From a virus: DNA of 46,608 nucleotides. The notes under the pieces are model-generated. The model saw nothing but the letters and a program-made list of their open reading frames with translations, was not told the origin of the DNA and searched no databases. Made by a program: the position numbers and the translations under genes. Position 1 is the stretch's first letter, and every line of letters starts with the position of its first letter. Below, piece by piece: positions 1-46,608 of the stretch. The stretch is taken from the IMG/VR virus record IMGVR_UViG_3300007960_000042, positions 1 through 46,608 of that record. One strand, 5' to 3'.

Positions 1-1
1 T

Positions 2-1606
2 AAAGGACAAGGTGCAATACCAAGATCTATTTTTAATCAATATGCTCTATTTAATTTTAAGGGTATGTATGGTTCTTTAGCTGGCGATGTAGCTGCTGAT
101 TATAAAGATAGTCCATCTAATTCACTTATGGGAGGTGACGATTCAAGAAGTGTTTCTGTTGGTAGCTTAGTAGGAACGTTTTCGGAGAGGTATCCAAAAA
201 TAGCATATACTCCTTCTAACTTTTTATATGCAAAATATTATAAAAAGATTCCGATCAACCACTTAATTACACTAAGAAGATTTCCTACTCCTGTACAGGA
301 TAACATTTTTGAAACAAATGCTAGACCAGCATCTAAAGATCCTGATACACCACCAGGAGATCCGGTTGATACTACCCAAACCGCGGGTGTAACTGCAATT
401 ACTTATATGGGTGAAACTGCTGGTAATAAGATTGATGATATTTTAAAGTTTACTTATGGTCTTACATGGAAAGAAGTAACTTCAGAGATGGAGAGTATAT
501 CTTCCGGTGATGGTGGATATACGCAACAACCGTTCTATAGTAAAATAGGCGGGATCGGTAGAGCAACTGCCGATGCACTTAAAGGTGTAAGTTCAGGTAC
601 TAAATTTAGAAGGGCAAATAATGAAACTGGAGATAAGTTAGGTACCACATATGCAAACTTTGTAATTGGTCCAGTTAACGTTGTTAATAAAACTAACATT
701 AGGGACAGAGGTATTAATTTTGCAAATGATATAACTCTTAATTTTGAATATGAGCTTAAGTCTCTTAGTTATGTTAATCCTAAAATAGCAATGATTGACA
801 TTATGAGTAATATGTTAACTATGACAACAAATAATGCTCAGTTCTTTGGTGGCGGTCATAGATACTATGGAGGCGGTGGTTACGTTGCGAGTCAATTTGG
901 CGATATTAGCAAGCTTAAGAACGGCGACTTTGCTGGGTACATAGGTAGTGTAGTATCAGATGTTGAAACTGGATTTAAACAAGTGTTTGGTGGAGGTACC
1001 GGTGAATTTAACTTTGAAAATGGTTTAGAAGGTCTTCTTCAAGTTGGTAAGACAATGTTAGGAAATGCTCTAGGTGGATTCCTTAGTGATAATGTTGGTG
1101 CCGTTAGTGGTACCCAAGCGACTAAAGCATTTGTTAGCGCTGAACCTACTGGGGATTGGCATATAACCGTAGGCAATCCATTTAACCCTATTGTTATGAT
1201 GGGTAATATGTATTGTGATAGTTCTATTATGACGCTAGGGCAAGGGCTTGGGTATGATGATTTTCCTATGGAAGTAAAATTTGAAGTTTCATTAAAACAT
1301 GGTAAGCCTAGAGATAAAGGTGATATAGAAAATATGTTTAATGCTGGTAAGGGTAGGATTTATGCATCAGCTGCGGGTGAAGATGATATTCTTAACCTAC
1401 GAGGGTTAGATGTTAAGACATACGGTTCGGTTCAAAATGTTGGTACGGTTAATCTACAAAATACACAGAGCGGATCTGTAACAAACGGTACATCTCCTGG
1501 GGATGTTAATAACAGTAATGTGTCAAACATTAAAAAATCAGGAAGCTCTAGTACAGAAACTGGAGAATATGTTTCTAATATAGTTTCAATGATAATAGAC
1601 TCTTAA
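2..1606 (+). CDS. Virion structural protein, probable tail/baseplate component (5'-partial)
   Basis: The reading frame is open from base 2, with plausible protein sequence (KGQGAIPRSIFNQY) ahead of the first ATG at 65, so the true start is probably upstream of the window. At least 513 residues from that ATG. The protein is Gly/Asn-rich with no signal peptide or membrane segment. Its most family-like part is near residues 375-440 (from the ATG at 65), where GDWHITVGNPFNPI is followed by LGYDDFPMEVKFEVSLKHG and then RDKGDIENMFNAGKGRIY. The tail after about 450 is low-complexity Ser/Thr/Asn. It lies directly upstream of gp53-like, hub and spike genes, so a baseplate or tube-baseplate junction role (gp48/gp54 type) is inferred from context. 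I do not recognise it confidently as a named family. Confidence 0.55.
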   Translation, partial: KGQGAIPRSIFNQYALFNFKGMYGSLAGDVAADYKDSPSNSLMGGDDSRSVSVGSLVGTFSERYPKIAYTPSNFLYAKYYKKIPINHLITLRRFPTPVQDNIFETNARPASKDPDTPPGDPVDTTQTAGVTAITYMGETAGNKIDDILKFTYGLTWKEVTSEMESISSGDGGYTQQPFYSKIGGIGRATADALKGVSSGTKFRRANNETGDKLGTTYANFVIGPVNVVNKTNIRDRGINFANDITLNFEYELKSLSYVNPKIAMIDIMSNMLTMTTNNAQFFGGGHRYYGGGGYVASQFGDISKLKNGDFAGYIGSVVSDVETGFKQVFGGGTGEFNFENGLEGLLQVGKTMLGNALGGFLSDNVGAVSGTQATKAFVSAEPTGDWHITVGNPFNPIVMMGNMYCDSSIMTLGQGLGYDDFPMEVKFEVSLKHGKPRDKGDIENMFNAGKGRIYASAAGEDDILNLRGLDVKTYGSVQNVGTVNLQNTQSGSVTNGTSPGDVNNSNVSNIKKSGSSSTETGEYVSNIVSMIIDS

Positions 1607-1609
1607 GAT

Positions 1610-2155
1610 ATGAATATTAAAAGTTTAAGACTAAAGAATAAATTAATAGATGAAAACACTGGACAGTATTACTATGATCTTACTGCTCCATCGTTTGTGT
1701 ATAATGGAGATCTAGGAGTTAAAGCCTTACACTATGTTCTTCCTGACCAGGTTGGTAGAATTGATAAAATATCTGAGCTCTATTTTGGAAGCGGTGAATT
1801 CATTGATGCTATTTGTGTGGTTAACAATGTATTTAATCCTTTTTCTATTGGTGAAGGTGATATCTTAGTTATACCTAATCTATCCAGAAAGGATGAGGTT
1901 TATAAAAGACCTAATCCTGCAAGTAGACCTAATGAAGTACAACAGTCTTATATTGATACAGGCAGATTGAGTGAAAAGGATCAAGCAAGAATTCAGAGAT
2001 TGGTAGAAGCAGCAAAGACTAAAAAGTCTGGTGTAAAAGTACCAATGCCACCTAATATGTTACAACCTGGACAAGAAGCTAAGAAATATGAGGATGGTAA
2101 AGTTAAGCTTGGTACAAACTTGCCTTCTAGAAGTACGTTTACCAATAATCCTTAA
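1610..2155 (+). CDS. Baseplate wedge protein, gp53-like with LysM-like fold
   Basis: 181 residues, close to T4 gp53 (196). Residues about 49-90 (GRIDKISELYFGSGEF, then VVNNVFNPFSIGEGDILVIP) read as a LysM-like module: start of the unit, an Asn-Asn-x-x-NPF core, then the Gly-x-x-Leu-x-IP ending. In T4-like phages such a module characterises gp53, the wedge protein that binds gp6 and locks wedges around the hub. The C-terminal half is Lys/Pro-rich and probably extended. It starts 3 bases after the previous stop and ends 2 bases before the hub gene, so it is translationally linked to them. The LysM-like pattern is seen in the sequence; the gp53 identity is inferred from pattern plus neighbourhood. 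Confidence 0.65.
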   Translation: MNIKSLRLKNKLIDENTGQYYYDLTAPSFVYNGDLGVKALHYVLPDQVGRIDKISELYFGSGEFIDAICVVNNVFNPFSIGEGDILVIPNLSRKDEVYKRPNPASRPNEVQQSYIDTGRLSEKDQARIQRLVEAAKTKKSGVKVPMPPNMLQPGQEAKKYEDGKVKLGTNLPSRSTFTNNP

Positions 2156-2157
2156 TA

Positions 2158-3648
2158 ATGTCAGCAGTAGAAAGAAACATATTAACGGTCATTGAGCCGA
2201 CTATCGTATTAGACGAATTGGCTATTCCTGATTTTGAAAGCGGTAGTGATAATCAAGTTGGGGGTGGAGATGCACCAATGCAACAAAAAGGATCCAAGTT
2301 TAGTACCATGGTACCTCTTATCAGAATTAATCAATATGAGATTCAAGGTGATAGATTGGAAATGTTTCAACTTAACTGTACCGAGTTTTATCCAACATGT
2401 AAGTTTTCTTTTGTTGATAGAGATGGTATGTTTACTGCTAGGCATTATCCAAAGGACGGAGATATCATTCAACTCTATATAAGATCCCAGGGAGAAGAAA
2501 CTACATTTAAGCCAATTAGAATAGACTTTACAGTTGAGGAAATTAAACCGCTTGGCGGTGGAGGATCTACAAATGAAGCTTCTAAACTGATGGTTAATGG
2601 AAGAATGCATGTACCTAATCTATTTACCGAGAAGGTACAGTTTCAAGATAATACTAGTTGGAATGCATTGCTATCAATGGCCGAAGAATTGCAATTAGGC
2701 TATGCATCAAATATAGAAGATACTGATGATCAACAGATATGGACTAACCCATATGATACATCAATTAAATTTATGCAGGATATTATAGCAAATAGTTATT
2801 TAAGTGATGATTCATTTTTTACTGCTTACATTGATCCTTATTATTATTTGAGTATGGTTGATGTTAATAAAATGTTTGATCAAGAAGATGCGCTAGAAAC
2901 AGTACAAACATTTTCACAGAATGCAATTGATACTTTAGGAATTGGTGATGCCGAGGAAAGTGAATATCCATCCCCATACTTTTTAAGTAATGTTGCCCAA
3001 TATCAAGGAACTGCAAATTACATTTCAAAATACCAACAGGTAAATAGGAGTGGTGAAATTAGTAAGAATAATGGGTATAAGAGATATACTCAGTATTGGG
3101 ATTTAGAACAAAAGAAATTTATAAGTGAATTTGTGGATCCTATTGTTGGGGATACTCCAGGGATGGTACCTGCTACTAAAGGTAGATTAGTTCAAGGTGA
3201 AGTTGAAGGTCCTAGAAATGATCAGGTTAAATACAAATACTTAGGTACGCAAGGAGATAATGTTCATGCAAATTTTCAGTATGCATCTATTCTTAATTTT
3301 CAAAATCTACAAGAAGTTGAAAAGTTTGGAATGGTTGTAGAATTAGATACAGTAAATCCAGCCATTGCAAGATATACTAGGATTGCTATACAAATAGTAG
3401 AGTTTGGGTCAAACGTTAAAAGTGTTTTAACTGCCCCTGAAAATGATGATGATGTACCAGAAGATGTAAAGAGAAGGAGCGATGAAGGTTCCGACGTAGC
3501 ATCAGATAAGACTTCTGAGAATGGAGTACTAAATGAGTATCTTTCAGGTTTTTATGTTGTTACTGGAATTGAATACATATTAACAACACCGGGTGGGATT
3601 AGACAAAAGTTACATCTTCGTAGAAGAGAAGTGGTTCCAAGTACCTAA
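2158..3648 (+). CDS. Baseplate hub protein, gp27/gpD-like
   Basis: 496 residues against 391 for T4 gp27. After an acidic, Gly-rich N-terminal arm (1-45) comes a beta-rich domain (about 50-150: VPLIRINQYEIQGDRLEMFQ, then CKFSFVDRDGMFTARHYPKDGDIIQLYIR) typical of the N-terminal barrel of gp27/gpD/VgrG-type hubs. A second part (about 160-245) resembles the inserted hub domain (NTSWNALLSMAEELQLGYA, DDSFFTAYIDPYYYLSMVDV). The end (YVVTGIEYILTTPGGIRQKLHLRRREV) is the usual closing strand of such hubs. The hub trimer joins the tail tube to the central spike, and the spike gene lies two genes downstream. A Glu/Asp-rich linker precedes the last domain (about 425-455). Confidence 0.7.
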   Translation: MSAVERNILTVIEPTIVLDELAIPDFESGSDNQVGGGDAPMQQKGSKFSTMVPLIRINQYEIQGDRLEMFQLNCTEFYPTCKFSFVDRDGMFTARHYPKDGDIIQLYIRSQGEETTFKPIRIDFTVEEIKPLGGGGSTNEASKLMVNGRMHVPNLFTEKVQFQDNTSWNALLSMAEELQLGYASNIEDTDDQQIWTNPYDTSIKFMQDIIANSYLSDDSFFTAYIDPYYYLSMVDVNKMFDQEDALETVQTFSQNAIDTLGIGDAEESEYPSPYFLSNVAQYQGTANYISKYQQVNRSGEISKNNGYKRYTQYWDLEQKKFISEFVDPIVGDTPGMVPATKGRLVQGEVEGPRNDQVKYKYLGTQGDNVHANFQYASILNFQNLQEVEKFGMVVELDTVNPAIARYTRIAIQIVEFGSNVKSVLTAPENDDDVPEDVKRRSDEGSDVASDKTSENGVLNEYLSGFYVVTGIEYILTTPGGIRQKLHLRRREVVPST

Positions 3649-3672
3649 AATAAATAAAAAAATAAACCTAGT

Positions 3673-5115
3673 ATGCCTTTAGTAGATTTAGCAAACCCAT
3701 TAAATAGTCAAGGTCTCCAACAATTGGCAGGTCCTTTTGGTGCTTATTTAGGCCCTGGTGCTCAGTTTCCAAATTCATATGACTTTGCAAAAAGATTTGT
3801 TGCTACTCCTACAGTAGCACAGGGTGGTGCTAATGGTGTTACAAGTTTAGATGACCCTACTTATTTAGGGTTTCAAATAAGATTTGATATTTCAAGCCCC
3901 CTTTTTAATGGTGCTATTATTGGAGAACCTGAACCTCCTGCTAAACCACCATTTAGTGAAACTCTTGCAGGTGGTGGTGCATTAGGAGATATTCTTGCTT
4001 CATTAGATGAAGGGATCGGTGAACCTAGTAATGCAAACAGTATACCCGCTGGGGAATCTGCTGTTGGCTATTTAGAAACAATCGGCGAGTCAACTAGGGC
4101 AACTTATCTTAGGGCTTTTATACAAGGTTTACGCGAAATAGAATTAAGTAGGCCTTATTATTGGCAAACTATTGAAGGTTTATCAGAAGCATGGAATTCA
4201 ACTGTAAATATGGTAGATCCTTATAGCGGTACCAAAGAAGGGGAAGGTATTACGATAGGATGTCTTGAGGCAATTGATTTAAAAATGACCGCTCTGTTCA
4301 ATTTATACAAAATGGCTACATATGATGTAAAGTATAAGAGAACGGTTTTACCTATTAATCTAATGTATTTTGATGTTTACATAGATGTGTTTGAAATTAG
4401 AAAATTTAAAACGGTAAGAAATTGGCTAAATGCTCTTAATCTTAGTGATAGTTCACCAGACACATTAAACTATGTAAATGAAAATACATCAAAGATCACT
4501 TTTAGATTTTCTGAATGTAAATGGGATCCTACTTCCACAGGAACAATATTTTCTAATGTTACAAATGCAGGCGGTAATGCAATGGCAGTAAGTCAGATGA
4601 AATGGTCTTATAGCCGAGTTGAAATGGAAGCCCAATTTTCTGGTTATAACTCTGCATTAAAAGATCAGGCTAAATTACAGACCGGAGATGGAAAGTTTAA
4701 GTTTGATCAAGCTGCTAAAAACTTTGGTAAGGATTTATTAAACAATGCAGCTAAAGGCGCAATCAATAAATTAGAAAGAGGAGCATCTTCACTATTCCAA
4801 AGTTTTGCTTTAGGTAATGTATTTGGTCTAAGAAATCAAATATTTGGTGCTATACAAAATCCTCAGGCTTTACTATCTGCTGCGCAAGGTGCTTTAGTAC
4901 AGGAAGAACAAATTGGTGGACAGTTTGCAAAATCAAATAGAAGGTTAGGTGATAATGTCTTAGGTGATGGTCAGCAACCACCTACATCATTACCCACGGA
5001 TAATGTAAATGCCGGGCAGATTCCAACTGACCCTAATCCTCTATCTTCTAGTAATATATTCGGCCCTGGTCCATCAGGCCCTGGTCCACTTGAATCTAAT
5101 AATGTATTTGGCTAA
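3673..5115 (+). CDS. Virion protein with probable tail-tube-like domain (baseplate/tube junction candidate)
   Basis: 480 residues. The central region (about 195-330) contains TALFNLYKMATYDVKYKR, VLPINLMYFDVYIDVFEIR and, after a linker, KITFRFSECKWDP and SQMKWSYSRVEMEAQFSGY. This alternation of strands with an LPxNLMxFDxxIxVxEIR hairpin is what I would expect of a tail-tube fold (gp19/gp48/gp54 type). The N-terminus and the last 100 residues (Gly/Pro/Asn-rich, ending ESNNVFG) look flexible. It lies between hub and spike genes and its stop overlaps the spike ATG by one base. A tube-initiator or hub-extension role is inferred; the fold call rests on pattern only. Confidence 0.45.
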   Translation: MPLVDLANPLNSQGLQQLAGPFGAYLGPGAQFPNSYDFAKRFVATPTVAQGGANGVTSLDDPTYLGFQIRFDISSPLFNGAIIGEPEPPAKPPFSETLAGGGALGDILASLDEGIGEPSNANSIPAGESAVGYLETIGESTRATYLRAFIQGLREIELSRPYYWQTIEGLSEAWNSTVNMVDPYSGTKEGEGITIGCLEAIDLKMTALFNLYKMATYDVKYKRTVLPINLMYFDVYIDVFEIRKFKTVRNWLNALNLSDSSPDTLNYVNENTSKITFRFSECKWDPTSTGTIFSNVTNAGGNAMAVSQMKWSYSRVEMEAQFSGYNSALKDQAKLQTGDGKFKFDQAAKNFGKDLLNNAAKGAINKLERGASSLFQSFALGNVFGLRNQIFGAIQNPQALLSAAQGALVQEEQIGGQFAKSNRRLGDNVLGDGQQPPTSLPTDNVNAGQIPTDPNPLSSSNIFGPGPSGPGPLESNNVFG

Positions 5116-6002
5116 TGGGAAAATTAACGACTAGGGAATTAGCTTCAGATAATCTAAAAGGTACTCAATGGATTGGAATAGTTGAAGATAATAATGATGA
5201 TCTATTTGAAGGGCGTTGCCGTATAAGAGTTTATGGCAAGATGGATCAACGAGTTGATCCTGGTGATCCAGAAAGCGATTATGTAATGCCGATAGAATCA
5301 TTACCATGGGCTCGTCCTTCTGTTGCATCTTCTGGTGGAAGTAATAGTGGAAGTGGAACGTTTTCAGTACCTAAGTTAGGATCGGTTCTTAGGGTTACAT
5401 TTGATAATGGAAATTACTATAACCCGGTTTATCATGAAAGTCTTTATCCTTCAGATGAAGTAAAGGCAGAGATTGAAGCTTCATATCAAAATTCTCATGT
5501 ACTTATTTATGATACTGCATTTGGATTAACCGGTGGTGGTAATGAAGAAGTATCCAATGAAAGAGAAGGTGAAAGTATTAAGGTTTTCTTTACTGAAGAA
5601 AAGGGGCTAATGATGGATTACACTACAACAGAAGGTCCTACAACGGTCAATATTAAACCTGATAATTCTGTTGAGATTATAAATGCTAATGGAGATTCCA
5701 TTGTTATGCTTAATGATGGTAACATTACATTTACTCATAGCGCTAAGTTTATAATTAATAGCACAGATAATACCGAGATTAACTGCAAGGATGCAATTAT
5801 AAATTGTGAAAACACTATCATTAATCATTCATCATCAATTGAGCTAGGACAAGGGGCTAGTGAAAAGATTATTTTAGGAGATACTTTTAAAGCATTCTTT
5901 AATAGTCATACTCACATTGCTAATCTTGGGGCTCCTACATCACCGCCGATTGTACCTATGACTGCTGCGCAGCTTAGTAAGAAGAACGTTAAATCTCTAT
6001 AA
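5115..6002 (+). CDS. 5: Baseplate central spike, gp5-like OB-fold plus beta-helix, without lysozyme domain
   Basis: 295 residues. Residues about 15-120 match the gp5 N-terminal OB-fold: WIGIVEDNNDDLFEGRCRIR, the LPWARP motif, then PKLGSVLRVTFDNGNYYNPV. Residues about 185-265 are short alternating strands rich in Ile/Asn/Asp (IINSTDNTEINCKDAIINCE), typical of the triple-stranded beta-helix needle. The end FFNSHTHIANLGAPTSPP carries an HxH pair of the kind that binds iron at the tip of P2 gpV and phi92 gp138 spikes. T4 gp5 (575 residues) has a lysozyme domain between OB and helix; it is absent here, so the spike is purely a puncturing device. Start ATG overlaps the previous stop (TAATG). Confidence 0.82.
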   Translation: MGKLTTRELASDNLKGTQWIGIVEDNNDDLFEGRCRIRVYGKMDQRVDPGDPESDYVMPIESLPWARPSVASSGGSNSGSGTFSVPKLGSVLRVTFDNGNYYNPVYHESLYPSDEVKAEIEASYQNSHVLIYDTAFGLTGGGNEEVSNEREGESIKVFFTEEKGLMMDYTTTEGPTTVNIKPDNSVEIINANGDSIVMLNDGNITFTHSAKFIINSTDNTEINCKDAIINCENTIINHSSSIELGQGASEKIILGDTFKAFFNSHTHIANLGAPTSPPIVPMTAAQLSKKNVKSL

Positions 6003-6010
6003 ATATATAA
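5998..6010 (+). promoter_or_regulatory. Late-promoter-like box TATAAATATATAA
   Basis: An exact TATAAATA (T4 late-promoter consensus) at 5998-6005, running into ATATATAA at 6003-6010 and embedding the stop codon of the spike gene. The downstream ATG is at 6029, 18 bases beyond the box. Similar ATATATAA boxes recur before seven other genes here. Promoter function is inferred from recurrence and placement. Confidence 0.45.
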
Positions 6011-6028
6011 ATTACTAAAAGATAAGTT

Positions 6029-6313
6029 ATGCCATTAGTACAACCTACATTAAATCTTGCATTGGAACAGGCATTTGATAAAGCAATGTTTGTTTTTGCG
6101 GAAACTATCGCAAACAGTCCACAAGGTACTGATGTTGCTGATGATGCAAGAAAGGCAGCTGCTAAAGTATTTGCTAACATTGCAACGCCTGCAATTGATC
6201 TGTATATTAAATCCGCCACTATTACAATACCTCCTGGTCAGCTTGTAGTTGCTCCACCCCCAGCAGGAACAGGGTCCACAACGACACCATCTTTACCTGC
6301 AATTATTGTTTAA
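6029..6313 (+). CDS. Small structural protein of the spike/baseplate operon
   Basis: 94 residues. The N-terminal two thirds are helical and Ala-rich (LALEQAFDKAMFVFAETIAN, DDARKAAAKVFANIATPAID), followed by IKSATITIPPGQLVVAPPPA and a Thr/Ser/Pro-rich tail ending PSLPAIIV. Small proteins ending in a similar ITVPPGQ/GTGTT pattern are often seen next to spike genes in large myophages, where they may cap or escort the spike. I know no assigned function. It follows the spike gene by 26 bases behind a TATAAATATATAA box and precedes an 85-base gap with another promoter-like box, so it ends the first baseplate block. Confidence 0.5.
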   Translation: MPLVQPTLNLALEQAFDKAMFVFAETIANSPQGTDVADDARKAAAKVFANIATPAIDLYIKSATITIPPGQLVVAPPPAGTGSTTTPSLPAIIV

Positions 6314-6358
6314 ACAAAATAGATGTTACTAGGTATAACTATTGTAAATTGACAAGAG

Positions 6359-6369
6359 TAATATATAAT
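6359..6369 (+). promoter_or_regulatory. Promoter-like box TAATATATAAT before the S1 gene
   Basis: TAATATATAAT, 29 bases before the ATG at 6399, in the 85-base gap between two gene blocks. It belongs to the recurrent ATATATAA set. The TTGACA at 6349-6354 is only about 9 bases from TATAAT, too close for a housekeeping sigma-70 pair, so the phage-specific reading is preferred. Confidence 0.4.
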
Positions 6370-6398
6370 CTATATTTCAACCCTTTAATAACAAAATA

Positions 6399-7553
6399 AT
6401 GATTGAGCAAGAAATCACAATTCAACTAAGTGATGATCCGTTTGACACAAAAACAATTAAAGTCCAAGTTCCTAAAGGAACAAAGATTCTATCAACTGAA
6501 CCTTATGTAGCCGATGTGCTATCAATGTATGGCTTATCCGAAAGGGTAGAAGAACAATTGCATTTATGCGAAGACCAGCAAAGATATACAACACAAGGGG
6601 AAATCGTATCGTTTTCTAAAGATAAAGAAGGCAATAAAATTATTGCTCTCATTGATCTAGGCACAAAGTATACTGCTACATGCCATCTTCTTAAAGAACC
6701 TAAATCTATTGTTGACCAATTGGAAATTGGAATGATTGTAGATGTTAAAGTTAAGCCAGGTAAAAATGGAAATGTATTGGCTTCAATATCAGATGCAATT
6801 GATGAAGTTAAGTCTAAGGAAATCATGGATGCTATTGGTAATAAGTCAATAGGATTCACTGGTAAAATTGTGGAACTTATTCACGGTGGTTATTGGGTTG
6901 AGGTTGGAGGAATCCGATGCTTTATGCCAGGATCGTTGGCTGGGCTTAATAAGCTATATGACTTTGAATCTATTGTCGGTCAAGAATTAATTATTATGCC
7001 AGTATCATACTCTAATGAAAAAGAAACTATTATTGTTTCCCATAGAGAATACCTAAGAACTTTAATCCCATCAACAGTTGAATCTGCTAGGGAAAATATT
7101 AAAGATCATATTACAGGTTTTGTTACCGGTACTACTAAGTTTGGTATCTTTGCAGAATTTAATCAATGCTTAACTGGTCTTATTCCTCTTTCTGATTTAG
7201 ACGAAGAAACTTTAGAAAGATTTAATAAAAGAGAAATTAAACCAGGTGATGATATTTCATTTTGGATAAAAGAAATCATTTCTGATAAAAAGATCATATT
7301 ATCACAAACAGGGCCTAAAGAAAATATCTGGGATGATGCCGGTGAAAAATATAAACCTATGATGGTAACCTCAGGTAAGGTAACAAAGGTAACTAAGTAT
7401 GGAGCCTTTGTTGAACTGGAAAAAGGCATTAGTGGATTAATTCATAAATCTAAATTAAAGGATACTGAATTAACTAAAGGTGATACCGTTAGTATAAAAA
7501 TTCAAAGCATTAATCCTAGTGATAGGAAAATAACTATGAATCTTTCTGAGTAA
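6399..7553 (+). CDS. S1-domain RNA-binding protein (ribosomal protein S1-like, four repeats)
   Basis: 384 residues with four S1/OB-type repeats at about 66-132, 150-215, 235-303 and 322-383. The last two are clearest: ITGFVTGTTKFGIFAEF, CLTGLIPLSDL and ending DKKIILSQ; then SGKVTKVTKYGAFVELEKG, SGLIHKSKL and ending DRKITMNLSE. In bacteria S1 brings mRNA to the 30S subunit and matters most for leaders without Shine-Dalgarno. The first 60 residues form a separate alpha/beta-looking domain. No nuclease or polymerase domain is attached, which argues against PNPase, RNase E or RNase R. The next gene overlaps its stop (TAATG). A role in phage translation or RNA handling is inferred. Confidence 0.75.
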   Translation: MIEQEITIQLSDDPFDTKTIKVQVPKGTKILSTEPYVADVLSMYGLSERVEEQLHLCEDQQRYTTQGEIVSFSKDKEGNKIIALIDLGTKYTATCHLLKEPKSIVDQLEIGMIVDVKVKPGKNGNVLASISDAIDEVKSKEIMDAIGNKSIGFTGKIVELIHGGYWVEVGGIRCFMPGSLAGLNKLYDFESIVGQELIIMPVSYSNEKETIIVSHREYLRTLIPSTVESARENIKDHITGFVTGTTKFGIFAEFNQCLTGLIPLSDLDEETLERFNKREIKPGDDISFWIKEIISDKKIILSQTGPKENIWDDAGEKYKPMMVTSGKVTKVTKYGAFVELEKGISGLIHKSKLKDTELTKGDTVSIKIQSINPSDRKITMNLSE

Positions 7554-8128
7554 TGAAAGGAAAAGAAGATTTGATTATTGACAATGATCAGATAGTTCTT
7601 TCTGATCCACCTAAAGAAGATCGACGTGGTCAAGTTGTAATGATGAGGTGGGAAGATGAGGTAATGAGGCTTTCTTCCAAGTGGGTTACATACAACCAAG
7701 GTGATATTCTTGAGTTTGGTTTTGGTATGGGATTATCTGCTGGTCATATACAATCATATAGACCTAAATCTCATACTATTATAGAAATTCATTCTGATAT
7801 AGCAGCTAAAGCTAAAGAATGGGCCAAGGATAAACCTGGCGTTAAAATCATACACGCAGATTGGTGGGATGTTAAAGATGAATTAGGAATGTATGATGGA
7901 ATATTTTTTGATACTTTTAATGATCCTAATGAAATGAATTGGTATGATGTTGCTATAACAAAAGCAAAACCAAATTGTCATATATCATTTTATAATAATA
8001 GACCATTTAGAAGTAATTCATACGGCATAAAGGTTGTTGACTATATTCATAAAAGAGTATGTCCAACTAAGAATGATTATTTTCACTATGCAGATTACTA
8101 TGTACCTTTAGTTATTCATAATCCATAA
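7553..8128 (+). CDS. SAM-dependent methyltransferase, GAMT/RMT2-like (arginine/guanidino type)
   Basis: 191 residues, one class I Rossmann methyltransferase domain. Motif I is ILEFGFGMGLSAGHIQ (52-67), followed by the acidic end of strand 2 (IIEIHSD, E78), HADWW (101-105) and YDGIFFDTFND (114-124) at motif IV. The LEFGFGMG...HIQ plus GIFFDTF combination is typical of guanidinoacetate methyltransferase and the fungal arginine methyltransferase RMT2, so a guanidino or arginine acceptor is the best guess; the real substrate is unknown. Its ATG overlaps the S1 stop, so the two are probably co-translated. An N-terminal extension of about 45 residues (MMRWEDEVMRLSSKWV) resembles the GAMT lid helix. 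Confidence 0.7.
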   Translation: MKGKEDLIIDNDQIVLSDPPKEDRRGQVVMMRWEDEVMRLSSKWVTYNQGDILEFGFGMGLSAGHIQSYRPKSHTIIEIHSDIAAKAKEWAKDKPGVKIIHADWWDVKDELGMYDGIFFDTFNDPNEMNWYDVAITKAKPNCHISFYNNRPFRSNSYGIKVVDYIHKRVCPTKNDYFHYADYYVPLVIHNP

Positions 8129-8140
8129 ATGCTAGGGTTG

Positions 8141-8150
8141 GAATATATAA
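8141..8150 (+). promoter_or_regulatory. Promoter-like box GAATATATAA before the amidoligase gene
   Basis: GAATATATAA with its end 16 bases before the ATG at 8167, inside the 38-base gap. The same GAATATATA string recurs at 10341 and 42509 in the same relation to a start codon. Confidence 0.45.
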
Positions 8151-8166
8151 ACAAATTAGATAAAAG

Positions 8167-9465
8167 ATGTATTCCAACGAACAGCTTAATGCCATATATT
8201 CATCTAAGGTAGGTTTTGAATTTGAGTTCTTTGCTAATGAAGATATTCAGGAGGCAAAAACAAGCATAGCAAATACCCTTAATAAGAAAATTAGAATAGA
8301 GGACAAAGCACATAGTGACTTTTCTCCAACAGAGGAGGTGTTTAAAATGGAGCCTGATAATTCCGGAGGAACTGGAATGATTGAATTAGTAACAGGACCT
8401 CTTCCTTTTGTTGAATCTAAACTAATCATGGCAAAGATGTTAAAGTGGATCCAAGAAAATGGTTCTACTAATGAGAGATGTTCTATTCACGTAAATCTTG
8501 CATTTGATGGAAAGAAGTTAGGGCCAATTACTAATATGACCAAATTGGATATAGGTAAGTTTGTTCTTAACTTTGATGAAGATAAAGTTTATGAAGCGTT
8601 CCCTAATAGGAAAGATTCTGTTTATGCAAAGTCAATTAAATTTATTGTACCTCTTAGTGGAATGACACAAAATTCTCCAGGTAAAAATGTGTGGCATAAT
8701 TACATGTTTGTTAACGAAAAGTATTATGGCATTAATTTTACTAAGATACCTAAAGGGTATATTGAATTTCGTTACTTAGGTGGAAAGGATTATGAAAAGA
8801 AGTATAGCACTATTCTTTCTATGACAGAGCATTTTCTAATTTCATTATATGAAACATTGGTTAACCCTCAATACACCGATGAGGATATGAAAAAGTTAGA
8901 TGCCGTTCTTGAAAAACATCAAGATGTTATTCAATCATATAAAACATATCAAAAGTTTAAAGAAAAGTTTCCAAACATTCAATTAATGATTGATTTAAAA
9001 ACAGCAGATCAAATAGTTGAAATGTATTATCCTAGAATCAGGGAAAGAGTATTTGACCTTCTAACTAAAGCTGATTTACAGGAAGGCCTAATTAATTATG
9101 ACAGTGATACTGGAAGAATACAGATTAAAGATGCTGAGTTAAAAAGATGTTTTGAAATTCATGATGTTGATATTGTTGACTGTGTAGTTCAAGGAAACAT
9201 AAAAGGTTGCGATATCTTTGGATCTGAAATAATCAACTCTTCAATTTTTGAATCAAACTTATTTGGTTCAACTATATGTAAGGACTGTAAGGTAGAGGAA
9301 TCATATGTTAGTAAAAATGTGATTTGTGAAAACTCTTACGTGTTTGGTAAGAAAGGAGTATTCAGTGGTGAAATGGAAGGTGGAATATTTAGACAAGGTA
9401 GAGCAACTAAATTTGCTAGATTTAGCGATGATACTGAAGTCATTGAAATAGAAAAAATTAAGTAA
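8167..9465 (+). CDS. Amidoligase-family enzyme with C-terminal beta-helix-like repeats
   Basis: 432 residues. The N-terminal 210 residues fit the phage/bacterial amidoligase family (glutamine-synthetase-like COOH-NH2 ligases): VGFEFEFFA (15-23) with two Glu, MIELVTGPLPF (71-81), SIHVNLAF (106-113) and GYIEFRYLGG (197-206). These are the Mg-ATP and acid-binding positions expected of the family, which forms amide or peptide bonds on small molecules or proteins. After a helical linker, residues about 335-425 show short repeating turns (DIVDCVVQGNIKGCDIFGS, SSIFESNLFGSTICKDC, KEESYVSKNVIC-like units) suggestive of a beta-helix, an unusual fusion. It sits between structural operons, following the methyltransferase by 38 bases. 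Substrate unknown; modification of a virion or host protein is a guess. Confidence 0.65.
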   Translation: MYSNEQLNAIYSSKVGFEFEFFANEDIQEAKTSIANTLNKKIRIEDKAHSDFSPTEEVFKMEPDNSGGTGMIELVTGPLPFVESKLIMAKMLKWIQENGSTNERCSIHVNLAFDGKKLGPITNMTKLDIGKFVLNFDEDKVYEAFPNRKDSVYAKSIKFIVPLSGMTQNSPGKNVWHNYMFVNEKYYGINFTKIPKGYIEFRYLGGKDYEKKYSTILSMTEHFLISLYETLVNPQYTDEDMKKLDAVLEKHQDVIQSYKTYQKFKEKFPNIQLMIDLKTADQIVEMYYPRIRERVFDLLTKADLQEGLINYDSDTGRIQIKDAELKRCFEIHDVDIVDCVVQGNIKGCDIFGSEIINSSIFESNLFGSTICKDCKVEESYVSKNVICENSYVFGKKGVFSGEMEGGIFRQGRATKFARFSDDTEVIEIEKIK

Positions 9466-9467
9466 GT

Positions 9468-10310
9468 ATGCCATACATAGATTGTAATGATCCGGATGCT
9501 AAAGATTGTTTGGATGAATTAATCAAACAAATAAACGATGAGTTAACTATTACTTGTCAGGTTCCTTTTACAGTACCCAAAAAAGAAATTGCAAGAATAG
9601 TAAGTAAAGCAAAAAACTATTTTTATAAGATTTATGAAGATAGCGTAGAGGAGATGTATATTGCTTTACCTAGAGCTGCTTGGTATAAACCGGACTTTAG
9701 ACAGGGTATAGACAAGGATAGTGACACCTTATCAAAAACTAATCTTGATAATCCTAGAGGTGTAGTACAAATGCCATTTGGTGTTTGGTCGGTTAATAAT
9801 GTATGGGAACTAAATGGCTTTAGTGGTGAAGATGGTGGATTTGGATCAAGATCTTTTTCTGCAGGTGATCCGGATTTTTCAATTGATAAGTTTATCTATT
9901 CTGATACATACGGTGCTGGAATAGGAGCAGAAAATCTAATGAATTATGTAATTAACTCAAAGTTCATTGATAATGCAAGACAAGTATTACAGGCCCAGAT
10001 TTCATATTCATACAATAGATTAACTAGAAAATTTAGATTCCAAGGTGAATTACCAAAACATGCATGTGTTTTTCAAATATACCGTACAATCCCTGATTGT
10101 GCTCTTTTTGAGGATGAAGCCTTTTATCGCTATTGCGTAGCGATGGCAAAAATTCAATTGGCTAGAATCTTAGGAACATTCCAATTTAACCTACCAGGTA
10201 ACATTACAATTAATTATGATATGATATCGTCAGAAGGTAGAGATGAGTTGGATAGGCTAATTGAAGAAATAAAAGGTGATGAAGGTGTTGACTATTTCTT
10301 CACTGGGTAA
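9468..10310 (+). CDS. Neck-like head-tail connector protein (gp13/gp14 type)
   Basis: 280 residues. The C-terminal 80 residues (CALFEDEAFYRYCVAMAKIQ, then LARILGTFQFNLPGNITINY and a final GVDYFFTG) match the pattern I know from cyanophage T4-type neck proteins: a helix with ALxxIQ/W, a LPGG-like turn followed by T(I/L)N, and a short hydrophobic tail ending TG. The N-terminus is helical (ELIKQINDELTI...IARIVSKAKNYFYKIYED). In T4 the neck proteins close the filled head and receive the tail. It begins 2 bases after the amidoligase stop. The identification rests on the C-terminal pattern only, so a different connector or baseplate role is possible. Confidence 0.5.
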   Translation: MPYIDCNDPDAKDCLDELIKQINDELTITCQVPFTVPKKEIARIVSKAKNYFYKIYEDSVEEMYIALPRAAWYKPDFRQGIDKDSDTLSKTNLDNPRGVVQMPFGVWSVNNVWELNGFSGEDGGFGSRSFSAGDPDFSIDKFIYSDTYGAGIGAENLMNYVINSKFIDNARQVLQAQISYSYNRLTRKFRFQGELPKHACVFQIYRTIPDCALFEDEAFYRYCVAMAKIQLARILGTFQFNLPGNITINYDMISSEGRDELDRLIEEIKGDEGVDYFFTG

Positions 10311-10340
10311 TTATAATCTAAGACAGGTACTTTTTTAAGA

Positions 10341-10353
10341 GAATATATATTAA
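10341..10353 (+). promoter_or_regulatory. Promoter-like box GAATATATATTAA before gene 25
   Basis: GAATATATATTAA within the 56-base gap before the gp25 ATG at 10367, with 13 bases between box and start. Same family as the boxes at 8141 and 42509. Confidence 0.4.
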
Positions 10354-10366
10354 AAGATTATTCTCT

Positions 10367-10729
10367 ATGATCGGCGACATTTATAGCAGAGATGCAGAAT
10401 CGGTTAAGTATAACCAAAAGGTTATAGAAGTTAGTGATGAACTATCTCAGCTTATACTGAAAATAGAAAATACTCTCTTCTCTAGAAAAGGTGATGTTTT
10501 AGGAGCTCCTAATTTTGGGTGTAATCTTGATGACCTTATCTTTTCTTTAGTTTTTAATGAAGCTGTAATTAAGCAGAGAATTGTATCTCAGATACAAATG
10601 TATTGTTTACCTGATGATACCAAATTCTCTATTGATGTACAGGTTAAATTTTTTAGTACATTGGAAAGAAATGGAGCATTGATTGACATCTATATTAATG
10701 AAAACAGAGTCATAGGTGCATTATTTTAA
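10367..10729 (+). CDS. 25: Baseplate wedge protein gp25
   Basis: 120 residues against 132 in T4. The core IENTLFSRKGDVLGAPNFGC followed by NLDDLIF (about 36-62) is the signature of the GPW/gp25 family, where a Thr/Ser-x-x-Gly turn leads to P-x-FG-x-x-L-x-x-L(I/L)F. The C-terminal half has the expected helix-strand layout, ending in RNGALIDIYINENRVIGAL. gp25 is the wedge subunit closest to the sheath and primes sheath polymerisation. It stands directly before gene 6, a gp25-gp6 pairing common in contractile-tail systems. Confidence 0.85.
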   Translation: MIGDIYSRDAESVKYNQKVIEVSDELSQLILKIENTLFSRKGDVLGAPNFGCNLDDLIFSLVFNEAVIKQRIVSQIQMYCLPDDTKFSIDVQVKFFSTLERNGALIDIYINENRVIGALF

Positions 10730-10745
10730 TAAAATATAAATGTGA

Positions 10746-12602
10746 ATGTCATTCTTTAGCAAAACAAGAATAAAAGCAACTGAACTGTTCTTTGATGCCT
10801 TTCAGTATTTACAAAGAACTTATGACCAGGCTCAAGAGGTGTTTACTCCAGCATCTCCATTTGGTCAATTACTTACTGTTGTTGCAAACTTAGGTGAAAT
10901 GATATTCTTCTATATTGAAGCAGTTGCAACAGAACTTAATATATCAAGAGCTAGGAACATTGAATCAATATATGGATTATCAAGATTAACTGGCCATGAT
11001 CCTACTAGAGGTATATCGGCTAGAGGTATAATAGGATTAAGACTTAATCAAAATGCGGCTGCATTAGTTAATGGAGACTTTGTACAAATACTAAATAAAG
11101 CTCAGATAGAATGTGGTAACAATGGACAAAAATACTTTATATCATTTAATAGTGATTACATTAGATTAGAAAAAACTGATAGGCAGTTTGTAAATGTTGA
11201 AATGATCCAAGGCGAAATTGAAGATCAAACCTTTACGGGAAGTGGTTTTAATTTACAAAGCTATAATCTAACCACTAAAGATTCAACGGATCAGTACTTA
11301 GTTGAAGTGCATGTAGATGGTCAATTATGGAAAAAGGTTGATTCTTTATATGATATGGGGCCAAATGAAAAATGTGTCATGGTTAAAACTAGTGTTAATG
11401 GAGGATTAAGTATTTTCTTTGGTAACACTCAGTTTGGTAGACCTCCTGCATTAGGTTCACTTATTAGGGTAACATATGTTAAAACTAGAGGTGTTGCTGG
11501 AAACATAGGTGGAAAAAATCTTGACATTAAGTTTGTGGATGAAGGGACCGATTACTTAGGAGAAGGTGTAGATCTTAATGAAGTGTTATCTCTAAACATT
11601 GTTAGAAATCCAGGATTTGGATCTGATAGCGAAGATCCTTCTTTTACTAGACTTATTGCTCCTTACCAAAGTAATTCATTTGTGTTAGCTAATCCTAATA
11701 ATTACATTTACTATTTAAGTAAGTATGATACTTTTTCTTTTATTGATGCATATAATACAAAAGACGATCAGTACATAGATGATGATAATATCATTTACCT
11801 TTTCTTAATTCCTGATATTAAGAAAAAGATAACCAGTGATAAGGATTACTTTAATGTCGCAGAAGAAGAGTTTACCTTAACTAAGGATGAGAAGGCTCAG
11901 GTTTACGAAATCTTAAATGCTAGTGGTAGACAGGTTGTAACTGCAGAGGTTAGAATTAATGATCCTATAATTAAGAGATATGCATTAAACGTTATCATAA
12001 GATGGATTGAAGGCTACGATAAAGATAATATTTCTACTGAGATTAGAAAGCAGTTAAATGATTACTTCTTAAATGTAAATAGAAGAGATAGAATACCTAG
12101 ATCTGATATCATTTCAATTATTGAAGATGTTGAAGGCGTTGACTCTGTTAATGTTTTCTTTATATCAGAAGAAAATGAAACTGCAATAAGAAACGGATAT
12201 TATTATGTACCTGTATATGGTACTGATCCTGCAACCGACCAAAAGACTCTTATTGAAAATAAAAAGATTGTTTTGGCGCCAGGCGAGGATCCTCAATTAG
12301 GATTAGACGAGTTTGGCGATGTGATAATTGGACCTGAAGATATTGCAATCATAAGAGGTGGGTGGGAAGATAGAAACAAAACATATTTTGAAGCAACTCC
12401 TGTAAAAAATGGTATAGGTTCACTTAACATATTCTTTAAGTCAGTGATAAACAATAATCTTTACAACAAAACTCAGCAAGATAGGTTTAATGAATTAAGA
12501 AGAAATAGAGGAACAACTATTGCGACTGGTAGAAATTCAAGATCAACTAATACAGGCAGACTGTCTGGTCAATCAACACAAAACACAATTAACAATTTAT
12601 AA
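10746..12602 (+). CDS. 6: Baseplate wedge protein gp6 (baseplate J-like)
   Basis: 618 residues against 660 in T4. The N-terminal part (ATELFFDAFQYLQRTYDQAQ, then FGQLLTVVANLGEMIFFYIE, then LSRLTGHDPTRGISARG) is typical of large-phage gp6. The J-like core ends in SIFFGNTQFGRPPALGS and VTYVKTRGVAGNIGG (about 222-258), the recognised signature of the baseplate J/gp6 family. The C-terminal part has LAPGEDPQLGLDEFGDVIIG and IRGGWEDRNKTYFEATPVKN, then a basic, Asn/Ser/Thr-rich tail that is probably disordered. gp6 forms the ring of wedge dimers with gp7 and gp53. The next gene's ATG overlaps its stop. Confidence 0.85.
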   Translation: MSFFSKTRIKATELFFDAFQYLQRTYDQAQEVFTPASPFGQLLTVVANLGEMIFFYIEAVATELNISRARNIESIYGLSRLTGHDPTRGISARGIIGLRLNQNAAALVNGDFVQILNKAQIECGNNGQKYFISFNSDYIRLEKTDRQFVNVEMIQGEIEDQTFTGSGFNLQSYNLTTKDSTDQYLVEVHVDGQLWKKVDSLYDMGPNEKCVMVKTSVNGGLSIFFGNTQFGRPPALGSLIRVTYVKTRGVAGNIGGKNLDIKFVDEGTDYLGEGVDLNEVLSLNIVRNPGFGSDSEDPSFTRLIAPYQSNSFVLANPNNYIYYLSKYDTFSFIDAYNTKDDQYIDDDNIIYLFLIPDIKKKITSDKDYFNVAEEEFTLTKDEKAQVYEILNASGRQVVTAEVRINDPIIKRYALNVIIRWIEGYDKDNISTEIRKQLNDYFLNVNRRDRIPRSDIISIIEDVEGVDSVNVFFISEENETAIRNGYYYVPVYGTDPATDQKTLIENKKIVLAPGEDPQLGLDEFGDVIIGPEDIAIIRGGWEDRNKTYFEATPVKNGIGSLNIFFKSVINNNLYNKTQQDRFNELRRNRGTTIATGRNSRSTNTGRLSGQSTQNTINNL

Positions 12603-12871
12603 TGATTCCATTAGAAGAGAGAAGAAAGGGTTTTGAGAGTCCATACAAAGCAATGTATGAATCTGGGTGGGAGTTAAAAAATACAGGATATGACTATTCT
12701 GAAACTCTCATGAAGAATACCTTATCTAAATATATGTTTGGTAATGCTAGGCTTGCTAACTTTATTGTTACCCAACTCCAACCTATCATAGTATTCTTTA
12801 TAAATAAAGTTAAATACTTGCGTGTTTATTACAATTTTGCCGTACCTAAAGATTATCAAAAAATAAACTAA
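12602..12871 (+). CDS. Small protein between gp6 and gp7-like genes, unknown
   Basis: 89 residues, starting on the last base of the gp6 stop and ending one base before the next gene, so it is clearly embedded in the wedge operon. It has a helical N-terminus (LEERRKGFESPYKAMYESGW) and a hydrophobic stretch (ANFIVTQLQPIIVFFINKV, about 57-75) that could be a buried amphipathic helix or, less likely, a membrane segment. The charged and aromatic flanks favour a soluble assembly partner. Not recognised as a known family; a small wedge component is inferred from position. Confidence 0.5.
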   Translation: MIPLEERRKGFESPYKAMYESGWELKNTGYDYSETLMKNTLSKYMFGNARLANFIVTQLQPIIVFFINKVKYLRVYYNFAVPKDYQKIN

Positions 12872-12872
12872 A

Positions 12873-15800
12873 ATGAATCGCTGGGAACATTTATATTTCT
12901 TTGATAAGAATGGAAAGTATTACAACTTTGACTATGACTCTACTAATGATATGTGGACAGGTGATGTCTATTTACCTGAGGTATCCGTTGGTCTGTTTGA
13001 GGTTGGGCAAATGTTTATACTTCAAAAATTCTTAGATACAAACACTAATACTTATAAGTTCGGATTCCCACATTCATATGTAGGTAGTACTACAGGAATC
13101 ACCGGTGCTACTGGTACTTGTGATTGGATTGTGTCATGGGAAACATCAGACCCTACTGATATTCTTTTGTTTCAGTTTGATTTAGACTATGACACTGGAA
13201 CACAAACATCATTGGAAATTGAAAATGCTGGTCCGCCAATTGAAAAATATGATACGATAAATATTCCTCTTGAATATGATTCAGCCCAAACAATAGATGC
13301 TAACGGTTACATAAATACAAGTGATATTACATCTGAGGCTATTCAGATTAATTTTGCAATCAATTCGGAGGAAGAAAATACATTTAAGAGGACTCTTATT
13401 ATAGAGGATGAATGTACAGGTAGTACTATAGGTAAGTTTACAATCTATGCTGAAACTATCGGTGAAGATGAAAGACTACGTGTTATGACAGATAACTTAG
13501 GTTATAACATTGCTTTAAGTGATAGTGCTATATTTAGAAATACAAATATTTATGAGCAATATCCTGACTTTATAGAGATCAATACAAAGAGAAAGGAAAT
13601 TATGTTAGAAGGACATAACATATACCCTTTCATTGGATCCTATAAGGGTTTAATAAATGCTATCAATTATTTTGGTTATAATAATTTACAAGTAAAGGAG
13701 TTTTGGAAAAACATCAATAAGTCTTCTCCTAATTATGGAAAGTATATTCAGTCTTCTCCAATTAAGATATTTGATCCTACTGTTAATTATAATGACTTAA
13801 ATATTACCTTACCTAATAAAAACTTTAGAAAGACTAGCTTATTTAGTCTTGTGTATAAGATTAATCAAATAAAAGAAGATTTTTATTCTGATGAAGATCT
13901 CCCATTAACTGAAGAAGTATTTGACTATACAATTGAGGAAGTCTTAATTAAGCTATTTGGACTTAAGAGAAAGCTTGAAAAAGAATTCTTACCACTTAAT
14001 GCAAGAATTAAGGACATAACCGGTGAAGCCGACTTCTTTGGTTTATTAGAGCTTACTAATACTATAAGCAGAAATGACAAGAGAAACATTAATGCTGGTA
14101 TAGCAGCTGATTTTAAAGTAAGCCCAGATGGTTGTAATTATTTAGAAGATTTAAGAACTTTTGCTAGTTTCTGTTACCAAGAAGCTGCTGTAGTTGGTCA
14201 AGCAATTATAAATTTCTGTAATGCTTATATTGCTCCGTTTGGTGGTTCATCTACCGGATCTACTGGATCTGCTGGATCTGGAAGTAGAAGAAATGTTGTT
14301 CTAGGTCCTTACAATAGCGGTGACGCATTACCTTTACCTCCTATAGGACCTGATGTTAATGATGTATTAGGTGCTCCTTACGGTGGACAAAACATAACAA
14401 TAGATGGTATAGCAGATGTGTACTTAGCATATTTTACTAAGTATGCTCCTAATCTTAATAGGATAGGTAATGTTGAGGATGGTTGGTCATCTTTGTATTT
14501 ACCTGATAAACCAGGAATTCCAGTTGGTGCTTTAACTGTTTTAGAAAACACAAGTTTTAATAACCTTACTTGGAATAATATTGATATGACATGGGAGCAG
14601 TTATCAAATGCAAACAGATTCCATACATATGACTTAGATCCTCAGGGTGCTACTGTTGGTGATGAATTTAAGATATATGACCCGGTCACAGAATTACAGG
14701 TTACTTATACTGTACAATTAGGAGATACTGATACTGATGTTAGAAATAATCTTTATAATCAATTAGTGGTTCTTAAGAACTCTTTCACCGCACCTTGGGT
14801 ATTTTGGGATATCTCTCAACAAACTTTACCTACATCAGGTGATGTAATTAGAATATTTGGAGATGGCACAGAAAGAATTCAATTAAGTGTTATTTCGGCA
14901 ACTGGGGCTCTGTTTAGAAAAATAGATTATGCAGGTGAATTACTGTATACTTGGGATAGTGTACAGAGAGGAAACTTTAGTGAAATTGAATGGACTATTT
15001 ATAAAGATAAGACTGATGTTTCACCAGCATACTATTATAACATTAGAGGATCTATTGTAGACTATAATAGGTTACCAATTACTTTACCTTATGTTGGTAC
15101 TTATTCAGTTGAAATGAAATTATTTGATCTTTATAATAACATTTCATCGATAGTTAAGACCGATGAAATTTGTATTGAAGCTAAAGAAGTTGAATACTCC
15201 GGTTGGTACCAAGGCAGAAAATTAAAATACACATGGGATGTTGATGGTAAATGGAAATGGAATGATTATGGATCAATGTGGAATCTTCCAATTGAACCTT
15301 CAACAAGATGGGATGAAGAAACCCCTAGTTTATATGAGTCTTTAGATAGGGTTAATGCTATTCTTAATACATTTGGTTTAGGTGTAAGCCCTAATTTCCA
15401 ATTGCTTAATTACCAGGATAATGGTAAAGCTAGTTTTATGGGTCCTTATTTTTGGAATAATATTAAGAAAGGCAATTGGAATGATTCTTATCATCTTTGG
15501 TGGGATGTTACTTCTGTGTCTGGTGATACTCCAGCTTTTTTCCAATTTAAAGAAGTACAGCCTGATTCATATCTTAAGATTATTGATCTTAAGGGTAATG
15601 TAGGTGAACATTATTTTAGCCCTACTACAACTACATTAGCCCAAGCTGCTTCACAACTAAACTTAAGCAGCGATCCTATAATCAATAAGTATGTTTATAA
15701 TGTTGTATATGATGCTGCAAGTGCACAGAAATTTGTACAGGCAGTTTCTAGGTATTTTGGATCTTATGGAGATTGGTCATACGTAGATATTGTTGATGTA

Positions 15801-16205
15801 AATGGAAATAGGATCTGTTCAAGTACTGGTTCTACTGGATCTACAGGTTCTACTGGATCTACAGGTTCTACTGGTACAGGCTGCGATAGCTTAATTTACA
15901 GAATGGGTTTACATAAAGCAAGCAATCCAACATGGAGCACCAGTAAGTTTATTAACGATGGGATAACATTACCTAAATTAACTTGGATAATGTTTGTATA
16001 TGATAAATGTAAGATCAACGGTAAGGATAGAGCAAGGTGGATAATAAAAAATACTAGCACACCAAATGCATCCGATATATATTTTGAGAGTAAATACTTA
16101 ACGTACTTATTTCAAGATTCCGGTAAGTATGAAATTACTTTAGAACTTACAGATTCTAATGGGAATAAATATAAAAAAGGAAGAAACATCCTAATAATAA
16201 AATAA
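12873..16205 (+). CDS. Large baseplate wedge protein, gp7-like, with (Gly-Ser-Thr)n loop insertions
   Basis: 1110 residues against 1032 in T4 gp7, in the gp7 position right after gp6. A recognisable block is ITKRKEIMLEG-like NTKRKEIMLEGHNIYPFIGS plus KGLINAINYFGYNNLQVKEF (about 233-275), which I associate with wedge proteins of large T4-like phages. Later parts are beta-rich and aromatic, with repeated W-containing strands (YSGWYQGRKLKYTWDVDGKW) suggesting several Ig-like domains. Three low-complexity loops of Gly-Ser/Ile/Ala-Thr lie near residues 71-82, 457-470 and 984-1003; the last is an 18-bp tandem repeat flanked by cysteines. gp7 links the inner baseplate to the peripheral fibres. The gp7 call depends mainly on position and size. 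Confidence 0.6.
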   Translation: MNRWEHLYFFDKNGKYYNFDYDSTNDMWTGDVYLPEVSVGLFEVGQMFILQKFLDTNTNTYKFGFPHSYVGSTTGITGATGTCDWIVSWETSDPTDILLFQFDLDYDTGTQTSLEIENAGPPIEKYDTINIPLEYDSAQTIDANGYINTSDITSEAIQINFAINSEEENTFKRTLIIEDECTGSTIGKFTIYAETIGEDERLRVMTDNLGYNIALSDSAIFRNTNIYEQYPDFIEINTKRKEIMLEGHNIYPFIGSYKGLINAINYFGYNNLQVKEFWKNINKSSPNYGKYIQSSPIKIFDPTVNYNDLNITLPNKNFRKTSLFSLVYKINQIKEDFYSDEDLPLTEEVFDYTIEEVLIKLFGLKRKLEKEFLPLNARIKDITGEADFFGLLELTNTISRNDKRNINAGIAADFKVSPDGCNYLEDLRTFASFCYQEAAVVGQAIINFCNAYIAPFGGSSTGSTGSAGSGSRRNVVLGPYNSGDALPLPPIGPDVNDVLGAPYGGQNITIDGIADVYLAYFTKYAPNLNRIGNVEDGWSSLYLPDKPGIPVGALTVLENTSFNNLTWNNIDMTWEQLSNANRFHTYDLDPQGATVGDEFKIYDPVTELQVTYTVQLGDTDTDVRNNLYNQLVVLKNSFTAPWVFWDISQQTLPTSGDVIRIFGDGTERIQLSVISATGALFRKIDYAGELLYTWDSVQRGNFSEIEWTIYKDKTDVSPAYYYNIRGSIVDYNRLPITLPYVGTYSVEMKLFDLYNNISSIVKTDEICIEAKEVEYSGWYQGRKLKYTWDVDGKWKWNDYGSMWNLPIEPSTRWDEETPSLYESLDRVNAILNTFGLGVSPNFQLLNYQDNGKASFMGPYFWNNIKKGNWNDSYHLWWDVTSVSGDTPAFFQFKEVQPDSYLKIIDLKGNVGEHYFSPTTTTLAQAASQLNLSSDPIINKYVYNVVYDAASAQKFVQAVSRYFGSYGDWSYVDIVDVNGNRICSSTGSTGSTGSTGSTGSTGTGCDSLIYRMGLHKASNPTWSTSKFINDGITLPKLTWIMFVYDKCKINGKDRARWIIKNTSTPNASDIYFESKYLTYLFQDSGKYEITLELTDSNGNKYKKGRNILIIK
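15828..15872 (+). repeat. 18-bp tandem repeat encoding Gly-Ser-Thr units
   Basis: Unit GGTTCTACTGGATCTACA, about 2.5 copies, in frame within the gp7-like gene. Together with flanking codons it encodes an STG run of about 20 residues bounded by Cys on both sides (ICSSTG at the left, TGTGCD at the right). Near-identical units make length change by slippage likely. Confidence 0.85.
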
Positions 16206-16212
16206 TGAAAAG

Positions 16213-16863
16213 ATGGCTATTAGCGTAACAGAAATTCTCGGAACAGATTCTTTATCAGGATCTAGATTGGTTATCAATGATAACTTTAACATTCTTGCTA
16301 GTGAGATCAATGCAATGGAGATTTATTTCAATCCTACATCCGGAACTCTTAACAACTTAAATGATGTTAAGACGGAGTCTTTAAGGGTTGGGTTAAGTAC
16401 CGTTCTGTTAGATATCAATGCAAGTACATTTGACATTTTAACTAATGTTGTGTCAACAGGAAACCTTACCTTAAGTGGCGCAGGTTTATTTAGAAATGAT
16501 GTAGACCCACAAACTCTTAATGATACATTTTCAGGTCCTTCATTAACAATTTCGGTTGGTACGAGTACCGCCATTCCACCTTACACAATAGAAAGGGTTG
16601 GTAATTCAAATACCTCAGCCTTAACTATTGAACTTAACGATGGTGCAATTGGTCAAGAAATTTTCTTTGTGTATTCAGAAGCAACTACTGGTATGGTTGA
16701 AATTACAGGTGCAGTGAATCCTTTAATTTTACCTGGTGCTGGAGCAACACCAACGGTTCAATTGAATGCGCAAGGAAAGAGTGTACATTTGTTATGTGTT
16801 GATGATGGAACTGGTAACGGTGATTGGTATGTAGTTGGAGGAACTGGATATACTATCGTTTAA
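16213..16863 (+). CDS. Fibre or baseplate-appendage protein with shared N-terminal docking module
   Basis: 216 residues. The first 40 (ISVTEILGTDSLSGSRLVIN, then DNFNILASEINAME) closely parallel the N-terminus of the collagen-like fibre at 27605 (ITIQELLASDTISQAVDKIN, then FNFDQL), suggesting a common attachment or trimerisation module. The rest is beta-rich and small-residue-rich, ending in a compact part (about 130-216: LTIELNDGAIGQEIFFVYSE, VHLLCVDDGTGNGDWYVVGG) that looks like a fibre tip or capping domain. Located between gp7-like and another structural gene. Name and receptor role are inferred; I know no specific family. Confidence 0.5.
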   Translation: MAISVTEILGTDSLSGSRLVINDNFNILASEINAMEIYFNPTSGTLNNLNDVKTESLRVGLSTVLLDINASTFDILTNVVSTGNLTLSGAGLFRNDVDPQTLNDTFSGPSLTISVGTSTAIPPYTIERVGNSNTSALTIELNDGAIGQEIFFVYSEATTGMVEITGAVNPLILPGAGATPTVQLNAQGKSVHLLCVDDGTGNGDWYVVGGTGYTIV

Positions 16864-16881
16864 TAAAAAATTAAAGACTAA

Positions 16882-18996
16882 ATGGCTACGACGCCCTTAA
16901 TAAAAACACCACAAGCAGATGGAGGTACATTTTATACCTTTTCATCTTCAGCAAGAGACCTATCTAAGACTCTAAATAATGATAATCTTAGACTGGTCTT
17001 TTCTAAGTTTGTGCTTTTAAATATTCCGGATTTTGATAGATTAGATCCTACCACGTTTAGTAATTATGAAAACTATATGCAATTTGATACCATTGATGGT
17101 ATGATTGCAAACGGTGGACTAAAAGGAGATCCAAATGTTAACTGGGCGGAGAGCTTTCAAAACTATGCTCTTAATCTTGAAGAGCTAATCATAAGCGATC
17201 CTGATTATGATAACGCTGAAAGAAGGTCTGTTTCCGAGAGGGTCTTCTTTAAGTGGTTAAAAGAAACAGGAGCCATCCGATTTAGAGAAGCCACTACCCT
17301 AGAAAAAAGTGGAGCTGTTACAGGTTCTGTGTTTGTAGAAGAAGATGAAAAAACAAGTGGCACAATACAGTATAGAAGAGTAGTAAAGTACATAGGAGAT
17401 ATTGATATTGTAAATAATGTAGACCGGGCCGGAGAAGCTTATACGGAATTATATATTAATGTACCTACAGAGGTGGGTGGCACTCCTACAATCCTCTTTA
17501 ACACGGTGTCTGATAATAACTATCAGCCTGGCTTAAAGATTCAAGGAGAAGACGAATATATTCTAGGTAGAGGAACCAGTACAATACATCCACAAGGTTT
17601 AGATTTATTTGCATTTTATGATTACGATCAACCTTTGTTAGGAGGAGGTCCTGCAGGATATACTGATCCAAATGCAAACTGGATGAATGAATCAACTCCA
17701 CCTAATACAACTGATGCATACTTTACAGAACCTACTACATTTAATAGCGCTCTTAATGTTGACATAAGAAAATATCCTGCTGATTATGGAAGTCCTGCAG
17801 GGTATGCAGGTTCTGCGTATAGAAGATCTGAATTAGACGGTATCTCTGTTGACTTTGCGCCTGGTGACTATCAGCAGATTGTACAAGATCCTACAATTTC
17901 TACCATATCTCAGTTTAACGGTATTGACTTATCATCAACGTTTGAATTTAATGCTGTCTTAGTTTATTATGACCTGGTAGATTTAAGTAATAGAAATAAT
18001 ACCGTAACTAACTTGTATGGTATTTTACTCTTAGATAATATCACGCCTACGACGGATGGTGGTTATATCCAAAGATATCCTAAGTATAAGCCTAATAGAG
18101 TTACTGGACAAAACGGTAACAGCTACGGGTTTAAAATTAATTTAAGATTTGATGCATCACCAGGAACGGCTGGCATTGACACGATTGTTAATGATTACAA
18201 CACTTTCTCAATGGGCCTATTCGCCGATGCAACTGCGCAATTACAGGAATCGGCAAAAATTTTCCAAAGACAACAGATTGAAATATCTGACATAGAAAGT
18301 AGATTATTAGGATTAGAAAATACTATAAATGCAATTAGTACTTCTACTTCTTTACAGAGTCAATTGGATAGTATTCAAACGCAACTTAATAATGCAAGTC
18401 TTTCTTTTGCAAGTGAAAGTAGCTTATTAGATTTAATTGCTAAAAACTCTGATGATATCCAATCATTGGCAAACGGAAATGTTTCTCAGACACTTCAGTA
18501 TAATACTGATGTACTTAGATCAGGTCCTGGTATCAGATTAAATAAAAATACACCTAACCAGGTAAGAGTAGATCTGGTTACTCAACAATATACCTTTATG
18601 ATCCCATTTGATGAAAATGGAGATCAAATAACAGTAACTAATCCACTGGATCTAAATGTTATCTCGCCAAAGGCATACGCCGAATTGGTACCTTTTACTA
18701 ATATGTTAAGGCTTGATACAATAAACAATCCTAACGGTGACTTACTAATATACATTGATGATACCGATACACAGTGGTTGGTTGGACAAACTATTAGGCT
18801 TACTTTTAATAACACAGTTAATCTTTCATCCAGAAATGTCAGTATATTTACTGATGCACCTGGAAGATTAAATCAAGGGACTTATGGTAAGCTTATCGCA
18901 AATATTACAGGTAGCGAATTAGGAACCAAGCCTATTATTGAATTAATATGTACCGAGCAAGGTATTCTAAATTTCGTATATGATATCATCAAATAA
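16882..18996 (+). CDS. Large virion structural protein, unknown, with central coiled coil
   Basis: 704 residues, no signal peptide or membrane helix. Residues 1-430 are mixed, Asp/Asn/Tyr-rich (start: ATTPLIKTPQADGGTFYTFS). Residues about 452-530 form a coiled coil (KIFQRQQIEISDIESRLLGL, SLQSQLDSIQTQLNNASLSF), implying trimerisation. The end (about 545-704) is beta-rich (VRVDLVTQQYTFMIPFDENG, GKLIANITGSELGTKPIIEL). The layout fits a baseplate-proximal fibre or a gp8-gp10-like peripheral wedge protein, consistent with its place downstream of the gp7-like gene. Not recognised beyond that. Confidence 0.5.
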   Translation: MATTPLIKTPQADGGTFYTFSSSARDLSKTLNNDNLRLVFSKFVLLNIPDFDRLDPTTFSNYENYMQFDTIDGMIANGGLKGDPNVNWAESFQNYALNLEELIISDPDYDNAERRSVSERVFFKWLKETGAIRFREATTLEKSGAVTGSVFVEEDEKTSGTIQYRRVVKYIGDIDIVNNVDRAGEAYTELYINVPTEVGGTPTILFNTVSDNNYQPGLKIQGEDEYILGRGTSTIHPQGLDLFAFYDYDQPLLGGGPAGYTDPNANWMNESTPPNTTDAYFTEPTTFNSALNVDIRKYPADYGSPAGYAGSAYRRSELDGISVDFAPGDYQQIVQDPTISTISQFNGIDLSSTFEFNAVLVYYDLVDLSNRNNTVTNLYGILLLDNITPTTDGGYIQRYPKYKPNRVTGQNGNSYGFKINLRFDASPGTAGIDTIVNDYNTFSMGLFADATAQLQESAKIFQRQQIEISDIESRLLGLENTINAISTSTSLQSQLDSIQTQLNNASLSFASESSLLDLIAKNSDDIQSLANGNVSQTLQYNTDVLRSGPGIRLNKNTPNQVRVDLVTQQYTFMIPFDENGDQITVTNPLDLNVISPKAYAELVPFTNMLRLDTINNPNGDLLIYIDDTDTQWLVGQTIRLTFNNTVNLSSRNVSIFTDAPGRLNQGTYGKLIANITGSELGTKPIIELICTEQGILNFVYDIIK

Positions 18997-19017
18997 ATAA
19001 TAAAAGTATAAAATCTG

Positions 19018-22000
19018 ATGGCCGAACAAAATTCAATATCAACTCTGTTACCTGAACTGTTAAGACTTTTTAACAATTCATTAGAGAGTTTTGAAAAAGT
19101 AAATCAAGCAGTAACCTCAAATAGAGATTCTGTAACGATTAACTTACAAACAGAAGATGGGACTAACCAAAGGGTTACTGTTCCTTCGTTTGGCTTTCTT
19201 AAGAACTCTATTGATAGACTCGATGCAAATGTTAATACTATAACAAATGTTACAGGTGCAGGAAGTTCAATAAGATTATCTGATGGTACTTTTAGAAAGT
19301 TAGTTTTAGCAAAGCTTCCAACCGAAGCACCGGATTTAACAGGATTAAATACTGTTAATGAATTTAACATTAAACCTAACTGGTTTTTTGAAGAACTTAT
19401 TAACCCATTATTATATGTATCATTTGATCTAACCGGTCAGGTTCCTATTGATACCGAAAGGGCTATCATAAGAAGATATATTTTAGATACAAACACGCAA
19501 AGTAAGATACAGTTTTTTGACAATAACTACAATGGTAGATCTGAAATTAACTATGATACATTCTTACAGAATATAGTAGAGAGAAACATATCTTATGTTT
19601 TAGATGAAGCTGTTGTTGATTTGCCACCTAGAGTAAAAAGATACAGTGGTAAATTTGGAGTTACAAGAATATCCGAAACCGATTTTACAGAAGAGATTAA
19701 TGGTGTAACTGTAACTACAAAGAAGAAACAGTATAAACTCACTAAGTTATTTTATACCGATGCAGAAGCAGACTTTCCTGATACGATACAACTTAAAGTA
19801 GGTGATTCTTTAGAGGTTGTTTCTAATCCTATTGATACCAGGTACATTGTAAAGAATGTTGATTCTAGTACAAATACAGTTATCTTAGATTTAGTTGAAG
19901 GCAGCAAGCCAATTCAATTAGGTGCTGATATTTTAAAAATATCTTCTACTTTAAATGATAATGTTCAGGTTGATGTAACTGTCGGTTTTAATGAAAGATG
20001 TGTAACCTTTGTAAAGCCAATTGATCCTGATTCAAAGATCCCTTCGGTTAACTGGTCTCCAGGCTCAGGTTTTTATACAAATACATTAACTACTATTGCT
20101 AGTGATGGAACCTTGCAAACTCTATCTGACTATTATCAAAGAAATGCAGTTGACTTTGGAAGATTCTTATTATCATTTGCGCAGGATAAGTTGCCTACAA
20201 GTAGAGAAGGTTTAATACCTAATTCTCCTACTTTATCCGCTACTGATTTTAAAGTAAAGTTAATTAATGGACAGGTAACAAACGCTGACGCTATTGTTCA
20301 ATTAGAAGATCTTAATAACCAAAAGAATACATTAGAAGCAAGTATTAAAGAACTTGATTCTGCTATTTCACAGACAAGAACAAAGTTACAGACTACTAAT
20401 TATGCTACAGATGTAGAACGTTCGGCTGATAAGAATGCTTTACAAGGATTGATAACCGAGAGATCTTCTAATGCCCAATTGTATTCTTCTGTTGTAAAAG
20501 AAATTGACGCAAAGAGTAAAGATAATTCCGTAGGTAGTGTAACTCCTAAATATAGAGTTAGAGGATTTTGGCCAATGCCTGCTGAAAAGTCCAGCCCTGC
20601 AACTGGACCACAATCAATTATTAAGTTTAAGATTAGATACCGATACCTTTCTCAGGATGGCGCTGCTAATCCAGTTGATCAATTTACATTTGAGGATGGT
20701 CAAACCAGAAGCCAAGGCGCATTCTCAAATTGGGAAATTGTTGAAAGTGTATTAAGACCTAGATATAAAAATAGTATAACCGGTCTTTATGAATGGGCAC
20801 CTATAGATAATGATAATGCTGATGCAAATAACATTAACCAATTAGATGTACCAATTAGAAAGGGAGAAATTGTAGAAGTACAGGTTAAATCTATTTCAGA
20901 GGCCGGTTGGCCATCTAATCCAATCGAAAGCGATTGGTCAATTGCAACTAGGATTGAGTTTCCTGCAGATTTAAGTTCCGATAATGCAATTGAATCTATT
21001 TTGAATCAAAATGCTGAGGATCTTGCTAAAGTTAGTTTACAAGAACAATTAGATGCACAAGGAATTAATGATCATTTAAGTAGTTCATTTATTTCAAATG
21101 AAAAATATTATGCCCACGGCGCAACTGTAATTGCATCTGGATTTTTATCTGAAAACCAAACACCAATTGACCTATTTACCAAGCTTAGTGAAATGCAAGC
21201 TAGGCTTGATGAATTTGCAGAGATTCTTAGAAATGCTGCAGGCGAATTGGTTGTTACCTTATTGGATGATCAAGGCAATGTTAATAGACTTAACAAGAAT
21301 GCTACAACTAAAATCTTTGCAGGATTTTACTTTAATGAAGTTAAAGATCTGGATGATCCTAGAGGAGCGGTTGTTACTAAAACATTCTTTATTAACCTTG
21401 CTAACAATGAACAAACTGGATTACGATTAATCTCCAGAATTGCAGGTTCTAGAACTAGAATGGTAAAACAATCAGAGAATCCTTCATATAGTTTATCTGA
21501 AGCGCAAGGCGGTAGTGTAATTTTACCAGCAACATATACATGGCTTGATAACAGTGCTGCTAATCAGAGCAATAGTAAAGCTACATATGATACCAATGAT
21601 AGTGATTATAATACTATTCGTAAGTATGATCTAACACCTTTACTATTAACTAATCCTACTGTTGATTCTACTAATAGGTTTGGTCAGGATATATCTCTTG
21701 CGCCATACCAATCGGCACAGAATAAGAATCAAATTTTATACTCAAGATTTCAGGATGTATCTTCTGAAGAATCTTTTTATAACTATATAAATCCAGCAGG
21801 TCAGTATACATTTAACTTAGATACCGCTGAAAACTTTTATTTAAAAGATTCTTTTGATACCGCTGTAACCCCAGGTGAATTTATTTGGGGTGGAGGATTT
21901 TTATCAACAGGTGTACCTACTACTGCTTCTGGGTTTGATTTACCACAAGGTGATGAAACTATAGAGGTTCATATTAATCACCCATGGTTATCTTCATATG

Positions 22001-22875
22001 ATGCATATAGAGCTGCTTATGTTTATTTGACTGGGGATACTACTACTTTACCCGCAACACTAGCGGCGGATATTGATTGTACATCAAGTGGTAATGGTAC
22101 TGCTGCTGTTATGTTTAGACAATCTAAATTTATTCCTTTGACATCAGACCAGATTAAAGGTAAGCAGCAATCAATTTACTTAAATGAAAACGCGGCAGCC
22201 TTAAATACATTAGCTGCATTCACACCAATTACATTTACTTCTACAGGTCAATCTTTAGCAACTAGTCCAACTCTTGCTGCTATCCCACCGTTAAGTAATA
22301 ACACTAATCCTAATTTTGTTGATTATGCGAGAAATGTCAAAACTTCATTTGAAGCGTTTGACCAGTATTTGTTAGGTAAAAACACATGTGGATCATATCT
22401 ATTTGTATCTTCTGATGATCATGAAGCCGTTCAAGTAGATGGGGATTCCGTACAGTCAAGTAAAATTGTTCAGTTCGGTTCTTCTAATTCAATTAACATA
22501 CCTTTAGTATTCCAATATAGAATGACCGATTATTTTGGAACCGGAACAGGATCTGCTGGTGGTATTGGTAATATTGCAGGTGATAGTACCGGAGCAACTA
22601 CTAATCTAACATATGCTAAAAAAGTTGGGTTTGACGTTTATCCTAACGGTAATGAACCTTATCAATTTGATATTGAAATCTTTGCTAAGTATAAGTCGGA
22701 TAATCTTAATGTAGATGTATTCCCAGCTGCCACGGTTACTAAAGGATTAAATGATTTGGAAAAAGTAATTAGTAAGCTTTCACCATCGGTAACTGCAACT
22801 AAGGTTAACCAAGTAGTTAGCTCAGGTGGAAGTGTATCTACTGGTGCTATTAGTAGAGGGATAGCGGATAGATAA
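19018..22875 (+). CDS. Very large tail/baseplate appendage protein with coiled coil and FN3-like domain
   Basis: 1285 residues. A helical N-terminus (ISTLLPELLRLFNNSLESFE) leads into a long mixed region. A coiled coil lies at about 427-500 (QLEDLNNQKNTLEASIKELD). It is followed by a fibronectin-III-like domain at about 512-660 (FKIRYRYLSQDG, FSNWEIVES, then IVEVQVKSISEAGWPSNPIE), whose strand order and closing VKS..EAGWPS turn fit FN3. The C-terminal 500 residues are Asn/Ser/Thr-rich, beta-type, with Gly-rich GTGTGSAGGIGNIAGDSTGA near 1175. FN3 domains are common in phage tail surface proteins, where they probably bind carbohydrate weakly. Its stop codon begins an inverted repeat leading to the next ATG. 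Confidence 0.5.
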   Translation: MAEQNSISTLLPELLRLFNNSLESFEKVNQAVTSNRDSVTINLQTEDGTNQRVTVPSFGFLKNSIDRLDANVNTITNVTGAGSSIRLSDGTFRKLVLAKLPTEAPDLTGLNTVNEFNIKPNWFFEELINPLLYVSFDLTGQVPIDTERAIIRRYILDTNTQSKIQFFDNNYNGRSEINYDTFLQNIVERNISYVLDEAVVDLPPRVKRYSGKFGVTRISETDFTEEINGVTVTTKKKQYKLTKLFYTDAEADFPDTIQLKVGDSLEVVSNPIDTRYIVKNVDSSTNTVILDLVEGSKPIQLGADILKISSTLNDNVQVDVTVGFNERCVTFVKPIDPDSKIPSVNWSPGSGFYTNTLTTIASDGTLQTLSDYYQRNAVDFGRFLLSFAQDKLPTSREGLIPNSPTLSATDFKVKLINGQVTNADAIVQLEDLNNQKNTLEASIKELDSAISQTRTKLQTTNYATDVERSADKNALQGLITERSSNAQLYSSVVKEIDAKSKDNSVGSVTPKYRVRGFWPMPAEKSSPATGPQSIIKFKIRYRYLSQDGAANPVDQFTFEDGQTRSQGAFSNWEIVESVLRPRYKNSITGLYEWAPIDNDNADANNINQLDVPIRKGEIVEVQVKSISEAGWPSNPIESDWSIATRIEFPADLSSDNAIESILNQNAEDLAKVSLQEQLDAQGINDHLSSSFISNEKYYAHGATVIASGFLSENQTPIDLFTKLSEMQARLDEFAEILRNAAGELVVTLLDDQGNVNRLNKNATTKIFAGFYFNEVKDLDDPRGAVVTKTFFINLANNEQTGLRLISRIAGSRTRMVKQSENPSYSLSEAQGGSVILPATYTWLDNSAANQSNSKATYDTNDSDYNTIRKYDLTPLLLTNPTVDSTNRFGQDISLAPYQSAQNKNQILYSRFQDVSSEESFYNYINPAGQYTFNLDTAENFYLKDSFDTAVTPGEFIWGGGFLSTGVPTTASGFDLPQGDETIEVHINHPWLSSYDAYRAAYVYLTGDTTTLPATLAADIDCTSSGNGTAAVMFRQSKFIPLTSDQIKGKQQSIYLNENAAALNTLAAFTPITFTSTGQSLATSPTLAAIPPLSNNTNPNFVDYARNVKTSFEAFDQYLLGKNTCGSYLFVSSDDHEAVQVDGDSVQSSKIVQFGSSNSINIPLVFQYRMTDYFGTGTGSAGGIGNIAGDSTGATTNLTYAKKVGFDVYPNGNEPYQFDIEIFAKYKSDNLNVDVFPAATVTKGLNDLEKVISKLSPSVTATKVNQVVSSGGSVSTGAISRGIADR

Positions 22876-22919
22876 TTTTCACTGCCTTCTTGGTGAATAA
22901 ATAAAAAAAGTGAAAATTA
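22873..22919 (+). promoter_or_regulatory. Perfect 11-bp inverted repeat abutting a start codon
   Basis: TAATTTTCACT (22873-22883) and AGTGAAAATTA (22909-22919) are perfect inverted copies. The left arm starts with the upstream stop codon and the right arm ends one base before the ATG at 22920. An alternative shorter hairpin TTCAC/GTGAA (22878-22882 with 22893-22897) shares the left arm, so the two folds exclude each other. There is no U-run, so this is not a terminator. A translational switch is possible but unproven. Confidence 0.4.
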
Positions 22920-25900
22920 ATGGCCGAGCCCTTACTTGATAAAGCCTCATATAGTTTATTAAGAACAAATCCAAAACTTACCGGTAATGTTAAGCTGGTT
23001 AGTAACGGGAATGATTTGTATCTAGAATCGTTTAGTTCCAATTCTCAGCTATCATCGTCTTCATTTAAGGCATTTAAAATTGATGGTACGCAGACTTATG
23101 ATATTGATGTTTATAACTTTTTTCAAAGAGGAAAGTTTCCTACCGATTTAGCTTATGAAGTTTTTCAAGAATTTCAAGATGTTTCAGTTTTGTCTTCTTA
23201 TAATAGGCAATATGAAATGTTTTACTCGGCAGGTACACGGTCGGTAGCATCTGATGCATATTCTGAAAATTTAGGTATGCTCGCTCCTTTATGGCTGAAT
23301 CAAAAGATACCTAATTATTTTGTTATATTTAGACTAGATAATCCATCTGCTGTAAATAATACCGATGCAGCCGTTCCAAACGAGGATGAAATTTTAGCAC
23401 AAACGCCTGAAAAATTTAAGGAATTTGTTTTACAAAATTGTACAGCAATTAAAACATTTGACTTATCTGAGAATTCTAAGTTAGGTGCTTATATTAGAAG
23501 ATACCGAAATAAGGAGGGGTTTCCAAAGGCTCCCTTAACAGTTAGTTGGAGAAAAGATGAACCTATTACATGGAATGGTATTTCATATAAAAAAGGTGGG
23601 TTTACATCAAGCGGTAGCTTTTCATATGATGGTCTTGTTACACAAGATGCAACTATTATACAAAATGAATATTTCTTTACACAAGGATTTGAAAGAAATG
23701 GTATTCTTTTAGCAAACCTAATCAACTTTGAATTCTTATTCTCTGATCCTGATGCAGAAGATTATTCAATAAATCGCTATTTTGGTTTATATGTAAATGA
23801 AATAGAAGAAGGGTTATTTGATATTTCAGGTGAAGGGTTTTACAAAAACACAGAGAAAACACAACTTCCTAAAATTAAAACTATTACTGAGGTTTCACAG
23901 TATTTAAATACACCATTTGAATTAACAAATAGAAATGGTATACTTTTATTCTTGGATCCTACTAAGACCACAGAAATTACAGGTCTTCCTACACCACAAA
24001 GAGTTAGCGAAACAGATTCAATATTTTATGTAAAGGATAAAGATGATCAATTTCATACAATTAAAAAAGGTTCTAGGTGGGGTACAAACCAGATAAGATT
24101 GTTTGATAAAAAAATTGATATATCAAAACTTGCAGGATATAAAAATCCTGATACTTTTGCCAATGCACAAGTTATTAATAAAGCAGGTTCTGCTAATTCA
24201 TATGTTAAGGTACTAGGGGAATTGCCTGTTGGTACTACATTAAAGTTTTATGATGGCCCTAATCTGATTGGGCAGGTGGCGGCTAATGAATCTTTAACTA
24301 ATGGGCCGGGTACTAGCTTTGAAGCATTCTTTAATCCTAATGGTACACCAGAAGAAATTGCAAGAGCAATTAGAAAAGCCATTTCGTTTGGTATAAACAT
24401 TGATAAAAGATTCTTTATTGCAACTATAAATAAAGATACTGTATATTTTACTAGCAGATTTTTTGGTTCACGATTTAATAGACTGAAGCTTAATATAAAC
24501 TGGTCTGAATATTCCCAAATAGAAGGTAATTTGGTATCTTATCCTGAAACATCTTTTCAAAACGAGACTACTAATTTTGTAGGAGGTAATGATAAAACTA
24601 ATTCATTGCTTAAAGTTGCAGCCGGCGATCAACTTAGATTTGTAAAAGGTAATTATGTAAAGACCAAAGCTGGATATGCATTAATATCAGATTGGGTTCC
24701 GTATTTAGAAGAACCTATATTTGATGGTAATGGCAATCAATTAGGTTATACTGATGTAGATAAGTATGTTATTGTAACAGTTGATGATAACCAAATAGAT
24801 TTAACAAGATCTGGGCAAGTTTCTCTATATTCTGATTATAGACCTTCGTTTGGTAGATTTTCATTCTTTGGGGTTAGAGATTTTGATTTTGATTTTTATA
24901 GTGATCTTTATAGTGAGCTAGGCGAGCTTAATTATGAAATAGCTGAATATAACCAATCTGACGGTATTTCAACTGGAGTCACTGGTGTAACTGGAGTTCC
25001 ATCAACTTCTTATTTTGGTGTAAGTGAATGGGAGGACATTAGAGAGTTTTATGATTCAGGTGGATTTAGTAATTTAATAGGATTGCTAAAAGAATCAGAT
25101 CCTGATGTTACTTTTGACATTGCAATATCTTCAGAGTATCAAAGATTAGAAGAAAACTATCTTAAAGAACAGGCTGTTGCCTCTAGGGTTATACCTTATA
25201 TTAATAAATGGGGATGGTATAATGGTGGAACCGATGTAAGGAATCATCCATATAGATTAAATTTGAGCATGGCATTTGGCACAGATAATTTTGCGCCATC
25301 TAAATGGGCTACCGGTAGATCTCCTCAGGGATTTAGTCATGAATGGTATTACTTATCTGAATTTCCTCCTTACTTTACGGATGATGCAATAAAATCATCA
25401 TGGAGTTATTTTGATAATGCACCATCTGATAACGCAATAGATTCCAATGGCAATATTGTCCCAGGGACTTTTCAAAGAACTGACATAAATTATTTTAATG
25501 AATACTTTATAACTGATAGGTTTACTACTGGAGGTACAATCAATCTTATTAATCGCCAGCTTAGATATGGTAGGTTTACTGGTGGTGATAGAGAAAATTT
25601 TGCAGAAGCATTTTTAAGAGGGGTTAGGATTATTATTAAACCAAAATCTAATGGTGAAGAAAAGCCTAATTTTAATGCAAAGAGATTGTCTTATATTAGA
25701 GATGCTAGATTTAATGATTATAGGTTCTCGGTTATGTTGGTTCCTAATGCACCAGACAAACCTAAAAAACAGATTAAGTTTATAAAGAACGAGAAATGGA
25801 AAACGGTTACTATGCTTATCTTTGTTTCTTTTGATAATGATTGTATAAATGGAGGAGCTCCTATTATTGATAGAACTTCTCTTTATTCAATGAAAAGTTC

Positions 25901-27596
25901 AATTGAAACCCTAAGTGACTGTAGCCCAAACGAATCAACAGGAGGATCATATTCCTATAAGAACTCTGTGATGCAAGGCTCTATAAGTTTCTCATCTTCA
26001 CAGTGGGAACCTGCGGTTAATGCATATTTAATACAAGGAATTCCTGATGCCTTTGGAAATCCTACGCGGTTTATTAGAGACATAACGATTGGGGCGGATG
26101 GTCAATTTAATAACATAAAATTTCAAATTAGTGGATTTGAGTATGAAATTAGTGGAATCAGTAGAATATTAAACGATAATAAATTGTATGCAACCACTAT
26201 AACTAAAACACCATTGCCTAGTGGTACTATTATCCCGATTACATTACCTGATCCAACTGTACCTGCAATATCATTAAAAAGAGCAACCTATAATATAGTT
26301 GGTGGTGGATTTAATGAGTATTTGCAAACATTGGATAATGTAAGTTTTGCTGCAATACTTGGAGCGGTTAATGATGGAAATCCTGATATCATATATGAAA
26401 CTATTGACAAAAATGGTAAACAGAAACTTAATAGTGATGGGAGTCTTTCTATGACATTTGCTGTTGAACTAAGGGCACAAGATGATATTCTTAAATCAAC
26501 TTATATTGGTGTTTTACCAGATCCTAATAAACCAACGGTCTTTAACTTAACCGATATTATTGGATATGATCTATCATTGCAAAGAAAGCCTAGAATTAAT
26601 CCAATAGGTAGACATTCAGGTTGGTATGAACCTATTTCAAGACAGGTATTATTTTATAAAGATCCATATTCTAATATTGACTTTACTACATCATATACAG
26701 GAAGTACAGGAAACACAGGAAGCACTGCGTATTCAAACGTGCCTGATGAAGCGTACAAGTTCAAGGTATTTAATCTATGTAGATATGCAAATGCAGAATT
26801 TAATAGTACATATGCCAATTTTGGTTTGCTGAAGAATTTCTTTTATCATAAAGTTAATCAAGAAGACCCTTCTTCTGTGTTAGAACTTTCTACTAACTCT
26901 GCATACTTAAGCCTATATCCTTTAATTAATGAAGTAGGTATTGACTATAAAGACTTCTACATATTTTCTTCAAACTGGGAGCCTGGTTATTTTACTAAAA
27001 GTATTGATAAGAATAAGATACAAAGTATAATTGGTACTAGATCAATGACAGAGAAAAAGTCCTTCTTTGGTTCTAAGTATCTAAAAGTTCCACAACAGAT
27101 AACACTAGAAACTTTTGTACCTAGTGAATTCTTTAGAGATGCAATAAATGACCCTTCTCTTATAGATGGTACATTTATGTATGAAGAAGATCAAGCTAAC
27201 ACTAGGTTTTACTTATTCATACAAAAAAGATTAACAGAGTATCTATTTGATCAAATAAAACCTAAATTTGAAGAATATGTTAATCCTGACTTTGGTTTTG
27301 GAAATACCGAAACATTAGATGATGATGTTAACCAGTATATTGAAAAGAATATTTTAAAACTATACAAAGTAGGTTCTGTTAATTTTTATGTTAGGAATAG
27401 TAGAGAAAATATTCCACCTACTTATACAACAGCTGAACTTACTAATGCAGAAAAGTCTTCAGCTGGTCTTTCAATAGAAAATAATATATCATCTAAAATA
27501 CTTAATACTAATCCGTTTGATTTAAGGCTAATATATAACAAAAGGACTGGATTTTCTGAATCATTTGGGTTTAGTGTAACTTTAGTTAAAAAATAA
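22920..27596 (+). CDS. Giant tail/baseplate appendage protein (1558 aa), unknown
   Basis: The largest gene in the window. The N-terminus (LLRTNPKLTGNVKLVSNGND, then LYLESF) and WLNQKIPNYFVIFRLDNPSA (near 122-145) resemble a family I have seen in large phages of Bacteroidetes-type hosts, without assigned function. The protein is aromatic- and Asn-rich throughout, with no signal peptide or membrane segment. Two collagen-like Gly-X-Thr stretches occur near residues 685-695 (GVTGVTGVPST) and 1260-1270 (TGSTGNTGST). Such size and composition fit a side fibre or baseplate ring component. Its start codon is masked by a potential hairpin, and its stop lies 8 bases before a collagen-like fibre gene. 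Confidence 0.5.
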   Translation: MAEPLLDKASYSLLRTNPKLTGNVKLVSNGNDLYLESFSSNSQLSSSSFKAFKIDGTQTYDIDVYNFFQRGKFPTDLAYEVFQEFQDVSVLSSYNRQYEMFYSAGTRSVASDAYSENLGMLAPLWLNQKIPNYFVIFRLDNPSAVNNTDAAVPNEDEILAQTPEKFKEFVLQNCTAIKTFDLSENSKLGAYIRRYRNKEGFPKAPLTVSWRKDEPITWNGISYKKGGFTSSGSFSYDGLVTQDATIIQNEYFFTQGFERNGILLANLINFEFLFSDPDAEDYSINRYFGLYVNEIEEGLFDISGEGFYKNTEKTQLPKIKTITEVSQYLNTPFELTNRNGILLFLDPTKTTEITGLPTPQRVSETDSIFYVKDKDDQFHTIKKGSRWGTNQIRLFDKKIDISKLAGYKNPDTFANAQVINKAGSANSYVKVLGELPVGTTLKFYDGPNLIGQVAANESLTNGPGTSFEAFFNPNGTPEEIARAIRKAISFGINIDKRFFIATINKDTVYFTSRFFGSRFNRLKLNINWSEYSQIEGNLVSYPETSFQNETTNFVGGNDKTNSLLKVAAGDQLRFVKGNYVKTKAGYALISDWVPYLEEPIFDGNGNQLGYTDVDKYVIVTVDDNQIDLTRSGQVSLYSDYRPSFGRFSFFGVRDFDFDFYSDLYSELGELNYEIAEYNQSDGISTGVTGVTGVPSTSYFGVSEWEDIREFYDSGGFSNLIGLLKESDPDVTFDIAISSEYQRLEENYLKEQAVASRVIPYINKWGWYNGGTDVRNHPYRLNLSMAFGTDNFAPSKWATGRSPQGFSHEWYYLSEFPPYFTDDAIKSSWSYFDNAPSDNAIDSNGNIVPGTFQRTDINYFNEYFITDRFTTGGTINLINRQLRYGRFTGGDRENFAEAFLRGVRIIIKPKSNGEEKPNFNAKRLSYIRDARFNDYRFSVMLVPNAPDKPKKQIKFIKNEKWKTVTMLIFVSFDNDCINGGAPIIDRTSLYSMKSSIETLSDCSPNESTGGSYSYKNSVMQGSISFSSSQWEPAVNAYLIQGIPDAFGNPTRFIRDITIGADGQFNNIKFQISGFEYEISGISRILNDNKLYATTITKTPLPSGTIIPITLPDPTVPAISLKRATYNIVGGGFNEYLQTLDNVSFAAILGAVNDGNPDIIYETIDKNGKQKLNSDGSLSMTFAVELRAQDDILKSTYIGVLPDPNKPTVFNLTDIIGYDLSLQRKPRINPIGRHSGWYEPISRQVLFYKDPYSNIDFTTSYTGSTGNTGSTAYSNVPDEAYKFKVFNLCRYANAEFNSTYANFGLLKNFFYHKVNQEDPSSVLELSTNSAYLSLYPLINEVGIDYKDFYIFSSNWEPGYFTKSIDKNKIQSIIGTRSMTEKKSFFGSKYLKVPQQITLETFVPSEFFRDAINDPSLIDGTFMYEEDQANTRFYLFIQKRLTEYLFDQIKPKFEEYVNPDFGFGNTETLDDDVNQYIEKNILKLYKVGSVNFYVRNSRENIPPTYTTAELTNAEKSSAGLSIENNISSKILNTNPFDLRLIYNKRTGFSESFGFSVTLVKK

Positions 27597-27604
27597 ATAG
27601 AGGA

Positions 27605-29935
27605 ATGCCGATTACTATACAAGAACTGCTAGCATCTGACACGATATCACAGGCGGTTGATAAGATTAATTTTAATTTTGACCAGCTTATATTGAATGGT
27701 GGTGGACCTGCTGGCCCTGTTGGACCAAACGGCCCAACTGGTCCAATAGGAGGAAGAGGTGTTAGAGGAAGTAAATGGTTTGAAGATCCTAATGCAGCTG
27801 CAACAGATCCTAATACTCTTATCTTTGCTGATATTGCATCTGGTGACTATTACTTAGATGCTGATGGGCAGGTATGGGAATATAATGGAACTATATGGGT
27901 AATTACCACTGTTGATTTAACCGGACCTCAAGGTATTCCAGGGGCATCTGACGGTTTTCAATTCTTTGGAGGTTTCCCTGGTGGGGCTGCTGCTGGTAAT
28001 GATAACGTTGCTTATCCAACTGTTATGCCAGGTGGTATTGCAAGTGGAGCAGATCAGTTAACCAATGAAGCAGTACCTTCTCTTTTAATTGCAGGTATTC
28101 CACAAAATGCACCGGCTACCCCAGGTATAACTTATACTAATGCTTTCCAAATTAGTACTGCGATGATGGAAGATTTAGATTCTTCGGTTGTTAGTACTAT
28201 TATACATCAAAAGGATAGCGCCGCAAGTGCTATTAAATTTATGGGGGGTGGGGCTGTAGCTGCTGAAAATTTTGAACAGGATGATGTTACACTATTATCA
28301 GAAATTAAACTAACCGACGATGATGCTCTTAGCATAAATGTTATTAAACCTGCAACATCCCCAACAGTTATTAGCAATCTAATTGGATTTAGCCTAAATA
28401 CCACTAGAAGAGGTCAATCGTTTAGGGCAGGTAAACAGATTAATATTGAATCTGGTACTGATTCTGTTTTTTCTGGTGTATCTACTGAAAACTCTGATGT
28501 CACAATAACGGTTAACACGAGTAATGCTGCTAATCCTGGTAAGTTTTCGGTAGCGTCTACTGCAGTGGGTTCTTCTGCTAGTTTTGAATTAGGTGGAAAT
28601 ATTTCATCTATAACAACAACTACTAATACAGGTAGGATTACAGGTGCTGCTGATAGAATCAGATTTGTTGCTGCCAATACAGTTGATATAAGAAATGGAA
28701 ATAATTATGTTTCAGTTGAGCCTAGTAAAGTTGAAATTAGTGTACCAGGAAATGACATTTACCTATTAGGAAATGGTGGTGATATCTTTGTTGATGCTGG
28801 TATTGGTGGAGCGGTGGAGCTTAATGGTAATGGTTTAACTTTTGACGCCACGGCTACTATTGTTGGAACGGCACCTTCTATACAATTAACTGCGGCTGAT
28901 GTACTTACTCTACAAGGTGCCCCCACAGATGTACATAAAATTACTTTAGACAATACCGCTGTTACTACAGGTGGTGCTAAGTTCCAAGGTAACATTGTTT
29001 GGAGAGCAAGCGGTTTATCTACAAACGCAGGACCTATAGGTCATCGTAGTATTTTTATACAAAAAGAAGGGAGTATAACCCAGTCACCAGTTTTTATACA
29101 AGCAGTGGATGCGGGGTCATCGAGTTTCTATGGATTGGTTGTTTCTACTTCCATGACAAGAGGAGGCTTTTATAGCAGCGCTTATAACTCTACCGTGGTT
29201 CATAATACAGGTGTAGTGATAGATGGTAATTCTGCTAATACTGGTATTGAAGGTTTTAAACTTGATGCAGCAGATAGTATTAGCGCCAGGGATCATACTC
29301 AATTTCATGCGCAGCGTGATAGGACATCGATTGGAAATAGACTTCAATATGTTAGGAGATCATTGGTTGTTAATCCGTGTACTGATGGATTGTCCTCTGG
29401 ACTAGGTTTTACTGTACCTACTTCACATATGGATGCAACGTATCTTGATATCCAATTTGCTAATTTTGGCTTTTCCCCCGCGTCCCCTGCTGTATCAGAT
29501 GATTTTTTTAATGTCTATTTGCCTGATGGTGAGTATGAAGGACAAAAACTTATTTTACATATAACGGCCGCGCCAGGTATTTACGCCGATTTGACTTTAG
29601 GCTCTTTTAGATGGCCGAGCACGTCTGGATCAGGTGGCCAAATAGGTATTTACGTAAAGGCCAATGCAGCCGGATTATCAACATCTTATACAAAGATTGG
29701 TCAAATGATCATAGGCAAACCTAATATTAACCCTAGAGTAGGTTCTGAATTTTTAGCCGAGCTTGTCTGGATTGGTCGAACATACCAAACAGTTGAAACT
29801 GGCATAAGTGGAGGTGGGTTATTCTCTGTTGATCGATATCATACAATGGGATGGGTTATGGTAAGTGGCCCTGGCATACTTAGTGCTGTGGGTGGGCAAT
29901 TCCAGGCGATTGAAAATTCACAAACATATTCTTAA
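27605..29935 (+). CDS. Collagen-like tail fibre protein
   Basis: 776 residues. The N-terminal docking module (about 3-30) parallels that of the gene at 16213. Then come collagen triplets (GGPAGPVGPNGPTGPIGGRG, about 32-56) and a second LTGPQGIPGASDG near 112-124. In between is a short YYLDADGQVWEYNGTIW module (about 82-98) frequent in phage fibres. The middle is beta-helical or beta-solenoid in look (GNDIYLLGNGGDIFVDAGIG), as in trimeric fibre shafts. The last 150 residues are richer in Pro/Gly and have distinctly higher GC (about 42% over 29461-29880 by hand count), hinting at an acquired tip. Probable receptor-binding fibre; no chaperone gene recognised beside it. Confidence 0.7.
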   Translation: MPITIQELLASDTISQAVDKINFNFDQLILNGGGPAGPVGPNGPTGPIGGRGVRGSKWFEDPNAAATDPNTLIFADIASGDYYLDADGQVWEYNGTIWVITTVDLTGPQGIPGASDGFQFFGGFPGGAAAGNDNVAYPTVMPGGIASGADQLTNEAVPSLLIAGIPQNAPATPGITYTNAFQISTAMMEDLDSSVVSTIIHQKDSAASAIKFMGGGAVAAENFEQDDVTLLSEIKLTDDDALSINVIKPATSPTVISNLIGFSLNTTRRGQSFRAGKQINIESGTDSVFSGVSTENSDVTITVNTSNAANPGKFSVASTAVGSSASFELGGNISSITTTTNTGRITGAADRIRFVAANTVDIRNGNNYVSVEPSKVEISVPGNDIYLLGNGGDIFVDAGIGGAVELNGNGLTFDATATIVGTAPSIQLTAADVLTLQGAPTDVHKITLDNTAVTTGGAKFQGNIVWRASGLSTNAGPIGHRSIFIQKEGSITQSPVFIQAVDAGSSSFYGLVVSTSMTRGGFYSSAYNSTVVHNTGVVIDGNSANTGIEGFKLDAADSISARDHTQFHAQRDRTSIGNRLQYVRRSLVVNPCTDGLSSGLGFTVPTSHMDATYLDIQFANFGFSPASPAVSDDFFNVYLPDGEYEGQKLILHITAAPGIYADLTLGSFRWPSTSGSGGQIGIYVKANAAGLSTSYTKIGQMIIGKPNINPRVGSEFLAELVWIGRTYQTVETGISGGGLFSVDRYHTMGWVMVSGPGILSAVGGQFQAIENSQTYS
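27698..27772 (+). repeat. Collagen-like Gly-X-Y coding segment
   Basis: About eight Gly-X-Y triplets beginning GGPAGPVGPNGP in the fibre gene, with the Pro-rich composition of a true collagen helix, unlike the Gly-Ser-Thr loops elsewhere. It marks the transition from docking module to shaft. Confidence 0.7.
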
Positions 29936-29945
29936 TAGTTAAGGA

Positions 29946-30188
29946 ATGAATACAGAAGATAGAAAAGAACTTAAGAACTTTGTAGATCGTTACAAAGAAA
30001 TTGAAACCTCAATTGACCTAATGCAGAAAAGCATTGAAAGTCTTGCAGAGAAAAGAGATGGTTTATTTGATGAATTGGAAACACTTAAAGTAAAGGAAGA
30101 GCAATTCATGAAAAGAATTGTTGAAAAATATGGAGCTAGCGAAGTTACACCACATAAGCTATTACAACTCTATGAAGAAGGCATATGA
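29946..30188 (+). CDS. Small coiled-coil protein upstream of the spanin-like gene
   Basis: 80 residues, almost wholly helical with heptad spacing (FVDRYKEIETSIDLMQKSIE, SLAEKRDGLFDELETLKVKE), then a basic/hydrophobic ending (TPHKLLQLYEEG). Its stop overlaps the next ATG in an ATGA, so the two products are probably made together. AAGGA abuts the ATG directly, too close for a normal Shine-Dalgarno. There is no membrane segment, so it is not a holin. Function unknown; partner or regulator of the membrane protein that follows is a guess from the overlap. Confidence 0.5.
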   Translation: MNTEDRKELKNFVDRYKEIETSIDLMQKSIESLAEKRDGLFDELETLKVKEEQFMKRIVEKYGASEVTPHKLLQLYEEGI

Positions 30189-30955
30189 TAGTTATTAAAA
30201 ACATATTAGCGTTTTTAACGGATCCCAAAAATACTAGAATGCTACTATTAGGTGGCATTGTTGTATTGGTGATGCTACTTCTTAGACAGTGCCAAGCTAC
30301 CCAAGAAGCACAAGGTGAGGCCGATAGAATAAGTAATAATTGGAAAGCTTCTCTTGATGAAATTGAAAACTATATTAACGAAAAGGGTAATACTGAGGCT
30401 GAAATACTAGCTCTTACTTTAACGTTAGATGAAGTTAAAGATGAACTTGATTTTGAGAAATCAAAGCCACCTGTTACTGTTATTAAGTATAGAACCGAAA
30501 TTGTTGAAAAAATTGTAGAAGTTCCTGTAGAGGTTAAAGATACGATCATAGGAAACTTTAATTCTGCTCTTACTATTAATCAAGAAAATAGTTGGTCAAA
30601 TAGTTCGAGAAAAATTGGAGTACAAGTTCCATATAATGCAATAGGTGATTCTTTAGTTTTTGGAAATGCAACTATTGACCTGAGACAGAATATTTGGTTA
30701 ACTGCATCAATTTTAAGAGATAAGAAAACTAAAGAAGTATTTGTAAATCTTGAAACAGATTATCCTGGTACTACATTTAATAATGCACAGGGTATTATGA
30801 TTGACCCTAAGAGTTCAGGTTTTAGAGATTTGCAATTTCAAAATAGAAAGCCTTTTGGTATAGGTGTTCAATTAGGATTTGGTCTAAGCGGTAATACAGT
30901 AGGACCTTATGTAGGTATTGGAATAAACTATACACCAAAGTTTTTACAATGGTAA
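30185..30955 (+). CDS. Membrane-anchored protein with coiled coil and beta-hairpin C-terminus; spanin candidate
   Basis: 256 residues. A short N-terminal tail precedes a transmembrane helix at about 19-34 (MLLLGGIVVLVMLLLR). A coiled coil (about 40-85) and a Val/Pro/Glu stalk (EIVEKIVEVPVEVKDTII) lead to a beta-rich domain. The last 30 residues (FGIGVQLGFGLSGNTVGPYV, then GIGINYTPKFLQW) form two strands ending in an aromatic residue, like the last strands of an outer-membrane barrel. I associate this ending with Bacteroidetes phages. The topology, inner-membrane anchor, periplasmic coil, outer-membrane-type end, suits envelope spanning, but no lysis neighbours are visible, so a different envelope or tail role remains possible. 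Confidence 0.45.
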   Translation: MIVIKNILAFLTDPKNTRMLLLGGIVVLVMLLLRQCQATQEAQGEADRISNNWKASLDEIENYINEKGNTEAEILALTLTLDEVKDELDFEKSKPPVTVIKYRTEIVEKIVEVPVEVKDTIIGNFNSALTINQENSWSNSSRKIGVQVPYNAIGDSLVFGNATIDLRQNIWLTASILRDKKTKEVFVNLETDYPGTTFNNAQGIMIDPKSSGFRDLQFQNRKPFGIGVQLGFGLSGNTVGPYVGIGINYTPKFLQW

Positions 30956-30968
30956 ATAAATAGAATAG

Positions 30969-32345
30969 ATGGAATCCTCTAGATTTATACAAATAACACC
31001 GGAAATTTTGATTGAGTATGTTTATACCGATCAAACAAATCCAAGTACATTTAATACATTTACATACCCTATTGAAATTATGAGGGATGGTCATACCGGT
31101 GGTTCTTATATGTTTAATACAGATTCTGTTTCGGCTACCATGGGTAACTATAGGGATATATCGGCGGTTGCTCTTAATAGTGCAAAAAGTCAATATGTGC
31201 TATTAGATACCAGTGTAGGTGTACCTTATAACGATTATGATCCGGAATTAACGGATAGCACAAACCTATTACAAAACTTTTCGCCTTTCCTTGATATTGA
31301 ATACGACAGAATAAGAGTACACTTTATAGCGGGATTTAATTTTGAGGGCTTTGATGGTTATGTGTTTAATGTAGCTGTACCAAGAAGGGATGGAGTTGCT
31401 ATAAATCTATCATCTATTACTTATCTTAAAACTGACACCCCGGTATTTAATCCTGACCCTTTACTTATTGCTGATAAGTTATTCTCAACTTATATTGAGT
31501 GGAGAGTACCTGCTTTGTACTATATGAATAATAGCTTTAGTACAGGTGATCCTAATGGATTAGGATATAGATTAACAGAAGGACAAGGATTTAGAGGTAC
31601 TCCTACTATAAATTTACAGGTATTAGGAATATCTGAAACCTTAGTTGATAACGGCTATAACTTCTATAGTGTAAGAGAGCTTAATGCTGTTGATATTTTA
31701 AGTAGAGATATTTATGATAATCTTTATGCTGAGGTGGTTGAATCCAGCGTAGGAGATTACTTTGAATTGACCGGTGTTGTTACGGGTTCTTCACTATCTA
31801 ATTTTATTGCCCAGCTTAATTCTACTGGTGGAGATTACATGATATTTCATGAAATTACTGTTAGCGAACAGCTAGGAAGTATATTTGAACAATCAAGCAA
31901 TCAGATCATATCACAGACTACTGATTTTGATGAACCTATTTTATTTAGACCGATTATTCTTAATAGTTCTATAGCAACATCTTTTGCGATTAATTATACA
32001 CTAAGACTCTATAATCGTGCTGATAGTACACAAATTATTAAAAATGCTAGATTAGTGTCAACTGATGTTAGAAAATATGGCAGAAGACTTATGAAAATTA
32101 ATTTAGGTGTGGTACCTACCGTTGCAAATGTAGTAAACCAAGTATCAGCTGATGATGGTAGAAACATTATTGTATCAACAGGTTCTTCTGTGAGTTCTTC
32201 TAATAACAGTGCGAATACCTCTGAGCAGATAGCAGAAAAATTGGTTGTTAAAACTAAGTATGTTACTACCTTTAGAGATAGAATAAACATAAAGGCATCA
32301 ATTTCACCAGTCAAAATTCAAAATGTAACAGATGACGGCAATTAA
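30969..32345 (+). CDS. Virion structural protein, unknown
   Basis: 458 residues, beta-rich, without membrane segments. The N-terminus (FIQITPEILIEYVYTDQTNP) opens a domain with several Asp/Tyr/Phe-rich strands. The end is Ser/Asn/Thr-rich (STGSSVSSSNNSANTSEQIA, about 398-420) followed by a short positively charged strand pair. It overlaps the next gene by 14 bases, and the two sit just before a tail-tube-fold gene, so tail or baseplate assembly is the likely setting. Not recognised as a known family. Confidence 0.5.
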   Translation: MESSRFIQITPEILIEYVYTDQTNPSTFNTFTYPIEIMRDGHTGGSYMFNTDSVSATMGNYRDISAVALNSAKSQYVLLDTSVGVPYNDYDPELTDSTNLLQNFSPFLDIEYDRIRVHFIAGFNFEGFDGYVFNVAVPRRDGVAINLSSITYLKTDTPVFNPDPLLIADKLFSTYIEWRVPALYYMNNSFSTGDPNGLGYRLTEGQGFRGTPTINLQVLGISETLVDNGYNFYSVRELNAVDILSRDIYDNLYAEVVESSVGDYFELTGVVTGSSLSNFIAQLNSTGGDYMIFHEITVSEQLGSIFEQSSNQIISQTTDFDEPILFRPIILNSSIATSFAINYTLRLYNRADSTQIIKNARLVSTDVRKYGRRLMKINLGVVPTVANVVNQVSADDGRNIIVSTGSSVSSSNNSANTSEQIAEKLVVKTKYVTTFRDRINIKASISPVKIQNVTDDGN

Positions 32346-33300
32346 TACTAACATACCATTATCCGAAAAGGAAACCACGATTTATAAAAAGTTTAAATCA
32401 TTAGCTGTAAATGAAGAGCCTAAACTTCAAGGGGACGGTGTGATTAAGATATCACCGTTTGATGACTATTTTATTTTTACTCTATATAATGAAATTGACG
32501 GAGAAAATGTACCTATTGATTTGAGCAATGTAGGCACTCTCTTTATGGTATTCGTTGGGGCTAATGATGAAATAAGAATTCCTAATTATACAAATGTCCA
32601 AGATATTGATATGTCAGCTGGGCAGGTATTATTTAAAGTAGATAAAGAAAATTCAAAAAAAGTTTTAGCATTAGACAATAAGAACTTCTATATCTCCACA
32701 ATGATGATTGATGAAAATGGAGAATCTGATGAATCTGTAGTATACACTGGTACATTTCTTTCAATTGATGAGGCTTCAAAAAAATCATCAACCCAGGAAA
32801 TAGAAGATCTAAGAATTCAATATTCTAAAGAACTTGCTTCATATAAAGAACAGATAGATTCTCTTAATACTCAAATCGCAGAACTTATACAGGTAAATGA
32901 AGAGCAGACTACAGTCATAAATGGATTAACTGTAAGTAATACTAATTTGACAGATGAGGTTGCAAGATTAAGTGAAGCGTTAGGAGATGCTAAAGCTGAG
33001 GCTGTATTAGCAGAAGCCAGAGCTGCGCAAAAAGCAGAAGAAATTAATAGGTTAAGACAGCAACAAGTTCAAGCAATACAGACTGCAAGTTCTGGCAGTT
33101 CAGGAATTGGCGGTGTTAGGAAAAAGTATTATTACCAGACGGCTGCCGAAAATTTAAGACAGAATGCACCAGGCGTAACACCGGTTACTTCTGCTAAGGC
33201 AGGTGTTTCTACTACCTTTACTCCAGCTTCGCAATCACCTTCAACTGTTATTAAGCAATCAAGGGATTTTGATACTAACGGAAATATAAGCGCGGTATAA
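32332..33300 (+). CDS. Structural protein with beta-sandwich head and long coiled coil
   Basis: 322 residues. Residues about 35-150 look like a beta-sandwich (ISPFDDYFIFTLYNEIDGEN, VGTLFMVFVGANDEIRIPNY). Residues about 152-250 form a long parallel-type coiled coil (EIEDLRIQYSKELASYKEQI through EINRLRQQQVQAIQT). The C-terminal 70 residues are Ser/Thr/Gln-rich and probably flexible. The layout suggests a trimeric fibre or whisker-like element, or a tail ruler-associated component. Its start lies inside the preceding gene (14-base overlap) and its stop overlaps the next ATG by one base, so the three genes are translationally linked. Confidence 0.5.
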   Translation: MTAINTNIPLSEKETTIYKKFKSLAVNEEPKLQGDGVIKISPFDDYFIFTLYNEIDGENVPIDLSNVGTLFMVFVGANDEIRIPNYTNVQDIDMSAGQVLFKVDKENSKKVLALDNKNFYISTMMIDENGESDESVVYTGTFLSIDEASKKSSTQEIEDLRIQYSKELASYKEQIDSLNTQIAELIQVNEEQTTVINGLTVSNTNLTDEVARLSEALGDAKAEAVLAEARAAQKAEEINRLRQQQVQAIQTASSGSSGIGGVRKKYYYQTAAENLRQNAPGVTPVTSAKAGVSTTFTPASQSPSTVIKQSRDFDTNGNISAV

Positions 33301-33854
33301 TGTTATTAAGTGCAAGAAATAATCAGTTTAGGTTTACATTTCCTAGAAACTTTATTCCTACCCCTATTGCAGATAAGTATAGGCCATATCTAAATAGGAT
33401 GCCAGGTGGATTAATTAAGGAACCTATTGACTTTTTTAATTATGGAATTCAATCTTTGAACTTGCCAGGCCCTAGCTTTGATCCAACTACACAAAATGAC
33501 TTTCCTGGTAATACAAGAAGATTTAGAAGTAGTTTACCAAAACAAGAATTATTTGATAAATCCTTGACGGTTACTATGCAGGCATTTGATGGGTGGATTA
33601 ATTATTGGATGGCTGTTGAAACTTTTGATTACTACTATTCATTAAGTGGAAAGAGTCCATTCTTACCACCAGGACCTGGGATCCAAATGATGGATGGAGA
33701 GGGAAATATTTTTGTTACAATTCAATTAAAGGAAATGATTATGACAAGCGTAGGTTCATTAGACCTTAACTTTTCAAGTAATACTATTGAGTTTCAAACC
33801 TTTGATATTGAGTTCTCATATAACATACTAGAGGTAGACGTAAACCTTAGCTAA
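33300..33854 (+). CDS. Tail-tube-fold protein (gp19/gp54-like)
   Basis: 184 residues, near the 163 of T4 gp19. The order is that of tube proteins: an N-terminal arm (NNQFRFTFPRNFIPTPIADK), a strand leading to LFDKSLTVTMQAFDGWINYW, a helix with aromatic residues (VETFDYYYSLSG), then IFVTIQLKEMIMTSVGSLDL and FQTFDIEFSYNILEVDVNL as closing strands. The last segments (QLKEMIMTSVGSLDLNFS) fit the subunit-subunit interface strands of contractile tail tubes. With the tail sheath outside the window it could be the main tube protein, a paralogue, or a tube initiator. Confidence 0.55.
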   Translation: MLLSARNNQFRFTFPRNFIPTPIADKYRPYLNRMPGGLIKEPIDFFNYGIQSLNLPGPSFDPTTQNDFPGNTRRFRSSLPKQELFDKSLTVTMQAFDGWINYWMAVETFDYYYSLSGKSPFLPPGPGIQMMDGEGNIFVTIQLKEMIMTSVGSLDLNFSSNTIEFQTFDIEFSYNILEVDVNLS

Positions 33855-33861
33855 TATATAA
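33852..33861 (+). promoter_or_regulatory. Promoter-like box TAATATATAA before the glycine-zipper gene
   Basis: TAATATATAA starts at the stop codon of the tube-fold gene and ends 17 bases before the ATG at 33879. A purine-rich AAGGAAG at 33869-33875 follows, one of the few Shine-Dalgarno-like strings in the window. Confidence 0.4.
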
Positions 33862-33878
33862 CTAAAATAAGGAAGTAA

Positions 33879-34229
33879 ATGAAAACCTTTAAAGACTATT
33901 TAACAGAGAACCATAATGATTCTATTGATATTCAAAACCTATTAAATGAATCTCTAACAGAAGAGCAAGAAGCTGCAATTGACAATGCAATTTCTAAGAT
34001 CATGGAAGAACATGAAAACGGTAGAGATCTTGAAGAAATTATGGAGGAAATTGTAAATGAAGGTATTTTAGGTTCTGTCTTAGGAGGTCTTACTGGTTTT
34101 GCTTTAGGTAAAGCTGTAGGTGGAGCTATTGCAAAAGTATTAGGAATTGAAAAAGGCGCTCTTTATGATCTTTTAACCAGTCGATTAGTTGGTGCTGCAT
34201 TAGGTGCGGTATTAGGTAAGAGGCTATAA
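33879..34229 (+). CDS. Small protein with capsid-targeting-like N-terminus and glycine zipper
   Basis: 116 residues. It opens MKTFKDYLTE, strikingly like the T4 internal-protein targeting sequence MKTYQEFIAE, with further [LI]xE sites at LNE (24) and LTE (28) where a gp21-type prohead protease could cut. Residues 62-90 (GILGSVLGGLTGFALGKAVG) and 103-114 (LVGAALGAVLGK) are glycine-zipper-type hydrophobic segments, as in membrane-inserting peptides. Family knowledge: T4 CTS-bearing proteins are packaged in the head and some are ejected. Inference: a packaged, membrane-active protein. A holin is less likely given the acidic, soluble N-terminal half. Confidence 0.5.
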   Translation: MKTFKDYLTENHNDSIDIQNLLNESLTEEQEAAIDNAISKIMEEHENGRDLEEIMEEIVNEGILGSVLGGLTGFALGKAVGGAIAKVLGIEKGALYDLLTSRLVGAALGAVLGKRL

Positions 34230-34239
34230 TTTAATTAAT

Positions 34240-34893
34240 GTGACTTACATAGGAATAGACTTTTCTCTTAATAGCCCAGCTGTATGTATTCAGGATAACA
34301 AAGGGAATTACAAATTTATCTCATTCTTTAATTTTGGAAATCGTTTATGGGATTCTGAAAAAATGCCAAAGGCGTTCAGCTTACATAAGGAGTTATCAGA
34401 TGATAACACTATTTTAGCAATACCGTATAATAGAGAAGTTGATAGCAAAGAATTTCTCATAAGAGAAAGACAGAAACTTAATGACGGTTCTGCTATAGCC
34501 GAGCTTATGTCAAATATTCTTGTAACTTTTTGTGGAACGCAGAATGTTACAATTGGTCTGGAAGGTTTCTCTTATGGATCTACCGGTAACTCTTTTATTG
34601 ATATTGTTCAGTACAATACATTCTTAAGAAATGAATTACTCCAAGCATATGGGTCAGAAAAGATAAATGTTTTTCAACCATCTCATGTTAAGAAATTAGC
34701 AGGCAAAGGAAATGCAAATAAACACTACATGGTTAAGGCATTTCAGGATGATGTCCTTAATGATAAAGATCTAAGGAATACAAAATTATGGAAATGGTGT
34801 AAAGGAAAGGACTTTTCGGAAAAGATTCCAAAACCATTAGATGATCTTGTAGATTCATACTTTATACTTAAATCTATACAAGCTAACCAATAA
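34240..34893 (+). CDS. RuvC-like Holliday junction resolvase (RNase H fold)
   Basis: 217 residues starting at GTG (34240), since the overlapping ATG at 34238 runs into TGA. Catalytic pattern of RuvC: D7 in YIGIDFS, E108 in IGLEGFSYGS, and the Asp cluster D201/D202/D205 in PLDDLVDSYFI. The substrate-binding segment PSHVKKLAGKGNANKHYM (147-164) is also typical of RuvC. It would resolve recombination branches before packaging, a role taken by endonuclease VII (gp49) in T4. It heads the replication/recombination block, 10 bases after the glycine-zipper gene. Confidence 0.8.
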   Translation: MTYIGIDFSLNSPAVCIQDNKGNYKFISFFNFGNRLWDSEKMPKAFSLHKELSDDNTILAIPYNREVDSKEFLIRERQKLNDGSAIAELMSNILVTFCGTQNVTIGLEGFSYGSTGNSFIDIVQYNTFLRNELLQAYGSEKINVFQPSHVKKLAGKGNANKHYMVKAFQDDVLNDKDLRNTKLWKWCKGKDFSEKIPKPLDDLVDSYFILKSIQANQ

Positions 34894-34959
34894 ATACTAT
34901 TCTTTCAATCAATCAGTTAAATTTTATATTGTAGATCCAGAAATTAGTTTCAGCTATTT

Positions 34960-35256
34960 ATGATAAAAGCGATAAAAAATAGAATACTTCTTAAAAAAGA
35001 TGAGCAACCAGATAAAATTGGTTTAATCTATGTACCTAAACTAGAAGGTCAGCATGCACCCCCCTACTCTGGCATTATCTTATCAGTAGGTCCTGATATA
35101 GAAGATCCTGATTATGAAGAAGGTTTGAGAGTCATATTTCATGATTTAGCAGGTACTGAATTTGAAGTAAATGGAGAAAAGATTTTTAGTATCAGGGATA
35201 CTGACGTGACTGCAATAATTTTTGATAAAATATCTAAACCTACTGAAACTAAGTAG
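34960..35256 (+). CDS. GroES-like co-chaperonin (gp31 role)
   Basis: 98 residues, GroES length (97). GroES hallmarks: NRILLKKDE at the start, a mobile-loop region (QPDKIGLIYVPKLEGQHAPP, about 17-36), then YSGIILSVGP, GLRVIFHDLAGTEFEVNGEK and VTAIIF. The loop would bind host GroEL. In T4 gp31 replaces GroES to fold the major capsid protein; the same use is inferred. The upstream gap of 66 bases contains no terminator. It ends 7 bases before the box at 35263. Confidence 0.8.
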   Translation: MIKAIKNRILLKKDEQPDKIGLIYVPKLEGQHAPPYSGIILSVGPDIEDPDYEEGLRVIFHDLAGTEFEVNGEKIFSIRDTDVTAIIFDKISKPTETK

Positions 35257-35262
35257 GGATTT

Positions 35263-35272
35263 GGATATATAA
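35263..35272 (+). promoter_or_regulatory. Promoter-like box GGATATATAA upstream of gene 32
   Basis: GGATATATAA lies 146 bases before the gene 32 ATG, unlike the 13-30 bases seen for the other boxes. A transcript from here would have a long untranslated leader. Confidence 0.4.
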
Positions 35273-35418
35273 TTAACAAAGGAACTGATTATTCAGGGAC
35301 TTTTAAACTGGCACTAACAAGGCAAAGTATTATTGGCAATTCCCGGGCACGCAAATAGGCAATGCTAAGTTAGGCTTTTAATAAACAAAAGTTAAACTTA
35401 AAAAAAAGGCAAAGTAAA
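35273..35418 (+). promoter_or_regulatory. Long 5' leader of gene 32 with direct repeats (possible autoregulatory operator)
   Basis: Longest non-coding stretch here, without an ORF or tRNA. An 11-base direct repeat AAGGCAAAGTA occurs at 35319-35329 and 35406-35416; GGCAA occurs at 35321, 35335, 35358 and 35408, and again straight after the start codon. CCCGGG lies at 35342-35347. The last 35 bases are A-rich and probably unstructured. T4 gene 32 is repressed by its own product binding its leader; the same may hold here, but I could not build a convincing pseudoknot by eye. Confidence 0.35.
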
Positions 35419-36318
35419 ATGGCAAATGAATTTGACATCTTCAGTGTTAGCGTCAATGACCTAGACACTGGCGACAGAGAAAGATCCGGTGGATCTGACC
35501 TCTACACTCCAAAACCCGATCAGGGTCAAGACGGTACTTACCGTTCTCTAATTAGGTTCCTACCTAATATTAAAAATCCACGCAAACCTTTCGTTCGTAA
35601 ATTCGTCTATTGGTTGGAAGACCGTGACGGAAATGGTTTCTATGCTGACTCACCATCAACAGTTGGAGAAAAATGTCCAGTACAGGATATGTTCTTTAAA
35701 CTTCGTAACAGTGAATCTGCTGTAGATAAAAAGATGTCCGAAAGTCTAAAGCGTAGAGAAGTATTCTATGCATTGGTTCAAATCGTTAAGGATCCACAAA
35801 ATCGTGATCTTGAAGGTCAAGTCAAAGTATTCAAATTTGGATATAAGATTAAGGCTAAGATTGATGAAGAATTGAATCCACAATTCGATGAACCAACTCA
35901 AGTATTTGATCCGTTTGAAGGTAAGAACTTTGAATTGGTAATTTCAAAGAAAGGTGGTTATCCTAACTATGATTCTTGTAAATTCCAAGGTTCTCGTTCT
36001 GCAATGGCAATCAATGGAGAAAATGTAACCGATTCTGATGAAGGTCGTAAGGCAATCCTTGAATTCTTAAAAGATGCCCCTGATCTTGGTAATTTTGATT
36101 ACAAATCATGGAACGATGAAACTCGTAACAAGGTAATGAACATCCTTTCTCAATATAGCTCGCCGGGAGCTTCTATTGAAACTGTTATGCGTAAGTCTGA
36201 ACCTACACCTGCACCTAAGAAAGTTGAAAAAGCTGCTGAGGCAGTAGCTGAAGAAACCACTGAAGCTGCCCCTGGCGGAGATGACTTTGATGATTTCATT
36301 AACGGATTAGATCTCTAA
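35419..36318 (+). CDS. 32: Single-stranded DNA-binding protein gp32
   Basis: 299 residues (T4: 301). Matches gp32: basic/polar N-terminal arm, core with YRSLIRFLPNIKNPRKPFVR, KFVYWLEDRDGNGFYADSPS, CPVQDMFFKLRN and REVFYALVQIVKDPQNRDLE followed by GQVKVFKFGYKIKAKI, then an Ala/Pro/Glu linker and the acidic tail DDFDDFINGL that contacts replication proteins. T4's zinc site (His-Cys-Cys-Cys) is not preserved: only the Cys of CPV remains, so zinc is probably not bound. Codon use differs from neighbours: 10 of 15 Arg are CGT and one CGC, while flanking genes favour AGA, as expected for very high expression. Preceded by a long leader. Confidence 0.88.
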   Translation: MANEFDIFSVSVNDLDTGDRERSGGSDLYTPKPDQGQDGTYRSLIRFLPNIKNPRKPFVRKFVYWLEDRDGNGFYADSPSTVGEKCPVQDMFFKLRNSESAVDKKMSESLKRREVFYALVQIVKDPQNRDLEGQVKVFKFGYKIKAKIDEELNPQFDEPTQVFDPFEGKNFELVISKKGGYPNYDSCKFQGSRSAMAINGENVTDSDEGRKAILEFLKDAPDLGNFDYKSWNDETRNKVMNILSQYSSPGASIETVMRKSEPTPAPKKVEKAAEAVAEETTEAAPGGDDFDDFINGLDL

Positions 36319-36322
36319 TCTT

Positions 36323-37393
36323 ATGGCAACAGAAGTTAATATTTCTTCTGAGATGAAGACTCGGATTATCGATAAGGTAGTCCGAGTCCTTCATCATAGC
36401 CATTCTCATCCTGAAAAAAGAAGGCCTTTAGAAAGTAGAGATAGGTTAAATTTTGCATGCCCGTATTGTGGAGATTCAACTTCTAACCCTCGAAAGAAAA
36501 GAGGTAATCTTTATTGGAATGATCTGTATATTCATTGTTACAACTGCTCTGCTCACGTTTCTTTGGATGTATTTTTAAAGGATCATAATTTAAACTTTGA
36601 AGGAGAAGATCGTGTTGAAGTATTAAATTACATCAAAGAAAATAAAAGAAACTTTTCGTTTGGTGAAAGCTTAGATTTTTATCTTTTTGATAAAGCAAAA
36701 GAATTGGCATTAACCTTTGATGAACTTGCGTTAGGATTTAACATCTATCCAATTAACTCTCTAACATATAGAGCTTATCCATATCTTAAGAGTAGATTAC
36801 TTCATCATAAGTCTGGTCATTTTGCATATGATCCTCGTCGAAAAGAATTATATGTTTTTAACCTTACGCCTGAAGGTAAGATACTTGGTTTTCAAACTAG
36901 GGATCTTGAAGGTAATGGTCCTAAATATAAAACATGGAACATACAAAGAATCTATGATAGATTAAAGAAGCCTCTTGAATTATCCGATGATGAAATTGAT
37001 AATCTTAATAAGATATCAATGTTATTTGGAATCTTAACTGCTGATTTTAGTAGAGACTTTACAATATTTGAAGGTCCAATTGATTCTATGTTTATGACCA
37101 ACTCCATCGGATTAACAGGCGTTAAAAAACAGATCGTTGAATTTAATGAAATTCCAACCGCTAGGTATTTCTTTGATAATGATATTGAAGGTAAAACACG
37201 AATGATTGAAAAACTTAAATCTGGGCAGTATGTATTTATGTGGGATAAGTTTTTAAAGGATTATTCAATACCTTCAAAAAAGGTAAAGGACTTAAATGAC
37301 TTAGTTAAATATGAGTATACTAATCGTACTGGGTGCCTTAAAGAGATAGATAGATATTTTACAAATAACCATTTAGACATTATCTTTATATGA
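36323..37393 (+). CDS. 61: DNA primase gp61-like (zinc finger plus Toprim)
   Basis: 356 residues (T4 gp61: 342). Zinc-binding CPYCGD (C46, C49) and HCYNC (C72, C75) lie in the N-terminal domain. The Toprim catalytic pattern is TIFEGPIDSMF (E250) and RYFFDNDIEG (D285, D287). These are the metal-binding residues for primer synthesis. In T4, gp61 works with helicase gp41, which is not in this window. It starts 4 bases after gene 32, and its end overlaps the next ATG (ATGA). Confidence 0.85.
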   Translation: MATEVNISSEMKTRIIDKVVRVLHHSHSHPEKRRPLESRDRLNFACPYCGDSTSNPRKKRGNLYWNDLYIHCYNCSAHVSLDVFLKDHNLNFEGEDRVEVLNYIKENKRNFSFGESLDFYLFDKAKELALTFDELALGFNIYPINSLTYRAYPYLKSRLLHHKSGHFAYDPRRKELYVFNLTPEGKILGFQTRDLEGNGPKYKTWNIQRIYDRLKKPLELSDDEIDNLNKISMLFGILTADFSRDFTIFEGPIDSMFMTNSIGLTGVKKQIVEFNEIPTARYFFDNDIEGKTRMIEKLKSGQYVFMWDKFLKDYSIPSKKVKDLNDLVKYEYTNRTGCLKEIDRYFTNNHLDIIFI

Positions 37394-37602
37394 TTAAGAA
37401 CTTTGTAAATTTCATAAATGAACAATTTGATGATTTCTATGATGACTTTGAAACCAGTCAAAAAAAGATTAAGCTGTTTACAAAGTTTACAAAGAGTGAT
37501 CTAGATCATAAAGAAAAAGGTATTAAAATTGATACGCCTAAAAAAAGGTTTCAACCTAAAATAAGGGTTATGTCTAAACAATCTGATAAAGGAATATTCT
37601 AA
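37390..37602 (+). CDS. Small basic protein with targeting-like N-terminus, unknown
   Basis: 70 residues. The start IKNFVNFINEQFDDF contains F..FINE, a candidate [I/L]xE protease site within a motif shared with other genes of this region. The rest is Lys-rich (QKKIKLFTKFTKSDLDHKEK), so the mature part would be basic, like packaged internal proteins. Its ATG overlaps the primase stop and its last base is shared with the next ATG, so it is co-translated in the replication block. Alternatively a small replication accessory. Function unknown. Confidence 0.45.
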   Translation: MIKNFVNFINEQFDDFYDDFETSQKKIKLFTKFTKSDLDHKEKGIKIDTPKKRFQPKIRVMSKQSDKGIF

Positions 37603-38051
37603 TGGCATTTGATGATACGCAAATAAAACAGGCTAATGAAGAATTAGAAACTAGATTAGCCACCGATCGTATAGATTGGAAAAATAAAATCAATGACCTT
37701 GTTCATAAGATTAAGAATATGAATGATCTAGCTGAATGTCAGGTTAATATGTTATCTTATCGGCAAATCCTTTTGGATAAAGTTACTGATTTTAAGACCA
37801 TGATATATAAAAGGAACGCCACGTGGGAAAGGTATTACCGCCAACAATATCGAGAGTATACTCTTAACTATGACGTTAAACTAACAAGTGGAGAAAAACA
37901 TCAATTCATTAAGGCAGACTTATCTGCATTAAGAACACAAATAGATATGCTTCAGTCACATGTTGATTATTACTATGAATGTATTAAGACATTAGATAAT
38001 ATGGCATTTGCTATTCGTAACCGTATAAGATTAGATGACCAACAACAATAA
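37602..38051 (+). CDS. UvsY-like recombination mediator
   Basis: 149 residues (T4 UvsY: 137), entirely helical and charged: KNMNDLAECQVNMLSYRQIL, then NATWERYYRQQYREYTLNYD, LTSGEKHQFIKADLSALRTQ and TLDNMAFAIRNRIRL. The central K-rich segment with a GEK..FI.AD step, followed by a helix and the ending M.FAI.NRI, fits distant UvsY proteins that load recombinase UvsX on gp32-coated DNA. The gene sits directly upstream of uvsW with a one-base overlap; in T4 uvsY and uvsW are also neighbours. UvsX itself is not in the window. Confidence 0.6.
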   Translation: MAFDDTQIKQANEELETRLATDRIDWKNKINDLVHKIKNMNDLAECQVNMLSYRQILLDKVTDFKTMIYKRNATWERYYRQQYREYTLNYDVKLTSGEKHQFIKADLSALRTQIDMLQSHVDYYYECIKTLDNMAFAIRNRIRLDDQQQ

Positions 38052-39553
38052 TGGAACTTTCGCTCTCTGATAATAAAAAGTTTTTAGTTATTGATTCATG
38101 TACCGAACTGGAATATGAACAGCTAAAAAGTAGCTTAACTAAAAAGATTGAAGGATGGAGATTCCACCCTTTAGTTAAAAAGAGAGTGTGGGATGGAAAT
38201 ATTTCCTTCATTAAAAGAAATAAAATTCCAGCAGGTCTTTGGAAGGAAGTAATAGACATCTGTAAGGAATATGATTTAAAGTATAGCCTAAATGGAATTA
38301 CCGAGATATTTGATACCGGAATTAAGGAATCAGATTTCTTAGAATGGGTTGATGATTTCTTTGCAGATTCTGATATTAAACCAAGGGACTATCAAGTTGA
38401 TGCGGCATTTAAGATTTTAAGATACCGCCGCTGTCTTGCTGAATTAGCAACATCTGCAGGTAAAACTCTAATCTCTTTTATGGTTGTTGCATATATGATG
38501 GAACAGTTAGGTATTAAAAAGATCTTAATGATTGTACCTAATGTTAGTTTGGTTGTGCAGGCAACTGGAGATTTTGAACAATACAATAAAAGTAGGGTTC
38601 CTATTAGGATCCAACAGATATATGCTGGTGTTAAGATACGAAAAAGCTCTAACATTGTTATTGGTACTTATCAATCTTTAACTAAAAAGGATGAAGAATA
38701 TTTTCAACAATTTGATGCTGTCTTTGTAGATGAAACCCATAAAGCAAAAGCTAATTCAATTCAAAAGATTATGGATATGTGTTGGCATTGTGATTACCGG
38801 TTTGGTCTTAGCGGTACTATTCCTAAAAGAGGTACTGTAAATAGATTAAGTCTTATGTCGGCAATGGGACCTCTTGTTACTCAGGTTAAGGCTAATTATT
38901 TACAGGATGAAGGTCATATTGCAAAATGTAAAGTTTTACAGATACACATGGATTATGCAACCAATGAACAAAAAGAAGCATTCTCTAGTTTATCAAAAAA
39001 TCCTTATGACCGCCAAAAATTGTTTAGCTTAGAACAAAACTTTATTAATCAAAGTGATAAGAGATTAGATTTTGTATGTAATGTAATTAAAAAATCAACC
39101 TCAAACTCTTTGGTTCTATTTCATAAAATTGCATACGGTGAAAGGCTATATCAAAAATTAAGAGAAATTACAGATAAGAAAATTTATTATGTAGATGGTT
39201 CTGTTAATGCTGATATTAGAGAAGAGTTTAAAAAGAGAATGGAAAAGAATGATGATGTTATAATTGTAGCATCATACGGTACATTCTCCACTGGTATTTC
39301 AATTAAAAACATTCATAATATCTTTTTTACCGAATCATTTAAGTCCGAGGTAATTATAAGACAGTCAATTGGCCGTGGTTTAAGAAAACATGCATCAAAA
39401 GATACTGTAAAGATTTATGACTTTATTGATGATTTTAGATATAAAACAGACGATCATGATTGGTTAAACTATATTTACCGTCATGGTATGTCCAGACGAA
39501 ACATATACAAGGAAGAGAAATTTCCATTTACGGTTCAAAATATTAGATTCTAA
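38051..39553 (+). CDS. uvsW: UvsW-like superfamily 2 helicase
   Basis: 500 residues (T4 UvsW: 503). Motifs: N-terminal DNA-binding part with WRFHPLVKKRVWDGNISFI (about 36-54), Q-motif-like PRDYQVDA (111-118), Walker A ATSAGKT (133-139), Walker B DETH (227-230), motif III LSGTIP (253-258) and motif VI RQSIGRGLRK (437-446). UvsW unwinds branched DNA and R-loops, regresses forks and shuts down origin transcription late in infection. It is the last gene of the replication/recombination block; the following 62 bases hold a promoter-like box for the next gene. Confidence 0.9.
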   Translation: MELSLSDNKKFLVIDSCTELEYEQLKSSLTKKIEGWRFHPLVKKRVWDGNISFIKRNKIPAGLWKEVIDICKEYDLKYSLNGITEIFDTGIKESDFLEWVDDFFADSDIKPRDYQVDAAFKILRYRRCLAELATSAGKTLISFMVVAYMMEQLGIKKILMIVPNVSLVVQATGDFEQYNKSRVPIRIQQIYAGVKIRKSSNIVIGTYQSLTKKDEEYFQQFDAVFVDETHKAKANSIQKIMDMCWHCDYRFGLSGTIPKRGTVNRLSLMSAMGPLVTQVKANYLQDEGHIAKCKVLQIHMDYATNEQKEAFSSLSKNPYDRQKLFSLEQNFINQSDKRLDFVCNVIKKSTSNSLVLFHKIAYGERLYQKLREITDKKIYYVDGSVNADIREEFKKRMEKNDDVIIVASYGTFSTGISIKNIHNIFFTESFKSEVIIRQSIGRGLRKHASKDTVKIYDFIDDFRYKTDDHDWLNYIYRHGMSRRNIYKEEKFPFTVQNIRF

Positions 39554-39579
39554 TATGTAATATCTTTCTTGATGTACAT

Positions 39580-39590
39580 GGATATATAAA
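39580..39590 (+). promoter_or_regulatory. Promoter-like box GGATATATAAA before the acidic protein gene
   Basis: GGATATATAAA, preceded by TACAT (39575-39579), 25 bases before the ATG at 39616. The longer string TACATG[G/A]ATATATAAAA is shared with the box at 42509, which makes chance less likely. Confidence 0.5.
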
Positions 39591-39615
39591 AAAAGAACAA
39601 AAAAAGAAATTTATA

Positions 39616-40908
39616 ATGAAGCCTATCAAAAAGTTTTCAACGATTTCAACTGGTGCTACAAAAAGTGCCGACTCTATTTTGGAATCTGCAAGCCTTAGCC
39701 CAGAAGCATTAGCTGAACTCGTTCAGAAATTGGGTTACAATAACATTGAAGAAGTTAAAAAAGAAAAAGCTCTTCTTTCAAAATTAGAAGCCCTTCTTAA
39801 GGAATTTGCCCCTAAAGATGATGTTAGCGAAGATGACGCTGAAGATATCGAAGATGAGGTATTAAAAATGGGAGAACCTAAATCATTGGAAGATGAGGAA
39901 GGTGCAAAAGAAGAAGATAAAGAAGCTGGAGCTCCCGGTGAAGTTGCTGAAGAAGATGAGGAAGCTTCTGAAATTGAAAAAGAAGTCGAAGACGACGAAG
40001 ACGACGAAGACGACGATGAGTCTGATAGAATAGAAAAGGACACTGTAGAAATGGGTGAGCCTGAAGAAAAGGAAGAAGAAGAAGGTGAAGAGGTTGTTAC
40101 CGATGATCAACCTATTACTGATGAAGTACCTGAAGAAGGCGACGATGAAGAATCTGGCGAAGAGATTGAAAAAGAAGAAGAATCAGAAGAAAAGCCTGTT
40201 GCCAAAAGAAGGATCATGACCTTTGAAGATTTCTGTACCGAAAAGGAAGTTACGGTTAATAAGAATGTTAGTTACCGTGATGATGAAGAAGAAGAAGATT
40301 ATGCTGTACCTGTAGCTGATTCTGAAGAAGTTGAAGTTGAAGCTGATGAAGAAATTGAGGAAGAGGTAAAAACAACTTCATCTATTAAATCTTTCTCTAC
40401 ATTTGTATCTGAAGCATATTTATCTGAAGAAGCTGATAATGGTCCTGAGTTAACTGAAGAAACTCCTGATGAAAATGGTATTGCTATTAAGATTGCAAAA
40501 GGTGACGGTCCTGAAACTGCCGCTGGTATTGCAGGTGATATTATGAATATGGGTAAGGTAAAGAAGGAAGATGAAAAGGACGGAGAAGCATTGGTTACTA
40601 AAGATCAACCAATTACTAAAGTTCCTGAAACTTCAAAGGACGAACCTAATGTTCAAGGTACTGTTGTTGTAAAAGAGGAAGAAGAAGTTGAAGCCGAAGA
40701 GGAAGAAACTGTTGAAGAAGCTAAAGTATCAGAAAAAGAAATTAAGTCCGATGCTGAATTTGAAGAATATGCAACCGAAATTCTGAAAAATGCACATGGC
40801 GACAAATTTGATGAAGCTAAAGCAAAAGAAGTTATTGACGGTTTAAAATCTAAATATAGCGGAGATTATGGCGCTATGGTTGGGGCATTACAATCTTCAA
40901 TGGGATAA
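39616..40908 (+). CDS. Highly acidic repeat protein with internal targeting-like motifs (head core/scaffold candidate)
   Basis: 430 residues, mostly Glu/Asp with Lys. A VVTDDQPIT block (160-168) is repeated as LVTKDQPIT (326-334), each preceded by an (N/E)MG...E-rich segment. Two internal motifs resemble capsid-targeting sequences: IMTFEDFCTEKE (about 200-211) and IKSFSTFVSEAYLSEE (about 257-272); the start (MKPIKKFSTIS) is a weaker version. [LI]xE sites are frequent. Acidic, Lys-containing helical proteins form the T4 prohead core (gp67, gp68) and are degraded or packaged. This is my inference here; a DNA-mimic or general acidic accessory protein is another option. A 9-bp tandem repeat lies at 39988. 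Confidence 0.45.
   Translation: MKPIKKFSTISTGATKSADSILESASLSPEALAELVQKLGYNNIEEVKKEKALLSKLEALLKEFAPKDDVSEDDAEDIEDEVLKMGEPKSLEDEEGAKEEDKEAGAPGEVAEEDEEASEIEKEVEDDEDDEDDDESDRIEKDTVEMGEPEEKEEEEGEEVVTDDQPITDEVPEEGDDEESGEEIEKEEESEEKPVAKRRIMTFEDFCTEKEVTVNKNVSYRDDEEEEDYAVPVADSEEVEVEADEEIEEEVKTTSSIKSFSTFVSEAYLSEEADNGPELTEETPDENGIAIKIAKGDGPETAAGIAGDIMNMGKVKKEDEKDGEALVTKDQPITKVPETSKDEPNVQGTVVVKEEEEVEAEEEETVEEAKVSEKEIKSDAEFEEYATEILKNAHGDKFDEAKAKEVIDGLKSKYSGDYGAMVGALQSSMG
39988..40014 (+). repeat. Three copies of GAAGACGAC (Glu-Asp-Asp)
   Basis: Perfect 9-bp tandem repeat in frame in the acidic protein gene, using GAC codons where the surroundings mostly use GAT, a sign of recent local duplication. Confidence 0.85.
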
Positions 40909-40919
40909 TAAATTTATTA
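40906..40919 (+). repeat. 14-bp perfect palindrome at a gene junction
   Basis: TAATAAATTTATTA includes the stop codon of the acidic gene and ends one base before the ATG at 40921. It lacks a loop, so a protein-binding site is more plausible than a hairpin; chance is possible in AT-rich sequence. Confidence 0.4.
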
Positions 40920-40920
40920 C

Positions 40921-42192
40921 ATGAAATACGTAAAGTTATTTGAGCAATGGCTGGCAGATAAAAGCCAGCCATTTCTTTTTGAAGGTGGCGCTGCAGGTCA
41001 TATGAGCCACCCATACGATGATAAGGGATTAACCTTTGGGGATTTTAAAAGTATCATTGATGCAGGTCTTCGTGGTGAACTAAACTTTGAAGAGGATCCT
41101 ATTGAAAAGACCGATGGGCAAAACTTATTTGTTACTATTAAAGATGGTAAAGTTATGTTTGCTAGAAACACTGGTGATACAAAGGATCCGATGAGCCTTG
41201 ACCAGTTCGTGTCAAAATTTGAAGCCCATGAAGTTCCTATGGTAAGGGATACTTTTGTTTTTGCTGCTAAGGATCTTGCTAGCCTTTTAGTTAAATTACC
41301 TGCAGCGAAACAAGAAGAAATCTTTGGTAATGGTAAAAACTTCATGAACATGGAGCTTATCTATTCTAAAAATCCTAATGTTATTAATTATGATACTGAT
41401 GTTATCCAATTTCATAACATTACACAAACAGATGGTGATGGTAATATTTTAGGAACTGACAGCAGACCTGCTAAAGAGATACCACAAATCTTAGCCACAG
41501 TAAAAGCTAACATTGGTAAAACTTTTAAGATCATTCCACCTAGAGTACTTCAATTAAGACAAGATCTTGATTTTAGTGCTAATAAGAAAAGGTTTGAAGA
41601 TAAGGTTATTGCTTTACAAAAACGTTACGGATTAAATGATGGAGATGAGGTTGCTAGATATCATGAAATGTGGTGGAGAGAATTAATTGATGCAGACTTT
41701 CCTAATCTATCACAAGATGTTAAAGAAGGTCTTTTAAGAAGATGGGCATATGATGATAAGAAATCATTAAACATGAGATCTCTTGAAAAGCAAATCGGTA
41801 AAGATGAAGCGGCATTAGTTAAGAAGTATGATAAGGAAGATGTTAAGAAAAAGTATAAAGAAAACATTCAACCGTTTGAAGACTTATTCTTAGAGCTCGG
41901 TGCAACAATTATTAAGAATGCAAGTAATTTTGTTGCAGCTAATCCATCTGATGAAGCACAGAGACTAAGAGCATACCTTGATGCAGAAACCACTAAGATT
42001 AGAAAGGGTGGCGGTGTTGATCAAATTAAAAGAGTAGAAGATCAATTGGCTAAACTCGATAGAATTGGCGGCCTTGATTCAATTTATCCAAGTGAAGGTA
42101 TAGTTTTTAGATATAATGGAAAGTTATATAAACTAACTGGCGCATTTGCTCCACTTAATCAATTATTAGGAATTATAAAATACGGCAGATAA
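40921..42192 (+). CDS. Ligase-fold covalent nucleotidyltransferase (RNA/DNA ligase-like)
   Basis: 423 residues. Motif I is EKTDGQN with the presumed AMP-accepting Lys63 and DG at 65-66. A motif III-like MNMELIY has E145; motif IV is EGIVFR (392-397) and motif V YKLTG (403-407). This is the covalent nucleotidyltransferase set of RNA/DNA ligases and capping enzymes, but motifs III and IV are separated by a long helical insert (about 215-385). The N-terminus (MKYVKLFEQWLADKSQPFLF, then EGGAAGHMSHPYDD) contains an LFE|GG [LI]xE-type site. No OB domain follows. Substrate unknown: RNA repair or sealing is the conservative guess. Stop overlaps the next ATG. Confidence 0.65.
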   Translation: MKYVKLFEQWLADKSQPFLFEGGAAGHMSHPYDDKGLTFGDFKSIIDAGLRGELNFEEDPIEKTDGQNLFVTIKDGKVMFARNTGDTKDPMSLDQFVSKFEAHEVPMVRDTFVFAAKDLASLLVKLPAAKQEEIFGNGKNFMNMELIYSKNPNVINYDTDVIQFHNITQTDGDGNILGTDSRPAKEIPQILATVKANIGKTFKIIPPRVLQLRQDLDFSANKKRFEDKVIALQKRYGLNDGDEVARYHEMWWRELIDADFPNLSQDVKEGLLRRWAYDDKKSLNMRSLEKQIGKDEAALVKKYDKEDVKKKYKENIQPFEDLFLELGATIIKNASNFVAANPSDEAQRLRAYLDAETTKIRKGGGVDQIKRVEDQLAKLDRIGGLDSIYPSEGIVFRYNGKLYKLTGAFAPLNQLLGIIKYGR

Positions 42193-42395
42193 TGAAACAC
42201 CTTAAGGATGCTGGTATGGGATATTGGCAACATTGGTTACATGCAACTAAAATAGGATTATCTCTTATTATTCATGCATGGTTTCCTAATCTATTATCCG
42301 ACTATGCCAGTAACCAACTCTGTAAAAAGAAAGGGGTTGATGGCTGTTGGGATGAAGATGAATGGGATAACTGGTGGGGAGAGTATGGCATATAA
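42192..42395 (+). CDS. Small membrane-associated protein (DUF6356-like)
   Basis: 67 residues: KHLKDAGMGYWQHWLHATKI leads into a hydrophobic helix (IGLSLIIHAWFPNLLSDYAS, about 20-39), then a Cys/Trp/acidic tail (CWDEDEWDNWWGEYG). The pattern of a YWQH entry, an IHAWFP turn and an AS..L helix end recalls a small-protein family (DUF6356) found in phages and bacteria, of unknown function. Its ATG overlaps the previous stop. It is the last gene before a clear terminator. Confidence 0.5.
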   Translation: MKHLKDAGMGYWQHWLHATKIGLSLIIHAWFPNLLSDYASNQLCKKKGVDGCWDEDEWDNWWGEYGI

Positions 42396-42466
42396 AACCT
42401 ACATCTAATAGGTTATAATTTATTGTAAGTATATTCCATAATAGACTAATCTAATGATGTTAAAAG

Positions 42467-42490
42467 GCGAGTATTATACTCGCTTTTTTT
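42467..42490 (+). terminator. Rho-independent terminator
   Basis: Perfect 7-bp stem GCGAGTA/TACTCGC (42467-42473, 42477-42483) with a TTA loop, followed by seven T (42484-42490) and preceded by AAAA. It lies 71 bases after the small membrane-protein gene and just ahead of the promoter-like box for the next gene: a transcription-unit boundary, and the only convincing terminator in the window. Confidence 0.9.
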
Positions 42491-42508
42491 CTATACTATG
42501 TTTTACAT

Positions 42509-42519
42509 GAATATATAAA
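42509..42519 (+). promoter_or_regulatory. Promoter-like box GAATATATAAA after the terminator
   Basis: GAATATATAAA, preceded by TACAT (42504-42508), lies 19 bases after the terminator T-run and 21 bases before the ATG at 42541. The terminator-then-box order is the best contextual support that these boxes are promoters. Confidence 0.55.
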
Positions 42520-42540
42520 AGGTAATACAAAATATATGAA

Positions 42541-45500
42541 ATGAAAGAGTTAACTCAAATCTATAAGGAACATGGAAAACAGCTTATTGAGGATCTTCTG
42601 AAAGATTATTTGGTAGTGACCGAAAAACTTGCAGGGTCTTCTTTTGCTTTTCAAAAATCAGGAGATTCTTTACAGTATTTTAAAGGTAGTGGAGATAGAC
42701 CGATTAATCTGATTGATCGTACACTAATGATGTATTATGAAACACCTATTCAATACATTAAGAATGTTACATCTAATATGTTATCTTCTATTCCTGAAAA
42801 TTGGAGATTTTGTTTTCAGTATTTTGTACATAATCAGCCTAGTGTTATTACTTATGATAAGATACCTTCGAATCATTTGGTTCTTACTCATATTAAGGTA
42901 ATGAATCCTAATGGTAAAATTGCCAAGATAATAGAAGATCCTAGAGTAATTAAAGATTGGTCATCTGCTTTAGGTGTTACTCCTCTTACTCCTATCTTTA
43001 AGGGATATCTTACAAACGAACAGAAGGAAAAGATTAAGTCTTTTATTTCAACACCAAAAGAAGACCATCAGGAGATTTTTAAAACTAGCTCTTTTGCCGA
43101 ATATCTTATAAGAACACTTAATTCAAATGTAGACTCAACTACATTACATGATGATCTTAAAAAACCAATTGACTCAATTGTGTTTAAGTTTTATAAGCCT
43201 GGTACAACCCAAACCTTTTCTGCTAAAATGATTGATCCTTACACAATGAATCTTATGAAGGATAAGGAACCAATTGATTTAAGAAGAGCACCGGCTGATA
43301 TTAATGAAATTTTATTATTAGATGTTTTGGCATTTATTGAAGAAAGAGGCTTAAAGAAACATGAAGTACTAAGCTCTACACCAGATGAAAGATATCTTGA
43401 ATTAGTATCAAACATCTTTAATGACTATGTTACCAAAAAAGGTAAGGACATTAAAAATGTTGATATTGAAAAAGCCGATTTTGCAAAAGGTGATGAATTT
43501 AATCTAAATATAGATTTAGTGCCTGGTCAAATGACAAGAGATTATCTTAAAGGTGATTCTACATTACAGGATTTATTTAAGATAATGTTAGGCTCTCTTC
43601 GTAAAAAGAGAAATCCTGAAAAGGCTGGAAATATAATGACACCTTCGGTTATCAATGACTTTAATAAGATGGTTGATAAAATCAATGATGTAGTAGAAGT
43701 TGAAGATGATGGTAAGTTTAAAACCTTTGATGATTATCTAAAGATTAAGTCAACTAATGAATCTCTATTACCAACAGCAGAAGAAATGGTCTTGGAAGAA
43801 AGAGTACTTAATTACAATTCATTTATTAACTTAGGTAAAGTTATTGTAGAAGAAGATGGCAAAACCTTAGTAAGAAATAAGAAAACTGGAGATGAGTACG
43901 AAGTTAAAAATCCAGACCCTAAAAAGCATGAAATAGTAGAGCCTAAAGGTAAAGAAGATAAGGAGGCAGACGAACAGCCACAAGAAGGTGCAAGTGAAAA
44001 GATATCTAAATTATCTAATAAAGTAGGTGATGAAATAGAAAAGATTAAAGATCCGGATAAAAAAGAAAATGCAGAACAGGTATTAGATACATTAAATGTT
44101 ATTAATGATCCTAATGCATCAAAAGAAGATAAGATTGAAGCAATACAAGCATTAAATGATGCAGGGCTGATTGCAAGAAATAGTGTAACTGCAAAGGCTA
44201 CAAAAATGTATTTAAACACATCAGCAACGGGTCTTCCAAGAAAACTTTTAGTACCAAGTTCTGGCAGTCCTTCTGAAATAACCAATTTAATGAAAGAAAT
44301 TGGATTGGAAAACTTCTCGCCTGAAGGCGGAAAGGTTGGCAGAAAGGAAATGACAGCTGCTAAAATATTTGGTGAAGAAAAAGTTGTAAATGTAAAAACT
44401 GAAGTATTAGAAGATGGCGTTCAAATAGGTGGTGGTAAAATACAAAAAACTAAAATACCTTCAGATGATGAGCTATTAAAGGTATATGGTTCTAAAGAAG
44501 AGGCTGATTTGGCAAAAAAGTTTTTAGAGAGAAGAAATAAGATTATTGATTCTGCAATGGGCTCATTTAAGTCAGGTGAAATGTCAATCATAGAACCGGT
44601 TCCTAATACTCCACCTTCATCACCAGAAAACAGGGATAAGCTAAAAAATGCTACAGCGGATTCTATAGTAGAAGGATTTGAGGAACAATTTAAAAAGACA
44701 GGAAATACCCCTTCAAAATCACAGACTAAGATTTTAAATGATTTTAAGAATCTTAAAGATATTAAAGATCCTGAAGAATATGATAAGGAATTGCATAGAC
44801 TTACCGAGGAAATGTTTGCCGACCCATTTTTTGATAGCGCAACTGCCGATGTTGCTGAAATGGTAACATATATGAGTGAACTTAATAAAGGTAATGAAGT
44901 ATATATGCCAGCCCAGTCAAATTATCCACTAGGTGACATAATATCAATTTCTCCTGAGAAAATAGATTTTGAAAAAGATTCACCAGAAGAAATACAGAGA
45001 AAGATGCAATTAATCTATAACGGTGTAGAGGCTAGGTCTATTAAGAAAGGCGCAGGTGGCGCATCAGCATCTGGTGTAAAAACAGATCAATCTTCATTTA
45101 ATGAAGTTACTAATAAGAAAGGTGAAAAGATTAGTCCTGATGAAATAAAGAATGATTTATCAGATTTATCTGATAAAGATAAAGTATATAATGAACTTAT
45201 GTTTGGTGATGTTGATAAAGCGGCAAAAAGAATTGAAGAAATTGCAGAAAAATATGATTTTGATTTAAATGATGAAGACTTTAAAAAGAGAAGAGACCAA
45301 TCAGTTAATTCTGCTGTTGAGAATATTCTTAGTAAGCCTAAGTGCGAGGGGTCAGATAGAGAAAATCTAAAGAAAAAATTGGAGTCATATTTTAATCAAG
45401 GCGAAATGTATGCATCGGTGTATAATGAAAATGTTAATGAACAGCTGTTTGTTAATGAACAATACAAATACACTAAAACTAAAGGTCTTGATGTTAATAG

Positions 45501-45615
45501 AACAGATGGTGTAAATAAGCTTGCTAGATTAAATTTTGCATTTTCTGCAGGATCTTGGAGTTGTGACGGCCGTCCTTCTAATCCTATACCAACAAGGTTT
45601 GTAAATGATAGATAA
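42541..45615 (+). CDS. Large protein with divergent ligase-like nucleotidyltransferase head and long helical acidic tail
   Basis: 1024 residues. The N-terminal 240 residues resemble a covalent nucleotidyltransferase: VTEKLAGSSFAF (K29, where KxDG would be expected but Asp is Ala31), FCFQYFVHNQPSVITYDKIP (motif III-like, about 90-109), DSIVFKFY (211-218, Asp-Ser instead of Glu-Gly) and FSAKMIDP (226-233). The altered residues mean activity is uncertain. Residues about 400-1000 are Lys/Glu-rich helices; VLNYNSFINLGKVIVEEDG (422-440) resembles the targeting-like motif, with IVE|E as a possible cut. The ending (LARLNFAFSAGSWSCDGRPS) is compact and non-helical. It could be a packaged enzyme-core fusion; that is inference. 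Confidence 0.5.
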   Translation: MKELTQIYKEHGKQLIEDLLKDYLVVTEKLAGSSFAFQKSGDSLQYFKGSGDRPINLIDRTLMMYYETPIQYIKNVTSNMLSSIPENWRFCFQYFVHNQPSVITYDKIPSNHLVLTHIKVMNPNGKIAKIIEDPRVIKDWSSALGVTPLTPIFKGYLTNEQKEKIKSFISTPKEDHQEIFKTSSFAEYLIRTLNSNVDSTTLHDDLKKPIDSIVFKFYKPGTTQTFSAKMIDPYTMNLMKDKEPIDLRRAPADINEILLLDVLAFIEERGLKKHEVLSSTPDERYLELVSNIFNDYVTKKGKDIKNVDIEKADFAKGDEFNLNIDLVPGQMTRDYLKGDSTLQDLFKIMLGSLRKKRNPEKAGNIMTPSVINDFNKMVDKINDVVEVEDDGKFKTFDDYLKIKSTNESLLPTAEEMVLEERVLNYNSFINLGKVIVEEDGKTLVRNKKTGDEYEVKNPDPKKHEIVEPKGKEDKEADEQPQEGASEKISKLSNKVGDEIEKIKDPDKKENAEQVLDTLNVINDPNASKEDKIEAIQALNDAGLIARNSVTAKATKMYLNTSATGLPRKLLVPSSGSPSEITNLMKEIGLENFSPEGGKVGRKEMTAAKIFGEEKVVNVKTEVLEDGVQIGGGKIQKTKIPSDDELLKVYGSKEEADLAKKFLERRNKIIDSAMGSFKSGEMSIIEPVPNTPPSSPENRDKLKNATADSIVEGFEEQFKKTGNTPSKSQTKILNDFKNLKDIKDPEEYDKELHRLTEEMFADPFFDSATADVAEMVTYMSELNKGNEVYMPAQSNYPLGDIISISPEKIDFEKDSPEEIQRKMQLIYNGVEARSIKKGAGGASASGVKTDQSSFNEVTNKKGEKISPDEIKNDLSDLSDKDKVYNELMFGDVDKAAKRIEEIAEKYDFDLNDEDFKKRRDQSVNSAVENILSKPKCEGSDRENLKKKLESYFNQGEMYASVYNENVNEQLFVNEQYKYTKTKGLDVNRTDGVNKLARLNFAFSAGSWSCDGRPSNPIPTRFVNDR

Positions 45616-45634
45616 ATAAAAAAATATGCATATA

Positions 45635-46608
45635 ATGAAGAATCTTCATAAATTAGATAATTTCATAACAGAGAAAAAGGTAGCTGTTAAAAGGAGATAT
45701 ACTGAAAAGTATCCAGCCAAGAATGTTTCTACTTCAGCAAAAGTTCGCAATGCGGTATTAACCGCTATTGCAGATGGTCATTTAACTGAAGAAGAGGTTT
45801 CAAATATTCTATCTGAAATATCTGCTCATAAAAGATGGTTAAACAGAAACTTAGGTTTATTTAATATTAGTGAAGATGAAAATGGTATTAAGAGATATTC
45901 ATTATCTCCTTATGGTCAAAGAGTAAGAAAGGCCACCTTAAATGAATCTGAAGAACTTAATGAAGCCTTAAAAGTACCTCATACTAAACCTGGTCTTAAA
46001 AAAGTAAATATGTTTGTTGGTAGATTCCAACCTTTTACGTTAGGTCATGTTAAGGTATTTGAACAGATGTACAAAGAAAACGGTTTACCTACTGTAGTAT
46101 TCTTAGTAAGAGGTGGAAAGGCAGATCCTGAAAAAAGACCTTTTGATGAAAATCTTCAGCAGGCTATGTTTGCTAAAATGGCAAAACAATATCCATTCTT
46201 AGAAACTGCAATCGTAGTTCCTAATGGTGCTATTGATACTCTCTTTGCTGCTGCTAGGCCAACTTATGAACCGGTTCTTTGGGGTTATGGAACTGACAGA
46301 AAGAAGGCATACGATTCAATGATCAATAAAGATTCATATCGCGAACAATTAGGAGTTGATCCAGATTTTACTGGATATGAAATCTTTAGAACTGATGATA
46401 ACATATCAGCATCTAAAGTTCGTAATGCCCTTAAGATAGATGATGAAAAAGCATTTAAGCAAATGACGCCAAAAAGTATTCATAGTTTTTATAAAACTCT
46501 ACAAGATATACTACAACCTATAAAAGAAAATCAAAACATGAAAAATTTAAAACCACTTAATGAGTTTGTCCTTAATGAAAAGGATGAAGAAAAGAAAGGC
46601 GGTGAGGA
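45635..46608 (+). CDS. NadM-like nucleotidyltransferase with targeting-like N-terminus (3'-partial)
   Basis: Open to the window end (324 complete codons). ATG at 45635 is chosen over the in-frame ATG at 45626 because it begins the motif MKNLHKLDNFITEKK, matching other genes here. Residues about 35-110 form a helical domain (TEEEVSNILSEISAHKRWLN). From about 125 comes an HxGH-superfamily nucleotidyltransferase: VGRFQPFTLGH (128-138, first His replaced by Thr135) and ISASKVR (257-263). The family transfers AMP or CMP to NMN or other phosphates. At 46538 an in-frame MKNLKPLNEFVLNEKDEE follows, a second targeting-like motif inside the same frame, so the ORF may be a two-part polyprotein. Confidence 0.7.
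   Translation, partial: MKNLHKLDNFITEKKVAVKRRYTEKYPAKNVSTSAKVRNAVLTAIADGHLTEEEVSNILSEISAHKRWLNRNLGLFNISEDENGIKRYSLSPYGQRVRKATLNESEELNEALKVPHTKPGLKKVNMFVGRFQPFTLGHVKVFEQMYKENGLPTVVFLVRGGKADPEKRPFDENLQQAMFAKMAKQYPFLETAIVVPNGAIDTLFAAARPTYEPVLWGYGTDRKKAYDSMINKDSYREQLGVDPDFTGYEIFRTDDNISASKVRNALKIDDEKAFKQMTPKSIHSFYKTLQDILQPIKENQNMKNLKPLNEFVLNEKDEEKKGGE

Follow-up and report, generated by a model that had tools for sequence, protein, structure and literature searches.

The window analysed here, a stretch of 46,608 nucleotides (IMGVR_UViG_3300007960_000042; a 46.6-kb fragment of a virus lineage), comes from a large T4-like phage lineage whose host is probably one of the Bacteroidota. (A side note on the host: the assignment is based on two matches of the methyltransferase family described below to Bacteroidota MAGs, and on weak DUF matches.) A gene for a spike-like OB protein (5115-6002) is followed by a short leader (6003..6028, plus strand) and a 94-amino-acid ORF, here called g94 (6029-6313). 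Next come a second leader (6314..6398, plus strand) and three genes, also on the plus strand: an S1-like protein of 384 amino acids (6399..7553), a GAMT-type SAM methyltransferase of 191 amino acids (MT; 7553..8128) and, beyond a leader/spacer (8129..8166, plus strand), an amidoligase-like protein of 432 amino acids (8167..9465). A neck/head-tail adaptor gene (9468-10310), the gp25 leader (10311..10366, plus strand), gp25 (10367-10729) and gp6 (10746-12602) complete the locus. The original prediction had singled out S1, MT and amidoligase as a non-structural trio between the hub/spike and gp25 blocks: the ORFs and their identities were verified, as was the TAATG overlap of S1 with MT at 7553, and the neck gene also intervenes. 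The three genes exist and lie where described, yet they are not one unit. (A Pfam search of the window region 39616-42192 yielded nothing useful.)

The comparison was made with 80 related IMG/VR contigs, 75 of them long enough to cover the S1-amidoligase junction. In every one of the 75, the gene immediately upstream of the amidoligase is S1, typically at a distance of about 40 nt; the order S1-amidoligase-neck is found in every relative with enough sequence, and the longer order spike-g94-S1-amidoligase-neck-gp25-gp6 in nearly all. The expectation that the three genes should co-occur in related phages, on which the original prediction was staked, thus holds for S1 and amidoligase and fails for the MT, which is present, besides the window, in 1 of the 75 and absent from 74. 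The one exception (3300033182_000943) carries the same trio with an MT 77% identical to that of the window, ruling out an assembly error as the source of the gene. Other inserts in the slot are unrelated: proteins of 135, 58 and 218 amino acids (the 218- and 135-residue inserts without a Pfam match) and, in the 462-kb huge phage LR756500, three minus-strand ORFs. Both S1 and amidoligase occur in all six huge-phage records that were matched, MT in one of the six; in five of these records (two of which agree in genome size and in coordinates) S1 and amidoligase are distant from each other, so that adjacency is not required for function. S1 and amidoligase are a very old and strictly conserved two-gene core across the lineage; the spacer between them is an insertion hot spot, and the MT is an optional accessory insertion into it, a passenger.

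What kind of S1 is this? The protein has a Pfam S1 match at E=7e-25, and a PDB search aligns its residues 65-382 with residues 24-346 of E. coli bS1 at 5e-32, making it the counterpart of bS1 domains 1-4 (D1-D4) with an additional N-terminal stretch. It falls short of the NCBIfam equivalog cut-offs (rpsA, 131 bits against 577; best model, 144 against 624), and by that standard it is classed from its sequence as S1-like, not as an orthologue of cellular rpsA. Its orthologues reach down to about 36% identity, with the protein of LR756500 at 42%. A Shine-Dalgarno 4-mer precedes 2 of the 34 window genes (3.3 are expected by chance), a low count consistent with the correlation between the presence of S1 and missing Shine-Dalgarno sites that Al-Shayeb et al. 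2020 report for huge phages (PMC7162821). The likeness to the S1-like proteins of those phages lies in an S1-domain phage protein accompanied by few Shine-Dalgarno sites; a fixed S1-amidoligase pair in a baseplate block, on the other hand, is not described in the passages of that study covered here.

The MT matches GAMT at E=7e-11 as a single sequence and at 1.6e-21 by profile, and it has the GAMT fold (3orh_B, TM 0.83). In an alignment to rat GAMT its E34 and D120, which 32 relatives share without exception, correspond to E45 and D134, the two guanidino-site acids of GAMT (1xcj, 3orh); a guanidino-site role of D134 is on record (PMC12471008). The MT is accordingly predicted, by sequence and fold, to be a guanidino methyltransferase of GAMT type. 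It differs from GAMT in being shorter, phage-borne and placed among virion genes, and guanidinoacetate is unlikely to be its substrate. Its relatives elsewhere have company of their own: one family of about 230 amino acids lies directly downstream in 71 of 79 cases, and one family of long fibre-like proteins (for which Pfam returned nothing useful) lies upstream in 63 of 79, while the clade to which the window's MT belongs adjoins a capsid-type protein, a LamG-type protein or others. The family is mostly adjacent to virion genes, and its loci contain neither amidoligase nor S1. At a GC content of 0.32 (GC3, 0.19) the MT does not clearly depart from its neighbours, so base composition shows no sign of recent origin; it has no ATATATAA box of its own.

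The match of the amidoligase to Pfam Amidoligase_2 (PF12224; E=4e-4, 20.8 bits) lies just under the gathering cut-off of 22, and a match at E<=0.01 is reached by 17 of 44 orthologues; its identity is nonetheless confirmed by relatives that exceed the cut-off (L303, 27.1; L293, 22.5; Atu_ph07, 30.2 bits) and by the fold. In the structure model (pLDDT 89.8), residues 1-300 or so have the glutamine synthetase/gamma-glutamylcysteine synthetase fold, and a C-terminal pentapeptide-like beta-helix occupies residues 305-410, approximately. Foldseek retrieves glutamine synthetase (8fbp, E 6.7e-06, prob 1.00) with TM-scores of about 0.3, low values such as remote homology plus an additional domain would give, and, in BFVD, many phage amidoligases, for example that of Atu_ph07 (4.4e-11); when the amidoligase alignment is run as a profile against the PDB, the matches are solely beta-solenoid proteins, confined to the C-terminal part. 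The key residues, on which the original prediction had also hung, are retained in this enzyme as in the MT: G16, E18, E20, D64, S66, E73, H108, E200, F201 and R202 are invariant in 44 sequences, and the motifs GxExE, EL, H and EFR are kept, being largely common, like the fold, to the Atu_ph07 protein (A0A2L0UZM1) at 22% identity. Orthologues extend to about 40% identity. What sets the window protein apart from known PF12224 amidoligases, its sub-cut-off score aside, is the beta-helix and the fixed slot after S1 among virion genes.

Nearly all relatives carry a ATATATAA box ahead of g94, S1, amidoligase and gp25. In the window it lies at 6361-6368 ahead of S1 and at 8143-8150 ahead of the amidoligase. 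That these two genes have promoter-like boxes of their own had been noted before, and conservation bears this out: the box is found in 48/53 distinct S1 leaders and 42/43 amidoligase leaders, as well as in 44/44 gp25 and 29/35 g94 leaders. In 22 related loci 75 of the 82 gene-strand copies are intergenic, in a sequence of which intergenic DNA makes up 2.1%. The argument rests on position and conservation, since the bare motif RRATATATAA shows no clear excess in the window (5 seen, 2.4 expected). The boxes are genuine as conserved elements; as late promoters they are putative. Searches of the window for other signals gave little: 27 sigma-70-type promoters were found against 30 expected from shuffles, and a TTGACA...TATATT ahead of S1 (11/12) is taken as a chance match, missing from the consensus of relatives' S1 leaders; intrinsic terminators number 3 (2.4 expected), none of them at the S1-amidoligase junction, and Bacteroidota-type TAnnTTTG boxes have no intergenic copy.

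In most relatives the amidoligase leader forms a hairpin with the box in its loop and the 3' arm touching the start codon. The gp25 leader is built alike in relatives and in the window, where the box lies within an 8-bp hairpin, AGAGAATA...TATTCTCT, that reaches the start codon (-7.2 kcal/mol, z -2.39). Mean folding z is -3.35 for amidoligase leaders and -2.23 (44 leaders) for gp25, while the values of seven control leaders lie between -0.88 and 0.35; the leaders of S1 (mean 0.13; window, 0.33) and g94 (mean 0.72) carry the box without a hairpin. From the window's own amidoligase leader the hairpin has been lost (z -0.04); the window's closest relatives have weak ones and distant relatives none, so that the pair can do without this control. 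Arm sequences vary, both from gene to gene within a genome and from phage to phage at a given locus, yet they still pair. (A technical note: because divergent stems are offset in the MAFFT alignment, co-variation was assessed by swapping arms.) In four divergent phages, a leader's own arms pair at -12.0 to -21.7 kcal/mol and swapped arms at -0.9 to -8.5: the arms of the amidoligase hairpin have co-varied across relatives, and swapping them abolishes pairing.

The precedent is T4, in which late promoters lie in translation-blocking hairpins of e, soc, 49 and I-TevI, and in which gene 25 has a conserved stem (PMC3014915, PMC2988022). Common to both are a box in the 5' half or loop, a 3' arm over the initiation region, and the involvement of the gene 25/gp25 leader. 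The box differs (TATAAATA in T4, ATATATAA here, with promoter and start sites putative), Shine-Dalgarno sites are mostly lacking here, an amidoligase would be among the genes controlled, and the window's own amidoligase leader lacks the hairpin.

How are these facts best put together? That S1, MT and amidoligase form one cassette jointly modifying a ribosomal or virion protein, as originally proposed, has on its side that the genes are contiguous and co-directional, that MT overlaps S1, and that the trio recurs in a second contig; with the MT missing from 74 of 75 relatives, its slot shared with unrelated inserts, and its own relatives residing elsewhere apart from S1 and amidoligase, this is largely refuted and now very improbable. 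What survives of the proposed targets is a virion protein, possible for each enzyme separately; a ribosomal target finds no support here. The inverted repeat at the box might be a DNA operator for a regulator instead of an RNA switch, as its dyad symmetry around a promoter-like element would allow; since an operator would conserve sequence, whereas the hairpin arms vary, we think this quite unlikely.

The amidoligase admits two further readings. It might be a structural virion component by way of its beta-helix, its enzyme domain vestigial, as its place among baseplate genes would suit; invariance of the catalytic-type motifs down to about 40% identity, which points to selection on activity, makes this unlikely. 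Alternatively, it might act on the host envelope (peptidoglycan or a surface peptide) in superinfection exclusion or lysis control, its location in a late block being a matter of timing only. Cell-wall action has been proposed for phage amidoligases elsewhere (work cited in PMC10580990), and the leader hairpin resembles the one with which T4 silences its lysozyme, likewise an enzyme of envelope action, at early times (PMC3014915). Against this stand the enzyme's associations even without S1, near spike/baseplate genes in LR745206 and LR756502, neck and gp25 in LR756504 and the portal gene in Atu_ph07, and the failure to recognise a GATase or cyclotransferase partner beside it; envelope action is on balance unlikely.

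The account that we favour, with moderate confidence, is of a two-gene S1-amidoligase core in the virion block, with hairpin-controlled late expression and with the MT as independent cargo. In read-through messages from S1 the hairpin would form and conceal the start of the amidoligase; messages initiated at the box would lack the 5' arm and be translated, so that amidoligase, and likewise gp25 with its similar arrangement, would be produced mainly late. S1 may assist ribosome loading of late mRNAs that have no Shine-Dalgarno sites. The amidoligase might join an amino acid or peptide, in an ATP-driven reaction, to a carboxylate of a late protein, most likely of the baseplate or neck, with the beta-helix positioning the target. 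The GAMT-like MT would methylate a guanidino group, probably of a virion-protein arginine, independently of both. The most specific version makes the amidoligase an enzyme dedicated to virion maturation in a widespread huge-phage lineage: hairpin-silenced until late and kept adjacent to S1 for the sake of translation without Shine-Dalgarno sites, it would attach a residue to a baseplate or neck protein through an amide or isopeptide link. Taken jointly, this is rather doubtful.

A three-enzyme proposal thus gives way to a better-supported and testable picture: an old S1-amidoligase pair fixed in the tail-gene block, a hot spot for insertions between the two, and a proposed T4-style RNA switch for late genes in a phage lineage distant from T4. 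The association of an amide-forming enzyme with baseplate genes would suggest covalent modification of the virion. Arginine methylation of virion proteins was lately reported from Cellulophaga phages (PMC13288928), and no methyltransferase gene is known in any of them; the GAMT-type family in virion operons is a candidate writer of such marks.

The three genes lie in this 46,608-base virus fragment from IMG/VR as the original prediction placed them, all on the plus strand: S1 at 6399-7553, a GAMT-like methyltransferase (MT) at 7553-8128, overlapping S1 by TAATG, and an amidoligase at 8167-9465. Hub/spike-type genes, including an OB-domain spike (PHROG 'baseplate hub subunit and tail lysozyme', E 6e-14), precede S1; a head-tail adaptor, gp25 and gp6 follow the amidoligase. 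S1 residues 65 to 382 align with E. coli bS1 24-346, which we take to be domains 1-4; the protein does not reach the rpsA equivalog cut-off. The amidoligase model (pLDDT 89.8) resembles glutamine synthetases and many phage amidoligases, and ends in a pentapeptide-like beta-helix; its Pfam score falls slightly below the cut-off, those of its orthologues and of a homologue in Agrobacterium phage Atu_ph07 above it. The enzyme identities hold at the level of key residues: G16xE18xE20, D64xS66, E73, H108 and E200-F201-R202 of the amidoligase are unchanged in 44 of 44 sequences, and MT, GAMT-type by sequence and predicted fold (pLDDT 90.8; TM 0.83 to GAMT 3orh_B), has equivalents of GAMT E45 and D134 that are unchanged in 32 relatives. 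In GAMT itself, D134 serves as proton acceptor (PMC12471008).

Do the three genes form a unit? They had been proposed to modify a protein or small molecule jointly; that proposal is not supported, since MT occurs in just one related contig besides the window, and the S1–amidoligase pair is the constant part. Among the best 80 (80 contigs) of at least 553 amidoligase relatives in IMG/VR, S1 adjoins the amidoligase in all 75 contigs with upstream sequence, usually across 40-42 nt, in the typical order spike–g94 (a 94-aa ORF)–S1–amidoligase–neck–gp25–gp6. The pair is also kept in remoter loci (amidoligase about 40-46%, S1 about 35-45%), and over all loci entries in 148/148 with room upstream, a tally that counts repeated contigs. 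Six huge-phage records (LR756501 and LR756503 having identical coordinates) encode both genes. In LR756500 they are close together in the same block; in the other records they are separated, the amidoligase nonetheless tending to adjoin baseplate genes. The pair stands as ancient.

The spacer between S1 and amidoligase takes inserts: MT in the window and in contig 3300033182_000943, elsewhere a 135-aa ORF (three contigs), a 58-aa ORF, a 218-aa ORF and, in LR756500, three minus-strand ORFs. Because the slot receives these other, unrelated inserts, MT is best read as mobile cargo. It lacks a box itself and would be transcribed from the S1 promoter. The 218-aa insert (L292:3271-3927) begins like a GIY-YIG homing endonuclease (IYKLIDP...YIGKT), a label to which a Pfam search, without a hit, lends no support. 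Two spacer ORFs (L039:7542-7949, 135 aa; L001:10916-11920, minus strand) begin like MK..KYNEFLVNEA / MKYIKEYSEFVNES, an opening reminiscent of the N-termini that target T4 internal proteins to the capsid. A 423-aa window protein without family match (40921-42192) begins MKYVKLFEQWLADK.

MT itself is found in the window, in the related contig (77% identity) and, elsewhere in the genome, in LR745206; its IMG/VR relatives number 480. Among 79 relatives having a downstream neighbour, a ~230-aa family lies directly 3' in 71, a long fibre-like family directly 5' in 63, and the next gene within 30 nt in 75; a Flavobacteriales contig has the same arrangement. Such modules are seen in other phage contigs, at L125:1102-9281, L117:4480-9302 and L309:1-5251; the fibre-like protein has a conserved C-terminus, IYFNPDNTWVEL, and the ~230-aa protein no Pfam match. 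Together with MT they make up a repeated three-gene fibre module. Homologues (about 40%) of the 423-aa protein lie near it in L131, L142, L162 and L167. The window MT falls in a distinct clade with full support, in which the other members adjoin a capsid-type protein, a LamG-type protein (labels read from the sequences) and others. Virion genes are common neighbours across the family. Methylated Lys/Arg has been reported on virion proteins of three phages of Cellulophaga, for none of which an encoded methyltransferase is known (PMC13288928); MT might write such marks. Another window protein (30185-30955, 256 aa) weakly matches DUF6808/DUF6549. These families, presumably associated with Bacteroidota and their phages, hint at a Bacteroidota host.

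The promoter-like box predicted before S1 and the amidoligase is conserved: g94, S1, amidoligase and gp25 are preceded, at a distance of about 20-40 nt, by a ATATATAA-type box in 29/35, 48/53, 42/43 and 44/44 distinct leaders, and the box is absent from spike, neck and gp6 leaders. Across 22 related loci, 75 of 82 gene-strand copies of ATATATAA are intergenic, where intergenic DNA is 2.1% (formal P 5e-117, inflated by the loci's relatedness). Before the amidoligase, a stem of roughly 8-15 bp encloses the box in its loop. The 3' arm of this stem stops at the start codon or close to it; in L092 the stem contains the start codon. Mean folding z is -3.35 for the amidoligase (43 leaders) and -2.23 for gp25 (44 leaders); for S1, g94 and seven control genes it lies between -0.88 and 0.72. 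The amidoligase arms, in the spacer outside S1 coding sequence, differ wholly between divergent phages (CCTGGTTTG/CAAATCAGG, CCAGGTTTAA/TTAAACCTGG, CTGCCTGAAT/ATTCAGGTAG, GCCCGGTTTAT/ATAAACCGGGC), yet each pairs with its own partner: among L092, L097, L100 and L105, own arms fold at -12.0 to -21.7 kcal/mol and swapped arms at -0.9 to -8.5 kcal/mol; the gp25 arms are more conserved, so swaps there are less telling. What stands are conserved boxes, putative late-type promoters; two of the boxes lie within conserved hairpins, and one of these hairpins co-varies. The same anatomy is known from T4 genes e, soc, 49 and I-TevI: there, read-through mRNA hides the start, and late-promoter mRNA lacks the 5' arm (PMC3014915, PMC2988022).

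In the window the gp25 hairpin is retained (z -2.39) and the amidoligase stem is absent (z -0.04), because MT now occupies the place of its 5' flank. The loss may predate the insertion, since the window's closest MT-less relatives also have weak amidoligase hairpins. The leader of a 1558-aa gene (22876-22919) carries a similar inverted repeat, TTTTCACT...AGTGAAAA around AATAAATAAA.

A Shine-Dalgarno 4-mer precedes 2 of 34 window genes (3.3 expected at random), in line with a report that such sites are rare in huge phages with S1 (PMC7162821). Plausibly, S1 is in the late block because it grips unstructured A/U-rich leaders; a leader hairpin would block exactly such gripping.
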